NCBI GenBank assembly: GCA_009908855.1
Contig: JAAAOM010000007.1
Coordinates: 23,501-87,500, forward strand
Length of the DNA: 64,000 nt
Reading direction: 5' to 3'
From: Bacteroidota bacterium
Lineage (GTDB): Bacteria > Bacteroidota > Bacteroidia > Bacteroidales > JAAAOM01
Made by a program: the position numbers and the translations under genes. Numbering within the stretch: the first letter of the stretch is position 1; each line of letters opens with the position of its first letter. This document shows, one piece after another, positions 1 through 64,000 of this stretch. The notes beneath the pieces are model-generated. The model did not search any database. It saw nothing but the letters and a program-made list of their open reading frames with translations, and was not told the origin of the DNA.

Positions 1-1527
1 TTCCCCCGTTCTAAAAAGTTCGGTCAATACCATCTATCTTATTTATCGGAGACCGAGACCAACAAAGTTGACATACTGCCAGGTGCATTTATGCTCATGC
101 GCCGGGAAACGCTTGATAAAGTGGGGTTACTTGATGAAGATTTCTTTATGTATGGTGAGGATATTGATCTGTCATACCGCATTAAACAGGGCGGTTACCA
201 TAATTATTACTTTCCCGAAACCACCATTATCCATTACAAAGGAGAAAGCACCAAAAAAACGAGTGTAAATTATGTATTTGTTTTTTATCAGGCAATGTTA
301 ATTTTTGCACGCAAGCACTTCTCAAAACGTAAACTGCAAATATTCTCATTGTTCATTAATGTAGCCATTTATTTCAGGGCTTTTATTGCCTTGCTACGGC
401 GATTTATTCTTCGGTTTTTAACCCCGGTGCTTGACCTTATCCTTTTATATACAGGTATGTATCTGATTACGTATGGTTGGGGAAGCTTACATTTTAATGA
501 TCCTGATCGATATCCGGATACATTGTACTATCTGATTTTTCCGATTTACATAGCTATCTGGATGATTTCTATTTATTTAATGGGAGGGTATGATAAACCC
601 GTTCGTTACCTTAAAATTGTGAAAGGCATATTATACGGAACACTTGTAATATTGGCTGTATATGCCCTGTTGCCCATTCATTTAAGATTTTCAAGAGCCA
701 TTATTGTAATTAGTACAGCATGGGCTTTCACTGCCATGTTTGTTACCCGTATTATCCTGTCGAAGATATCCCTCCATCATTTTAAATTTGAAATACGCAA
801 AAGCAAAAAGCGGTTTTTATTTGTAGGAAAAATAGATGAAGTAAATAAAGCCATTGATATCATTAAACAAAATTTTATTAAGCCCGAACTGTTAGCCATT
901 GTTTCAGATATAAATAAGCCTGCCGAAGATGAAAGGATCATCGGTTCGTATGATCAGATACAGGATGTGGTAAAAATTAATAAAATCGATGAAATTATTT
1001 TTTGTGCGCGCGATTTATCTTCTATGTTCATAATTAAAACCATGTTGACCCTGGGCAATTTCAATCTCGAATTTAAAATTGCCTCACCCAACGGAATTTC
1101 GGTTATTGGCAGCAGCTCTATAGATACGGCAGGTGATCTGTATACCCTCGATTTCAATTCTTTAACCAATGTGGTGAACCGGCGTAAAAAAAGAATGTTA
1201 GATATAATAGTGGCAATTCTTTTATTGATATTATCACCGGTATTTATCATGATTATCCGGAAGACAAGAAACTTGTACGCCAATATTTTTAAATTGTTAT
1301 GGGGAGAAGTAACATTGGTCGGGTATTATGGCGATGAAGGGCAAATTGCGGCTTTGCCAGCCATCCAAAAAGGAATATTATCACCTGCTGACGGACTGAA
1401 AAACATACCTGAAACAGGGGAAGACATAGAAAAAATGAATTTGAGTTATGCAAGAGATTATAAAATTGAGAACGATTTGATACTCTTAATTAAAAATATG
1501 AATAAGTTTACCAGAAAATTACAATAA
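1..1527 (+). CDS. Glycosyltransferase family 2 (C-terminal part of the GT domain) fused to a membrane/degenerate sugar-phosphotransferase-like region; 5' truncated by window edge
   Basis: Frame is open from base 1 (FPRSKKFGQYHLSYLSETETNKVDILPGAFMLMRRE...); GT2 features GAFMLMRRETLDKVGLLDEDFFMYGEDIDLSYRI; multiple TM segments; C-terminal KKRMLDIIVAILLLILSPVF resembles the start of the bacterial sugar transferase domain. Confidence 0.85.
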   Translation, partial: FPRSKKFGQYHLSYLSETETNKVDILPGAFMLMRRETLDKVGLLDEDFFMYGEDIDLSYRIKQGGYHNYYFPETTIIHYKGESTKKTSVNYVFVFYQAMLIFARKHFSKRKLQIFSLFINVAIYFRAFIALLRRFILRFLTPVLDLILLYTGMYLITYGWGSLHFNDPDRYPDTLYYLIFPIYIAIWMISIYLMGGYDKPVRYLKIVKGILYGTLVILAVYALLPIHLRFSRAIIVISTAWAFTAMFVTRIILSKISLHHFKFEIRKSKKRFLFVGKIDEVNKAIDIIKQNFIKPELLAIVSDINKPAEDERIIGSYDQIQDVVKINKIDEIIFCARDLSSMFIIKTMLTLGNFNLEFKIASPNGISVIGSSSIDTAGDLYTLDFNSLTNVVNRRKKRMLDIIVAILLLILSPVFIMIIRKTRNLYANIFKLLWGEVTLVGYYGDEGQIAALPAIQKGILSPADGLKNIPETGEDIEKMNLSYARDYKIENDLILLIKNMNKFTRKLQ

Positions 1528-1528
1528 T

Positions 1529-2866
1529 ATGGCTCTTTACTATTTTAAGTTGCCGGCAATGGGAGAGGGGATCATAGAGGCTACAATAACCTCGTGGCAT
1601 ATAAATGAAGGTGACACCATAGATGAAGATGAGATTATTGTTGAAGTTGCCACGGATAAGGTAGACTCTGAAGTTCCAGTTCCGGTAAGTGGTAAGGTGA
1701 AACGAATATATTACCAGGAAGGTGATTCACCTGCCATTGGAGAAATTATAGCGCAACTGGAAACCGATGATGATCCGGAAGAAATTGAACAGGGCACACC
1801 TGATGATGATGCTCACCAAAATCATCCTGTAAATTCTGCACAACCATCAACAGCATTGTATAAACCTGAGCCGCAATACGATCCAATTACTGTTTCTTAT
1901 GAAATACCTGTGTTTATAAGCCAGTATGCAAAGGAACGTGGTGTGCGCAAGGATGAGCTAATGCGGCTTAAGCACGAAAAAAATGGAGAAGAGCTTGTTA
2001 AGCAGGATATAATTCAATACATTGAATCAGGCCGATCCTATCAAATAAAGAATTCCGGCAATGGAATGCCCCGGTTGTCAGCAGTTGAAACGGAACATTC
2101 AGGAAGCCATACCAAAAAGGAAAACAAAGATCAAGCGGCAGATATCACACTTGAAAGTTCGTATGAAGTGGTTGAAATGGATCGCATGCGTAAGATCCTT
2201 GCCGAACACATGGTTACTTCAAAACGAACATCACCGCATGTAACCTCTTTTATCGAAGCCGATGTTACTGACATGGTTAACTGGCGCGAACGGGTTAAAA
2301 ACAGTTTCTTTGAAAAGCAACAACAAAAACTCACCTATACACCCCTGATTGTTGAAGCCGTTACAGCAGCTTTGCTTGAATATAGCGATATAAATGTTTC
2401 AGTCGTTGGTGATAAAATCATCAGAAAGAAAGAAATTAATATAGGTATTGCAACAGCTCTGAAAAGCGGTAATTTAATCGTTCCCGTGATAAAAAATGCC
2501 AATGATAAAAACCTGGCCGATTTGGCACTGGCAGTAAACGATTTAACGGCCCGGGCAAGGAACAATAAACTAAATCCGTTTGAGATAAAAGGAGGGACAT
2601 TTACAATTACAAATCTTGGAAATTTTGATAATATTTCAGGAACACCTATTATAAATCAACCTGAAGTAGCTATTTTAGCTGTTGGTGCAATTAAAAGAAA
2701 ACCGGCTGTTGTTAATACCGAATTGGGTGAGACCATCGGCATTAGAAGTATTGTCATGCTCTCATTATCCTACGACCACAGAGTAGTAGATGGTGCACTG
2801 GGTGGCATGTTTTTGAAATCCATTGCCAGAAACCTTGAAAGCTTTGATATCAACCGGTCAGTTTAA
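1529..2866 (+). CDS. Dihydrolipoamide acyltransferase (E2) of a 2-oxo acid dehydrogenase complex
   Basis: N-terminal lipoyl domain (EVATDKVDSEVPVPVSG), peripheral subunit binding region, catalytic SYDHRVVDGALGGMFL. Confidence 0.95.
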   Translation: MALYYFKLPAMGEGIIEATITSWHINEGDTIDEDEIIVEVATDKVDSEVPVPVSGKVKRIYYQEGDSPAIGEIIAQLETDDDPEEIEQGTPDDDAHQNHPVNSAQPSTALYKPEPQYDPITVSYEIPVFISQYAKERGVRKDELMRLKHEKNGEELVKQDIIQYIESGRSYQIKNSGNGMPRLSAVETEHSGSHTKKENKDQAADITLESSYEVVEMDRMRKILAEHMVTSKRTSPHVTSFIEADVTDMVNWRERVKNSFFEKQQQKLTYTPLIVEAVTAALLEYSDINVSVVGDKIIRKKEINIGIATALKSGNLIVPVIKNANDKNLADLALAVNDLTARARNNKLNPFEIKGGTFTITNLGNFDNISGTPIINQPEVAILAVGAIKRKPAVVNTELGETIGIRSIVMLSLSYDHRVVDGALGGMFLKSIARNLESFDINRSV

Positions 2867-2969
2867 AGCGAACAATATTACAGTTATGAAATATTGTTAT
2901 TCAACATGTTTATACCATTGAATAGTGGTGTGATTTTATGATATTGTATTATTTAATGTAAGCTGTCTC

Positions 2970-5900
2970 ATGAAAAGAACTATTAAATACCAAACGATAC
3001 TGATTATCCTGGTTGGATCATTTACTGTTAGCATTACCTTCGGGCAGCTTGATATGGAACCCAAAGAAATGTTTCTTGAAGCGGAATCGTATTTCCTCTT
3101 TGAAGAGTATAAAGATGCCTTACCCTTGTATCAACGATTATTGAGGGAGGAACCGGATAATTATAATGTGCATTATAAAATAGGAATTTGCTTTTTACGG
3201 GATAAATTCAATAAGGAAAAATCTATTAAATACCTGGAAGAAGCTGCACAACATGTAAATCTTGATTTTAAACAAAATAGTTTCAAAGAAAAGCAAGCGC
3301 CTTTTGAAGTCCATTTTTACCTGGGTGATGCTTATCGGGTCAATAATATGTTGGATAAAGCATTGGAAAGCTATCGGTTTTTCCAAAACGAGATGGATGA
3401 AGAAATATACGACAAAAAGCTGGTTGAGGAGCGGATAGAGTCGGTTAAATATGCCCAAAAAGCCATGCAAAAGCCCATATATTATCAAACCACAAACATG
3501 GGCGATTATATTAACACCCGTTTTAGTGAGCGCAATGCAGTGATTTCAGGTGATGGCAAGACACTCATATTTACCCGCGAACTACAATTCTATGATGCGG
3601 TATTTATTTCCCACAGGCAACCAAACGGGCAATGGAGCAACCCGGTGAATTTAACACCTGAATTCGGACTGGATGGGAACTCCTATTCAACCGGTATTTC
3701 ATATAACGGGAACGAACTCTTTATTTATCGCAATGATGAATATGACGGGAATATCTACGCCAGTAAACTGGTGGATGGCCGGTGGGGCATACTTCAAAAA
3801 TTAAATGATAACATCAATACCAAATTCTGGGAATCACACGCATCAGTATCTGCCGACGGGAAAACACTGGTTTTTACAAGCAATCGCAAAGGAGGCTATG
3901 GTGAGTTGGACATATATATGTCAAAAAGAGATGAGCACGGAAATTGGGGTGCAGCAAGAAATTTAGGCAATGTTGTGAATACACCGTTTAACGAAGAATC
4001 TCCCTTTTTATCGAACGACGGTAAATGGCTTTATTTTAGCTCCCAGGGGCATCAAAATATGGGTGGTTATGATGTGTTTCGTTCCGAAAAGAAAACCGAT
4101 GGTTCCTGGTCAAAACCTGAAAACCTGGGTTACCCGATCAATACCACCCATAACGATATGTTTTATTGTCCTTACGATAAAGGATTTTTCGGAATTTACA
4201 ATATGTATGATCCAAAAGGTTACGGGCTGGATGACATTGTAATGGTTGAGATATTTTCTGAGCTCCATCCGCGCCCCATCGAAATGTTGGTTACACTGGA
4301 ACCTGACCGTAATATCCCGGATGAAATCAGGGAGCGAATTCAAATTACCATACGCGACAGGCAAAATCGTGAGGTGAAAGATGTAACCCGCCTCGAAAAT
4401 CAGGAAGACAAAATTAAATTCACCATGCCGCATGGTGAATATGAAATGGTGATTGAAGGCCCAGGCATTGAAACACAATCGAAAGATATTAATTTACCCA
4501 TTGATCATGAGGGCAGCACATTCAAAGTAAAAACACCGCTTCTCATTTCTGAGTCTGCCGATAAAGTATCAAAACGTGAATTAAGAAAAGCCGAACCGCC
4601 GGTGGTTCAAACAAATTTCGACTCCCTTGTGGTTACCAAACGAGATCGGGTAACCATTCAGTTTAAGGTTGATAAAAACACCGAACTCACCATTAACCGG
4701 TTAAACAATAATAATACCATTGAGAAAAAACGCCTGCGAATAACCGATAAATCGTTTGATTACACATTTGATCCATTACCCGGCATTAATTACATTGAAG
4801 CCATCGCAGAAGATGAACAGGGAAACCTGACCAAAAAATTGGTGAAAGTTGTGTATAAGGAGCCGCAGGAAGAAACCGTGCCGGACGAGATGGATACCAT
4901 CGAATATTTCACCGAAGTGGAGAATATACATGAATTTCTTAAATCGGCAGGATCAGAACCGGTTAAAATGGCTATGGATGAGATCAAACGTTTTAAAGTA
5001 AATGAGATCGATAAAATTTATAATGAATTGTCGTTGTTAGCAAAGCAGGAATTTTTCACACAACATGAAATTGATTCATTATTTGCCGTATATTATTCTA
5101 ATAAAAGTGTAAACCAATTTTTAAACGAAATGCAATTAGGCGCCCGTGGCAATCTTGCATTGGCGCTGGAAACTACCGATCTTGATTCGGAAAACATCAA
5201 AACGGCAGCGGATTTACTCGAATACCTGCGGGATGAAAGATTTGAAAGCGCTTTTAACGACTATGATATACTGCATGCATTCTCTGTTTTGTTGACCAAT
5301 AACGATACGGCCGGGCTTAATGATTTTAAGCGTGTTTTAACCAATGCCGCCAAGGGTAACCTAAAATTTGCCATGCAGAATATTTCACACGAAAACATAA
5401 ATATTTACACACCGCTCGATTTATTAACTTATCTGTACGACAATAACCGGGAACATAATTTCACACATAATGAATTATTCGATCTGTTACTTGAGCTAAG
5501 GGCTAATTATGATGTAGATGAGCTATATTTCGATTTACTGTATTTCTCCGATGGCGAACTTTATAATTACCTGAAGACCTCAGGTAATAGACTTGAAGAC
5601 TTTAATAACGCGCAGGCATTTCTTCAATATTTATTGAATCAGAGCAATGTTCAGCCTTACCAGGCAAGCGATGTGATTGTAGCGCTTAACAAAGCCAGAG
5701 AAAACCAGGTAAACGCACAATTGATTAAAGAAATATTATCGAAAAATGCAAAAGGCAATTTAAAGGAATTTATTCTTAATACCGAATCCGAAACATTGCA
5801 GTCACTGGGTTTCCAGGGCTATATAAATAAAATACTCGATAATTCAGCCAACAATAAATATTCCTTTACCGATGTAATTGAAATGTTGCTCTCAATAATC

Positions 5901-6254
5901 GGATATGAAGATACTGAAAAGTTTATTACAGAATTCCAGCAGTTGGCCGATCAACATTTAAGTGATTTTATCGATCAGGTTAAAAACCAACAATTTAAAT
6001 CACCTTCACACTTTATACAATTTTTGTTGGATGAAGCTGACAAACAAAATTATTCCAAACAGGATGTGATCGATACCCTTATTAAACTGGCATATTTAAA
6101 CATTTGTCAGGTAGTAAAAGGAGAGCAGGAGATGCCACAGGAAAAAGCCTCACAGGGTATTACCGGTTTGCTGATTGGAGTTGGTGTTTTAATCATAATT
6201 ATTGTTTTACTAAGAAGGAAAAAGCGCAGACAAGACAAAAACAGGGATTATTAA
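2970..6254 (+). CDS. Secreted TPR + PD40 beta-propeller protein with C-terminal ~68-aa helical repeats and a C-terminal TM anchor
   Basis: Signal peptide; TPR-like YKDALPLYQRLLREEPDNYNVHYKIGICFL; PD40 blades (VSADGKTLVFTSNRKGGYGELDIYMSKR); C-terminal GLLIGVGVLIIIIVLLRRKKRR. Confidence 0.85.
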   Translation: MKRTIKYQTILIILVGSFTVSITFGQLDMEPKEMFLEAESYFLFEEYKDALPLYQRLLREEPDNYNVHYKIGICFLRDKFNKEKSIKYLEEAAQHVNLDFKQNSFKEKQAPFEVHFYLGDAYRVNNMLDKALESYRFFQNEMDEEIYDKKLVEERIESVKYAQKAMQKPIYYQTTNMGDYINTRFSERNAVISGDGKTLIFTRELQFYDAVFISHRQPNGQWSNPVNLTPEFGLDGNSYSTGISYNGNELFIYRNDEYDGNIYASKLVDGRWGILQKLNDNINTKFWESHASVSADGKTLVFTSNRKGGYGELDIYMSKRDEHGNWGAARNLGNVVNTPFNEESPFLSNDGKWLYFSSQGHQNMGGYDVFRSEKKTDGSWSKPENLGYPINTTHNDMFYCPYDKGFFGIYNMYDPKGYGLDDIVMVEIFSELHPRPIEMLVTLEPDRNIPDEIRERIQITIRDRQNREVKDVTRLENQEDKIKFTMPHGEYEMVIEGPGIETQSKDINLPIDHEGSTFKVKTPLLISESADKVSKRELRKAEPPVVQTNFDSLVVTKRDRVTIQFKVDKNTELTINRLNNNNTIEKKRLRITDKSFDYTFDPLPGINYIEAIAEDEQGNLTKKLVKVVYKEPQEETVPDEMDTIEYFTEVENIHEFLKSAGSEPVKMAMDEIKRFKVNEIDKIYNELSLLAKQEFFTQHEIDSLFAVYYSNKSVNQFLNEMQLGARGNLALALETTDLDSENIKTAADLLEYLRDERFESAFNDYDILHAFSVLLTNNDTAGLNDFKRVLTNAAKGNLKFAMQNISHENINIYTPLDLLTYLYDNNREHNFTHNELFDLLLELRANYDVDELYFDLLYFSDGELYNYLKTSGNRLEDFNNAQAFLQYLLNQSNVQPYQASDVIVALNKARENQVNAQLIKEILSKNAKGNLKEFILNTESETLQSLGFQGYINKILDNSANNKYSFTDVIEMLLSIIGYEDTEKFITEFQQLADQHLSDFIDQVKNQQFKSPSHFIQFLLDEADKQNYSKQDVIDTLIKLAYLNICQVVKGEQEMPQEKASQGITGLLIGVGVLIIIIVLLRRKKRRQDKNRDY
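4926..6110 (+). repeat. Protein-level tandem repeat (~66-72 aa period, about 6 copies) inside the 1094-aa protein
   Basis: Recurrent cores such as NAKGNLKEFI / AAKGNLKFAM / GARGNLALAL, and FTQHEIDSL / FTHNELFDLLLEL / YSFTDVIEMLLSI / YSKQDVIDTLIKL, spaced about 200 nt. Confidence 0.7.
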
Positions 6255-6369
6255 TAATATAATTCTCAAAATTATCAGGATTTGACAATTTTAATTTTTA
6301 TCTTAAGGGTACTATGTTATAAAACGAAAAGTTAATATTGTTTACCCTGTATAAATACAATTTTAATTA

Positions 6370-6400
6370 TTGCATTTAAAAGCAGTAAATTATAAATTTG
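6370..6400 (+). promoter_or_regulatory. Possible Bacteroidota-type promoter for the OmpA-family gene
   Basis: TAAATTTG (TAnnTTTG) at 6393..6400 with a weak TTGC at 6370..6373, 19-nt spacer; 5' UTR about 120 nt. Confidence 0.4.
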
Positions 6401-6525
6401 TTTAGAAACAGATTAAAATCCCTATGAGACCTCCGGAAATAATGTCATTGAAAAGTGATCATGGTTATAATGGTAATTTTTTATGAATCATTAGTTTACA
6501 GGAGGATCCATATAAAAACAAAAAG

Positions 6526-8373
6526 ATGAAAAAATACTTGTTAAGTGCAGCCGTCCTTTTTCTCTCTTTTCAATTATGTTTTACGCAACAGGAACCCAAT
6601 GAAGCCCTGAAAACCACTTTTCAGGACGGAGAATTCTTTTTGGCACGTGGGGATTATCTGGATGCGTTAATCGAATTTCAGCAAGTGTATAAACGAGGGT
6701 ACGACAATGCCAATGTGAATTACCGGATCGGTGTTTGCTACGTAAATATACCCGGACAAAAAAACATGGCTATCCCGCATCTGGAAAAGGCCATAAAAAA
6801 TATTACCACAAACTATACCGAAGGTTCATTGAGAGAAACCAAAGCACCAATCGATGCCTTTTTGTTCCTGGGGAATGCTTATCGGATAGACAATCAGATT
6901 GACAAAGCCATCTCTTCTTATAATGAATTCAAAAAGCGATTGATTGATGGTGATGTTGATGATCTGACTGATGAAGAAAATATCTATTTGAACTATGCCA
7001 ATCAGCAAATTAAAGCATGTAAGATTGCCAAGGATGCTATGGCCGAACCGGTAGCCGTGGACCGAATTAACCTGGGTGAAGAGATTAACAGCAGCTCTTC
7101 TAATTACCGGGCTGTAATGAGCGGCGACGGCCAGTCGATGGTTTACATGTTTGAATTGCCATTTTACGAAGCGGTTTATTACAGCGTTAAGGAAAATGGC
7201 CAGTGGACCGATCCCAAAAACCTGACCCCTGAAATTCGGTCAGACGGCGATCAATATGTATCGCACCTTTCTTATGATGGTACGCAGCTCTTGCTATCCA
7301 GAGAAGATGTTTTTGACAGTGAAATTTATATTAGCAATTTACAGGAAGACGGACGCTGGAGTCCTTCTGAACCGCTTGGAAATAATATTAACACAAAGTT
7401 CTGGGAATCACATGCCAGCACCAGTAGAGGCGGAGATACACTCTATTTCGCCTCAAACCGTAGAGAAAGTACCGGCGGCATGGATATTTTTTATTCCGTT
7501 AAAGATGATGATGATTGGGGTGATCCAAAAAACCTGGGTGTCATTGTCAATACAAAATTGAATGAAGAATACCCCTTCCTTACCAGCGATGGCCAAAAAT
7601 TGTTTTTTTGCTCTCAGGGGCATAGCAGCATTGGCGGGTACGATATATTTTACAGTGTCAGAGACCAGCAGGGTAATTGGCAGGAGCCGGTAAATATGGG
7701 ATACCCGTTTAACACCACTGATGATGATCTTTTCTATTTCCCCATTGACAATGAGGGCGATTGTGGATTGCTTGCCTATATTGATGAGGACGGATACGGA
7801 AAAGAAGATATATATAAAATTTGTAAAATACCGCAACAACGGGTGGAGGAAGCTATAGCCGAGCAGGTTGAGATTGATAGGGAGGAAGAAATTGAGGTTC
7901 AGGAAAGTATAGATTCATTGCATCATGCACTGGAAGAAACGGATGAGCAAAAGGAACCAACCCCCGAACCCCAAAAAGAAAAACCGGAAGAATTTACTGT
8001 TAAACCTGTTTATTTTGCATTTAACAAGGCAGATTTGTCGCGTGAAGCCAAAGATGAACTGGATCGAATAACACATCTGATGAAGCGCAATGAAGAAATT
8101 CAACTGAGCATATACGGATATACGGATGCTATGGGACCTGAACAATATAACCTGGTACTTGCCAATAGCAGGGCAGAAGCAGCAAAAGCTTACCTTTTGA
8201 AGCAAGGTATTGATAATGACCGGATAAAGACTTATGCAAAAGGAGAACTGGATCCTGTAGAACCAAATGAAAATCCCGATGGTACTGATAATATTATCGG
8301 ACGTAAGAAAAACCGAAGGGTTCAGTTTGAATTTTCAGCTACCGATAAAGCAAATGTAAAGATCATCCGGTAG
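6526..8373 (+). CDS. OmpA family protein with TPR and PD40 beta-propeller (PorE-like architecture)
   Basis: Signal peptide; TPR; PD40 blades; OmpA C-terminal domain (VYFAFNKADLSREAKDELDRI...YGYTDAMGPEQYNLVLANSRAEAAKAYL...GRKKNRRVQFEF). Confidence 0.9.
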   Translation: MKKYLLSAAVLFLSFQLCFTQQEPNEALKTTFQDGEFFLARGDYLDALIEFQQVYKRGYDNANVNYRIGVCYVNIPGQKNMAIPHLEKAIKNITTNYTEGSLRETKAPIDAFLFLGNAYRIDNQIDKAISSYNEFKKRLIDGDVDDLTDEENIYLNYANQQIKACKIAKDAMAEPVAVDRINLGEEINSSSSNYRAVMSGDGQSMVYMFELPFYEAVYYSVKENGQWTDPKNLTPEIRSDGDQYVSHLSYDGTQLLLSREDVFDSEIYISNLQEDGRWSPSEPLGNNINTKFWESHASTSRGGDTLYFASNRRESTGGMDIFYSVKDDDDWGDPKNLGVIVNTKLNEEYPFLTSDGQKLFFCSQGHSSIGGYDIFYSVRDQQGNWQEPVNMGYPFNTTDDDLFYFPIDNEGDCGLLAYIDEDGYGKEDIYKICKIPQQRVEEAIAEQVEIDREEEIEVQESIDSLHHALEETDEQKEPTPEPQKEKPEEFTVKPVYFAFNKADLSREAKDELDRITHLMKRNEEIQLSIYGYTDAMGPEQYNLVLANSRAEAAKAYLLKQGIDNDRIKTYAKGELDPVEPNENPDGTDNIIGRKKNRRVQFEFSATDKANVKIIR

Positions 8374-8401
8374 TAATATTTAGCAATTTGTACACGTTTA
8401 T

Positions 8402-8438
8402 AAATGCCCTGTATAACATTATAGGGCATTTTTGTTTA
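8402..8438 (+). terminator. Rho-independent terminator downstream of the OmpA-family gene
   Basis: AAATGCCC-TG-TATAA-CA-TTATA-GGGCATTT stem followed by T-rich TTTGTTTATA. Confidence 0.7.
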
Positions 8439-8569
8439 TAAGCTTGTAGATAAATTGTTTAGCCGAATAAGAAATCATATAAATAAAATCCTTATTTTGT
8501 TCGTGAGAATTTAATAATCGCTGCTCATTATCATTAACAGCGGAGTAAAATTAAAAAACAAAGGTAAAT

Positions 8570-10045
8570 ATGAGTAAACAATTAAAATACTGCCTGATCA
8601 TAATTACGATTGCATTATTTGGCTTGGTTTCGGGGTCTGCGCAGATCATTAGTCAGCCTATGAAAGAAATGTATAGCGATGGCCAGTATTTTTATAACCG
8701 TGAAGATTATCAGGAAGCGGTATATTACTTCCTGCGTTTACTGGAAAGCGATTCGACCAACGCAAATCTGAATTTTAAAGCAGGCCATTGTTATCTTAAC
8801 ATACCGGGTCAGGAAACCCGCGCCATATCTTATTTTAAAAATGCCATACAAGACATTACTGCTGATTATGACAGTAAATCTCCCACCGAAAGGGAAGCAC
8901 CTTTGCATGCATTGTACTATCTGGGCAATGCTTACCGGATGGCAGATAAAATAGACAAAGCCCTGGAGGCTTATGAAAAATTTACAGCTTCGCCTTTTTA
9001 CGAGGGTAATTATAACATTTCAATTGTAGAAAACGAAATTGCCGCCACCGAAAGGGCCAAAACAATAATTGATAATCCCATTGATGTTGAATTTGAAAAA
9101 ATCGACACCCTTTTTAACACCCAATCCAGGGAGTTCAGACCACTGATTTCCGGCGATCGTAAACACATGGTTTTTGTCAGAAAATTAAAATTCTACGATG
9201 CCGTTTTTTATACACACAAAAAAAGCGGTGAATGGTCCAACCCGGAGGTTATCAATCCGCTTATCAAGTCCGACGGGAACCATTATCCAACCAGTATATC
9301 CTATTATGGCGACGAAATTTATTTTGTTGAAGAAAAAGACTTTAATAAAAATATATTTGTTTCAAAATTTATACACGACCGTTGGCAACCCTTGGAGGAA
9401 CTGAACCGCAAAATAAATTCAAACGGCAATGAGACACATGCAGCCATATCTGATGACGGAAAAAAACTGATTTTTGCCAGCGATCGTTGGGGCGGAGAAG
9501 GTGGGTTAGACCTGTACATCTCATCCCGCGGACAGGATGGTGAATGGAATAAGGCCAGCAATATGGGATCGGTTATTAACACACCCTACGATGACAATTC
9601 AGCCTTCTTTACAAATAATGATTCAACCATATTTTTCAGCTCTGCAGGCCATTTTAAAATGGGTGGGTATGATGTTTTTTACAGTAATTATATAAATGGT
9701 AAATGGACTTCACCTGTAAACGTAGGTTACCCAATAAATACAACATCCAATAATTTATATTACCAACCTATCAATGACGGGAATGCCCTGCTCATGTCTA
9801 AATTCGACGAAAACGGTGAAAATGAAGATTTATACATTGCTCACATTAAAACTTCACTTAATCTTGTTAATACATCTGATAATAAAACAGTTCAAACATC
9901 TGAAATAGATATAAGTAAAACAAAAAAGATATATGTGATTGATAAAAACACCGGTGATACAAGCGCTGTTATGGAATTGAATCCGGAAAATCAGAGGATG
10001 GAAATCAACAATACCAATGAAAACATTGAGATTCGCACACAATAG
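8570..10045 (+). CDS. Secreted TPR + PD40 beta-propeller protein, short C-terminal tail
   Basis: Signal peptide; strong similarity by eye to the flanking paralogues across TPR and PD40 regions (DDGKKLIFASDRWGGEGGLDLYISSRGQDGEW); no OmpA or SPOR domain visible. Confidence 0.85.
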   Translation: MSKQLKYCLIIITIALFGLVSGSAQIISQPMKEMYSDGQYFYNREDYQEAVYYFLRLLESDSTNANLNFKAGHCYLNIPGQETRAISYFKNAIQDITADYDSKSPTEREAPLHALYYLGNAYRMADKIDKALEAYEKFTASPFYEGNYNISIVENEIAATERAKTIIDNPIDVEFEKIDTLFNTQSREFRPLISGDRKHMVFVRKLKFYDAVFYTHKKSGEWSNPEVINPLIKSDGNHYPTSISYYGDEIYFVEEKDFNKNIFVSKFIHDRWQPLEELNRKINSNGNETHAAISDDGKKLIFASDRWGGEGGLDLYISSRGQDGEWNKASNMGSVINTPYDDNSAFFTNNDSTIFFSSAGHFKMGGYDVFYSNYINGKWTSPVNVGYPINTTSNNLYYQPINDGNALLMSKFDENGENEDLYIAHIKTSLNLVNTSDNKTVQTSEIDISKTKKIYVIDKNTGDTSAVMELNPENQRMEINNTNENIEIRTQ

Positions 10046-10069
10046 ACCGAAAAAGCTGGTAAGACATGG

Positions 10070-12376
10070 ATGACACGTAATATTATAAGTTATATATTAT
10101 TTTTTATTATGTTTTGGGCACTGGCTTTCCAGGCTCATGCCCAACAAATCGATATTGACGGAAACTTCAGAGATGCAGAATATTATCTGTTTGAAAATCG
10201 ATACGAAAAGGCATTACCTTTTTACCTGCAACTGTATAAGGCTGATTCTACCAATTATACTGTAAATTATCGAATCGGGGAATGCTATTTCCATATATTA
10301 CGTGAACAGGATAAAGCACTGCCCTATCTTGAAAAAGCTGCTCAAAATGTAAGTCGTCGGTTTGTTAATGAAAAATACGAACAAAATGTTTCGCACATCA
10401 ATACTTACCTGATGCTTGGTGAACTTTACCAAATGAAGGAACTGTTGGGTAAAGCCTTTCAATACTATAAAAAGTACCAGAAAATATTACGTCCCAATGA
10501 GAAAGATGAGCTTGAAAAAGTAAAACAACGCATCAAATCAGTATATGTAGCCTGGGAATTACAGCAACTGTATGTGCCATATAGCGCCGTTGGTTTGGGT
10601 GATGATATTAATACCAGGCATTCCGATTATAATCCGGTGCTATCGGCAAATCAGGATGAAATGGCATACACCTCTTATTGGGAGACTACCGATGTTATAT
10701 TTTTTACCTGGAAAGAGAACGGGAAGTGGCGTAAACCCTATAATATTACAGAAATGATTGGTTCTCAGGGCGATTGCTATACCAGCGCCATAGCCCCTGA
10801 TGGCAAAACATTGTATTTGGTAAAGCAGGATTTTTACGATTCCGATTTTTATTACACTACCTACCAGGATAACAGATGGTTACCCATGAATAAAATGAGT
10901 AACCGTATCAATTCATCATCGCTTGAAACAAGTTTATTTATTTCCAACGATGGACAAACCTTGCTGTTTAGCAGCAATAGATCGGGGGGACAGGGAAATT
11001 TAGATATTTATATGTCGGAGGCAACAGAAAAAGATGATTGGGAAAAGCCCGAAAACATTGGGCCGGTTATTAATACATCGTTCGATGAAGAAGCACCGTT
11101 TTTGGTTAATAATGGCGAATTGTTGTTTTTTAGTTCAAAAGGACATCATTCAATGGGTGGCTACGACATTTTTTTTTCAACCAAAAAAGAAGACGGTACC
11201 TGGAGCAAACCTATAAATATTGGCTATCCGATTAATACATCCGGTGATGATTTGTTTTATGTTCCCTTTGGCGATGGTAACACCGGTTATTTTGTGCGCG
11301 ATTTACCAGGAGGCAATGGGTTGATGGATATTTACAAAATTGAGATACCGAAACATTTATTGTTTCAGGATAAATTGGCGGATTTTGATACGAAATATGA
11401 ATCGGGTTTTTATAATGATGTTTTCGCCGAATACACGGATGCGGAAGCAGAAAAGGATTATACCGATTCGAATGTTGTGGAAATGGTAGATAACGAACCG
11501 GTTACACTCGTTAATACCGATCGGTTTGTTAGCGGCAGTGGTGAAATAAGCCATGTTGTTAAAAAAATGGATACAACCCAATCAACAGAAAAAAACCTGC
11601 CACAAACAAAAAAGGATACCATTCAACCTGCCATTTCCAATACCGGGGAAGAATCTATTCAGGCAGATGATAATGCTAAAAAAGCTGATTTCATCCGTTT
11701 TGACGCTGATGCCGGTACCACACATGCTTCGGTAACTACTATACCGCCAACACCCCCTGTAAAAAAGGTTACAGGAGCAGGCGGGGCAGTGGTTTCGTCA
11801 AAAAAACCGGTAAATTCATCCGAAACATCCAGAGCCATTGAACCGCGCAATAACGATACATCAATATCAACCGAAGGCACCTACAATAACAAGGCGGTTA
11901 CCAATGAGAAAAGCAAAAAAGACGAACCCCGTATGCCAACCGACGCTGACACAAAGCAACCGGTTAGTTCCGGCAGCAATAATGATACTAATACTCCATC
12001 CCCGGCTAAAACAAAAGAACAGTCGGTTGTAAAACAGGCAAACAACATTCCCAAATCGAATCAAACCCGGGATGGCGCAACAATAGCAAATGCAAATGAT
12101 CATCCGGTTAAACACGCCGATGTTTCAACAAATAACGTACCTGTGTATACAGTGCAAATAATTGCCTTGCTAAACCCGGTTGAGGCAAGTTATTTCAGTC
12201 AGTTCGACAGTTTAACCGTGAGTAATGGTCATGACGGATTTACCCGATATACCATAGGTGAATATAAGGGTTATTCTGCCGCTGAACAGGCACTTAAAAA
12301 AATACATTCCAGGGGATATAAAGAAGCATTTATTCGGGATATTCGAACCATATCTAATTATAATAAAGCCCTTTAA
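10070..12376 (+). CDS. Secreted TPR + PD40 beta-propeller protein with low-complexity linker and C-terminal SPOR-like domain
   Basis: Signal peptide; PD40 blades (SNDGQTLLFSSNRSGGQGNLDIYMSEATEKDDWEKPENIGPVINTSFDEEAPF); Thr/Ser/Pro-rich linker; C-terminal VYTVQIIALLNPVEASYF...GYKEAFIRDI. Confidence 0.87.
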   Translation: MTRNIISYILFFIMFWALAFQAHAQQIDIDGNFRDAEYYLFENRYEKALPFYLQLYKADSTNYTVNYRIGECYFHILREQDKALPYLEKAAQNVSRRFVNEKYEQNVSHINTYLMLGELYQMKELLGKAFQYYKKYQKILRPNEKDELEKVKQRIKSVYVAWELQQLYVPYSAVGLGDDINTRHSDYNPVLSANQDEMAYTSYWETTDVIFFTWKENGKWRKPYNITEMIGSQGDCYTSAIAPDGKTLYLVKQDFYDSDFYYTTYQDNRWLPMNKMSNRINSSSLETSLFISNDGQTLLFSSNRSGGQGNLDIYMSEATEKDDWEKPENIGPVINTSFDEEAPFLVNNGELLFFSSKGHHSMGGYDIFFSTKKEDGTWSKPINIGYPINTSGDDLFYVPFGDGNTGYFVRDLPGGNGLMDIYKIEIPKHLLFQDKLADFDTKYESGFYNDVFAEYTDAEAEKDYTDSNVVEMVDNEPVTLVNTDRFVSGSGEISHVVKKMDTTQSTEKNLPQTKKDTIQPAISNTGEESIQADDNAKKADFIRFDADAGTTHASVTTIPPTPPVKKVTGAGGAVVSSKKPVNSSETSRAIEPRNNDTSISTEGTYNNKAVTNEKSKKDEPRMPTDADTKQPVSSGSNNDTNTPSPAKTKEQSVVKQANNIPKSNQTRDGATIANANDHPVKHADVSTNNVPVYTVQIIALLNPVEASYFSQFDSLTVSNGHDGFTRYTIGEYKGYSAAEQALKKIHSRGYKEAFIRDIRTISNYNKAL

Positions 12377-12378
12377 CA

Positions 12379-12903
12379 ATGTCTGAAGAAATTAGAATTC
12401 GTGCATTGGAACCCGAGGACATTGATCGCTTGTATCAATGGGAAAATGATACGAATATATGGCAGGTAAGCAACACGCTAACCCCATTTTCCAGGCATGT
12501 CATCACGCAATATGTGCAAAATGCACACCTTGATATATATCAAACCAGGCAGCTAAGGCTAATGATCGATCTCCATTCAGAAGAAAAAACCGAAACAATC
12601 GGTGCTATTGACCTGTTCGATTTTGACCCTTTTCACAACCGTGCCGGTGTGGGTATATTAATCAAAAATTCTGACCATCGAAACAAGGGATTTGCATCCG
12701 AAGCGCTTTCCCTGTTTATCAATTATGCGTTCCATACACTTCAGCTTCACCAGCTTTATTGCAACATCGATGAAACCAATGATGCCAGTATGAGACTATT
12801 CGAAAAACACAATTTTGAGCGGATAGGCAAAAAACGGGATTGGATTAAAACCAATAACGGTTATATCGATGAATATATCTATCAACTTATCAACAATTTA
12901 TAG
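12379..12903 (+). CDS. GNAT family N-acetyltransferase (RimJ/RimL or SpeG-like)
   Basis: IRALEPEDIDRLYQWEND..., GVGILIKNSDHRNKGFASEALSLFINYAF, NDASMRLFEKHNFERIG. Confidence 0.9.
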   Translation: MSEEIRIRALEPEDIDRLYQWENDTNIWQVSNTLTPFSRHVITQYVQNAHLDIYQTRQLRLMIDLHSEEKTETIGAIDLFDFDPFHNRAGVGILIKNSDHRNKGFASEALSLFINYAFHTLQLHQLYCNIDETNDASMRLFEKHNFERIGKKRDWIKTNNGYIDEYIYQLINNL

Positions 12904-12988
12904 TGCATAATTAATTTTTTTGTTCCTGAAAAAGTTTGTAACTTAATTCTGGTTAGGTAAAAAGGAGTTAACCTGCATTGCATTAGGA

Positions 12989-14815
12989 ATGAATTATAGG
13001 ATTTTCATATACGTTTGGCTGTTTTTTCTGAGCCACATTATCACTTATGCACAGTTTGAAGATGATAGCTCCATCGAATCTGTGCTTGAAAAATCGGAGC
13101 TTAAAAAGTTTAACAAAAGCAATGAACATATTGCCAAGGCTGATGAATTGATCACCGAAGCCAATGAAACTTATGTTGATGTTTATGAACAGCAGCAACA
13201 AAACGATACTTCAGATAAAAAAGTAAAAAAGGAAATTGACAAGCTATTGGAAGAGGCCACTTCCCTTCAGATAAAATCATTTAAAGCATTTAAAAAGGGA
13301 TTTGATATACAATATGAATTGCTGAAAGATGTGATAACATCCTTTTGGGAGATAAATCCCGGGTTAAAAGAAGATTTGGTGGCAGCCAGGGAAAGTGAAG
13401 AATTGGCCCTCGATTACAAAGGCCAGGCACAGAGCATAGAAAGTGCTTCAGATAAAATGGAACAAAGAAGCGAGGCACAACAATTGATGGAGGCCATGAA
13501 CTATTATAAAGTGTCGTTGAATGAGCTGAAAAACGCCCTTTTTATCGTTTACGGCCTTGAAACACCCTCAACTGCCGACACATACCCGGTTTCCGAATAT
13601 GATCAGGAGCAGGAAACAGAACCAACCCCTGATCAGGATACTACACCGGTTGAAACCATCCCTGCTGATAATACCAACTTTGATGCATCAGCCATCCCCG
13701 ATTCCGTTCTTGTTAACGATGAATTATTGAATATTTATCTAAGGTTGCAGGAGGACGATTCCTATAACATTTCCGATAGTGTAAAACATTACATGACCAA
13801 TAATTATTCCTGGGGCCAGATTCGCGGACGTTGGTATGAATATTTGTTAAGCGCTGATCCTGTACAAACCAAACAAACCAAACAACCGGTGCCCGCACAG
13901 GAAACAACATTGCATGAACCTGAATACCCGGAAGTAATGGAACCAAACGCACATCTCGAGTTGAAACAAACCACTCCCCCGGATGAAAAAGACTATTACA
14001 TCCAACTCCCGGCTGATCAAAAACCGCTTTCACAATCAACCCTGCAGGGATTGTATTACGGTGGTAAAGAAGTGAAAATGAAAAGAGAAAGTGGCAATTA
14101 CATATATACCATTAGTATTTTCGATACATTTCAGGATGCTGAAGACTATAAGAAGGTCGTTGGGCTAACAGAAGGCGTTATTTTGGCCTACGATCATAAA
14201 CAGACACATACTGATAAAACGCTCACCACCAATGAAAAAACTAAAACAAACATAACTCAGTCTGCCGGCTCAGAAAAAAGGCCACTACCAACTGAAAATA
14301 TTTTATTTTATGTGCAAATAGCTGCGAGTAAAGTACCATTATCAATCGATTACCTGGATGAAAAATACAAAGGCGATAAAATAGTTCATGTCAGGAACGA
14401 AGAGGGGTGGTTTAAATACCAGTTGGGAGGCACAAAATATTACTATAAAGCACAGAGTATATTGCGAAGTACCGGTATTAATGAAGCATTTATTGTGGCT
14501 TATGAAAACGGAGAACTGCGCAACCTGGTGGATGCACGTGAGCAGATGGAACAACGCAACCAATCATCATTACCAAAAGATATGCGTTTTGCCGTTCAAC
14601 TGGCGGCCAGCAAGCAACCGTTGTCGAAAAATGTAATCAGCAATATTTACAACGGACGGTTTCCGGTTAATATGGTTATTGAAAACGGATGGTATAAATA
14701 TCAGATTATGGCCGGCAATTCGTATGAAAATGCCGAACAAATAAGGCAATCAACAAATGTTAAAGGAGCCTTTATTGTAGGCTATGCCAATGGAGAAAAG
14801 AAATTATTGTATTAA
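12989..14815 (+). CDS. Secreted protein with helical N-terminus and three SPOR-like C-terminal repeats
   Basis: Signal peptide; repeated YYIQLPADQKPLS / FYVQIAASKVPLS / FAVQLAASKQPLS units, each ending in EAFIVAYENGE-type motifs. Confidence 0.75.
   Translation: MNYRIFIYVWLFFLSHIITYAQFEDDSSIESVLEKSELKKFNKSNEHIAKADELITEANETYVDVYEQQQQNDTSDKKVKKEIDKLLEEATSLQIKSFKAFKKGFDIQYELLKDVITSFWEINPGLKEDLVAARESEELALDYKGQAQSIESASDKMEQRSEAQQLMEAMNYYKVSLNELKNALFIVYGLETPSTADTYPVSEYDQEQETEPTPDQDTTPVETIPADNTNFDASAIPDSVLVNDELLNIYLRLQEDDSYNISDSVKHYMTNNYSWGQIRGRWYEYLLSADPVQTKQTKQPVPAQETTLHEPEYPEVMEPNAHLELKQTTPPDEKDYYIQLPADQKPLSQSTLQGLYYGGKEVKMKRESGNYIYTISIFDTFQDAEDYKKVVGLTEGVILAYDHKQTHTDKTLTTNEKTKTNITQSAGSEKRPLPTENILFYVQIAASKVPLSIDYLDEKYKGDKIVHVRNEEGWFKYQLGGTKYYYKAQSILRSTGINEAFIVAYENGELRNLVDAREQMEQRNQSSLPKDMRFAVQLAASKQPLSKNVISNIYNGRFPVNMVIENGWYKYQIMAGNSYENAEQIRQSTNVKGAFIVGYANGEKKLLY
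13994..14812 (+). repeat. Three SPOR-like protein repeats
   Basis: YYIQLPADQKPLS, FYVQIAASKVPLS and FAVQLAASKQPLS, starting near 13994, 14305 and 14582. Confidence 0.7.
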
Positions 14816-14839
14816 CTTATCTATAAAAACACTGGTTAT

Positions 14840-15625
14840 ATGAAAAAATATGTTAAACCCTTCATGCAAAAAACAGGACTATCGATAATGATGGTCCTGC
14901 TGATGTTTTCCTGCGTCTCGCAGAAAAATGTTAAAATCCTGCAGGAAAAAGCGAACAAAGAACTAACGACCCAGTTCGAGAATCAAAAAAAGATAACCTA
15001 TCGATTGCAGGTGGGGGATCAGCTCTATATTAAAATTTATAGTGTAGACCCCAAAACGGCCAAATTCTTTCAAACTGATTTTCCTTCTCTCATGAACCCC
15101 ACTTATTTATATTTAAATAGCTATAAGGTTGATGAATTTGGATACATCAATTTCTCGTTCGTTGATAAAATGTATGTAAAAGGATTAAGTATTATCGAAT
15201 GCAAAGACCTGATACAAAAAACACTTAACGAATATTTTAAAGACGCCACTGTGCATGTGAAGCTCGTTAATTACCAGGTTTCTGTATTGGGAGAAGTAAA
15301 TAGCCCGGGAACCTTTACAGTTGATGACGAAAGCATTGACCTTTTCCAGGCACTGGGCAGAGCGGGCGGAACAACTGATTTCGGCAACTTAAAACAAGTA
15401 AAAATCGTTCGGCAGGTGCCGGAAGGCTCGCAGATTCATTTGATAGACCTAACGGATAACCGCGTTTTACAATCCGACTATTTTTACCTAATGCCAAATG
15501 ACATAGTTTACATTGAGCCCAGGGCAGGAAAAGCATTTGTGCAGACAAACTTCCCGTATGGACTTATATTGTCGGTTATAGGTAGTGCAGCCATATTTTT
15601 AAATCTATTTGACGTTCAGTTTTGA
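14840..15625 (+). CDS. Polysaccharide biosynthesis/export lipoprotein (Wza-like, Poly_export + SLBB)
   Basis: Lipobox-like MVLLMFSC; YRLQVGDQLYIKIYSVDP; SVLGEVNSPGTFTVDDESIDLFQALGRAGGTTDFGNLKQVKIVRQ; C-terminal TM helix. Confidence 0.92.
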   Translation: MKKYVKPFMQKTGLSIMMVLLMFSCVSQKNVKILQEKANKELTTQFENQKKITYRLQVGDQLYIKIYSVDPKTAKFFQTDFPSLMNPTYLYLNSYKVDEFGYINFSFVDKMYVKGLSIIECKDLIQKTLNEYFKDATVHVKLVNYQVSVLGEVNSPGTFTVDDESIDLFQALGRAGGTTDFGNLKQVKIVRQVPEGSQIHLIDLTDNRVLQSDYFYLMPNDIVYIEPRAGKAFVQTNFPYGLILSVIGSAAIFLNLFDVQF

Positions 15626-18024
15626 TCGAGAATAAAGAACATATCATAAACGAATCAGACAGCTTTGATTTTAAAAGATTGTTTCATCAGATCGTAAAAA
15701 ACTGGTACTTTTTTGTCGTATCCGTATTTCTCGGGCTAATTGCAGCCTATCTGGTTATTCAGTATTCATCGCCCAAATATCAGGTATCTGCCAATATATT
15801 GGTACAGGATGAGCAAAACCCGGTGCAGCGTGAATTGCTTGAGATGAGCAATTTAACATCAGGTTCCGGCAAGGTTGACAATGAGCTGGGCATTTTAAAA
15901 TCCCGTTCGTTAATGAAACATACCATTGAACGTATGGATTATGATGTGTTTTATTACAAAAACACCCGTTTTGGATACCGGGAAATATACCGCGATGCAC
16001 CATTTGAAATCGACCTTGTGAAATTGAATCATTATGTGGTTAATACCAAATGTAATTTGCACTATTTAAGTCCTAATCAAGTGCTCCTTCAAGCCAGTGT
16101 TAAAAAAGCGCTTGTTTTTTCCCCCATGGTTGAACGTATTGTTGAACAAACAGAGGATTATAAGTATATCGATACGGTGAACGTGGGTGATACCGTTGCA
16201 GGTACGTTTGGCACATTTATCATTCAACCCAATTTATTCAATTTCATGCCCGAAAAGCTGAAACAGCAATATGCTTTTCAGTTTAATACCGATAATTATT
16301 TAAAAGGTACATTTAACCAGTTGTCTTTTAGTCCGAAACAAAATTCATCCATTATAACAGCCCGTTTGGCAGGCGAAAACCCCGAGAGGCTGGTGGAGTT
16401 TTTAAATACCTATTTGCAATTATATCTGCAAAAAGGCGTGCAGAAAAAAAACAGGGTGGCCCATGCTACCATTCAGTTTATTAACGAACAACTGGAGCAG
16501 GTATCCGATTCATTATCCATTTCTGAAGATGAGCTGGAAGCATTTCAGAGTGAAAACAAGTTACTGAATATCGATTTTCAGGCCCAGCAGATGTATGGAA
16601 ATATAGAAAGCCTGCACCAGGAAAAGCAAAAGATAAACCTGAGGCTTGAATATTACAGTTACCTGAAAAAATATATCCAGAACAATGAAACACCCAAAGA
16701 TGTGGTTGCGCCTTCATCTATGAATTTTCATGAACCTTTATTATCATCGCTCATTTTGCAGTTAACCGAATTATCTGCCGAACGCAAGGAGATGATGTAT
16801 AATACCAAAAAAACCAATCCTTATCTGGCCACCATCAATCGTAAGATTGAAGATGTTAAACATGCGTTGATTGAAAATCTCGAAAGTTCAATACAAACAT
16901 CATCCATGACCCTGGAACAAATTAATACACAAATAGCCCAAACCAGTAGCGAGTTTACCGAATTACCCAGTGAACAACGGCGCTTGTTGTCTATGAAAAG
17001 AGATTTTGAGTTGAATAACGAGCTTTATAATTTTCTGCTAAAAAAGCGTTCTGAAATGCAAATTGCCAGGGCATCCAATCTGCCATCCAACGAAATAATT
17101 GATAATGCTTCATTGGATGCGGTCATTAAAATAGCTCCGAATACCAGACAAATTTATATGGTCGCGCTAGTGCTTGCTTTGTTCCTGCCCGGAGCCATCA
17201 TATATTTACGGGATGTCCTTAATAATAAAATTAGCGAAAGAGATGACATTAGCAAGATTACCAATTATCCTGTCATTGGCCAGATATTTCATCATAAACT
17301 ACAGACCGAAAATATTTTTAAAGATCAACCTACCTCGCAGATAACAGATTCGTTTCGCTCCATCCGCACGAATTTTCAGTTTTTCGAAAAGAAAAACAAA
17401 GCCAATATTATTCAAATAACATCATCACTTACCAAAGAAGGCAAAAGTTTTGTTTCCTTAAATTTAGCCCAGGCCTTTGCTACCAATAAACGAAAAACCA
17501 TTTTACTTGATTTTGACCTGCGCAAAGCCAGAATAAAGGATTATGCCGATTTGAAATCAAATAAAGGATTAAGTTTGTTTTTAAGTGAACATGGCCAGGT
17601 GAGGGATATGATTGAGAAAACCGACAATCCTTACCTGGATATAATTCCTGCCGGGCCCATACCACCCAATCCAACAGAGTTGGTGGAAAGTGATAAAACA
17701 GCCGAGCTGATGGAATATTTACGTCAGCATTATCAATATATCTTTTTGGACACCCCGCCAATCAGTTCCATTTCTGATGCGTACATATTAACGAAATATG
17801 CCGATATAAATTTATTTGTGGTGCGCAATAATTATACACCCAAAAAATTGTTTGAGTCGGTTATTAGAGATATCGAACTCAGAAAAATACCGGTTCACTT
17901 AATTATTAATGATATACAGATACAAAGCGGTCGTTATTACGGATATTATCGTCCATATCGCTACGAAGCCAAACCTAAGTCCTTCACCCAAAATGTAAAA
18001 AATGTTATATTCAGCAATAACTAA
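15622..18024 (+). CDS. Wzc-like chain-length determinant / tyrosine kinase (TTG start overlapping upstream stop)
   Basis: Wzz-type N-terminus with two TMs, GNVR-like region, BY-kinase domain (ITSSLTKEGKSFVSLNLAQAFATNKRKTILLDFDLRKARI), Tyr-rich C-terminus (GRYYGYYRPYRYE). Confidence 0.92.
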   Translation: MIENKEHIINESDSFDFKRLFHQIVKNWYFFVVSVFLGLIAAYLVIQYSSPKYQVSANILVQDEQNPVQRELLEMSNLTSGSGKVDNELGILKSRSLMKHTIERMDYDVFYYKNTRFGYREIYRDAPFEIDLVKLNHYVVNTKCNLHYLSPNQVLLQASVKKALVFSPMVERIVEQTEDYKYIDTVNVGDTVAGTFGTFIIQPNLFNFMPEKLKQQYAFQFNTDNYLKGTFNQLSFSPKQNSSIITARLAGENPERLVEFLNTYLQLYLQKGVQKKNRVAHATIQFINEQLEQVSDSLSISEDELEAFQSENKLLNIDFQAQQMYGNIESLHQEKQKINLRLEYYSYLKKYIQNNETPKDVVAPSSMNFHEPLLSSLILQLTELSAERKEMMYNTKKTNPYLATINRKIEDVKHALIENLESSIQTSSMTLEQINTQIAQTSSEFTELPSEQRRLLSMKRDFELNNELYNFLLKKRSEMQIARASNLPSNEIIDNASLDAVIKIAPNTRQIYMVALVLALFLPGAIIYLRDVLNNKISERDDISKITNYPVIGQIFHHKLQTENIFKDQPTSQITDSFRSIRTNFQFFEKKNKANIIQITSSLTKEGKSFVSLNLAQAFATNKRKTILLDFDLRKARIKDYADLKSNKGLSLFLSEHGQVRDMIEKTDNPYLDIIPAGPIPPNPTELVESDKTAELMEYLRQHYQYIFLDTPPISSISDAYILTKYADINLFVVRNNYTPKKLFESVIRDIELRKIPVHLIINDIQIQSGRYYGYYRPYRYEAKPKSFTQNVKNVIFSNN

Positions 18025-18040
18025 TGCTGTTCATGGAATG

Positions 18041-18499
18041 TCATAACTCCTTAAAATCTGGAATGGCCTTGAGATAACTTACCTTGTGCGCGGCAAAATC
18101 AGCATAACAGCAATAATGATTCAGTCCGTTTGAGACCAATAAATACTTCACCTTAAAATGGAAATTATATTGAATAATCTGGTCGAAAGTTTTTTGACTG
18201 ACCGATACCTCCGGCGCTTTACATTCGGCCAATAAAACAGCCTCTTTTTGATGATTAAAACAAACAATATCGCTGCGTTTAACACGGGTATTCACTTTTA
18301 GTTGATACTCCAGGGCAATCAATCCCTGCGGAAAATTTTTGTCCTGCATTAAATAACAAGCCAGGTGTTGACGCACCCATTCTTCAGGCGTGAGGGCAAC
18401 CCATTTCTTTCTGAATTCGTCGAAAATAAGATCACTGGCAGCACTGGATTTTATTTTAAAATCATAAACCGGGAAATTTAAATTGGTCATAATTTCCAT
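18041..18499 (-). CDS. Stand-alone type I restriction R-protein N-terminal-like (HSDR_N_2-type) PD-(D/E)XK domain protein
   Basis: RSDIVCFNHQKEAVLLAECKAPEVSVSQKTFDQIIQYN motif; only 152 aa, no helicase. Confidence 0.75.
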   Translation of the reverse strand: MEIMTNLNFPVYDFKIKSSAASDLIFDEFRKKWVALTPEEWVRQHLACYLMQDKNFPQGLIALEYQLKVNTRVKRSDIVCFNHQKEAVLLAECKAPEVSVSQKTFDQIIQYNFHFKVKYLLVSNGLNHYCCYADFAAHKVSYLKAIPDFKEL

Positions 18500-18540
18500 A
18501 TATTTATCTTAGCAAAGATATTCAGAACTACATAAAAATT

Positions 18541-19314
18541 GTGAAATCGAAAACGGACATAGTAAAAGATTGGTTGCCTCGGTATACGCATAATCCGTTG
18601 GATAAATTTGGTGAATACATCCTGCTCACCAATTTTAACGACTACCTGGAGAAGTTTGCCGAGTGGAATGAGGTGGAAATTATTGAACGTAAAGCCAATA
18701 TGCCCTGTGCAACAGCCAAGGGTATAACCATGATCAATTTTGGGATGGGTAGTGCCAATGCCGCAACTATTATGGACTTGTTAACAGCCATTATGCCCAA
18801 GGCTGTTTTATTCCTCGGGAAATGCGGAGGCCTGAAAAGAAAAAACAACCTGGGCGACCTTATTTTGCCGATTGCCGCTATAAGAAACGACGGAACCTCC
18901 AACGATTATCTGCCCCCTGAAGTGCCGGCATTACCCGCATTTAACCTGCAAAGGGCCGTATCATCAACCATCCGTAATTTTGGTCATGATTACTGGACCG
19001 GGACCGTTTTTACTACCAATAGGCGGGTATGGGAGCATGATGATCAATTCAAAGAGTATCTTTATACTACCCGGGCCATGGCCATTGATATGGAAACGGC
19101 TACCTTGTTCACAGTGGGGTTTGCCAACGAAATTCCTTGTGGTGCATTGCTATTGGTGTCCGATCAACCCATGATATCAACCGGCATTAAAACGGCTGAG
19201 AGCGATCAGGCCGTGACATTAAAATTCCGGGATGCCCATTTAAAAATTGGCATCTATTCCCTGATAGAATTGCTGAATAACGGAAAATCCGTTAAACATT
19301 TACGATTTGCATAA
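18541..19314 (+). CDS. AMP nucleosidase / nucleoside phosphorylase family (GTG start)
   Basis: GMGSANAATIMDLLTAIMPKAVLFLGKCGGLK; AIDMETATLFTVGFANEIPCGALLLVSDQP. Confidence 0.9.
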   Translation: MKSKTDIVKDWLPRYTHNPLDKFGEYILLTNFNDYLEKFAEWNEVEIIERKANMPCATAKGITMINFGMGSANAATIMDLLTAIMPKAVLFLGKCGGLKRKNNLGDLILPIAAIRNDGTSNDYLPPEVPALPAFNLQRAVSSTIRNFGHDYWTGTVFTTNRRVWEHDDQFKEYLYTTRAMAIDMETATLFTVGFANEIPCGALLLVSDQPMISTGIKTAESDQAVTLKFRDAHLKIGIYSLIELLNNGKSVKHLRFA

Positions 19315-20326
19315 GTATTTTTATATGAACGCACATGACATACTGGCTGACCTGAAGAATAAAAAATACCGCTCCATTTACTTTTTAACGGGCGAGGAGC
19401 CATATTTTATTGACCTTATTGCCAATTATATTCTTGAAAATGTATTAAGCGAATCCGAAAAGTCCTTCAATCAAACCGTTTTATATGGTAAGGACACAGA
19501 TGCTGTTACGGTTGTAAATGCGGCACGCAGGTTTCCAATGATGGCTGAATATCAGGTAGTAATGGTTAAAGAGGCACAAAATTTAAAAAACATCGATGAG
19601 CTGATACATTACACCGAGAAACCATTGAAAAGCACCATCCTGGTTATCAATCACAAATACAAAAAACTTGATAAACGCAAAAAACTGTATAAATCCATTC
19701 AGCAAAACGGTGTTTTATTTGAATCGAATAAATTATACGAAGACAAAGTTCCGGCCTGGATCGACACATTTCTCAAATCCAAAGGCTATACCATTGAACC
19801 CAAAGCAGGTTTGTTGCTGGTTGAATTTCTGGGAAATGATCTCGGAAAAATTGCCAATGAATTAGAAAAGCTCATCATTACCATTCCACCTGAAGTTAAA
19901 AAAATCACACCCCTGCATATCGAGCAGAATATTGGTATTAGTAAGGATTACAATAATCTGGAGCTACAAAAGGCCATGACTGAAAACAATTGGTTGAAAG
20001 CCTGTCAGATTGTGGATTACTTTAGCAAAAACACAAAAAACAATCCTTTTATTCTAACAGTAACTTCGCTGTATTTCTATTTCAGCAAAATATTGCTTTA
20101 TCATTTCACAGCTGATAAATCACCCCGAAATATTGCGGCAGTGTTAAAAATAAACCCTTATTTTGTGAATGATTATAAAAAAGCAGCACAGCGATATATC
20201 CCCAAAAAAGCAGTGCAGGTGATATCGCTGTTGCGGGAATATGATTTGAAATCAAAAGGTGTGGGCAATACCTCTACACCCGATGGTGATTTGCTTAAAG
20301 AGTTAATTTACAAAATAATGCATTAA
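19307..20326 (+). CDS. holA: DNA polymerase III subunit delta
   Basis: YFLTGEEPYFIDLIANYI...FPMMAEYQVVMVKEAQNLKNIDEL; GNDLGKIANELEKL; start may be the internal ATG at MNAHDIL. Confidence 0.88.
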   Translation: MHKYFYMNAHDILADLKNKKYRSIYFLTGEEPYFIDLIANYILENVLSESEKSFNQTVLYGKDTDAVTVVNAARRFPMMAEYQVVMVKEAQNLKNIDELIHYTEKPLKSTILVINHKYKKLDKRKKLYKSIQQNGVLFESNKLYEDKVPAWIDTFLKSKGYTIEPKAGLLLVEFLGNDLGKIANELEKLIITIPPEVKKITPLHIEQNIGISKDYNNLELQKAMTENNWLKACQIVDYFSKNTKNNPFILTVTSLYFYFSKILLYHFTADKSPRNIAAVLKINPYFVNDYKKAAQRYIPKKAVQVISLLREYDLKSKGVGNTSTPDGDLLKELIYKIMH

Positions 20327-20329
20327 TAT

Positions 20330-20950
20330 ATGATAACAGTTGTTTTGTGTGTGGTCATTGCCATAGTCTCCATAGCGGCATTTAATAATAGCGGGTTGTT
20401 TAATAAATTGCAGTTTAATGCTTATCAGGTATACCATCGAAAAGAATATTACCGGCTTCTTTCGCATGCCTTTGTACATGGCGGCTGGTTGCATTTATTC
20501 ATCAATGTATTTGTGTTTTTTATTTTTGGCCGCAATGTGGAGTCATTACTGAATTCGCTGGCAAATGAGGGAATCATACAATTGCCATTGGTATGGTACA
20601 TAGTTTTTTTTCTGCTTTCGGCTTTGTTTTCCACTTCCATCAGTATTTTTAAATACAAGGATGATGTATATTACAATGCCGTTGGTGCTTCCGGTGCTGT
20701 GTCAGCTGTGTTGTTTTTCTGGATATTCTTTAATCCCTGGGAGAAACTTTATTTATATGGTGTGTTGCCCATTCCTGCCATTATTTTTGCCGTGGCATAT
20801 ATAATCTACTCGCAATACATGAGCAAACGAAACCAGGACAATATTGGCCACGATGCCCATCTACTGGGTGCCGTTTTTGGATTTGTTTTTCCGCTTTTCA
20901 TTAACTTAAAATTCATTAATATTTTCTTGTCTCAAATATTAAATTTCTGA
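20330..20950 (+). CDS. Rhomboid family intramembrane serine protease
   Basis: EYYRLLSHAFVHGGWLHLFINVFVFFIFGRNVE; GASGAVSAVLF (catalytic Ser); H in DNIGHDAHLLGAVFGF. Confidence 0.92.
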   Translation: MITVVLCVVIAIVSIAAFNNSGLFNKLQFNAYQVYHRKEYYRLLSHAFVHGGWLHLFINVFVFFIFGRNVESLLNSLANEGIIQLPLVWYIVFFLLSALFSTSISIFKYKDDVYYNAVGASGAVSAVLFFWIFFNPWEKLYLYGVLPIPAIIFAVAYIIYSQYMSKRNQDNIGHDAHLLGAVFGFVFPLFINLKFINIFLSQILNF

Positions 20951-20953
20951 CAC

Positions 20954-21454
20954 ATGGCTCAACCAATGAAAAAAGCCATTTTTTTGGATCGCGATGGTGT
21001 TGTTAATTGTAATAGTTCGCACTACTATGTATATAAAGAGGATGATTTTATAATCAACGAAGGACTTATGGAGTTTATGCGGCAGGGTACGGATATGGGA
21101 TATATATTTATTGTGATCTCTAACCAAAGCGGGATAGCCAAAGGATTATATACTAAAAATGATGTGGACACACTTCATGATTGGTTTAACGAAAAGCTCC
21201 GTGAAAACGGGTTGTGGATAGCTGAATTTTACTATTGTGTTCATCATCCTGATTATGGAGCGTGTTTATGCAGAAAGCCCGGTTCATTGCTCATTGAAAA
21301 AGCGTTGGCACGGTTTAACATCGATCCCCTACTATCGGTTCTTTTCGGAGACCAGGAAAGGGATGTGCAAGCTGCCCATAAAGTCGGTGTGCGCGGTGTA
21401 AAAATCGATGCCAATGAGAATTTAATGAATTACCTGAATCTGATCAAACCATAG
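20954..21454 (+). CDS. HAD family hydrolase, D-glycero-manno-heptose 1,7-bisphosphate phosphatase-like
   Basis: IFLDRDGVVN; VISNQSGIAKGLYT; CHHPDYGACLCRKPGSLLIEKA; FGDQERDVQAAHKVGVRGV. Confidence 0.88.
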   Translation: MAQPMKKAIFLDRDGVVNCNSSHYYVYKEDDFIINEGLMEFMRQGTDMGYIFIVISNQSGIAKGLYTKNDVDTLHDWFNEKLRENGLWIAEFYYCVHHPDYGACLCRKPGSLLIEKALARFNIDPLLSVLFGDQERDVQAAHKVGVRGVKIDANENLMNYLNLIKP

Positions 21455-21457
21455 CAA

Positions 21458-22312
21458 ATGCCCGTAACCAAAGACCAGTATGTATGCCTGAACGGCCTGT
21501 ACATGATCAGCGATGGCCATTCCTTTTATACCGGTAACCGGGCTTTTTTGTATGGCGATGGCTTTTTTGAAACCATCTTTGCAACAGGCTCCCGTATACC
21601 TTTTTTCGATCTACATTTTGAACGCATCACCAAAGCCATACAGCAGTACAATTTTATTCCGGATCCTTCTTTCAACAAAGAAAAATTACGGCAGGACATA
21701 GAAGGCCTTATCCATCGAAATAAATCGTATACTGCCACACGAATTCGTATAACTTTTTTCAGGAATGAAGGCGGCCTTTTTACACCCACCGACAACCATT
21801 TCTCCTGGTTTATCAATAGTGAACGATTGCCGACTGATGGCTTTGAATTGAATAAACAGGGATTAAAGATTGATGTATACCCTGACCTGAAAAAAAACAC
21901 CGATCCTTTCTCAGCTTTTAAAAATATCAGTGCGCAGTTGTATGTGCAGGCCGGACTGTATAAACATAAAAACCTGCTGGATGAATGCATTATTCTTAAT
22001 AACAGACATGAAGTTTGCGAAAGCATCAGTTCCAATATTTTTTTGGTGTATCAGAAAAAAGTATTTACACCCGCCCTTTCTACCGGATGTGTTGACGGGG
22101 TCATGCGCAAAACGGTGACAGGTATTTTAAAAAACCAGGGTTATACAATAAAAGAGGGCGTTTTTGATATTGATGCGCTTCGGGAGGCAGAAGAAATTTT
22201 TCTTACCAACGCCATAAACGGTGTACGCTGGGTTGGCGCTTTCAGGAACAAACGCTTTTACAATTTTGTTGCAAAAGCATTAATCAAAGAGCTAAACAAC
22301 ATGATACAATAA
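21458..22312 (+). CDS. Aminotransferase class IV (PabC/IlvE fold type IV)
   Basis: FLYGDGFFETIFATGSRIPFFDLHFERI; LNNRHEVCESISSNIFLVYQKKVFTPALSTGCVDGVMRKTV. Confidence 0.88.
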   Translation: MPVTKDQYVCLNGLYMISDGHSFYTGNRAFLYGDGFFETIFATGSRIPFFDLHFERITKAIQQYNFIPDPSFNKEKLRQDIEGLIHRNKSYTATRIRITFFRNEGGLFTPTDNHFSWFINSERLPTDGFELNKQGLKIDVYPDLKKNTDPFSAFKNISAQLYVQAGLYKHKNLLDECIILNNRHEVCESISSNIFLVYQKKVFTPALSTGCVDGVMRKTVTGILKNQGYTIKEGVFDIDALREAEEIFLTNAINGVRWVGAFRNKRFYNFVAKALIKELNNMIQ

Positions 22313-22702
22313 AAACCGCCGGTTCGGGCTTGCAGCTCAGACTCCTCCTTTCTAAACGATCACAATAAAACATATATTTGGGTTGATAACCATTTCAAGG
22401 ATAAGACCCTGCAATCAGCCGTTACCTGTTGGGTGCAATAGGTGTTCAATAAGGCATAAGTTTTCTAACCTTGAAACAAGGGGTTATAATCGTCTGCGTA
22501 TGAGGCTTCGACTACGCTCAGCCTGACCGCACATTAAGTTAAACCTGACCGGGTATTTTGTAAAAAAGGAATGTAATAATACATGCTCAAATAGGATCAT
22601 AAGGGGAAATAGTTACCAATTCCTCTAAAAGTAGCATGAATTGAGATAAATAAAATTATAGGAAAAAGCATTGAATAGCATAAATAGTTACCATCCTGTT
22701 TT

Positions 22703-23839
22703 TTAATACACCAAACTCACTGAACCGGCCACCGGTTCTTCCTGATCGGGTGTATTCAGGTCAATAACATAATAATAGCTATCGGCAGGTAATAATTTGC
22801 CTTTATAGGTACCATCCCAAAAATCGGAAGTTGCATCATTGGTACTGAATACCATACGTCCCCAACGGTCAAATATTTCCAGGCGTGCACCGGGGAACTG
22901 TTCCAGCTCTTCAATAACCCAGCCGCCTTTTTCATTTTCCGGTGAGAAGGCATTGGGTATATTTTCAAGGATTTCCATTACATTACAGGCCAGTATTACA
23001 ATGGTATCACTGTATTCGCAGCCGTAAAAGTCGGTTACGTCTACCCATATAGTTCGGGATGAATCCTTTTTGGTAATGGCATCAACCTGTATCTGGTCAC
23101 TCATATCACCGGTAGACCAGTCATAGATGGCATAGTCGCCCGGATAAAGGTATCGCGGGTCTTTGTCGCAGATTTTTATCTGATCTTCCATGTTGATCCT
23201 GTTCAAAGGATATTTCATAACCATGGCGGTATCAGATTCAATACAACGTACTCCCGGTCGCTCATAAACGGCCCTGAAAGCCAGTCGGTCTGTTCTTAGC
23301 TGATCGAGTGTATCGTTATTGCTCACTTCAAGATCAATATTATCGCCAATTTGATCATTTTGTCCAACCTGTATCCATTCATAGGACAGCGGTTTGTTGT
23401 TATCGAACCGGATTACCGGACTCATAATGCGATGATCACCAAAGCATAAACCAATCTCGTTATCTTCGAAGGTCACTTCCAATGGTTCAACATCAATTGT
23501 TGCCGATACCGGTGCACCATTACAGTCAAACTCTGTAAATTCCTGCACCTGAAGGGTATATTCTCCGGGTTCACACGGATAATCAATTTCCAGCGAATCG
23601 GTGGTGGAAGTACTTAATATTTGGTTGTTGTTCGGGCCGTATAGAGTCCATTGGAATACAGAACCTTCCAGGCCGGTAACTCCATATTTAATCCGACTAC
23701 CGGCACTCACAATCGTGCCATCGGCTAACGATTGTGAGTATCCTGTAGTGGTAATGAGTAATAATACCAGGTAGATTACATTATGCATAATATGTAAAAC
23801 GCTGTTTTTCATGTTATTTTTTTTTCTACCAGGCATCAT
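22703..23839 (-). CDS. Secreted protein with gliding-motility-associated (type B T9SS) C-terminal domain
   Basis: Signal peptide; C-terminal IPNAFSPENEKGGWVIEELEQFPGARLEIFDRWGRMVFSTNDATSDFWDGTYKGKLLPADSYYYVIDL. Confidence 0.9.
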   Translation of the reverse strand: MMPGRKKNNMKNSVLHIMHNVIYLVLLLITTTGYSQSLADGTIVSAGSRIKYGVTGLEGSVFQWTLYGPNNNQILSTSTTDSLEIDYPCEPGEYTLQVQEFTEFDCNGAPVSATIDVEPLEVTFEDNEIGLCFGDHRIMSPVIRFDNNKPLSYEWIQVGQNDQIGDNIDLEVSNNDTLDQLRTDRLAFRAVYERPGVRCIESDTAMVMKYPLNRINMEDQIKICDKDPRYLYPGDYAIYDWSTGDMSDQIQVDAITKKDSSRTIWVDVTDFYGCEYSDTIVILACNVMEILENIPNAFSPENEKGGWVIEELEQFPGARLEIFDRWGRMVFSTNDATSDFWDGTYKGKLLPADSYYYVIDLNTPDQEEPVAGSVSLVY

Positions 23840-23881
23840 TTGTATAATATAAAGTTACAACTGCAAATCAACATCTATCTA

Positions 23882-24715
23882 CTAATATACATTCTCTATG
23901 TGCTGGATTGGAGAGGTGTCTGGTGTAGGATATACATACAATGTATAATCAGAACCAGGAAGGTCTCCTGCCTGAGCAGCTACCAGAGAAGGATCCAGTG
24001 ATTTATCACCAATGCGGTCAACTACATTAGTAATTGTAATGGTATAAGTACCGGCTCCCTGGTTTAATTGCCCTGTTGCAATATCAAGTGTATAGGCCGA
24101 AGTACCACCTGTACCTACATTATCGGCCAATGAACCAACCGTGGCGGTATTGCCATTACTTAAATCACTGCCATCGAAATCAATATCATAAGTAATATCC
24201 CAAGGGCCAAAACCGGTTAAATCCAAATCTAAGGAGTAATCTTGTGCACCACAGGCACCATCAGATGTAGCTCCTGAAAAATCGATGGTAGCACGGGGTA
24301 CAACCTGAATGGTCAGCGATTCAGTATCACCATCACAACCGGTTCCTGACTGCGGCTGGGTACGCTCCTGAACAGTTAAAGTAACTTGTCCGGGTGAACC
24401 TGCCATCGTAGCATGGATTAATGAGTCTGCATAAAATCCACCGCCAACATCTGTGGCCGGGTTATCACTTGCATCCAGTACAGTTGTACCATCATCAAAG
24501 CTCCAGTTAAAGATGGATGGGTCCATATTTGGGAATGCTTTGATAACCGGATCCGGATTAACGGCATATTCAGCGCGTGAACCTACGGTTACTGTATCGA
24601 TTGATTCGTCTCCTATGGGGGCTACCAGGCTTTGGGCAAAGGCTCCCGTTGAGACAGCCACGAAGGCTATTGCTGTTAAAAGATTCTTTAGTTTCATAAT
24701 GTTATTCTCCCGCAA
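23882..24715 (-). CDS. Secreted Ig-like hypothetical protein, related to the neighbouring 24746..25540 product
   Basis: Signal peptide (MKLKNLLTAIAFVAVSTGAFAQ); DESIDTVTVGSRAEYAVNPDP; two Cys-containing segments; C-terminus PTPDTSPIQHIENVY. Confidence 0.75.
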   Translation of the reverse strand: MRENNIMKLKNLLTAIAFVAVSTGAFAQSLVAPIGDESIDTVTVGSRAEYAVNPDPVIKAFPNMDPSIFNWSFDDGTTVLDASDNPATDVGGGFYADSLIHATMAGSPGQVTLTVQERTQPQSGTGCDGDTESLTIQVVPRATIDFSGATSDGACGAQDYSLDLDLTGFGPWDITYDIDFDGSDLSNGNTATVGSLADNVGTGGTSAYTLDIATGQLNQGAGTYTITITNVVDRIGDKSLDPSLVAAQAGDLPGSDYTLYVYPTPDTSPIQHIENVY

Positions 24716-24745
24716 ATTTAATTATTCTATTGTTGTTTATTATTT

Positions 24746-25540
24746 TTATTTGTTAGGTAAATGATAGATTACACCTGTATTTGGTACTCTGTTAATGGTG
24801 AATACTAAAACATCATTTGGGTTCACAGTTACCGATGATTTTCTTGAAATACGGTCAGACACCTCTTCAATAGTAATGTCATAATCACCAAGGCCATCGT
24901 TGAATGTACCGGCTGGTATCGTAAATTCAGTATCAGCTGCAGTTAAGTCAAAATCGTTGTCATAAATATCAGCATTAGAAGGGCCGTCAATGTTCACATT
25001 GATTCTTACATTGCCATCAGCAACACTTGTGGTTAAAGAAATTGGAACATCAAGGGCAATAGCAGTCGGATCATCCGTACATGTATCCCCGGTTGCAGGT
25101 GTAATGGCTGCTGTCGGAGCAGCAATGATCTCTACGTCAATGTTAGTAACATCACCGGATGCACAGCCTGCTGAACTCACTTCCTGCACAGAAATTTGTC
25201 CTGTTGCGGGAGCACTTTCCATATCAACAGTTACGTCATTATCAGTATCCGGAGCGCCGGCTATGGTACCCAATGCAGCGTCCACAGTCCAGGTAAAGGT
25301 TGATTCGAGTGTACCAGACATTGTTGAAAAATCGTAACTTGGATTGGCTGTAGGATCAGGAGCTACTACATAGCGCATAGAGGCACCTACGGTTACGGAG
25401 TCAATATTTTCATTGGCATCCACACCACCACTGTTTGATCCATGTTCGTAAAATCCACCTGGTTGCGCAAAAGCGCTAACGCTCAAAAAGAACAGAGCTA
25501 AAATGCTCAAAACGATGTTTAATCTTGCTGTTGTTTTCAT
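24746..25540 (-). CDS. Secreted Ig-like hypothetical protein, related to the neighbouring 23882..24715 product
   Basis: Signal peptide (MKTTARLNIVLSILALFFLSVSAFAQ); NENIDSVTVGASMRYVVAPDP; C-terminus RVPNTGVIYHLPNK. Confidence 0.75.
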   Translation of the reverse strand: MKTTARLNIVLSILALFFLSVSAFAQPGGFYEHGSNSGGVDANENIDSVTVGASMRYVVAPDPTANPSYDFSTMSGTLESTFTWTVDAALGTIAGAPDTDNDVTVDMESAPATGQISVQEVSSAGCASGDVTNIDVEIIAAPTAAITPATGDTCTDDPTAIALDVPISLTTSVADGNVRINVNIDGPSNADIYDNDFDLTAADTEFTIPAGTFNDGLGDYDITIEEVSDRISRKSSVTVNPNDVLVFTINRVPNTGVIYHLPNK

Positions 25541-25980
25541 TGTATGTTTAATTTAAATTTCAATTTATTATCTGATTGTGCGGAATATATGGTATTCCTG
25601 ATTTTTGTGCAAACAAAGTTATCACCAATGTCGGTGGCTGAAAATGAATACGTTGCATCAGTTTTAATTGTGTTCGATAGCAAAACAGAATTGATAAAAA
25701 CATTTGATAAGGTGTTTTTAACCCCGAATGGTTGAGCGAATGTTTGGTGATAAATGATATATGTCGTAGTGTATGGCGGCAATATACTAATTTGGGAACA
25801 ACAATCTTTCACAGGCAATTGTGGCTCATATTCCGTTATTGCCGGAAGATGTACTTGTTGATGAAGATATACATGCTTCATCCTTTCGATATGTTGATCC
25901 CCACTCTTCACTTCAATTCTTACTTGTTTGGTTCTAATTGTGTTTAACGCATAACGCCTGTTTTGGTTACGAAGGCTCAA
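25537..25980 (-). CDS. Hypothetical protein of uncertain reality; stop overlaps start of the next gene (ATGA)
   Basis: 147-aa ORF in the same direction as the secreted cassette with ATGA overlap; composition not convincingly protein-like. Confidence 0.3.
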   Translation of the reverse strand: MSLRNQNRRYALNTIRTKQVRIEVKSGDQHIERMKHVYLHQQVHLPAITEYEPQLPVKDCCSQISILPPYTTTYIIYHQTFAQPFGVKNTLSNVFINSVLLSNTIKTDATYSFSATDIGDNFVCTKIRNTIYSAQSDNKLKFKLNIQ

Positions 25981-26106
25981 TTTTTTTACACCATTTGAAC
26001 CAATATTTACATTAAGTTAAATAAAATTAATGTCAATCTCAATTTATTATGAATATAAATTGATTGTATGATAGAAAGGGAGACAGCCTGTGCGGTTATT
26101 AATTAG

Positions 26107-26136
26107 TTTTTGCAGGAAAAGTCCGGTGTTGGATAA
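26107..26136 (+). repeat. Dispersed repeat copy A
   Basis: TTTTTGCAGGAAAAGTCCGGTGTTGGATAA; 27/30 identical to the reverse complement of 61278..61307. Confidence 0.7.
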
Positions 26137-26277
26137 GAAAGCACCATTTTCAAGGCTTGCGAAGTTAGGAAATCCGCAGTTTACTGATGTAAATGAGGAA
26201 TTTCCTGATAAGCGTAACGCAGAACCGACGACACAGGAGGAGCTCGGCGAAGCCAAAATGGAGCTTTCTTGACGACA

Positions 26278-26916
26278 CTAATTAAACTGAGGGTTTTCCG
26301 GAAAATTAGGCCATAAACTATACTTATTGCCCATACTATTAAGTACTTTTTTCCAGAAACTGCGAGTGGGAGGGGTAAGAATATCTTTTTCAGGCAGGTC
26401 GGTTACGATCCATGAATTTTCGGATAGTTCATTATCTAACTGTTCGGAGTTCCAGCCGGAATAGCCCAGGAAAAAACGAATTCTTTTTTGGTCCAGGTTT
26501 TCCGATTCGATGAGTTGCTTAACAGCATCAAAATCACCGCCCCAATATAAATCAGGCAAAATTTGAACAGAACCGGGAATTATATCGCCCAGTGAATGAA
26601 TGTAATGGATGGTATTTGTATTTACCGGCCCTCCTAATGAAACGGGCACTTCTTTTTTTGGAAAGTCGCTTAGCACCTCATTGATCTGAAGGTTTATAGG
26701 CTTGTTGAGCACAAAACCAACTGTGCCATCCTCATTGTGTTCGGTCAATAAAACAATGGAACGCTTAAAATACACATCCTGAAGAAAAGGTTCGGAAATT
26801 AATACACGTCCTTTATCTGGGATCGCATCTTTCTCGTCTACACCGAAAAAATCAAAATCTATTTCCATAAGCGCCTCCTTTCCCGATTTAACACCAAAGA
26901 ATATGCCAATTATCAA
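26278..26916 (-). CDS. YqgE/AlgH family protein
   Basis: GRVLISEPFLQDVYFKRSIVLLTEHNEDGTVGFVLNKPINL; GGPVNTNTIHYIHS; RFFLGYSGWNSEQLDNEL; likely real start at internal MEIDFDFF. Confidence 0.92.
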   Translation of the reverse strand: MIIGIFFGVKSGKEALMEIDFDFFGVDEKDAIPDKGRVLISEPFLQDVYFKRSIVLLTEHNEDGTVGFVLNKPINLQINEVLSDFPKKEVPVSLGGPVNTNTIHYIHSLGDIIPGSVQILPDLYWGGDFDAVKQLIESENLDQKRIRFFLGYSGWNSEQLDNELSENSWIVTDLPEKDILTPPTRSFWKKVLNSMGNKYSLWPNFPENPQFN

Positions 26917-26951
26917 TGACTAATTTAATGATAAATTAAAAGAATATTTTA

Positions 26952-28472
26952 ATGTGTATGTTTGTGTTTCATAAAGATTTTGTTAACATCATACTTCAAA
27001 ATCACTACAATGACCCGATTATGGAACATAAAGCCAAAGATGCCTCGTTGACGGCCAGCCTGATACCCATTGTATTTCTGATAACTTTTCTGAGCCTGAA
27101 TGTTATGATATTTGGTGATGACACATTGTCGGGTTCCAATCAGATCATTCTGCTGATGGCCGCATCCATTGCTTCTCTGATTGCATATATAAATGGTTAT
27201 TCATGGGAGCATATTCTTCAATCGATTTTGAAAAGTATCCATACTGCCATGCCGGCCATTTTAATTTTGTTGGTTATTGGCAGTCTGGCAGGTACATGGA
27301 TGATCAGTGGGGTAGTGCCGGCAATGATTTATTACGGCCTTGAAATAATCCATCCCTCCATTTTTTTGGGAACGGCGCTGGTTGTAAGCGGAATAGTTTC
27401 GCTGGCCACCGGAAGCAGCTGGAGCACCATTGCTACTATTGGCGTGGCATTGTTTGGTATTGGCCACACACTGGGTATTCATGAAGGTATGGTGGCTGGT
27501 GCGATTATTTCCGGCGCTTATTTCGGGGATAAAATGTCCCCGTTGTCTGATACCACCAACCTGGCACCGGCGGTAGCCGGCACAGGGCTTTTTACACATA
27601 TCCGTTATATGATGTATACAACGGTACCGGCCATTTTATTGGCTTTTATCATTTTTATAATTCTTGGATTTACCATCGATTTTAGTGCCCAATCATTGGG
27701 TATTGCTGAGGTGCAAAGCGCCATAAGAAGTAATTTTAATATCAATCCCTGGTTATTAATAGTGCCGGCTGTACTTATCGTGCTAATAATGAAAAAAATA
27801 TCGCCACTTCCGGCACTTTTTATCGGTACTTTGTCGGGTGCTTTGTTTGCCTTTATTTTTCAGGGCGATTTGATTCACGAACTTAAGGGCCAAACTGTGG
27901 GTGGTGGTTTTCAGAATACGTATCGCATACTTATGGAGTCTATGTTTGGTACTTTGAATTTTGGAACGCAGCATCCTGTTATTGACCGGTTATTTTCAAC
28001 TTCGGGTATGGCTGGTATGCTGAATACCGTATGGCTGATACTTACAGCCATGGTTTTTGGTGGTTCCATGGACGCGGGCGGACAGTTGAGGACTATTTCC
28101 CATGCCATTATCCAAAAAGCCAGGTCAGGCGGTTCATTGATCGGTTCAACGGTATTTACCTGCCTGTTTTTTAATGCCACAGCATCCGATCAGTATATGG
28201 CCATTGTGGTGCCGGGAAGAATGTTTTCTGATACCTTCAGACAAAGAGGGTATAAACCCGAGGTGCTGAGCCGTACCCTGGAAGACGCCGGTACCGTTAC
28301 GTCCGTGCTTATTCCCTGGAATACCGGTGGCGCCACTCAGGCCAAAGTATTGGGGGTATCTACCTGGACCTATTTACCATATTGTTTTTTCAATATTTTA
28401 AGTCCGGTAATTGCCATTATGCTGGCTTATGCCAATTATAAAATCCGTCGGAATAATAAAGAGGATGCATAA
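26952..28472 (+). CDS. nhaC: Na+/H+ antiporter NhaC family
   Basis: SGIVSLATGSSWSTIATIGVALFGIG; GAIISGAYFGDKMSPLSDTTNLAPAVAG; NATASDQYMAIVVPGRMF; probable start ATG at 27021 (MEHKAKDAS). Confidence 0.93.
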   Translation: MCMFVFHKDFVNIILQNHYNDPIMEHKAKDASLTASLIPIVFLITFLSLNVMIFGDDTLSGSNQIILLMAASIASLIAYINGYSWEHILQSILKSIHTAMPAILILLVIGSLAGTWMISGVVPAMIYYGLEIIHPSIFLGTALVVSGIVSLATGSSWSTIATIGVALFGIGHTLGIHEGMVAGAIISGAYFGDKMSPLSDTTNLAPAVAGTGLFTHIRYMMYTTVPAILLAFIIFIILGFTIDFSAQSLGIAEVQSAIRSNFNINPWLLIVPAVLIVLIMKKISPLPALFIGTLSGALFAFIFQGDLIHELKGQTVGGGFQNTYRILMESMFGTLNFGTQHPVIDRLFSTSGMAGMLNTVWLILTAMVFGGSMDAGGQLRTISHAIIQKARSGGSLIGSTVFTCLFFNATASDQYMAIVVPGRMFSDTFRQRGYKPEVLSRTLEDAGTVTSVLIPWNTGGATQAKVLGVSTWTYLPYCFFNILSPVIAIMLAYANYKIRRNNKEDA

Positions 28473-28656
28473 TTAGCACTTATTCTGCAGGACAACAGGG
28501 TATGTTCGATGTCCATTTATGAAACAGATCAATTGAAAAACTAACCTGGCCACTGATAAAACTTCTATACGGGTGCAGGGGATATCCTCCCGAAGCAATC
28601 AAGCGCTATCGCAAAAATATTGTTAGTGCTTTGCCATATATTCCTGTAAAATAGTA

Positions 28657-31098
28657 TTAGAACGTCGGATATTTATTGGGGTTAAAACCATTCATCATTT
28701 CATAAACAATGTCAAATAAATCCTCTGTACCGGGTTTGGAGAAGTAATCACCATCGGTACCATACGCAGGGCGATGTGGTTTGGCTGCCAATGTGCGGGG
28801 TGGCACATGCAAATATTTATAGGCCTGTTGTTCTTCCACTACTTTTTGCATCATATAGGAAGAGGCGCCCCCGGGCATATCTTCATCAAAGAACAGTGCT
28901 TTTTTGGTTTTTTGAATAGATGAAACAATTATTTCGGGGATGTCAAATGGTAGTAAGGTTTGTACATCAATAAGTTCAACACTAATACCCATATCCTCTA
29001 ATTGAGGAATAGCTTCCAGTGCAATCTTCACACAGGATCCGTAAGTTACAATGGTTATGTCATTTCCTTCTTTCAGTATTTCCGGTACACCTAACGGAAC
29101 AGTAAATTCACCTAAATTGTCAGGTATGCTTTCTTTCAGTCGATAACCGTTTAATGGCTCAATAACAATGGCCGGGTCATGTGCCCGAATCAGGGTATTA
29201 TACATTCCGGCAGCCTGTGTCATGTTACGGGGTGTACAAACAAACATGCCACGCAATGAATTGATGGCCATGCTCATGGGCGAGCTGGCGTGCCAGGGGC
29301 CTTCAAAACGATGTCCCCGGGTACGTATGATCAATGGTGCTACCTGACCACCGACGGTTCGCCAATGGACGGAAGACAAATCATCGCTCAATGCTTGCAG
29401 GGCGTAAAGCAGATAATCGAGATATTGAATTTCTGCAATCGGCCTTAATCCGCGCAAAGCCATTCCAATACCTTTGCCAACAATGGTAAGTTCGCGAATG
29501 CCGGTATCCATCACGCGCATATCGCCGTATTTTTCCTGAAGTCCTTGTAAACCCTGATTAACACCGCCAATTTTTCCACAATCCTCACCAAATATCACAA
29601 GTTTGTGATTTTGCGCTAACAATTTGTCGAAGTTGTCCCTGATGATCTCGCGGCCGGCAACTTCATCTTTTTGTTGCTCGTAAATTGGTTTTACCTGTTT
29701 AACGAGTAAGGCTGAATGGGCTGACTCGCAATGGGTAAGGGAATTATATATTTCATAGCGCTTAACAAAAGCCTGGTTTAGCCAATGTTTTAATTGATCT
29801 TTAAATTCATCGATATCAGTGCATTGGTTGCAACTATAACGTTGTATTTTTCGGGCGGTACTGACAATATCTTTACGATAAACAATATCTTTATTTTTCA
29901 GGGCTGCAGCCAGATCATTGATCTTATGTGAATGCTGATCGTTGCAATTGCATTTTCTGTTTTCCACGATGGATAAAAGGCTTTGCATTTCCTTTTTGAG
30001 CGGTCCCTGGAAGTCCTTCCATGCTTTTTTTTGCGCCTGTTTAACATCCTCGATGGCTTTTTCTTCAATAGCTTCTAATTCTTTTGATGTAGCCAGTTTT
30101 TGCTCAATGATCCATTCCCTCATTTTAACCATTGGATCATATTCTTTTTCCCATTCCAGTCTTTCTTTCGATTTATAACGTTCGTGTGAACCCGATGTTG
30201 AATGGCCCTGTGGTTGGGTTACTTCATCAATATGAAACAGAACAGGGATATGTTCTTTTCGGCATTTTTCAATTCCTTCCTGAAATGCATTGCATAATTC
30301 AGGATAATTCCAACCCCTGGCTTTATAAATAAGAATGCCGTTTGTATTATTTTCTTTTGCAAAGCCTTTTAAGGCTTCTGAAATACTTTCTTTTATGGTT
30401 TGCTGTTTTCTTGAGACGGAGATACCATATCCGTCATCCCATACAGCTATGGCAAGCGGTATTTGCAATACACCGGCAGCATTCATCACTTCAAAAAAAT
30501 GGCCTTCGGAAGTACTGGCATCTCCTATGGTGCCAAAAGCCACTTCGTTACCTTTAATTGAGAACGGGTTGTTTCCTTTAAGATAAGGACTGTTTCTGTA
30601 TAGCTTGGAAGCCAGTGCCAGTCCGGCCAGACGAGGAACCTGCGCGGCGGTTGGAGATAAGTCGGCTGCGCTGTTTTTTTGTTTGGTTAGGTCTTTCCAA
30701 TTGCCTTCTTTGTCCATACTTCTGGATGCGAAATGGTTGTTGAATGACCGCCCGCCATTGCTGGGGTTGTGTTCAAGGCTTGTTATACCATACAGTTGGG
30801 CAAAAAATTCATGTAAGGTAGTCAATCCGGCGGCCAACAAAAATGTCTGATCGCGATAATACCCTGACCGCCAGTCGCCATTTTGAAAATACCTGGCGTA
30901 AGCAACCTGTGCTACTTCTTTTCCATCTCCAAAAATGCCAAACTTGGCTTTACCGGTAAGTACTTCGCGCCGGCCGGTTAAACTAAGCTGCCTGCTTTGA
31001 TATGCTATTGAATAGTCGTTTAGCACATCTTTTCGAAAGTCGGCATGAACTTTCTCTTTCCTGTTTGTCATTACTTCTGCTCTTTCCAAAGCCTGCAA
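28657..31098 (-). CDS. 2-oxo acid dehydrogenase E1, alpha and beta subunits fused (branched-chain 2-oxoacid dehydrogenase-like)
   Basis: Alpha half with TPP region (GDASTSEGHFFEVMNAAGVLQIPLAIAVWDDGYGISV); beta half (VIFGEDCGKIGGVNQGLQGLQEKYG; TRGHRFEGPWHASSPM) in one ORF. Confidence 0.92.
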   Translation of the reverse strand: MQALERAEVMTNRKEKVHADFRKDVLNDYSIAYQSRQLSLTGRREVLTGKAKFGIFGDGKEVAQVAYARYFQNGDWRSGYYRDQTFLLAAGLTTLHEFFAQLYGITSLEHNPSNGGRSFNNHFASRSMDKEGNWKDLTKQKNSAADLSPTAAQVPRLAGLALASKLYRNSPYLKGNNPFSIKGNEVAFGTIGDASTSEGHFFEVMNAAGVLQIPLAIAVWDDGYGISVSRKQQTIKESISEALKGFAKENNTNGILIYKARGWNYPELCNAFQEGIEKCRKEHIPVLFHIDEVTQPQGHSTSGSHERYKSKERLEWEKEYDPMVKMREWIIEQKLATSKELEAIEEKAIEDVKQAQKKAWKDFQGPLKKEMQSLLSIVENRKCNCNDQHSHKINDLAAALKNKDIVYRKDIVSTARKIQRYSCNQCTDIDEFKDQLKHWLNQAFVKRYEIYNSLTHCESAHSALLVKQVKPIYEQQKDEVAGREIIRDNFDKLLAQNHKLVIFGEDCGKIGGVNQGLQGLQEKYGDMRVMDTGIRELTIVGKGIGMALRGLRPIAEIQYLDYLLYALQALSDDLSSVHWRTVGGQVAPLIIRTRGHRFEGPWHASSPMSMAINSLRGMFVCTPRNMTQAAGMYNTLIRAHDPAIVIEPLNGYRLKESIPDNLGEFTVPLGVPEILKEGNDITIVTYGSCVKIALEAIPQLEDMGISVELIDVQTLLPFDIPEIIVSSIQKTKKALFFDEDMPGGASSYMMQKVVEEQQAYKYLHVPPRTLAAKPHRPAYGTDGDYFSKPGTEDLFDIVYEMMNGFNPNKYPTF

Positions 31099-31389
31099 AT
31101 TTAGTTAATAATCTGACTAAAATATATTTTATTATTTTTGCATCAAATTCAGGAAATAATAAATTCAGTTAAAAGATTAAACACGCCAAATGGTACTGCG
31201 TAACAATAATAGTTGGTTTTTAATGTTGATATTTGAAATTCGTAGGTTTTCATTGGTATTTGGTGAAATAAACGAATAAATTTACTATTTAGATTTTGAA
31301 AATAAAAGTATTGTAAAGCACCATAGTTTGATAGTCTTTTAAAACAAAATGAATTTATTAATTGTTTATTATTAAAACAAGGTTTAGAC

Positions 31390-31596
31390 ATGACTTATAT
31401 TAAATTGGTATTACTTTCGGTTATTTTGGTTGCCATTCTTTTTGTGGGATTGGGAATAAAGCTATTGTTTGATAAAAAAGCCAAGATTTCAGCCGGATGC
31501 AGTGGTGGAAGAGAAAATGATGAAGGGGGAATGGGCTGTGCTTGTGGTAACGTAGGGACATGTCAGTCTACAGAAACTTCTTCTATCAGGGGGTAG
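31390..31596 (+). CDS. Small membrane protein with Cys cluster, NqrM-like
   Basis: 68 aa, one N-terminal TM then SAGCSGGRENDEGGMGCACGNVGTC (C-x12-C-x-C-x5-C); located beside apbE/nqr; 3' end overlaps apbE convergently. Confidence 0.65.
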   Translation: MTYIKLVLLSVILVAILFVGLGIKLLFDKKAKISAGCSGGRENDEGGMGCACGNVGTCQSTETSSIRG

Positions 31597-32579
31597 GCAC
31601 CTTCTGATTTATATACCTGGTATTTACCGGTACTGTCGCTGTAAATAAGGTATCCATCAATTTCCGGATTTTTGTCGATAAGATTTTTGGATGCCTCCGG
31701 CCCCATAACCATACATGCGGTGGCATAAGCATCCGCGGTTATGCATTCAGGCGCTAAAATGGTTGCACTGAGCAGGTTATGTGTTTCAGGATAACCAGAT
31801 ACGGGATTAATAGTATGGACGATTTTCATACCTTCTTGTTCATAAAACTTTCTGTAATTTCCGGAGGTTGCCAGTCCTAAATTTTGAAGTTTTACAATAG
31901 CCTGCAGGTTTGATCCGGGCAACAAATTATTCTCAACGGGTTTATCAATGCCTACTTTCCAATTATCATTACCTTTTTTACCACTGGCATACACTTCGCC
32001 GCCGATTTCGACCAGGTAGTTCTTAATCCCTTTGCCGGTAAGGAATTCACTTACCAGATCAACTGAATATCCTTGCGCCAATGCGTTCACATCAATTGTA
32101 ATATTTTTATTTTCTTTGGTTAATCGGTTGCTATCGAGTGATATTTTATGCATACCTACATACTGTAAAAGGCTGTCGATTTTTGCACTGTCGATATTGA
32201 TGGGTTTTTGGTTTCCAAATCCGTAGGCATTTATAAGCGGCCCGACCGTGATATCAAATAATTTTTTGGAAGCGTAATACACCTCCAGGGCTTGGGAATA
32301 AACAACCTGGAAATGTTGATCAACCAAGCCACCTGTATCACTCAGGTTGATAGCGGTTATCATCGATGAGTCGTTATAAGTGGATAATGAATAATCGAAC
32401 TCAATTAATAAACTGTCAATGGCGGCATGATAATTATTGCTATCAGGCGATTCGTAAACAATATGATAGGTCGTACCCTGTGTCAGCCCATCGTTCACCA
32501 TTAATATGAGCTCATCTTGTTGACATGAAAAAAGTAGCAGCGCAGCTATTATGAGTATTAATACTTGTTTCATATTCAC
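31563..32579 (-). CDS. apbE: FAD:protein FMN transferase (ApbE)
   Basis: Lipobox LLFSC; [66 protein letters not shown]. Confidence 0.93.
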   Translation of the reverse strand: [338 protein letters not shown]

Positions 32580-32601
32580 CTTACATATAGATTACGAAGA
32601 T

Positions 32602-32631
32602 AAAAAAACGGGAAACAATGAATGTCTCCCG
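32602..32631 (-). terminator. Probable rho-independent terminator downstream of nqrF
   Basis: CGGGA...TCCCG stem with ACA/TGT inner pairs, followed on the minus strand by a TTTTTTT tract. Confidence 0.55.
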
Positions 32632-32708
32632 CGTAAAAAATATTATAAGTCATAATTAATTGATCTGAAAAGTTCCCGGTTTTTCTGCCGATTCTCCGGG
32701 GGGTAGAT

Positions 32709-33968
32709 TTAACCACCGAAGTCATCAAATGCAATCATTTCATCGGGTACACCTAAATCATAGAGCATTTTATTTACGGCATCGTTCATCATCGGAGGGC
32801 CGCAAAGATAATACTCAATTTCCTCGGGTTCTTCGTGCTGGCCAAGGTATTTGTCATAGATTATCTGATGAATAAATCCTGCCGGTCCATCCCATTTGTC
32901 TTCCGGACGGGGTTCGGACAATGCGATATGGAATTCAAAATTCGGGAATAGTTTTTCTATCTCCCGGAAATCTTCTTCATAAAAAATTTCCCTTTTAGAG
33001 CGGGCCCCATACCAATAGGAAACTTTACGGTTGGTTTTAAGTGTATGAAATAAATGGAATAAATGCGAGCGTAATGGTGCCATACCGGCGCCACCTCCAA
33101 TATAGAGCATTTCTTTTTCGCTATGCTTAATGAAGAATTCACCGTACGGTCCGGAGATGGTTACTTTATCACCGGGTTTCCTGGAGAATACATAAGAGGA
33201 ACATAGCCCTGGAGGTACATTCATAAATCCACCTTTTGACCGGTCCCAGGGTGGTGTGGCTATTCGAATATTCAATTTAATGATATTCCCTTCAGCCGGG
33301 TGATTGGCCATGGAATAAGCCCTGAAGGACTCTTCATTATTTTTTAGTTTTAAGTTCCAAAGGCCGAATTTATCCCATTCTTCTTTATATTCATCTTCAA
33401 CTTCCACATCAGTTTTGAAGTCTACCTCAAATTTAGGAACATCGATCTGAATGTACCCGCCTGATTTAAAATCCAGTGTTTCGCCCTCGGGCAGTTTAAC
33501 AACAAATTCTTTGATAAAGGTGGCCACGTTTTTGTTTGATACTACTTCACATTCCCATTTTCTGATGCCCATAACCTCTTCAGGCACCTGAATTTTCATA
33601 TCACTCCGAATTTTTACCTGGCATCCAAGTCTCCAATTCTCCTGTTGTTCTTTACGGGTAAAGAAACCGGTTTCAGTAGGCAGGATGGAACCTCCACCTT
33701 CTAATACCTGGCATGAACACATACCGCAGGTACCACCTCCCCCACATGCCGATGGAAGGTATACCCCTGAATTGGATAATGTGGTAAGGATGGTTGAACC
33801 TGGTTCGACTTTTACTTCCTTATCTTCATTGATGGTAAGGGTAACCTCTCCCTGTGGAGACAGTTTTTTACGTGCATACAATAATATCAGAACCAGTGTT
33901 AATATAATGGTTAAAAATACCGCAATCGATACAACAATTACCGTTGCCTGTGATGCTAAAAATATCAT
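32709..33968 (-). CDS. nqrF: Na+-translocating NADH:quinone reductase subunit F
   Basis: 2Fe-2S ferredoxin motif [20 protein letters not shown] domains ([40 protein letters not shown]). Confidence 0.97.
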
Positions 33969-33990
33969 TCGTGTACGTTTTTTTTGTTAA

Positions 33991-34608
33991 TTACAATTTA
34001 ATACCCATAAAGCTCATGAAAGCAATACCCATTAATCCAGTGATTATGAAGGTAATACCCAAACCACGCAATGGTGCCGGAACGTTTGAATAGCGAATTT
34101 TTTCACGTATGGCCGCGATTCCGACAATTGCTAAAAACCATCCCACACCCGATCCGAGACCGAATACCGAAGCTTCGGCAATGGATTGGTATTCTCTTTC
34201 CTGCATAAACAGTGAGCCCCCTAAAATGGAACAGTTCACGGCGATTAATGGTAAGAAAATACCCAATGATGAATAGAGTGCCGGAGAGAATTTTTCAATG
34301 ATCATCTCCACCAGTTGCACCATAGAAGCAATAACTGCGATAAACATGATAAAGCTTAAAAAGCTAAGATCGATATCGGCCAAACCGGGACCAATCCATG
34401 CCAGTGCACCTTCTTTCAGGACATAATTTTCAATTAAATAATTGATAGGAACTGTAAATCCCAGCACAAAAATTACGGCTATCCCCAGTCCTGTTGATGT
34501 TTTTACCGTTTTTGACACTGCCAGGTATGAACACATGCCCAGGAAATAGGCAAATATCATGTTATCAACGAAAATAGATTTTACAAATATGTTGATCAGA
34601 TTTTCCAT
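33991..34608 (-). CDS. nqrE: Na+-translocating NADH:quinone reductase subunit E
   Basis: Membrane protein in conserved operon position; [27 protein letters not shown]. Confidence 0.96.
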
Positions 34609-34620
34609 AAACCTGTTTTT

Positions 34621-35268
34621 TTATGATTCAATTAATTCAGTATTCTTATTTCTCTGTACCCAAATGATGATTCCCACTATAATAAGGGCCATCGGGGGGA
34701 GGATCATAAATCCGTTATTTTCATAACCGATGCTATAAAGCCCCATTTTTTCCATTAATGGGAAACCCCATATTGTACCGGATCCAAACAATTCCCGCAC
34801 AAATCCTACAATTATCAGTATAATTCCGTATCCGGCCGCATTACCAATACCATCCAGCAGGGACGGCCAGGGTTTGTTACCCAGCGCAAAAGCTTCCAAA
34901 CGGCCCATGATGATACAGTTTGTAATGATAAGCCCTACGAAGACAGATAATTGCCTGCTTACATCATAAGCAAAGGCTTTTAAAACCTGGTCAACTAAAA
35001 TCACCATAAAGGCAATTACAGTTAACTGGACAATGATTCGGATACGTGGCGGAATGGTATGTCTTAATAACGAAATTACCACATTAGAAACAGCCATAAC
35101 AGCCACAACAGAGATGGCCATAACTACGCTGGGTTCAAGTTTAGCCGTAACAGCCAGTGCCGAGCATATACCAAGCACCTGAACAGTAATAGGATTACTG
35201 GTACCCAGTGGCTCCCGCAGGAGCTTCATATTTTTAGATGAAAACAATGGTTCGCGATCTTCAGCCAT
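34621..35268 (-). CDS. nqrD: Na+-translocating NADH:quinone reductase subunit D
   Basis: NPITVQVLGICSALAVT; IITNCIIMGRLEAFALGNKPWPSLLDGIGNAAGYG. Confidence 0.96.
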   Translation of the reverse strand: MAEDREPLFSSKNMKLLREPLGTSNPITVQVLGICSALAVTAKLEPSVVMAISVVAVMAVSNVVISLLRHTIPPRIRIIVQLTVIAFMVILVDQVLKAFAYDVSRQLSVFVGLIITNCIIMGRLEAFALGNKPWPSLLDGIGNAAGYGIILIIVGFVRELFGSGTIWGFPLMEKMGLYSIGYENNGFMILPPMALIIVGIIIWVQRNKNTELIES

Positions 35269-35270
35269 AA

Positions 35271-35993
35271 TTAATTTCTTTTTTGATTAAAATAAGATAC
35301 ATATCCCTGTAAATTATCATGAATCATGCTCTGCAATCCGTTGCTTGTAATGGTTCCTCCTGAGATTGCATCAACTGCATGTTCATTCGATCCGGCAGCT
35401 CCGCCTTTTTTCACGGCAATGCCTACAAATTCATCTTCCTCAAATATTTTTTTGTTTTTGAATTGTTCCTGAAACACCTGGGTGTTTATTTCAGCTCCCA
35501 GGCCGGGTGTCTCGCTTTTATGGTCGAAAGTTGTGCCATAAATGGTATTCATATCATTATTGAGTGATACGTATCCCCATATTGGCCCCCAAAGTCCTTT
35601 GCCTCTCATGGGAATTACATATTTCTGATCATTCTGCGATTTTTCAAAAACAAAAATGGGAAGATTTCGATCTTCCAGGTCTTTTGACAATTCTGCTTTT
35701 AAGTCGACTTCAAAAGCGTCTACGCCATCTTTTAAGTTTCCTTTTGAGTCAATCACAAAACTTTCTTTCAGGTTTTGTTCATAAAGCTTTTCAATATAGG
35801 CCTGTTTGTCCTTTTTTTCATCCGCATCCATCGCCATTTGAACGGATTTTAAGATATCGTATTTTTTGGCAATGGCAATGTTTTTATCCTGCAAAGGTTT
35901 GAGCTGCATTGCAACAAATGATAGCAATGCGGCCACAACAATAACCATTATGGATGAAAAAATAAATATATATGTATTGCTAAAATTTTTCAT
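35271..35993 (-). CDS. nqrC: Na+-translocating NADH:quinone reductase subunit C
   Basis: FMN attachment motif DAISGGTITSNG; GKGLWGPIWGYVSL; ETPGLGAEI. Confidence 0.96.
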   Translation of the reverse strand: MKNFSNTYIFIFSSIMVIVVAALLSFVAMQLKPLQDKNIAIAKKYDILKSVQMAMDADEKKDKQAYIEKLYEQNLKESFVIDSKGNLKDGVDAFEVDLKAELSKDLEDRNLPIFVFEKSQNDQKYVIPMRGKGLWGPIWGYVSLNNDMNTIYGTTFDHKSETPGLGAEINTQVFQEQFKNKKIFEEDEFVGIAVKKGGAAGSNEHAVDAISGGTITSNGLQSMIHDNLQGYVSYFNQKRN

Positions 35994-36004
35994 AGTTATA
36001 AATA

Positions 36005-37186
36005 TTATTGGGCTTTAACCTTAGCTCTTTTTAATCGTCTGTTAATATTTCCTTCAACCACATAGTGATCAATTAAAGGTGCAAATACATTCATTAACAG
36101 GATGGCCAGCATAACTCCTTCGGGATAGGCCGGATTGAGTACCCGGATTAAAATGGCCAAAAAGCCAATTAAAAAACCGTAGATGTATTTTCCTTTATTG
36201 GTTTGGGTGGCTGTTACCGGATCGGTGGCCATAAAAACAGCGCCAAAAGCAAAACCACCAATTATCAAATGTTCCCATGCCGGAATTTCCATAAATGGAT
36301 TAACCGCAAATGCATTTAGTATAAGGCCCATAGCAAAACCACCAATAAATACTGAAAACATAATCCGCCAGCTCCCTATCCCGGTATAAAGCAGTATGAA
36401 TGCACCAAGCAAACAGGCAATAACAGATGTTTCGCCAATGGAACCGGGAATAAAACCTGCAAATTTGTCCCATGTTGTATACGGATCACCAACGCCGTTT
36501 ACGAAATTGGTTTCACCCAATGCTGCCTGACCGAGTATGGTTGATCCTGAAAAACCATCTACCACGTTGTCTCCTTTCATCAGTCCTGAAATCCATATTT
36601 TATCCCCCGACATATAGGTGGGGTAGGCAAAAAATAAAAAGGCCCTGGCGGTAAGTGCCGGATTTAGTATATTCATTCCGGAACCGCCAAACACTTCTTT
36701 GCCAATGATAACAGCAAAGGCTGTTGCCACGGAAACCATCCACAGCGGTATATCGGCAGGCAGCACCAGTGGAATAAGCATGCCGCTAACCAAAAAACCT
36801 TCATTTACTTCGTGGCCACGTATTTGGGCAAATATAAATTCAAGTGCCAATCCGGTTATATAGGATACAATTACAACGGGTAATACCTTCATTGCCCCAT
36901 ATAATACGGTTTGCCAAAAATCAGCCTGCTCACCAACGGCAATAAAATGTTGATAACCGGTATTGTAAATTCCGAACAGCAGCGCGGGGATAAGCGACAT
37001 AACAACAATCGACATGGTCCTTTTCATGTCAATGGCATCCCGTATATGCGCTCCGTTTTGGGTTACTTTATTCGGGACAAACAAAAATGTTTCGAAGGCA
37101 TCAAAGGTAGAATGTAGTTTTTCAAACTTCCCGCCTTTTTCGAAATGTGGTTTTATGTTGTCTACTATTTCTCTTAATTTTTTCAT
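36005..37186 (-). CDS. nqrB: Na+-translocating NADH:quinone reductase subunit B
   Basis: DAIDMKRTMSIVVMSLIPALLFGIYNTGYQ; FSGSTILGQ (FMN-binding Thr region); ATDPVTATQTNKGKYIYGF. Confidence 0.97.
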   Translation of the reverse strand: MKKLREIVDNIKPHFEKGGKFEKLHSTFDAFETFLFVPNKVTQNGAHIRDAIDMKRTMSIVVMSLIPALLFGIYNTGYQHFIAVGEQADFWQTVLYGAMKVLPVVIVSYITGLALEFIFAQIRGHEVNEGFLVSGMLIPLVLPADIPLWMVSVATAFAVIIGKEVFGGSGMNILNPALTARAFLFFAYPTYMSGDKIWISGLMKGDNVVDGFSGSTILGQAALGETNFVNGVGDPYTTWDKFAGFIPGSIGETSVIACLLGAFILLYTGIGSWRIMFSVFIGGFAMGLILNAFAVNPFMEIPAWEHLIIGGFAFGAVFMATDPVTATQTNKGKYIYGFLIGFLAILIRVLNPAYPEGVMLAILLMNVFAPLIDHYVVEGNINRRLKRAKVKAQ

Positions 37187-37192
37187 TGGTGA

Positions 37193-38545
37193 TTAACTTA
37201 ATTCTTTAATCATTAAATCGATTCCTTTTCTGATAATTGGCTGAACCTCTGTTTTGGAGGTGCAAACAAATTCACAAAGCGCAAAATCTTCTTCAGCTAC
37301 TTCATAAATACCCAGTTTTTCCATCAGGTCAATATCTTCAACCAGAATAGATTTAATTAATTGCACCGGATATATTTCCATTGGCAGAACCTGCTCGTAT
37401 TGGCCTGTAACCACATACGCACGATGCCCGCCTTTCATGTTGGTATCTATTTTATATTCCTTATCAGGGCGCAGCCATGACCAAAATGCCCTTGATTTGC
37501 TATATTTGTTGAATCCGGGTGCTGCCCAACCCATAAACTCATAGTAATCACCTTCCGGTATTACCGTAACCAGGTTGTGGTAAAATCCAATGTGTCCATC
37601 CTGCTCAATTTTATCACCTGTTAAGGTATTTCCGCTGATGTATCGGTTTTTACTATTTTTAACATTATCCCGGGTAATTGAAGCAATGTTGGCTCCGCTG
37701 ATAATTTTATGATACCGTGGTTTCAGTAATTCCGATCCGGCCAATGCCACTATTTTGGAGGCATCGTAAACACCTTTTTCGAATAAGCGTCCGATAATTG
37801 CAACGTCCTGCGGTTTCAAATGCCAAACCGTTTCTCCTTTGTTTAAAGGATCAATATGATGTATTTGTACTCCCACGTTTCCTGCCGGGTGCGGGCCGGT
37901 TACAGTGTTTAACTGTACACCTTTCACCTTTGAAAAAACAGGTGATGGCGGATAGCTTCCATTCACGTTTAAATGAATTTTGCCGTCTGTTAGCTTACGC
38001 AAAGCCGTGATTCCGGTCTGAAATTCGGATTCTGAACCTTTCATGATAAAGTCGATATCCGGTGCCAGTGGTGCGGAGTCAAACGCAGATATAAAAATGG
38101 CCTTCGGTTTGTCTTCAGGTTTGGCAATTATATCATAGGGCCTTTGTTTGATGTATGGCCAGCAACCACTTTGCAGGAGGGTTTTAACAATATCCTCCCT
38201 TGACATACCCGAAACATCCGAAACATCAAACTTTTCGTAAGTTATCTGCGCATCGGGCTTAACAACTACCTCCAATATTTTGCGCCGTTCGCCACGGTTA
38301 ATTGAGGTAACTGTACCGCTTACAGGCGATGTGAAATATACATCCGGATTATTTTTATCGAAAAACAGAGGTGAACCGGCTTTAACTTTGGAATCTACTT
38401 TTGCCGTTAATTTGGGCGTGATTCCTTTGAAATTAATTGGCTTAACCGCATACGATCCGGCCATTTCCGATTTGATATAGATTTTCTCTGCTTTTCCTTG
38501 TAAATTTATATCCAGACCTTTGCGAATTTTAATCTGCACTGACAT
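37193..38545 (-). CDS. nqrA: Na+-translocating NADH:quinone reductase subunit A
   Basis: First gene of the nqr operon; RnfC-like barrel-sandwich (SPVSGTVTSINRGERRKILEVVV); GPHPAGNVGVQIHHIDPL. Confidence 0.97.
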   Translation of the reverse strand: MSVQIKIRKGLDINLQGKAEKIYIKSEMAGSYAVKPINFKGITPKLTAKVDSKVKAGSPLFFDKNNPDVYFTSPVSGTVTSINRGERRKILEVVVKPDAQITYEKFDVSDVSGMSREDIVKTLLQSGCWPYIKQRPYDIIAKPEDKPKAIFISAFDSAPLAPDIDFIMKGSESEFQTGITALRKLTDGKIHLNVNGSYPPSPVFSKVKGVQLNTVTGPHPAGNVGVQIHHIDPLNKGETVWHLKPQDVAIIGRLFEKGVYDASKIVALAGSELLKPRYHKIISGANIASITRDNVKNSKNRYISGNTLTGDKIEQDGHIGFYHNLVTVIPEGDYYEFMGWAAPGFNKYSKSRAFWSWLRPDKEYKIDTNMKGGHRAYVVTGQYEQVLPMEIYPVQLIKSILVEDIDLMEKLGIYEVAEEDFALCEFVCTSKTEVQPIIRKGIDLMIKELS

Positions 38546-38766
38546 TTTATTTACCAGGTTTAAAAATTAAAGGCACAAAATTAGCTATTTTTGGTGCAAT
38601 TACAATTTAATTTAACGTTTGTAAGGTATTACATACGCAGGTTTATTTATTTCTGTGATACAGGCTTTATTTGATTTTGCCTGATCGTCACCCTGAGTCG
38701 AAGGGTGGCATTAAATGCAACAATGCGGTTGAACCTGCTGATTTTGAATAAATAAGAACCCCAAAA

Positions 38767-40095
38767 ATGAATGCAATGTGCCGATACACAATTATTTTAA
38801 TTACTGTTATTTTTATAACAACAAATTTAGAAAAAGGTTTTGGACAAACAGCCAATTTCATAAATCTGGAAAAAGTTTATACTGATGCGGTTAACGATTC
38901 CCTTATACATACTGTAGAACTTAACATTTCCGGGACAAGACTGTCCTACCCGGTATTAAAAATGAATAGTGACAAGCAGCTTGTTTTGTCATTTGATGTA
39001 TTATCAAGCCGGTTAAAAAACTATGCCTACACATTTATACATTGTAACAGCAACTGGGAACCTTCCAATCTTTCTCAGTTTGAATATCTAGACGGGTACT
39101 ATGACAACCCTGTTGAGGAATATGAATTCTCGGTAAATACCATATTGAATTATGTACATTACACGGTTCGATTTCCGAACAATAATGTAAAACTGTTAAA
39201 AAGCGGTAATTATATAATACTGGTATACGAGGAGGGAAATCCGGAAAAGATTGTAATCACCAGACGATTTATGTTGGTTGAAGATAGACTGGAAATACAA
39301 GCCGATCGTAAGCGTCCGGTTAAAATGGATTTTTTTGACAGTGGCCAGGAAATTGACATAGAATTGCTTCCGGGCGGATATCCCATTGCCGATCCGTATA
39401 ATGATATTAAGCTGGTTGTATTGCAGAATTATGGCTGGCTTACCCAAAAGACATTTACCAGGCCCCGCTTTATTGAAGAAGGCAAATTGAGCTATGATTA
39501 TGATGAGCGGAATGTATTTGACGGACATAAGGAATTCCGATTTTTTGACATACGCAGCTTGCGATACAATGGGAGAGGAGTGGCCAATATTGAGTTTTTA
39601 CAACCCAACTACCATGTAACTTTACAACGGGATGAGGTAAGAACCTATAAACCTTATTTATACAACGAAGATTTCAATGGTCGTTATTATATTGAACTGC
39701 AGGAATATAGCGAAGATGATATTCGTGCCGATTATGCCACTGTTTATTTCTCACTCGATTTAGGCCAACCATACGACAAGGGAGCCATATATTTATATGG
39801 TCAGCTTACAAACTGGGAAATCGATGAAAGGTTTAAGTTATCATTTAATTGGGATAAGCGGATTTATGAAACAGATTTGTTGCTAAAGCAGGGTTTTTAT
39901 AATTATATGTATGCCTACAAACCGATGAAGGAGAAAGAAGCCAATTTAAAATACCTGGAGGGTTCAAGCTATGAAACTGAAAATGATTACCTTATTATGA
40001 TATACCATCAAAAATCGGGTGAACGTTATGAACGATTAATCGGTTACCGCGTTTTCAATACCCTTGATAAAAATGCCGACGGGATGAATAATTAG
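38767..40095 (+). CDS. DUF5103 / type IX secretion system plug-like protein
   Basis: Signal peptide; YAYTFIHCNSNWEPSNLSQFEYLDGY; YFSLDLGQPYDKGAIYLYGQLTNWEIDERFKLSFN. Confidence 0.85.
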   Translation: MNAMCRYTIILITVIFITTNLEKGFGQTANFINLEKVYTDAVNDSLIHTVELNISGTRLSYPVLKMNSDKQLVLSFDVLSSRLKNYAYTFIHCNSNWEPSNLSQFEYLDGYYDNPVEEYEFSVNTILNYVHYTVRFPNNNVKLLKSGNYIILVYEEGNPEKIVITRRFMLVEDRLEIQADRKRPVKMDFFDSGQEIDIELLPGGYPIADPYNDIKLVVLQNYGWLTQKTFTRPRFIEEGKLSYDYDERNVFDGHKEFRFFDIRSLRYNGRGVANIEFLQPNYHVTLQRDEVRTYKPYLYNEDFNGRYYIELQEYSEDDIRADYATVYFSLDLGQPYDKGAIYLYGQLTNWEIDERFKLSFNWDKRIYETDLLLKQGFYNYMYAYKPMKEKEANLKYLEGSSYETENDYLIMIYHQKSGERYERLIGYRVFNTLDKNADGMNN

Positions 40096-40180
40096 TTTTT
40101 CAGGGTGGAATTTACCATTGCCACAAATGATATGGGCCATAAGAGCTTCCCAAAATGGTGCCTGTCTATCAATAAACCTC

Positions 40181-41881
40181 TCATTTTTCCCTTACAGCGA
40201 TGTAAGATTTTTTAGGATTAATATTGATTCGGCTGGTACTACCCAAATTCAGTGTTTGTTCTTGCCGGGTTGGTACAATGGTTATATATTCTTCACCAGT
40301 AAATACCTGTATGGGTAGTTTGAAATCGTCGTTGGCTTTGGTCCACTTGTATCGCAACTCGTTGGTATTTGTGTTGGAATTATGGTTATACCTTATTTCC
40401 AGCTCCGGGCATACCCTTGAATATAAATACTGGTCGAAAAACCATTGATAATCATCGTTTGTTTTTTGGTTTACCAGGTCAATGAAATCAACAGTTGAGG
40501 CAAATCCGTATTTATGGTTGTTATAAAATGATTTAAGAATATCAAAAAAAATGGAATCGTTTTGAATAGCATTTCGGAGGGTATGAAGGGTTAAAGCACC
40601 TTTCATATACAGGTCAGTGTCTTTATATTTCCAGTAATTCACATCAAATGGTCCGACGATGGGGCGCTTATTCCTGATGAGCATGGAATAAAAACTGAGT
40701 AGCTGTAAAGAAGCCAACTCACTTTCAGTTTTTTCGAGGTACAATGCCTCGCTGTAGGTAGCAAAACCTTCATGTATCCATACTTCGGCAAAATCGATTA
40801 CCGATAACGAATTACCCCACCATTCATGTGCTGTTTCATGCAATATGATATGATCGACATTCAGTCCTGCCATGTTTTCATATTTGTTTCCATACGCAAT
40901 GGCTGTTTGGTGTTCCATACCTGCATAGGGGCTTTCAATTAGTTTAAATCCTTCCCGGGGCCAGGGATAGGGGCCAAACAGTTGCTCGAAAACATAAACA
41001 ATATCAACAGTTTGCTGAAAATGTGTGTTGGCTTTTTCAAAATTGTAGGGCAACACATAAAAATCCATATCAAAGGAGGTGAATGCTGAATGGTAAGGGA
41101 TACTGAATTTTTTATAATCACCTATATACAGCGTTGTATTGTAAGTATTAATCGGGTATCGGGTTTTCCATACATAAGTTTCGGTTTTTTCGTTTACCGT
41201 ATGATTTAAGAGATTACCATTTGATACGCAAACCAGATCTTTTGGAATGGTTATCTCCAGGCGTACACTGTCGGCTTCATCACTAAGGTGTTCTTTGACA
41301 GGCCGCCATAAACTGGCACCGGTTACTTCGCAGGCCACCCCTATCCAGTGATTGTCGTTTTCATCTTTTTCCCATACAAAACCACCTTCCCAGGGCGGTC
41401 TGGGTGCTTCAACGGGTTTGCCGCTGTAATGAAATCGTATCGAATGGTTTTCATTTTTCGTTAAGTTCTCGGGAAATTGTATAAAAACCGCTTTGTATTC
41501 ACGTACATATTCGAGGGTATCTTTATTCCATAAAATGGCATCAATAGCCATATTTTCATAAAGGTCAACCTGGATTTCAGATAACTCCTCTACTGCGATA
41601 AATGCAATATCGGAATATCCCCTTATGGATTGGTTTTCCGGATCAATAGCGATATTCAAATTATAATAATGAATATCATACGATTCACGTTCCGCTGTTA
41701 GTGCACCAAATAAGGTGTCAGCTTCTGAAAAATCCGGATATTTGCCGGCAAATATTGGTGTTCGGTGTTTTGGATTCAGTCCTGTCAGCGCACAACTACT
41801 GGTAAACAACATCAATAAACAAGCGCATGCCACTATTTGATATCTGGCAATAATATGGCTCAGTAATGTTGTATTGCTCAC
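40181..41881 (-). CDS. M1 family metallopeptidase (aminopeptidase N-like)
   Basis: Zinc motif ILHETAHEWWGNSLS plus downstream HEGFATYSEALY; GMEHQTAIAYG in the GxMEN position. Confidence 0.93.
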   Translation of the reverse strand: MSNTTLLSHIIARYQIVACACLLMLFTSSCALTGLNPKHRTPIFAGKYPDFSEADTLFGALTAERESYDIHYYNLNIAIDPENQSIRGYSDIAFIAVEELSEIQVDLYENMAIDAILWNKDTLEYVREYKAVFIQFPENLTKNENHSIRFHYSGKPVEAPRPPWEGGFVWEKDENDNHWIGVACEVTGASLWRPVKEHLSDEADSVRLEITIPKDLVCVSNGNLLNHTVNEKTETYVWKTRYPINTYNTTLYIGDYKKFSIPYHSAFTSFDMDFYVLPYNFEKANTHFQQTVDIVYVFEQLFGPYPWPREGFKLIESPYAGMEHQTAIAYGNKYENMAGLNVDHIILHETAHEWWGNSLSVIDFAEVWIHEGFATYSEALYLEKTESELASLQLLSFYSMLIRNKRPIVGPFDVNYWKYKDTDLYMKGALTLHTLRNAIQNDSIFFDILKSFYNNHKYGFASTVDFIDLVNQKTNDDYQWFFDQYLYSRVCPELEIRYNHNSNTNTNELRYKWTKANDDFKLPIQVFTGEEYITIVPTRQEQTLNLGSTSRININPKKSYIAVREK

Positions 41882-41890
41882 TTGTACTGA

Positions 41891-44005
41891 TTAATAAAAC
41901 TTCGATCGACTGTCCTCAATTTTGGCATTTCCCTTCAGTGCTTCAAAGGACTGGTAGTTAGCTCGTTGCACATAAGACCGTTGCAGCACAGATTTTTGCT
42001 GTTGTACCATCATGGGGTGGGCCTGCGTTTGCTCCTTATTGCTGATGGTAATCAGGTAAACTCCATTGGTGCCGGCAATAGGAGCAGAAATCACGTTCTC
42101 TTCCATCATCGAGGCCACAGCAATAACTCCCGGTTCTGTACCTGCCCCCTGCAGCATGCGGCTATTGGCATTGACACCCGATGCATTTTGGACGGTGCGA
42201 CCTAGTTGAGAGGCAATAGCTGATATAGAGGAGCCTGTTGCCAATACCTCATTAAGCGATTGTTTTATTTTTTCGGCTTTGAGTTCTTTCTTAAGTTCAA
42301 ATTCTATTTGATTTCTCACTTCATCCAAATCGGCAAAGCCTTCTTTATTAATTTCAGTTAGCGATGCTACCACAAACTTATCACCGAGTTCAAAAACGGC
42401 AGATACTTCGTTTTTGTCAGCATCGAAAGCCCATTTTACCATTTCACGCGGATTATCAAGGTCATGTACAATTTGTGTCATTTCCTGAAGGCCTGATGCG
42501 GTGCGTATTCTCATTCCTTTTTCTTCGGCAGCATTTTTAAAGTCCTCGTATTTACGATTGGTACCGGCAAATTCACTTGCCTGCTGGTAATAATTTTCAT
42601 AGGTTACATCGCTTGGTTCTATATTGCGTACCAAAACGCCTACCTGCACTTTTTTGTATTTCGGACTTTGGTCCAGGATTTCAAGAATATGGATACCAAA
42701 TTGGGAATTAACCAGCTTAAGGTCTCCAACCTCGCCGTAGAAAGCTGTGTCGTTAATGGGAGCAACCATTGTTCCTTCGGTGAACCAACCGAGGTCGCCA
42801 CCGTCCTGTGCTGAACCACGGTCGGCAGAGTTGGCACGGGCAATCTGAGCAAAATTAGCACCATTTTCAATTTGGGTTAACAGGCTGTCAGCCAATTGCT
42901 GTGCCTGCTGATAATTCATGCGTTGATTGGGCTGAATAAGTATGTGCCGGGCATTAACCGAATCGGATACATAATTGATTTCTGCCAGTTTGGCAATTTT
43001 AAAGGCCTCATCTTCACGATAGGGGCCATAAGTAGTTCCGATCGCTGCATCAAATAATGCCGAATCGAGCCTGGCAGGGAGTTCTCCGGGTGCATAATTG
43101 GTACGGTCGTACTGTACATCAGAGTTCAGGTTCACAAATTGCTCAACTTCCTGTACGTCTTCAAACTCCGATGATATATTGTCAATCCATTGTTTAGCTG
43201 CCTGTACATCACTTCCGGATGGTTCCACATCAAACGAAACATATTCAACGGTTCGGGATGCTTCTTGTTTATATTCGTTTTTATGTGTTTCGTAATATTC
43301 TTTAATGGCTTTTTCGGTTACTTTTACGGCTGTGTCGGGTATATCACTGTATCTTTTTTGTATGTATTCAATATCAAAACGTGTTGTATTGGCATTTACA
43401 AGATTTTGTGTTTGTAGCGGATTGATATATAAACCTTTTTGTATCAGGTTTACATATTTTGACATTCGACGCTGACGGTATATTTGTTTTTCAATGGGCA
43501 GCCATAATTCGCGTTGCTCGGGGTTACCACCTTCGGCCACTGATTTTAGGAAACGTAATAATTGCGTACGGTTTAGCTGTCCTGTTTCAGGGTTGGTGAA
43601 ATTGTTTTTAATAATCGGGTGCGGGTCATTTCCTTGTATCAGGTCGAATAATTCTTCGCCACTTACTGCCAGTCCTAATTCTTCGTATGCTTCATTCATA
43701 ACATGTTGTTGTACCAGCATGTCCCATGCACTTTCCATAATTTGCACACGCGTTCTCTGATCGAGGCTGGAACGGCCTGTATTGCGCATTCGATTTTCTT
43801 CCAAATCGTTTATAAGCTGCTGGTATTCCTGTACATGGATACCTTCACCACTTATCCTGGCTATTTCATTGGGGTTACCGCCAAATATGGAACCTCCTTG
43901 TTGATTACCAAATATATCACCTATTATAAAGGAAATTAGCGCTAATCCGATAAATGCTATTAACACAAATCCGGCTCTGCTTCTTAATTTTTGTAAAGTT
44001 GCCAT
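41891..44005 (-). CDS. Peptidylprolyl isomerase, PpiD/SurA-like with parvulin domain
   Basis: N-terminal TM MATLQKLRSRAGFVLIAFIGLALISFIIGDIFG; parvulin core ARHILIQPNQRMNYQQAQQLADSLLTQIENGANFAQIARANSADRGSAQDGGDLGWFTEGTMV. Confidence 0.93.
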   Translation of the reverse strand: MATLQKLRSRAGFVLIAFIGLALISFIIGDIFGNQQGGSIFGGNPNEIARISGEGIHVQEYQQLINDLEENRMRNTGRSSLDQRTRVQIMESAWDMLVQQHVMNEAYEELGLAVSGEELFDLIQGNDPHPIIKNNFTNPETGQLNRTQLLRFLKSVAEGGNPEQRELWLPIEKQIYRQRRMSKYVNLIQKGLYINPLQTQNLVNANTTRFDIEYIQKRYSDIPDTAVKVTEKAIKEYYETHKNEYKQEASRTVEYVSFDVEPSGSDVQAAKQWIDNISSEFEDVQEVEQFVNLNSDVQYDRTNYAPGELPARLDSALFDAAIGTTYGPYREDEAFKIAKLAEINYVSDSVNARHILIQPNQRMNYQQAQQLADSLLTQIENGANFAQIARANSADRGSAQDGGDLGWFTEGTMVAPINDTAFYGEVGDLKLVNSQFGIHILEILDQSPKYKKVQVGVLVRNIEPSDVTYENYYQQASEFAGTNRKYEDFKNAAEEKGMRIRTASGLQEMTQIVHDLDNPREMVKWAFDADKNEVSAVFELGDKFVVASLTEINKEGFADLDEVRNQIEFELKKELKAEKIKQSLNEVLATGSSISAIASQLGRTVQNASGVNANSRMLQGAGTEPGVIAVASMMEENVISAPIAGTNGVYLITISNKEQTQAHPMMVQQQKSVLQRSYVQRANYQSFEALKGNAKIEDSRSKFY

Positions 44006-44101
44006 TTATAAACTGTTATTAAATGATGGTCGAAAATTTCTGGGCTCGAATATAGTAATAATTGATTAGTTGCAAAATAGATGATTGGCATTTGCCCGGG
44101 G

Positions 44102-45364
44102 TTATTCCTCTGAAATTACCAGCTTCACTATCTCTATTCGGGTTTTACTCATTTTAAGCACCTTGAAATGGTATTTATCAATTAAAATAGATTCATTCAT
44201 TTTAGGCAGGTTTTCATAATGATAGAAAATGAATCCCGCCAGGGTATCGTATTCATCCGATTCCGGAATTTCCAGGTTATAACGTTCGTTGATGTAATCT
44301 ATTTCAAGACGTCCGGAAAAAATAAATTCATGATCGGAGATTTCTTTTTCTACCAGGTCAACAATATCGTGTTCGTCTTCAATTTCACCGAAAATTTCTT
44401 CAATCATATCTTCAATGGTTACCAAACCGGATATTCCTCCAAACTCATCCACAACCACCGCGGTACTTTTTTGCTCCTGGATAAATTTTCGTAATAATTT
44501 ATTGGCTGACATGGTCTCGGGTACGATGGATACTTCACGAATAATAGATTTAACGGATGTTGGTGATTTGAAAAAATCTTTTACATGGATGTAACCCAGC
44601 ACATCATCAATGGTTTCCTGGTATATCAGTATTTTGGAAAAGCCTGTTTCGGCGAATTTCTTTTTAGCTTCTTCAAGCGATGCGTTGGCGTCAAGGGCAA
44701 TAATCTCAGGGCGTGGAACCATACAATCTCTTATTTTTACGCTGGAAAAGTCAAGTGCATTTTGAAATAACCTGATTTCAGGATCATTTTCCTGGTCGGA
44801 TTCATTTTCATCGTTGGCCTCCAGCAACAAATTATTAAGGTCTATTTTTCCAAAAAAACTACCGGGCACGCTGCTCTGAACATTTGATTTTAGAACGGTT
44901 TTCAGAAAATTGTGGGACAACCATATAATAAAATGGGTTAAGGGGTAAAAGAGTATATAAAAAATATAAACCGGTAGTGCAAAAAAAACCAGTAATGTAT
45001 TTGGATTAAGACTAAATATGGTTTTGGGAATAAATTCGGCGGTTATCAGAATTATTAGTGTTGAAATTAATGTTTGCAAAATGAGCAGCGTAACATCTGA
45101 CGAGAGGAAAAGCATGAATACCGGTTCAAGCAGCTGAGCCATGGCAATACCATAAATAACCAGTGCTACATTGTTCCCAACCAGCATGGTAGCTATGTAA
45201 TGCGAAGGTTTTTCGATATATACACTTAACAACCGGGAAGGAAAGGTGGTTTGTTTTTTATCGAGCTCTAACCTTAGTTTATTGGACGATACAAAGGCTA
45301 TTTCCATTCCTGAAAAAAAAGCAGAAAACAGAAGCGTTAAAACAATCAACAAATAGAGGTTCAT
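44102..45364 (-). CDS. Hemolysin/CNNM-CBS (HlyC/CorC) family transporter-like protein (GldE-like)
   Basis: CNNM TM domain (FSAFFSGMEIAFVSSNKLRLEL), CBS pair (DCMVPRPEIIALDANASLEEAKKKFAETGFSKILIY), VVVDEFGGISGLVTIEDMIEEIFGEIEDEHD. Confidence 0.93.
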   Translation of the reverse strand: MNLYLLIVLTLLFSAFFSGMEIAFVSSNKLRLELDKKQTTFPSRLLSVYIEKPSHYIATMLVGNNVALVIYGIAMAQLLEPVFMLFLSSDVTLLILQTLISTLIILITAEFIPKTIFSLNPNTLLVFFALPVYIFYILFYPLTHFIIWLSHNFLKTVLKSNVQSSVPGSFFGKIDLNNLLLEANDENESDQENDPEIRLFQNALDFSSVKIRDCMVPRPEIIALDANASLEEAKKKFAETGFSKILIYQETIDDVLGYIHVKDFFKSPTSVKSIIREVSIVPETMSANKLLRKFIQEQKSTAVVVDEFGGISGLVTIEDMIEEIFGEIEDEHDIVDLVEKEISDHEFIFSGRLEIDYINERYNLEIPESDEYDTLAGFIFYHYENLPKMNESILIDKYHFKVLKMSKTRIEIVKLVISEE

Positions 45365-45574
45365 TTATTGATTTTTTTGTTTGTTTTTACGAATGAATCT
45401 TCTTAAAAAATACATGATCAATGATAATAAAGTAATGGCATAAAACAAAAGGCTGTCTATAAAACCTGTTTCAATGGTTTGTTTTATTGCTATTACCAGG
45501 CATAGAATAAAAACAGCAAACCATACCACCTCCATCAGGTTATTCAGTTTCATCGGATTCTTGTTCGTTGACAT
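45365..45574 (-). CDS. Small conserved-looking membrane protein, two TM segments
   Basis: 69 aa; hydrophobic helices; start overlaps the 3' end of the lptC-like gene, immediately upstream of the CorC-like gene. Confidence 0.6.
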   Translation of the reverse strand: MSTNKNPMKLNNLMEVVWFAVFILCLVIAIKQTIETGFIDSLLFYAITLLSLIMYFLRRFIRKNKQKNQ

Positions 45575-46103
45575 TGACGGTTCCTTGTGAGCTTTTTAAT
45601 ATCCATTTTTCAAGTCCCTGATCGGCTTCAAATCCTTCCTCGCCATAAAAAATTCCGTCTTCGGTCTCGATTTTAGAGAACTGATTGGAATACACTGTGC
45701 CTTCTTCTTCGTCCCAAAAAAGCTGATCGGTTGTGAGTTTTTCACCCGTTATAAAGTTTCTTGCGAATACATTGTCACGGGCTTCCCAGAGTTGTTGGTC
45801 CTGGAAATAGGTGGCTTTATCGGCATTTATTTGAGATTCTAACTGTTCATTATCATCGTAAAACTTAACTTCGATGCCATCCGGAAATTCCGTATAGGGT
45901 TCTTCAACTGTTGTGAACCGGAGGACGGTGGGCGCTTTAATTTCAAGTTTTTTTTTGGTACTGTCGGTATAGATAACTTTCACGTCCTTGCCGGATAAAT
46001 CGGGGTAATCAACTTTGGAAGTTAATGAGCGTATGGTTTCTATATCGTTTTCACATGCCATGAAAGCGAGTAGAATACATGATATGGCAATAATTTTATT
46101 CAA
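45540..46103 (-). CDS. lptC: LPS export periplasmic protein LptC
   Basis: Lipobox FMACEN; DYPDLSGKDVKVIYTDSTKKKLEIKAP; DKATYFQDQQLWEARDNVFARNFITGEKLTTDQLFWDEEEGTVYS. Confidence 0.88.
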   Translation of the reverse strand: MNKIIAISCILLAFMACENDIETIRSLTSKVDYPDLSGKDVKVIYTDSTKKKLEIKAPTVLRFTTVEEPYTEFPDGIEVKFYDDNEQLESQINADKATYFQDQQLWEARDNVFARNFITGEKLTTDQLFWDEEEGTVYSNQFSKIETEDGIFYGEEGFEADQGLEKWILKSSQGTVNVNEQESDETE

Positions 46104-46121
46104 TAGTTAATCAGAATGTCA

Positions 46122-47408
46122 TTAATCATATTTTGATTGAATAAACCAGAAATCGTACATTGAAAGGCTCACTTTAAACTGATGATATGTTTCCTGCATC
46201 AGTCCGCTATTGGTTGTACCATTCATTCCGTAACGATAACTGATATTAAAAGTGGTTCGCGATCCCCTGACCGGTAGTCCTATTCCTGCAGTTACGCCCC
46301 GATCGGTTATTTGCTTTGTATTTAATTTTAAGTACGTATTTGAGTAGTATCCGCCAGCTCTGAAAGACACATGGTTAAAATAACCGGTGAGCGATGTGGG
46401 GTCAGGTATATATTCTATTCCGATGCGATAGTCCTGGCTGTTTTCGAGGTTGCCCTGAATGCCGGGAAACCGGAAGGACGACCATTCTTCAAAATCGTAT
46501 TCCAGGGCTATCAGCAACTTGTTGTTAAATGTGTAGGCCGCACCAATTTTAAACTGCATGGGCAATGCCAGGTTTTCGTTGGCATTGTTGTTTACCAATG
46601 TATCACTGAAAAGCAGTTGGCCTAAATATAACGACTGGTTTAGTACTTGTTGGTCATATTTTCCGGTAACATTAATTTCGGGCCTGAAATACACACCGGC
46701 CTGCCATTTGTTTTTGCCAAAATTTTGTTCGTATTGGGCGCCAAGATCATAATACAAACCGCTTATTTGTGTTTCCTGCCTCCTGTTGGTTTGAGTCGTG
46801 TAAAATTCATCATCTATCAAAGCCAGGCTATTGAAATGATCAAGATTTCCGAACATATATTTAAGGTTCACACCCAATGATACATAGTCATTTATGGAAA
46901 ACCCTGTTCCAATGTAAACGCTGTTTAGCCCTCCTTCTCCGGTGAAATTTTGCATAACCGAATCTTCACCTGCTGTCTGGTCTGGCACGGCAACTTCCTG
47001 AATATTATAACCTGAGTAACTGAACGGATAGATACCGGCACTGGCTTTTAACCAACGTGTAATGGGAAAGCCCAGGGCAATATGGTCGAGCATTGAATTG
47101 TTAAACTCTCTCTTGTCGGTTGATGTTTCGTAAGTGGACAAACGACTTTTAAAGCCGACATCAAAAATAAAGGACAGGGTATCCTGACTGCTGTAACTGG
47201 CAGGGTTACCAGGATTAATAATGTTGGATGTACGCAACGGTGCGGTTATTCCGCCCAGGGCATCATTACGCCCAAAGCCTGCTTCATTGATATCTCCCAG
47301 TCCGTAACGCGTATAGGGAGATAATGTGTTTAATTGAGCGTGTAATTGGTGAAATGGGAAAATATGTATGCCTATAACAATTAATATTGCTCTAATGATT
47401 TGTTGCAT
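46122..47408 (-). CDS. Outer membrane beta-barrel protein (FadL/OmpP1-like)
   Basis: Signal peptide; LSPYTRYGLGDINEAGFGRNDALGGITAPLR; repeated amphipathic strands. Confidence 0.75.
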   Translation of the reverse strand: MQQIIRAILIVIGIHIFPFHQLHAQLNTLSPYTRYGLGDINEAGFGRNDALGGITAPLRTSNIINPGNPASYSSQDTLSFIFDVGFKSRLSTYETSTDKREFNNSMLDHIALGFPITRWLKASAGIYPFSYSGYNIQEVAVPDQTAGEDSVMQNFTGEGGLNSVYIGTGFSINDYVSLGVNLKYMFGNLDHFNSLALIDDEFYTTQTNRRQETQISGLYYDLGAQYEQNFGKNKWQAGVYFRPEINVTGKYDQQVLNQSLYLGQLLFSDTLVNNNANENLALPMQFKIGAAYTFNNKLLIALEYDFEEWSSFRFPGIQGNLENSQDYRIGIEYIPDPTSLTGYFNHVSFRAGGYYSNTYLKLNTKQITDRGVTAGIGLPVRGSRTTFNISYRYGMNGTTNSGLMQETYHQFKVSLSMYDFWFIQSKYD

Positions 47409-48123
47409 TGTAAGTTATAATTCTGTTTAATCCTTGTGCTACCAAATTTTGAACCACAAATATGGATTTTTTTATTTTATTATCAAAGAAGCCTGCATCG
47501 CCACCTGTAAGAATAATGTTGAGATGATTGTATTGTTGCTCATATTCCTGTATATATCCTTCTATTTCTTTAAGTACACCGTTCATAACACCATTTAATA
47601 CAGCATCGGGTGTAGTAGTACCCAGTTGTTTAAAGTGTGGTGTTGGCTTTTCTAAAGGCAAATTGGCTGTATATGCATTTAATGCTTTAAATCGAATATT
47701 GACGCCTGGTGAAATATTTCCTCCGATGTATTCATTGTTATGGTTAATCATATCAATTGTTAAGGCTGTTCCGGCATCAAATACCAAAACGTTTTGATCG
47801 GGGAAAATATTGTTGGCCGCTACTACGGCTGCAAGCCGGTCTTTACCGAGCGTTTCTGGACTTTGGTATAAATTGCGGATTGGTAAGGGTGTATGATGGG
47901 TAAATTCAATAAACTGATTGATATTTTCTGATAAGTAGCTTAACAAATCATTGTCAGCCTTTTGTACTGATGACAATATTCCGTTTGAAATGGAGAAATC
48001 CTGTATAATATTCCTGATCTCCTTCACTTGTAAATGATTCGTGCTATGTGTATGCACTTCGTTATCATCGGAGAAAACGGATAGTTTGGTGAACGTATTG
48101 CCAATATCAATAATAAGGTTCAT
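47392..48123 (-). CDS. coaX: Type III pantothenate kinase
   Basis: LIIDIGNTFTKLSVF; LGKDRLAAVVAAN; VFDAGTALTIDMI; GGNISPGVNIRFKAL. Confidence 0.95.
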   Translation of the reverse strand: MNLIIDIGNTFTKLSVFSDDNEVHTHSTNHLQVKEIRNIIQDFSISNGILSSVQKADNDLLSYLSENINQFIEFTHHTPLPIRNLYQSPETLGKDRLAAVVAANNIFPDQNVLVFDAGTALTIDMINHNNEYIGGNISPGVNIRFKALNAYTANLPLEKPTPHFKQLGTTTPDAVLNGVMNGVLKEIEGYIQEYEQQYNHLNIILTGGDAGFFDNKIKKSIFVVQNLVAQGLNRIITYNATNH

Positions 48124-48221
48124 GCATTTTTTATTTGGGTATCGGATTATTGTTTAAACCCGATAATTGTTTTTTCGACACCCTTGAAAAGACTAGCTTA
48201 TCAAGGGTTTTATTAACAATT

Positions 48222-49085
48222 TTAACTTGTCAAAGTAGAAATAACTATATCTTGAAAATCAACACAATCCGACTTGTTCCTTCCTGACCAAAAACCAAAA
48301 TGAATGTTTTCTATTTTTAAGTCATTTTTATTGATTATGTTCTTCAAATACCGCTCATTATAGGCGACATTTGCTTCTTTAACCTTTTCATCCAATAATG
48401 CATAATCACCTTTATTATAATTGAATTTCAATCCATTTTTGTTCTCCATTAATGCACGAGATTGATTATTTATAATAAAAAAGGTAGCTAAACAAGTTCC
48501 TCCTGGTTTTAATACGCGTTGAATTTGATTGAGGTAATTATCCACATCCTCAGGCATCATATGACTAAATACGGAAAACAGAAACACCAAATCAAACTCA
48601 TTATCCATGTATGGAAATACAAAGCTTTTGGCTTCATCCTTGGTTTTTAAATTGTATAAATCGTTTCGTAGATCAATGTGTTGGAAATTAAAATTGGGGT
48701 AATTTTTACTGATTTTTTGTTGGCACCATTTTATACCCGATTTCACCACGTCAAATCCTTCATACGAACCATGCTCATTCAAAAATTGAGTTAAAGGAAC
48801 CGCCACACGACCAATACCACAGCCAATATCCAGTACTCTATGCTCAGCCTTAAGTCCCCCGTATGTTTTTAGCTGTTCAACAAATTGATTGCCTTGCCTT
48901 TTAAAATCTCCATGCCCAACAAAAATTTTACCTTTTGGTGGAGTTAATGAGTCCCGTTTACCGGTTAATTTATCCACAAAGTCAGTAGGTAAGAAATAAA
49001 GTCTTCTTGTAAGATATCTAAGTTCAGGATTTAGTCGGTAGTATAATGATCTTTTGTCCATGTGCCATAATAATAAAAATGCCAA
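48222..49085 (-). CDS. Class I SAM-dependent methyltransferase
   Basis: HRVLDIGCGIGRVAVPLTQFL; FDLVFLFSVFSHMMPEDVDNYLNQIQRVLKPGGTCLATFF. Confidence 0.9.
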   Translation of the reverse strand: MAFLLLWHMDKRSLYYRLNPELRYLTRRLYFLPTDFVDKLTGKRDSLTPPKGKIFVGHGDFKRQGNQFVEQLKTYGGLKAEHRVLDIGCGIGRVAVPLTQFLNEHGSYEGFDVVKSGIKWCQQKISKNYPNFNFQHIDLRNDLYNLKTKDEAKSFVFPYMDNEFDLVFLFSVFSHMMPEDVDNYLNQIQRVLKPGGTCLATFFIINNQSRALMENKNGLKFNYNKGDYALLDEKVKEANVAYNERYLKNIINKNDLKIENIHFGFWSGRNKSDCVDFQDIVISTLTS

Positions 49086-49189
49086 AGATACTTTTTTTGA
49101 AGTATGTTAAAAATCTAAAGTAGAATTAATGGCTATTAGTTTAGGACAATTATAAAAATAAATCATTTCAGTTGTGCTATTAAATAATT

Positions 49190-49226
49190 AAAATCAAAAA
49201 AAGCTGTCCCTTTTGAGACAGCTTTT
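49190..49226 (-). terminator. Rho-independent terminator downstream of the PKD-repeat gene
   Basis: Perfect 10-bp stem AAAAGCTGTC/GACAGCTTTT with 8-nt loop, followed by a T-rich tract on the minus strand. Confidence 0.75.
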
Positions 49227-49252
49227 GGTTTGTGTTGATTAATAAGAGAAAA

Positions 49253-51413
49253 TTATTCAATTTGCATGAAAAGCGTTTCTACATTATCAGCCGACCTTAC
49301 TGAGACAAAATAATTACCGGGTTTAAGGTCTGCCACGTTCAATCGGATGTTATTTTCACCGTATTCCAACACCTTTTTATGCAAGGCAATTCGTTTACCA
49401 ACGGCATTGATAATTTCGATATGAACTTTCTGATTATGTGAAACAATGGTTTGTAAATTCACATATTCATTAGCAGGATTAGGATACAATTTAACCTGTC
49501 CGGTAAATATTCGGCTTATGTTATCAGGGGTATCCGTGGTATCCGGGTTGTTGGTTGTATCATTCATACAATCTTCAATATCAATAAGGAAATAAGAAGT
49601 GTCAGCAGCTCCGCAATTGTTGGTAACAATGAGCTGTACTTCGTATTCGCCCACATTGGTGTAAGTATGTGTTACTTCTGAGAAGGCTGTCTCTTCGGTA
49701 GTCATATTACCGTCGCCAAATATCCATTTATGGGATGAACCACCGAATCCATAAAATGTAATTTCTTCATCGACACATGCTTCTGTAACATCGGATTCTA
49801 TTTCGCCATCAACGTCGGACAGTTCCGTTGTAACCGTTACCTGTCTTGTGATCGTAATGGAGTTTCCGCAGCCATTGGTTATGGTAACAGTCATTTCATA
49901 TTCACCAACGGATGAATAGGCATGTGAGATGAGTTCAATCATTAATTCATCGTCGTACTCTATATCGGTTGACACCGTTCCGTCTCCAAAGTCTACCTTT
50001 TCAACATTACCCGGATAAACAGCTACAATCACCTCGTCATTCGGGCATACCTCGTCTTCCAGTAATTCAACTTCATAGTTTTCTGCAATTGGCTGAATGG
50101 AACTGGTTATAGTAACTGTTGTCATCACAGTGGCCGTATCGCCGCACGGGTTCACAGCGGTTAAACTAACTTCGTATTCCCCTTCACTATTATAAATGTG
50201 ATAGGGCATTGGGTCAGTTGAGGTTGTTCCGTCTCCCAAATCCCATTCAATGAAATCGAAATTGTTATCGACTTCAAAATATACCCGGTCATTGATACAG
50301 CTAACGGAATTTGAAATATCATAGTCAACCTCGTCAATTTCAATTGAATTAACCACGTAAACCGTATCATAAAGGGTGGTATCCTGGTCGCAATCATTGG
50401 TAATAATAACGGATATGGGATATGGACCGGCAAATTCCAGTCTATAATACAAGTCACTTGATGTTTCATAAATGGTGTCCTCATCTATAATATAGGTGTA
50501 ATAAGCATATCCGCCTGATGGGTCCATCTCAAATGGTTCGTTCGGACAAACCGTATCTTTTGATAATTCAAGTGATGGTGATCCGTCAAAATATTCATTG
50601 TTTACAATTTTAACGGTATCGTATAATAGGGTGTCATAGCCGCAACCGTTTTCCAGTTCGAGTTCTATAGGATATATTCCGGCGTTCAAATAACCGTAAC
50701 TAATTTCAGGGCAGTCGGATGAATTTGAGTCGCCAAAACGCCAGGTAAATTTACTTGCAATAATGTTGCCGGCATCAAAATCAATCTCGGTTTTGGGGCA
50801 GGCTTCTTTTGGATAGATGGAATAATTGAAAAATTCATCAGCCGGGAAACCCTGGCCCATATCTTTTACTTTTATGGATTTGGTAATGGTGTCGGAGCCA
50901 CATTTATACGAATTGGCTATCAGCTTGGCCTCATAGGTTCCCGCACTTTTATATGCATGATCAACGGGGTCGTCATCACTAATCTTTCCATCGCCGAAAT
51001 CGATATACCACGAATGGTAGTTTTGGGGTAACGGGACATTAAATTTAATTTTTTCGTTAACTCATGCACTGTCTTTGGAGACGATTAAACCAGCCTCGGG
51101 CACGCCTTCAATCTTTATGGTTTTGGATGTAGCGCCCAGATAGGCGAAACCATCATAGGCATAGAGGGTGATGGAATAGGAGCCGGAATTTTCAAATGTT
51201 AATACAGTATCTTCCGCATTGTAGAAAGTACCGCCAATATTCCAGGAGTAATTATCTCCTACAGCACTGGTATTGATAAATTCCACCTCAACAGGAGCAC
51301 AATCCCCTGAGAATGCAACATCAAAAGAAATTTGTGCTTTCAATTGACCGGGGATGAATACCAGCAGGGTTGAGAGAAACAAAAAAGGATTGAATAATTG
51401 ATCTCATGTTCAT
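49253..51413 (-). pseudogene. PKD-repeat secreted protein with type A T9SS C-terminal domain, interrupted by an in-frame TGA (51062..51064) and a 1-nt frameshift in the signal peptide (A6 run at 51381..51386)
   Basis: ORFs 49253..50860 and 51062..51382 lie in one frame and share PKD repeats; N-terminal MNMRSIIQSF in a shifted frame; C-terminal LYPNPANEYVNLQ...GNYFVSVRSADNVETLFMQIE. Confidence 0.75.
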
Positions 51414-51532
51414 AATAATTTAAGTTAAGACTATGGGTTTGACATAGTCAAAAGTAAATCATTATACAGCTTACTGACGGTCAGAAACTTACTTTAGACA
51501 AAGTTTAGACAATAACGGGTAACAGTAGGTTT

Positions 51533-54500
51533 TTAAGCGGTAATATTGTCCACTAGTTTATACGCTTCATAGATATCCGGAATATGCCGGGTGGTCATGA
51601 TCAATTTGTCCTTTTCTTCTTTCATTTTAAATTGTTTAGGATGAGACTGAACGTACTGCAATATGGTCTGGAAGGTATATGTCTGGTAATATTCAGATGA
51701 TTGATCGGAAATAAAATGGATAATCATTTGCTGATTTTTCAGTATGATTTTTTCAAATCCGAGCCGGATGGCTTTCCAGCGTAACCGAACAACCATAAAC
51801 AGGTCTTTGGTAACTTGTGGTATTTCACCGAACCGATCGACCAGGGAAGCCTCAAATTGTTGAAGGTCTTCTTCATTTTCAATATTATCCAGTTCACGGT
51901 AGAGCCTGATGCGTTCGCTTACATTATTGATATAATCTTCCGGGAAATGCATCTCAAAATCTGTGTCGATATAACTATCCTGCAGAAAGTTTTTAGGTTG
52001 ATCGTCCTTTTTCTCATCGGTTGTAAACAGGTCTTTGAATTCTGTTTCTTTCAGCTCCATTACGGCCTCATCCAAAATACGGTGATAGGTTTCAAAACCA
52101 ATATCACTGATATACCCGCTTTGCTCGGCACCCAGGAGGTTTCCGGCACCGCGAATATCCAGGTCCTGCATGGCAATGTTAAATCCGCTTCCCAAATCAC
52201 TGAATTCTTCAATGGCATTCAGTCGGCGGCGTGCTTCACCGGGCAATACAGATAGGGGAGGAGCCAACAAATAACAAAAGGCTTTGGTGTTGGACCTTCC
52301 TACGCGCCCCCTCAACTGATGCAGGTCGCTGAGGCCAAAGTTTTGGGCATTGTTTATAAAGATGGTATTGGCGTTGGGTATATCCAATCCTGATTCGATT
52401 ATGGTTGTGGCAATCAGTACATCGTAATCGCCATTGATGTAATCCAGCATAATCTGTTCCAACTGCTTACCTTCCATTTGGCCATGGGCCACTATGGTTT
52501 TAACTCCGGGACAAACACGGTTAATGGTTACCTGTATTTCCGATATGTTTTGTATGCGGTTATGAATAAAGAAAACCTGTCCGCCCCGGTTCACCTCGTA
52601 AAATATACCTTCTCTTATAATGTCTTCATTGAACGTATGCAGTTCCGTAATAATCGGATGCCTGTTGGGTGGCGGTGTATGAAGAATTGACAGGTCTCTT
52701 GCGCCCATTAACGAAAACTGTAAAGTGCGGGGTATGGGTGTGGCCGTTAAGGTTAGCGTGTCTACATTGATTTTTAACGCGCGTAGTTTTTCTTTGGCTG
52801 ACACCCCAAATTTTTGTTCCTCATCGACAATCAGCAGTCCGAGGTCATGGAATTTTATATCCTTTCCCAGAAGCCTGTGCGTACCAATGAGGATATCGAC
52901 TTCTCCTTTCTCAAGTTTCGACAAAATTTCGCGTTGTTCTTTGGCCTTTTTCAGTCGGCTTATGTAGGCGATGTTACAGGGAAAATCTTTTAATCGATCG
53001 GTAAATGTTTTATAATGCTGTAAGGCTAAAATGGTGGTTGGTACCAGAATGGCCACCTGCTTACTGTCGGTAACAGCTTTGAAAGCGGCACGCACGGCAA
53101 TTTCAGTTTTGCCAAAGCCCACGTCGCCACAAACCAGCCGGTCCATGGGCATGGCATTTTCCATATCTTCTTTAACGGCTTTTGTCGATTTTTCCTGATC
53201 GGGTGTATCCTCAAAAAAGAATGAGGCTTCCAGCTCTTTTTGCAGGTAGGAGTCGGTAGAAAACGCATATCCCTTTTCCTCCTTGCGTTTGGCATAGAGG
53301 GCAATCAATTCCTTGGCAATGTCTTTCACCTTTTTCTTGGTGTTCTGTTTCAGTTTTTGCCAGGCACCGCTGCCCAGTTTATAAATCCTGGGTGCATCAC
53401 CGTCTTTCCCCTTGTATTTGGATATGCGATGGAGGGAGTGAATACTTACATACAATATATCATTGTCACGATAAATGAGGCGGACAGCTTCCTGCCTTTT
53501 GCCATTCACATCGATTTTGTCCAACCCGCCAAATTTACCGATACCATGATCAATATGAACCACATAATCGCCCGGCTGCAATGAGCTTAATTCTTTCAGG
53601 GTCAGACTTTCTTTACGGTTGAAATTGGTGGATACTTTGTGACGGTGGTAGCGCTCGAATATCTGATGATCGGTATAACAGCATATTTGCAATGTATGGT
53701 CGGTAAACCCTTCGTGTAGCGAACATAGCACCGGCTTAAATACCACGTTATGGCCAATATCGGTAAAAATAGATTCCAGACGTTCGATTTGTTTTTCGCT
53801 CTCCGATACAATAAAATTGGTATATCCCTTTTCGGTATTGGCTGCCAGGTTTTCGCCCAGTAGTTCGAAACTTTTGTTAAAGGCTGGTTGGGGAGCGGTA
53901 TCAAAATCAATTTGATAGGGATCAGTAAGGTTTGAATAATTACCGTATTCAATTACCGGGTAAGTTAATATCCTGTCTAATAGCTGATTTCCTGTTGCCA
54001 ATACCACTGTTTTGGCCAGGTCGGAAGTTTCATCCAGCATTGATTGATCAGTGGAATCATACAATTCGTTTATTTTGTTTTTAATATATCCTGTATCCGG
54101 CGTCCATATATGCAGGTTTTTGGGAAAATGATCAAGAAATATTTCTCTTGTTTGTTCAATCTGTGCATCCTGTACATTCGGAATAATGGATAGTTTTTCA
54201 AATTTCCGTTGAGAAAGCTGGGTATTTAGATCAAATGACCGGATGGATTCGACTTCATCACCAAAAAAATCGATTCGAAAAGGCAGGTCGTTGGCATAAG
54301 AGAAAATATCCACAATGCTGCCGCGTATGGAGTACTGACCGGGTTCATATACAAAATCAACACGCTTGAACTGGTATTCATGCAGCACTTCATTTACAAA
54401 ATCAATCGACAGTGAGTCGCCGGATTTGATCTCCAACGTATTTTTTATAAGTTTTTGTTGTGAAATCACCTTTTCGATAAGTGCTTCAGGATAGGTCACG

Positions 54501-54880
54501 ATAATCAATGGCTCAACCGATACCTGGGCGCTATAGGTATTTAACGTTTGTAATACGTCGGTACGCTGTATGATGCTCTCGGGATCGGTTTGTTGGTACT
54601 GAACAGAACGCTTATAGCCGGAAGGAAAGAACTTAAGTTGGTCTTTGTCAAAATAATTCAGTAAATCGCTATATATGTAAGCTGCAGCATCTTTTTCAAG
54701 AGCAACAATCAGGTGCACATTTTTACAAACGGTAATAGCTTCGGCCAGGAGTAAATTCTTCGAACTGCCCGACAATCCTTTCAGCAAAACAGCTGGTTTA
54801 TTGGCCTGCAATGATTCTGTTAACTGACTGAATAATGGGTGATTACTGTATATATGAAGAAGTTTCCCGTGATTTTCCAT
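51533..54880 (-). CDS. mfd: Transcription-repair coupling factor
   Basis: CarD-like PGDYVVHIDHGIGKFGGL; helicase motifs DRLVCGDVGFGKTEIAVRAAFKAV, IVDEEQKFGVSAKEKL, TLTATPIPRTLQFSLMGARDLS. Confidence 0.97.
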   Translation of the reverse strand: MENHGKLLHIYSNHPLFSQLTESLQANKPAVLLKGLSGSSKNLLLAEAITVCKNVHLIVALEKDAAAYIYSDLLNYFDKDQLKFFPSGYKRSVQYQQTDPESIIQRTDVLQTLNTYSAQVSVEPLIIVTYPEALIEKVISQQKLIKNTLEIKSGDSLSIDFVNEVLHEYQFKRVDFVYEPGQYSIRGSIVDIFSYANDLPFRIDFFGDEVESIRSFDLNTQLSQRKFEKLSIIPNVQDAQIEQTREIFLDHFPKNLHIWTPDTGYIKNKINELYDSTDQSMLDETSDLAKTVVLATGNQLLDRILTYPVIEYGNYSNLTDPYQIDFDTAPQPAFNKSFELLGENLAANTEKGYTNFIVSESEKQIERLESIFTDIGHNVVFKPVLCSLHEGFTDHTLQICCYTDHQIFERYHRHKVSTNFNRKESLTLKELSSLQPGDYVVHIDHGIGKFGGLDKIDVNGKRQEAVRLIYRDNDILYVSIHSLHRISKYKGKDGDAPRIYKLGSGAWQKLKQNTKKKVKDIAKELIALYAKRKEEKGYAFSTDSYLQKELEASFFFEDTPDQEKSTKAVKEDMENAMPMDRLVCGDVGFGKTEIAVRAAFKAVTDSKQVAILVPTTILALQHYKTFTDRLKDFPCNIAYISRLKKAKEQREILSKLEKGEVDILIGTHRLLGKDIKFHDLGLLIVDEEQKFGVSAKEKLRALKINVDTLTLTATPIPRTLQFSLMGARDLSILHTPPPNRHPIITELHTFNEDIIREGIFYEVNRGGQVFFIHNRIQNISEIQVTINRVCPGVKTIVAHGQMEGKQLEQIMLDYINGDYDVLIATTIIESGLDIPNANTIFINNAQNFGLSDLHQLRGRVGRSNTKAFCYLLAPPLSVLPGEARRRLNAIEEFSDLGSGFNIAMQDLDIRGAGNLLGAEQSGYISDIGFETYHRILDEAVMELKETEFKDLFTTDEKKDDQPKNFLQDSYIDTDFEMHFPEDYINNVSERIRLYRELDNIENEEDLQQFEASLVDRFGEIPQVTKDLFMVVRLRWKAIRLGFEKIILKNQQMIIHFISDQSSEYYQTYTFQTILQYVQSHPKQFKMKEEKDKLIMTTRHIPDIYEAYKLVDNITA

Positions 54881-55171
54881 ACCTGCCTTAAAAAGGTCGC
54901 AAGTAATAAATTTATTGTATGATTATCAACAAAAAATATTGTTGGCTATAAGGTATTTGTTTGCTATTTTGGATGGTATTTCCATGCAAAAGTCACAAAG
55001 AGTAAGGCGTGCATAATCGATTGTAAAGCTATCGGGAATTAAACCTGCTCCTTTATTTATTTAACTTGTAAGACGCTAAAAGAGAATATTCATCGCGAAG
55101 TAAACAAGCTATAACTTATCGATCCCTGCGATCTTATTTTTGTGGACTTTGCGTTAAAAACATTTGATAAC

Positions 55172-56431
55172 ATGAAAATTTTCAAATTCGGCGGTGCCTC
55201 CGTAAAGGATGCCAATGGTGTTCGCAACCTTGCAAAAATATTGGCTGGTTATAGCGAACCTAAAATAGTGGTTGTCTCGGCTATGGGTAAAATGACCAAT
55301 GCTTTGGAAAAGGTGTTGGAAGCATACATGAATAAAAATCATGAAACCCGTGAATGGCTCGATGAGGTCTTCCGGTTTCATGATTCTGTTATGAAAGATT
55401 TATTTGACGATTCGTTCTATTTAAAAGTCAGAAATCAGTTCAAGTCTATGTTTGAAGGACTGCATCAAAAAATACATTCCCAACCGTCATTAAATTATCA
55501 TTACGAGTACGATCAAATGGTGAGTTTTGGTGAGCTTTTTTCCACCTTTATCATTTCAGCTTACCTTCAGGAAAAGGGCATCCAATGCAAATGGATGGAT
55601 ATCAGGCATTATTTAAAGTCTGACGATCAATTTCGGGATGCCAATATCAACTATGATTTATCACAGAAATATGTTCAGGAAGCATTTGATTTTTCGGATA
55701 CATCCTGTTACATCACCCAGGGATTTTTGGCTTCAACCATAAATAACTTAACAACTACGCTGGGCCGCGAAGGATCGGATTTCACTGCGGCTGTTTTAGC
55801 TTATTTATTAGATATAGAAGAGGTAACTATTTTGAAAGACGTATCGGGCATCTTAAATGCCGATCCGAAGTGGATGGATGATACCATTAAGCTGGAACGG
55901 ATTTCCTACGATGATTCCATTGAACTGGCTTATTACGGAGCCAGTGTTGTGCATCCCAAAACCATTCAGCCCCTGAAAAGAAAAAATATTGTCTTGTATG
56001 TAAAATCGTTCATCAACCCCGATGAACCAGGCACACTGGTTTGTGATTCCGATGACAGGTATATGCCATGTTGTTTTGTGCGTAAAACCGATCAGGTATT
56101 GTTGAAAATTGCTACGGTTGACTTTTCATTCATGGCCGAAAAAAACCTGCAAAAGATATTGGGCTGTTTTGCACAGGCAGGATTAAAGGTAAACATTATG
56201 CAAAATACCGCTGTTCAGTTTGATGTTTGTGTTAATAACGACAAATTTCGCATTGAGCATTTATTGGCACTGCTTACACAGGATTTTGATGTTGAATTCA
56301 TCAGGCAGGTTGAAATAATCACCTTGTATTATTATAATGCTGAAACACTCGAAAGAATAAGGCAGGGTAAGGAAATACTTCTTGAACAGCGCACCCCAAA
56401 AACAGCGCTTATGGTGGTGAAAACACATTGA
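55172..56431 (+). CDS. Aspartate kinase (monofunctional); ORF track start 55142 looks too early
   Basis: MKIFKFGGASVKDANGVRNLAKIL; LGREGSDFTAAVLAYLLDIEEVTILKDVSGILNADPK; GASVVHPKTIQPLKRKNI. Confidence 0.92.
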   Translation: MKIFKFGGASVKDANGVRNLAKILAGYSEPKIVVVSAMGKMTNALEKVLEAYMNKNHETREWLDEVFRFHDSVMKDLFDDSFYLKVRNQFKSMFEGLHQKIHSQPSLNYHYEYDQMVSFGELFSTFIISAYLQEKGIQCKWMDIRHYLKSDDQFRDANINYDLSQKYVQEAFDFSDTSCYITQGFLASTINNLTTTLGREGSDFTAAVLAYLLDIEEVTILKDVSGILNADPKWMDDTIKLERISYDDSIELAYYGASVVHPKTIQPLKRKNIVLYVKSFINPDEPGTLVCDSDDRYMPCCFVRKTDQVLLKIATVDFSFMAEKNLQKILGCFAQAGLKVNIMQNTAVQFDVCVNNDKFRIEHLLALLTQDFDVEFIRQVEIITLYYYNAETLERIRQGKEILLEQRTPKTALMVVKTH

Positions 56432-57904
56432 TCACCTGTCAAACCAGGAATTCCTCTTTTTATACATCAATTTTTTACGTTTTTGTTGCGCTTCATCAAT
56501 CCACCGACAGCCATCTGAAGAAATCATATGTTGTTCTTCATCGTTATTTTGGCAACCAAAAATGATATTTAAGCCAATACGCAGATTGACATTTTGGGCG
56601 TTTAATGGCTGAAAAACGGCCAGTAAATTGTCGGTTACGGCGTAAAACTGAACAGGGTTTCTTCCCAAACTAATTCCAATTCCCACATTGCTCATGCTTC
56701 TGTGCATCCATGACCAGCTTGCACTGGCATCAATATTTTTGTAGATATTATAATTACCGAACAGCGTTAAACTTTTAGGAATTTTTTTTCTGTAAATTTT
56801 GGCCGATGCCACCAGTCCGGCAGTAAAATTCTGATTTACTTCATATTCAGCACCCGCATAAATTTTAGGAGGCAACGTATAAATATAATTATCATAAGTG
56901 ATGTCAATGTCCGTTGAGTCTTCAATTTGCGATACAAGATCCTCGAAATAAGTTTCATCCTCCAGGATGCCTTCGCTTACGCCGGTATAAGTATATTCAC
57001 CTGTGGCTGCCAGACGTGTTTGATTGGAGCGATACGGGATCAGGCCCAGGTCCAATACACTGGCTGCCAATGTGATTCGCTCGTTGTAGTTATGGGTAAT
57101 GCCCGCATCAAAGGCCACACCAAGGTTTTTTCTGTTTAGCGCAATATCCAGGGGATTGGTTGAATATCTTTCGTCGAGGGTAATGGTACCATCCGGATTT
57201 CGTTGCAGTGCGAGGGGCATTGAGGAATTGACTGCCAGGTCGCCGGATAATGTGAGGTGGAAAAGAATGTCCTCTGTAAAAAGGCCAACCCTGGTTCGGG
57301 GTGCTGTTACGTTTAGCTTGCCAAACAATACTTTTAGTTTGATCCCTGCGGAAGTGCGAAAATTAATATCGGTCGCCAACCCAAAAGCATATTCCCGGTA
57401 ATGGTTCAATTGTGCATCGAGCCGGCGCAGGGAGATTTCTTCTCCCTCAAAAGGTGTATTGCCCTCAAGCACGAATTGGAAGAAATCGCGGGGATAAAAG
57501 AGATTAAAATCATTCCGCTCACGTATGGTAAAATTAAAATAGTATCCGTTGGTTTTGTAGCCTAATTGTAATAAGGAAATATATAATTCGGATGAAAAAT
57601 AATTACGTTGGCCCGGTTGATTGATGACATTTACTGGTGTGAATTCATAACTACCACCGGCATTCGAAACCAGATCATTTGCGGAAAAACCGCTATGCGC
57701 CACATTTATATGCATTGAGGACAATACAGGAATGCCAATAAAGAACTTACAGGGTGCCTGTACGGCCGGATTTAAGTAATTCGCCTCAGGTATTTGGTGC
57801 ATGAAATACAGGGTATTACTTTGTTGTCCTTTTACATTGCGCATGCCTGAAAAACAAAGTGTTATCAGGATCAGCAGCCATGTATGCGGGAGCTTTGATT
57901 TCAT
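56432..57904 (-). CDS. DUF5723-like outer membrane beta-barrel protein
   Basis: Signal peptide; LYFMHQIPEANYLNPAVQAPCKFFIGIPVLSSMHINVAHSGFSANDL; beta-barrel pattern. Confidence 0.78.
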   Translation of the reverse strand: MKSKLPHTWLLILITLCFSGMRNVKGQQSNTLYFMHQIPEANYLNPAVQAPCKFFIGIPVLSSMHINVAHSGFSANDLVSNAGGSYEFTPVNVINQPGQRNYFSSELYISLLQLGYKTNGYYFNFTIRERNDFNLFYPRDFFQFVLEGNTPFEGEEISLRRLDAQLNHYREYAFGLATDINFRTSAGIKLKVLFGKLNVTAPRTRVGLFTEDILFHLTLSGDLAVNSSMPLALQRNPDGTITLDERYSTNPLDIALNRKNLGVAFDAGITHNYNERITLAASVLDLGLIPYRSNQTRLAATGEYTYTGVSEGILEDETYFEDLVSQIEDSTDIDITYDNYIYTLPPKIYAGAEYEVNQNFTAGLVASAKIYRKKIPKSLTLFGNYNIYKNIDASASWSWMHRSMSNVGIGISLGRNPVQFYAVTDNLLAVFQPLNAQNVNLRIGLNIIFGCQNNDEEQHMISSDGCRWIDEAQQKRKKLMYKKRNSWFDR

Positions 57905-57906
57905 CC

Positions 57907-58614
57907 TCAGGGGTTTATTTCTTTGGTGTTATAGGTTAAGCCTATGCGGGTTGAAAGATCTGTTTCTATACGGTATTCAGGTGTAATACGCAAGGTGGTT
58001 GTATCTCTGGTGTCCAATTGAATACTGCCACGAATCAACAGGTCGGTAACATTCTCTATATTCTCAATAACCTGCCGGGATATGTCAATGGCAAATGTGG
58101 ATGGTGTAGCCGGGATTATGGTCTCTCTGCTTACATCAGCGGCTTCCAGTACACGCGGGCCTTCTGTAAAAAGAGAATCAATAATAATGAGATTCTGCCA
58201 GGTAAAATAGGCTTGATAAGTAATTTGGGTAGGGTAGTAGTTTTTCAGTCCGACTAAAAACTGTATGGATTCGATGTAACGATTTTCTGTGGCCATTTCA
58301 GCTATTCGAAGATCTATGGAATCTACAAAATGGTAGGTTACATGTAGTTCAGGAATGGGTTCGTCTAAATATAATAAGGTATCATAATGAGGCAATAAAT
58401 GAACCAATTCCGATAAACTATCCAGATACTCATTCATATCATACGTGAAATGACCAATGGGAAGTGAATAACCGGGTTGTAAATCACTTTCGGCTACACC
58501 TGCGGTTTCAAAAACATCCTGGTCAATGCAGGAAGTCAATAACAAAGAAAGAATAAACAGCTTACTTATACATCTCATGCGTTTGATATTTATTTGAGAT
58601 TTTTCAGCGATCAT
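57907..58614 (-). CDS. Hypothetical lipoprotein, probably cotranscribed with the downstream barrel gene
   Basis: Lipobox LLLTSCIDQD; 2 nt between its stop and the start of the next gene. Confidence 0.7.
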   Translation of the reverse strand: MIAEKSQINIKRMRCISKLFILSLLLTSCIDQDVFETAGVAESDLQPGYSLPIGHFTYDMNEYLDSLSELVHLLPHYDTLLYLDEPIPELHVTYHFVDSIDLRIAEMATENRYIESIQFLVGLKNYYPTQITYQAYFTWQNLIIIDSLFTEGPRVLEAADVSRETIIPATPSTFAIDISRQVIENIENVTDLLIRGSIQLDTRDTTTLRITPEYRIETDLSTRIGLTYNTKEINP

Positions 58615-58648
58615 TATTAATCTCTACCGCAATGGTAACGCATGAAAA

Positions 58649-60034
58649 TCAATTTACACAAAGCGCATCATTCAGCACCACGGTAGCCTTTTTATAATCC
58701 TCCCTGCGAATCACGAATTGCATATTCACCTGCATCAGGGATTGGGAAAATGCTTCTACATTGATTTTATTATTCGCCAGGGCAGAGGCCGCTGTAGCCA
58801 AAATACCCGGATGCGCAATATTGGTTCCCATGGCGCAAACCAAAGCAGCATCTTTTACCACACGAACCTTTAAATAGTTGGCCTTAAGTTCGTTTAACAG
58901 TGGCTCTGTCATGCTCTCCTCCCAGATAACTGTGGTAATGCTGTTGGCATTGGTAGCTTTTAAGATATAACTGACATGGTTACGTTGAAATATTTCCATC
59001 ACCCCCAGGTCAAAACCTACTTCACCCACCATCATGGGGTCGTGCACTTCAATGGCCACCACTTTATCTGATCCGCTAATGATCTCTACTTTCGATTTCG
59101 CATCTACATAATCCTTTGAAATAAGGGTTCCCGGGTGGTCAGGTTCAAAGGTGTTTTTGATACGTATATTAATACCGGCCACTTCCAGTGGTTTGGCCGC
59201 TTTCGGGTGGATGGCTTCCATACCCACATCAGCCAGTTGGTCGGCTACATTATAATTGGTAAAACAAACCGGTATGGACTTGTCTACCCCTACAATATTC
59301 GGGTCGGCTGATGACAAATGATATTCTTTATGAATAACCGCTTCATCGGCGTTTACTTCAACGGCAATTTTACTAAAGGTAACCTCTGAATACCCGCGGT
59401 CGAATTCGCGCATAATACCTTCCGTTCCCTTTGTATATCCGGTAGCAATGGGAATAATCGATGCAAAATCGAGGTTGCCGAAAATTTTGTGTATACGCTG
59501 ATCAATAGAAAGGTATTCAGCATCATTGAATCCGCATAGATCAGCGAAATAGGCATTGATATCATGGTTTTGCAGGATGTTAACCGAATTGAAGGCCGAA
59601 TGGGCTTCTCCCAGTGAGGACAAAATCTCACGGGCAGCCAGTAAAATATTTGATTTACTGATATAGCCGGTTGCCAGCACATCATACAGGCTATTCAAAT
59701 AGTTTTTGGCCTGATGGATGCGGTTGGTTATGAAATCATCGGCTACTTTTATATCCAGTCCGGTATCTTTTAACGCATGGTTTATATCAATGAGTTTAGC
59801 AAGAATATCATCGAGTGCCTGGTTGTAATTATCATTGTTCACAAATTTCATGTACACACCCGGTTCTTTGGTTTTTTTATGCTCTAACAGCCAATTGGTT
59901 ACATTGGCATAAGCAGAGACTACAAAAATGCGGTTATAAATATCCTTTTTGTTCCGGTTTCCTATAATGATATTGTCCAATACTTCATCAAATTTCGACA
60001 TGGAAGTGCCGCCAATTTTTTCAACTGTTAACAT
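58649..60034 (-). CDS. Aspartate kinase, resembling the ectoine-type Ask_Ect subgroup
   Basis: VEKIGGTSMSKFDEVLDNIIIGNRNKKDIYNRIFVVSAYANVTNWLLEHKKTKEPGVY; TKGTEGIMREFDRGYSEVTFSKIAVEVNADEAVIHKEYHLSSADPNIVG. Confidence 0.88.
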   Translation of the reverse strand: MLTVEKIGGTSMSKFDEVLDNIIIGNRNKKDIYNRIFVVSAYANVTNWLLEHKKTKEPGVYMKFVNNDNYNQALDDILAKLIDINHALKDTGLDIKVADDFITNRIHQAKNYLNSLYDVLATGYISKSNILLAAREILSSLGEAHSAFNSVNILQNHDINAYFADLCGFNDAEYLSIDQRIHKIFGNLDFASIIPIATGYTKGTEGIMREFDRGYSEVTFSKIAVEVNADEAVIHKEYHLSSADPNIVGVDKSIPVCFTNYNVADQLADVGMEAIHPKAAKPLEVAGINIRIKNTFEPDHPGTLISKDYVDAKSKVEIISGSDKVVAIEVHDPMMVGEVGFDLGVMEIFQRNHVSYILKATNANSITTVIWEESMTEPLLNELKANYLKVRVVKDAALVCAMGTNIAHPGILATAASALANNKINVEAFSQSLMQVNMQFVIRREDYKKATVVLNDALCVN

Positions 60035-60404
60035 GAAACGCTATTTTAATTTATGCAATCAGACCGCAAAAATATAAATTATTTGGCTTGACACTATTTT
60101 AATGTTTTATCGTGTGCCATAGTTTAAACTATATATAATGAGCATAATAACTTTGATGTTATTATTCAAATAGTAAAGTAAGGAGGTTTATACCGTTAAT
60201 TTCTCAGTAAAGAATTAAGAAAAAAAGCAATACACATTCAAAATTTCAAGTAACAATTTTCAATGTTTATTAATGTATTTTTGAAATTGGTCAAAAACTA
60301 TGCTATCTATTGCATAATCGGGTGTTGAGCACAATTTTCGACAAGAATATTTGTTTATTTTTACATATCGATGAAATAATAAATAAATATTAAATTTTTT
60401 AATT

Positions 60405-60548
60405 ATGACCACCAATTATTCTAATAACAGTTATGATCAAAAAAGACTTATATATAAGTATTTAAATGGAGATTCACCTTCAAAATCCGGAACGAATGAA
60501 TCAATAAGGGTTATTTCCAAACGAATTCAGACTATATCTTCTTTTTAA
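60405..60548 (+). CDS. Small hypothetical ORF (47 aa), uncertain
   Basis: ATG at 60405, MTTNYSNNSYDQKRLIYKYLNGDSPSKSGTNESIRVISKRIQTISSF, TAA at 60546; hydrophilic, in an otherwise empty ~570-nt gap. Confidence 0.3.
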   Translation: MTTNYSNNSYDQKRLIYKYLNGDSPSKSGTNESIRVISKRIQTISSF

Positions 60549-60606
60549 ACAGAATTTTTTCATGCTGCTTTTCAAAATACGGGATTATTTATAGTGCACG
60601 GGAAAT

Positions 60607-61131
60607 TTATTTTGATTTCATATAAATCCGAAAAACAGGTTTATATCCAACCATTACACTATCGGTAGTTAACTTATGATACCCAAACACCAACTCTTTC
60701 ACCTGTTTTCGTAATTGATAAGTTGTTGTATCCAGGTACCATTGCTCGTAAAACTGTATTTTACCCACTTTGGAACGATCAAACTCCACGGTTTGCTCAA
60801 ATTCCTTCAGTTCTTCCCGACTCATTTTCTGGTCGGTAAACAAATCGTACGCTTCTATTTCGCCATTATAAACCGCCTGAAAGTATTGGTTGACCAACAA
60901 CTGACGGCTAAAATTCTTAAGGCTCTCTTCCTGCCATAAATCGTCTTTATTCAGGTTTTCAATGATAACATCATAAACAATCGGGTTCGCAATGATAATT
61001 TCATTATTGCCGGTATTGGCAGATAGACTATCCACCTTTTCCGAAACAACCGGCACCTGGTCATTTGATTGTTTGCAAGCCTGAAATGAAATGGCTGTAA
61101 TGAAAAGAATAAGTATTACCCGTTTAGTCAT
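60607..61131 (-). CDS. Hypothetical lipoprotein
   Basis: Lipobox ISFQACKQSND; 174 aa with consistent protein-like composition. Confidence 0.75.
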   Translation of the reverse strand: MTKRVILILFITAISFQACKQSNDQVPVVSEKVDSLSANTGNNEIIIANPIVYDVIIENLNKDDLWQEESLKNFSRQLLVNQYFQAVYNGEIEAYDLFTDQKMSREELKEFEQTVEFDRSKVGKIQFYEQWYLDTTTYQLRKQVKELVFGYHKLTTDSVMVGYKPVFRIYMKSK

Positions 61132-61277
61132 AATATGTCAAATTTGGGATGACGGTATGGAATATATTTATTATTGCTTTAAAAAACAATACCCAAATCA
61201 CAAATGTCAAATAAAATCCAAATTTCAATAATACAATTTCAAAATCCCGAATCGATAAGCGTTGGTATGTTCGAAAT

Positions 61278-61307
61278 TTATCCAACACTGGACTTTTCTT
61301 GCAAATA
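61278..61307 (-). repeat. Dispersed repeat copy B
   Basis: Minus strand reads TATTTGCAAGAAAAGTCCAGTGTTGGATAA; 27/30 identical to 26107..26136. Confidence 0.7.
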
Positions 61308-62654
61308 CTATCTAGTAAAGATGAGCGATTCGGCACTAGCGTTTTCTACAATCGTACCCTGATCATAAACCAATTGCCCATTTACAAATGTTTGATGGAC
61401 TTTCGACTGAAATGTATAATCCTCGAAAGGAGACCATCCGCATTTATAAAATAATGAATTCGAGGTTACTTTTGTGGATGATTCTAAATCGACCAATACC
61501 AGGTCTGCAAAATAACCTTCTTTAATGAACCCTCTGCGATCAATCTGATACAATAATGCAGGGTTGTGGCACATTTTTTCTACAATTTGTTCCAGGGTGA
61601 TTGTACCTTTTTTGTAAAAATCCATCATTGCAAGCAGGGAGTGTTGTATTAACGGACCGCCGGAGGGTGCTTTGGTATATACGTTGTCTTTTTCATCCAA
61701 TGTGTGCGGTGCATGGTCGGTTGCAACTACATCAATTTTATTGGCCAACAAGGCCTCCCATATTTTCTCCCTGTCAGCCGTGGTTTTAACAGCCGGGTTC
61801 CATTTAATCAGCGTTCCTTTATTATTATAATCAGCATCACTAAACCACAGGTGATGAATGCAAGCCTCGGCGGTGATTTTTTTATCATTAAATGATTTTC
61901 TCACATCAAACAACTCCGTTTCACGGGCCGTCGAGATGTGAAGAATATGCAGCCTGGCGCCGTGTTTGGTTGCCAATTCAATGGCTTTTGATGATGATTT
62001 GTAACATGCTTCGGCACTTCTAATGGCAGGATGCATGTGAATGGGTATATTATCTCCATATTGTTGGATATACCGGGCTGTGTTTTCCTGTATCGTAGCC
62101 TCGTCTTCACAGTGCGTAGCAATCAGAACAGGCGAATACTTAAAAATATTGCTCAGGGCTTCGTCATGATCAACCAGCATATTACCTGTTGAGGAACCCA
62201 TAAATATTTTTACCCCACAGGTGGTTTTTGGGTCCACCTTTTCAATTTCACCAATATTGTCATTGGTTGCGCCCATGTAAAAAGAATAATTGACCAGTGA
62301 ATCTTTGGAGGCAATATCAAATTTGTTCTTTAGCGTTTTATGGGTTATGGTCGGCGGAATGGTATTGGGCATTTCCATATAAGAAGTAACACCACCGGCT
62401 GCTGCCGCCCGTGATTCTGTAAAAACAGAAGCTTTATGGGTAAGTCCCGGTTCTCTAAAATGCACCTGATCGTCAATCACACCGGGGATAAGAAGTTTAC
62501 CATTCGCATCAATAACATCATATTTAGAAAGATCAATCTCAGCCTGATTCTTGTCGTGAATTACACGTTCAATCATATTGTCTTCCATCAATACACTGCC
62601 TGTGAATTGTTTTCCTTCGTTAATAATCAGTGCATTTACAATCGCTTTTTTCAA
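61308..62654 (-). CDS. Dihydroorotase (amidohydrolase)
   Basis: GKLLIPGVIDDQVHFREPGLTHKASVFTESRAAAAGGVTSYMEMPNT; ATDHAPHTLDEKDNVYTKAPSGGPLIQHSLLAM. Confidence 0.95.
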   Translation of the reverse strand: MKKAIVNALIINEGKQFTGSVLMEDNMIERVIHDKNQAEIDLSKYDVIDANGKLLIPGVIDDQVHFREPGLTHKASVFTESRAAAAGGVTSYMEMPNTIPPTITHKTLKNKFDIASKDSLVNYSFYMGATNDNIGEIEKVDPKTTCGVKIFMGSSTGNMLVDHDEALSNIFKYSPVLIATHCEDEATIQENTARYIQQYGDNIPIHMHPAIRSAEACYKSSSKAIELATKHGARLHILHISTARETELFDVRKSFNDKKITAEACIHHLWFSDADYNNKGTLIKWNPAVKTTADREKIWEALLANKIDVVATDHAPHTLDEKDNVYTKAPSGGPLIQHSLLAMMDFYKKGTITLEQIVEKMCHNPALLYQIDRRGFIKEGYFADLVLVDLESSTKVTSNSLFYKCGWSPFEDYTFQSKVHQTFVNGQLVYDQGTIVENASAESLIFTR

Positions 62655-63406
62655 GATAATTTATCCTCTTTAATTTTATATCTCCTGAATAAACTGAAAA
62701 ATTTCATTTTCAGCACTCCCCAAACTGCTTCATTAAAAATACCGCCACTCATTTTAGAATTTCCTTCCTGCCTGTCTGTAAAGATAATAGGTATTTCAAC
62801 AATAGTAAACCCAAATTTCCAGGCCGTAAATTTCATTTCAATCTGAAAAGCATACCCTTTAAAGCGGATTTTATCCAGATCAATTGTTTCAAGCACTTTA
62901 CTGCGATAACAAACAAATCCGGCAGTAGCATCATTAATTTTCATACCCGTAACCATCCTTACATACACCGATGCAAAGTACGACATCAATACCCTTCCCA
63001 TGGGCCAGTTTACCACATTTACGCCCGATTTATATCTGGAACCGATGGCCATATCAGCACCCTGCCTGCATGCATCATATAAGCGATTGAGATCATCCGG
63101 GTTGTGCGAGAAATCTGCATCCATTTCAAATATGAACTGATAACTATGTTGTAAGGCCCATTTAAACCCCTCTATATATGCCGTTCCGAGCCCTAATTTA
63201 CCCGCTCGTTGAATCAGATGTATGCGGTCATCATGAGATTTTTTAAGGTTTATCACAATGTCGGCAGTGCCATCAGGAGAATTATCATCAATTATCAATA
63301 AATGAAAACCGTTTGGATACGACAGCACCTTATGAATAATGTTTTCAATATTTTCCTTTTCGTTGTACGTTGGGATTATAACAACCGCTTTCGATTCGTT
63401 TTCCAT
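62651..63406 (-). CDS. Polyprenol monophosphomannose synthase-like glycosyltransferase family 2
   Basis: VVIIPTYNEKENIENIIHKVLSY; LLIIDDNSPDGTADIV; EMDADFSHNPDDLNRLYDA; GSRYKSGVNVVNWPMGRVLMSYFASVYVR. Confidence 0.95.
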   Translation of the reverse strand: MENESKAVVIIPTYNEKENIENIIHKVLSYPNGFHLLIIDDNSPDGTADIVINLKKSHDDRIHLIQRAGKLGLGTAYIEGFKWALQHSYQFIFEMDADFSHNPDDLNRLYDACRQGADMAIGSRYKSGVNVVNWPMGRVLMSYFASVYVRMVTGMKINDATAGFVCYRSKVLETIDLDKIRFKGYAFQIEMKFTAWKFGFTIVEIPIIFTDRQEGNSKMSGGIFNEAVWGVLKMKFFSLFRRYKIKEDKLS

Positions 63407-63573
63407 GTATTCTAATTAAAAACTACGAAGATAATAACTTATAATTATTAATATATAAAGGATTTTGGGAGAACTTTAAAAGATAATATAAATAATTTTC
63501 ATCGCACTACATTCATCAGGTCAGGCGCTTATCAATTTATACGATAAAAAAACGTTAAAATTTAAACAAATTA

Positions 63574-63605
63574 TTTGCAAGAGAAATAAACGTTACTTAC
63601 TTTTG
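63574..63605 (+). promoter_or_regulatory. Bacteroidota-type promoter for the rRNA operon
   Basis: TTTG at 63574..63577, 20-nt spacer, TACTTTTG (TAnnTTTG) at 63598..63605, upstream of an untranslated leader and 16S. Confidence 0.8.
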
Positions 63606-63790
63606 CATCCGCTTTTGAGGGGAATAGGAATAAAGAAGAGGGAGCAAAAAGCGGGATTTAGATAGTAGGATATAAAAAAAGTTCTTTGAAGATATTGAAA
63701 AAGAGAAAAAGCTTGGAAAGGCGCCAAGTTAATTTCAAACAAGGTGAGTTAGGGAATAACTATCTTCGTAGACATTATTAAGATAATAAT

Positions 63791-64000
63791 TACAACGAAG
63801 AGTTTGATCCTGGCTCAGGATGAACGCTAGCGGCAGGCCTAACACATGCAAGTCGAGGGGTAACAGGGGACTTCGGTTCCGCTGACGACCGGCGCACGGG
63901 TGCGTAACGCGTATGCAACTTACCTTTAACCGGGGAATAGCCCGAAGAAATTCGGATTAATGTCCCATAACATTATTGAATCGCCTGGTTTAATAATTAA
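63791..64000 (+). rRNA. rrs: 16S ribosomal RNA, 5' end, truncated by window edge (5' boundary approximate)
   Basis: AGAGTTTGATCCTGGCTCAGGATGAACGCTAGCGGCAGGCCTAACACATGCAAGTCGAG. Confidence 0.97.

Follow-up and report, generated by a model that had tools for sequence, protein, structure and literature searches.

A conserved tandem array of TPR-propeller proteins with differing C-terminal anchors in Bacteroidales points to an undescribed envelope scaffold

Why would a bacterium keep, side by side, four genes for one and the same protein chassis, each closed by a different tail? The question is raised by a stretch of 64,000 nucleotides from a Bacteroidales genome (assembly GCA_009908855.1, contig JAAAOM010000007.1, positions 23,501 to 87,500; hereafter the window, numbered from its first letter). 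It touches on the coupling of inner membrane, wall, and outer membrane, which is poorly known in Bacteroidota, and PorE-like proteins are usually annotated singly, as OmpA or PD40 proteins. An ORF check of the window recovered all four genes where the original prediction had placed them, on the + strand. P1 (2970..6254, 1094 aa) encodes a signal peptide, TPR, a TolB-like propeller, two beta domains, helical repeats, and a C-terminal transmembrane (TM) segment with a basic tail, while the common chassis is followed by a C-terminal OmpA domain in P2 (6526..8373, 615 aa), by a short C-terminal tail without a recognised anchor in P3 (8570..10045, 491 aa), and by a low-complexity linker and a C-terminal SPOR-like domain (aa 686-765) in P4 (10070..12376, 768 aa). 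Both the shared TPR-propeller chassis and the differing C-termini that had been predicted for these tandem ORFs were borne out: chassis pairs are 30.5-42.4% identical across about 400 residues, and the likeness of P1 and P2 reaches 352 bits, which excludes chance. Pfam finds PD40 in all four proteins and TPR in P1, P3, and P4. Further PD40 genes occur on seven other contigs of the same genome, and they are more distant than P1-P4 are from one another.

Is the set peculiar to this genome? A scan of genomes returned 80 loci, all in MAGs and mostly titled Bacteroidales; the locus counts given here are not independent, since they were taken from related genomes, and some genomes duplicate the records of other loci. 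Strong matches to the P1 profile (E<=1e-219, a threshold picked after the list had been seen) occur in 39 genomes from 11 families among 393 sampled genomes of the order. In a phylum-wide sample of 395 genomes, a strong match was found in the window's own genome only; of six weaker matches in that sample, the three inspected are single genes. The genomes are mostly MAGs, and the titles Chitinophaga, Chlorobiota, and Rikenella look mislabelled for some of them. The array set recurs in at least 11 largely uncultured families of Bacteroidales.

The gene order recurs as well. Typically, a glycosyltransferase (GT) gene, often followed by a lipoyl acyltransferase (E2) gene, precedes P1, after which come the OmpA, bare (P3-like), and SPOR members and then a GNAT acetyltransferase gene, so that the layout over many Bacteroidales MAGs can be written GT-(E2)-[TM]-[OmpA and/or bare]-[SPOR]-GNAT. 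In the window, these neighbours are the 3' part of a GT gene that begins before the window (91..1527, +; GT2 fused to a CoA_binding_3/EPS-transferase-like region), the E2 gene, a frequent conserved upstream neighbour (1529..2866, +), and the GNAT gene (12379..12903, +), which lies 2 bp past P4 and forms the conserved downstream border of the array. A TM member is present at 71 loci; it is preceded by at least two genes at 62 of them, and at 61 GT or E2 lies directly upstream. Where P1 and GNAT share one contig (44 loci), three chassis genes or more are present at 43; each of these 43 arrays includes an OmpA or a SPOR member (OmpA in 32, SPOR in 27), and 42 include a bare member. With O, S, and - for the OmpA, SPOR, and bare members, the layouts counted are [TM][-][S] (11), [TM][O][O][-] (9), [TM][O][O][-][S] (7), [TM][O][-] (7), and [TM][-][S][OS] (6); further loci fit the same order, the set being smaller in L154 and L155. 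The order, whose conservation had been set as a check on the original prediction, is thus kept across families and not just among close relatives. The full set is not obligatory, since P1 occurs without other chassis genes nearby in L082, L099, L100, L128, and L155. The stand-alone P1-type proteins of L082, L099, and L100 are about 1018 aa long and have neither another chassis gene nor GT/E2 nearby.

Across loci the array genes are closely spaced, with a median of 58 bp from one chassis gene to the next and about -1 bp ahead of GNAT; in the window the gaps measure 271 bp between P1 and P2 and 196 bp between P2 and P3. A 12-pair terminator-like hairpin is located in the latter gap (8402-8431), and P1-P4 may therefore not share one transcript. 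Terminator-like sites in the array region show no excess over shuffled sequence.

The descent of the chassis was followed in a tree of 143 sequences. There, the proteins of the array fall into a single clade (118 rows, SH-aLRT 100) that is separate from PorE, and P1, P2, P3, and P4 each group with their counterparts from other families. This makes the duplications old; nor are the copies random, unrelated PorE-like genes, as the phylogenetic check on the original prediction could have found. Together with the cross-family gene order, the single clade supports the earlier proposal that a single scaffold gave rise to membrane- and wall-tethered versions. P1, P3, and two SPOR groups each form a single group in the trees; the two bare groups are placed apart, and likewise the two SPOR groups. 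We do not claim repeated swapping of anchors between lineages, for single origins are not rejected by AU tests (p 0.082 and 0.113). In one genome from a different order, E2-GT is adjoined by a lone PD40 gene (L143:8526-10640), whose product has a degenerate OmpA-like end, as judged by eye; this single-gene arrangement may be the ancestral state.

Are these proteins, then, PorE, the TPR-PD40-OmpA component linked to type IX secretion (T9SS), as the PorE-type label first given to them would suggest? The likeness of layout is partial. PorE has the domain order TPR, propeller, regulatory-like domain, and OmpA (PMC7192894), and the array shares its TPR and propeller in P1-P4, with a regulatory-like domain in P1 and OmpA in P2. 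The identity does not stand. P1-P4 score 114.5, 174.5, 106.3, and 137.2 bits respectively against the PorE model NF052230, all far under its cut-off of 600, while another protein of the same genome (contig C19, L056:17097-19070) passes that cut-off with 710.7 bits. OmpA is missing from three of the four members, which moreover stand in tandem and in a separate clade, and only 1 of 118 chassis loci has a PorP-like gene nearby, a negative genomic proxy for PorP binding. Unlike PorE, P1-P4 lack a lipobox, as does every complete TM-type protein; this character separates PorE poorly, because the PorE protein encoded elsewhere in the genome shows none in its signal peptide either. We therefore reject PorE membership of P1-P4 on the cut-offs and the tree, and with the near absence of PorP neighbours the array does not consist of PorE orthologues; the findings point to a relative of PorE that is not part of the PorE secretion protein, and the array genes should not carry the PorE name. 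The layout is also like that of CHU_0125 of Cytophaga hutchinsonii, a TPR-PD40-OmpA relative required for outer-membrane integrity (PMC5891637). Against its model NF053607 (cut-off 620), P1-P4 score 165.6, 203, 112.2, and 135.4 bits, so that even P2 stays below the cut-off; the work on CHU_0125 dealt with one gene by itself.

The array might still be a T9SS accessory, its members being PorE paralogues that tie the PorK/N ring and PorP-like barrels to the wall and the inner membrane. The matching domain order would suit such a role, as would the binding of PorE to PorP and to the wall, through which it acts (PMC9143113), and GldM is present in the window's own genome and in 37 of the 39 genomes with a strong P1 match (the other two are incomplete). 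However, almost every sampled genome of the order has GldM (358 of 393), which makes its co-occurrence with the array uninformative, and we dropped it as a test; most GldM-bearing genomes have no strong P1 match, so that T9SS does not need the array. The PorE cut-off, which no array member reaches, and the PorE encoded elsewhere also argue against this role, as does the single PorP-like gene among 118 loci, given that PorP genes do lie beside PD40 or OmpA genes on contigs C14, C17, and C10 of the same genome. We consider a T9SS accessory unlikely.

What do the tails add to the chassis? P2 combines the OmpA domain (PF00691, E 3e-20) with the conserved Asp534 and Arg549 of the peptidoglycan-binding motif, the two features of OmpA-like peptidoglycan binders, and the Asp/Arg motif is present in 87 of 102 OmpA-type chassis proteins. 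The C-terminus of P4 is SPOR-like, at 19.4 bits just under the Pfam gathering score of 21 (PF05036), and a profile built from array C-termini, P4 being among its seeds, scores it at 6e-32. The same profile finds a SPOR-like domain at the end of many other array proteins, and three weak copies in the protein encoded at 12989..14815. SPOR domains are septal glycan binders, and P4 resembles the known SPOR-domain envelope proteins in its C-terminus, from which it differs in that the domain is below the Pfam threshold and is joined to a propeller chassis. Judging from what is known of the two families, P2 and P4 probably bind the wall. OmpA and SPOR-like domains are fused in one chassis chain in L091 (12567), L092 (10910), L115 (8080), and L050 (5928). 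On contig C35 of the window's own genome (L058), a PD40 ORF without OmpA (8741-10456) is followed by a separate OmpA ORF (10510-10860), and the pair may be a split or frameshifted gene.

P1 ends differently. A hydrophobic segment with a K/R tail closes 75 P1-type proteins (one locus counted twice), and these two features, combined with the signal peptide, imply a protein anchored in the inner membrane, with a topology predicted from family knowledge. Ahead of the anchor is a helical stalk (5142..6092, +; aa 725-1041), in which a repeat profile detects five tandem repeats of about 67 residues (51-position profile, consensus ASGNLKEFLENLDLEKENIKSPEDLIDYLLENAEEGGYTEEDVDNLLLKLA). Across P1-type proteins the number of copies varies from 0 to 11 and the domains upstream keep a constant length, the first detected repeat beginning near residue 645-725 in most repeat-bearing members, which is consistent with a stalk of variable length. 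The longest stalks seen are those of the P1 proteins in L085 (2618-7099, with 11 repeats) and L151, both about 1490 residues long. No family scores the repeat above the Pfam cut-off, and a fold search of the stalk against the PDB gave nothing at E<=0.001; by these comparisons it is an unclassified helical repeat, and the array thereby defines a TM-anchored member that carries it.

The stalk helices are predicted by AlphaFold with a pLDDT of 84.8. A full-length model of P1, the sole member modelled (pLDDT 86.1), contains TPR helices, a propeller, a pair of beta domains, an extended helical part, and a terminal helix, in an arrangement that the low pTM (0.51) does not fix. Its top solved fold match is TolB (3iax, E 7.8e-7; 2w8b, E 2e-6), with TolB-Pal complexes among the top matches, and P1 accordingly has the TolB propeller fold; a sequence search of solved structures gave no match for P1 or P4. 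A rhomboid protein is encoded at 20330-20950 of the window, with a sub-threshold rhombosortase match (40.8 of 84 bits), and many array loci have a rhomboid gene past HolA, on its downstream side. Processing of P1 by a rhombosortase was rejected on that score and on the tails, since no common Gly-Gly motif ahead of the TM segment (GlyGly-CTERM) was seen by eye in the 75 P1-type tails.

A constant chassis with changing anchors suggests adaptors that hold shared partners at the membrane, at the wall, or free. We propose with moderate confidence that the array encodes a family of periplasmic adaptors built on one TPR and TolB-like propeller chassis, whose tails set the site of each copy and whose chassis would bind a shared or closely similar partner. 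P1 would be a single-pass inner-membrane protein with its propeller held off the membrane by the stalk of 67-residue repeats; P2 would grip peptidoglycan through OmpA and P4 through the SPOR-like domain, and P3 could be mobile. The set would then link one client, or its own members, from inner membrane to wall, in a TolB-Pal-like layout. Because the conserved set varies mainly in its anchors, it also amounts to a natural experiment on the role of the chassis. Among the papers searched, none on such an array was found, and the evidence points to an undescribed envelope scaffold.

The paralogues could instead each serve a different client and lie together by duplication only, forming no joint structure. 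Genes are commonly duplicated in tandem, the PD40 chassis has expanded in these genomes, P1 is able to stand alone, and a lone PD40 gene adjoins E2-GT in the other order mentioned above. Against this, TM, wall-binding, and bare members have stayed together across families with deep paralogue clades, which makes separate clients improbable. A further step beyond the adaptor proposal would be a single heteromeric trans-envelope device, in which an inner-membrane propeller, on a stalk of varying length made of a new helical repeat family, would dock with wall-held and mobile copies of itself, a Bacteroidales counterpart of Tol-Pal that arose by chassis duplication; we put this forward as a possible but doubtful extension.

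A different claim is that the array functionally stands in for Tol-Pal, its propellers shuttling between the inner-membrane member and the OmpA/SPOR wall members and keeping or constricting the outer membrane at division. The two systems share a TolB-like propeller fold, OmpA-type wall binding, and parts that are inner-membrane, wall-held, and unanchored. The top fold match to TolB, the outer-membrane requirement for CHU_0125, and the septal binding of SPOR domains would favour a stand-in, and the window's own genome has no TolB or Pal above the curated cut-offs (P4 scores 21.9 bits against TolB, cut-off 343; P2 scores 65.3 bits against Pal, cut-off 125). In the array, however, the propeller is fused to TPR and anchors, the architecture of P1 is not TolA-like, and neither TolA nor another Tol motor partner could be recognised in the conserved neighbourhood; most sampled Bacteroidota lack the array and must manage otherwise. 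A stand-in for Tol-Pal therefore seems rather unlikely.

The adaptor proposal leaves the downstream genes to be considered. The array had been described as lying just upstream of a SPOR protein and Wza/Wzc, with a suggested link to polysaccharide export. The proximity holds in the window, with GNAT intervening: a triple SPOR-like protein, found with Wza/Wzc in a subset of arrays only (12989..14815, +), is followed by a Wza-like polysaccharide export protein (14840..15625, +) and a Wzc-like chain-length/tyrosine kinase (15622..18024, +), both lineage-limited neighbours. As a general rule the link fails. Where at least three genes are present downstream (41 loci), Wza/Wzc follow GNAT in 8 and DUF/AMP-nucleosidase/HolA in 16, and Wza/Wzc were rejected as a general partner of the array. 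An export accessory acting with Wza/Wzc would fit the 8 loci, the GNAT-Wza-Wzc order of L048, the Wza genes further downstream in L075 and L147, and the EPS-type glycosyltransferase upstream in 74 loci. It is at odds with the majority of arrays, in which GNAT leads to the DUF/AMP-nucleosidase/HolA genes or to unrelated ones, with the position of SPOR3-Wza-Wzc in the window between GNAT and an AMP-nucleosidase/HolA-type housekeeping block, and with the RecR-, AlaRS-, and LysA-like genes noted by eye among other upstream neighbours, and we regard it as very improbable. In L075 and L147, Wza (plus Wzc in L075) lies beyond the downstream housekeeping block, unlike its position in the window, and a loose association between array and Wza is possible. 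At its far end (63792-64000), the window holds the first part of a 16S rRNA gene that the contig end truncates.
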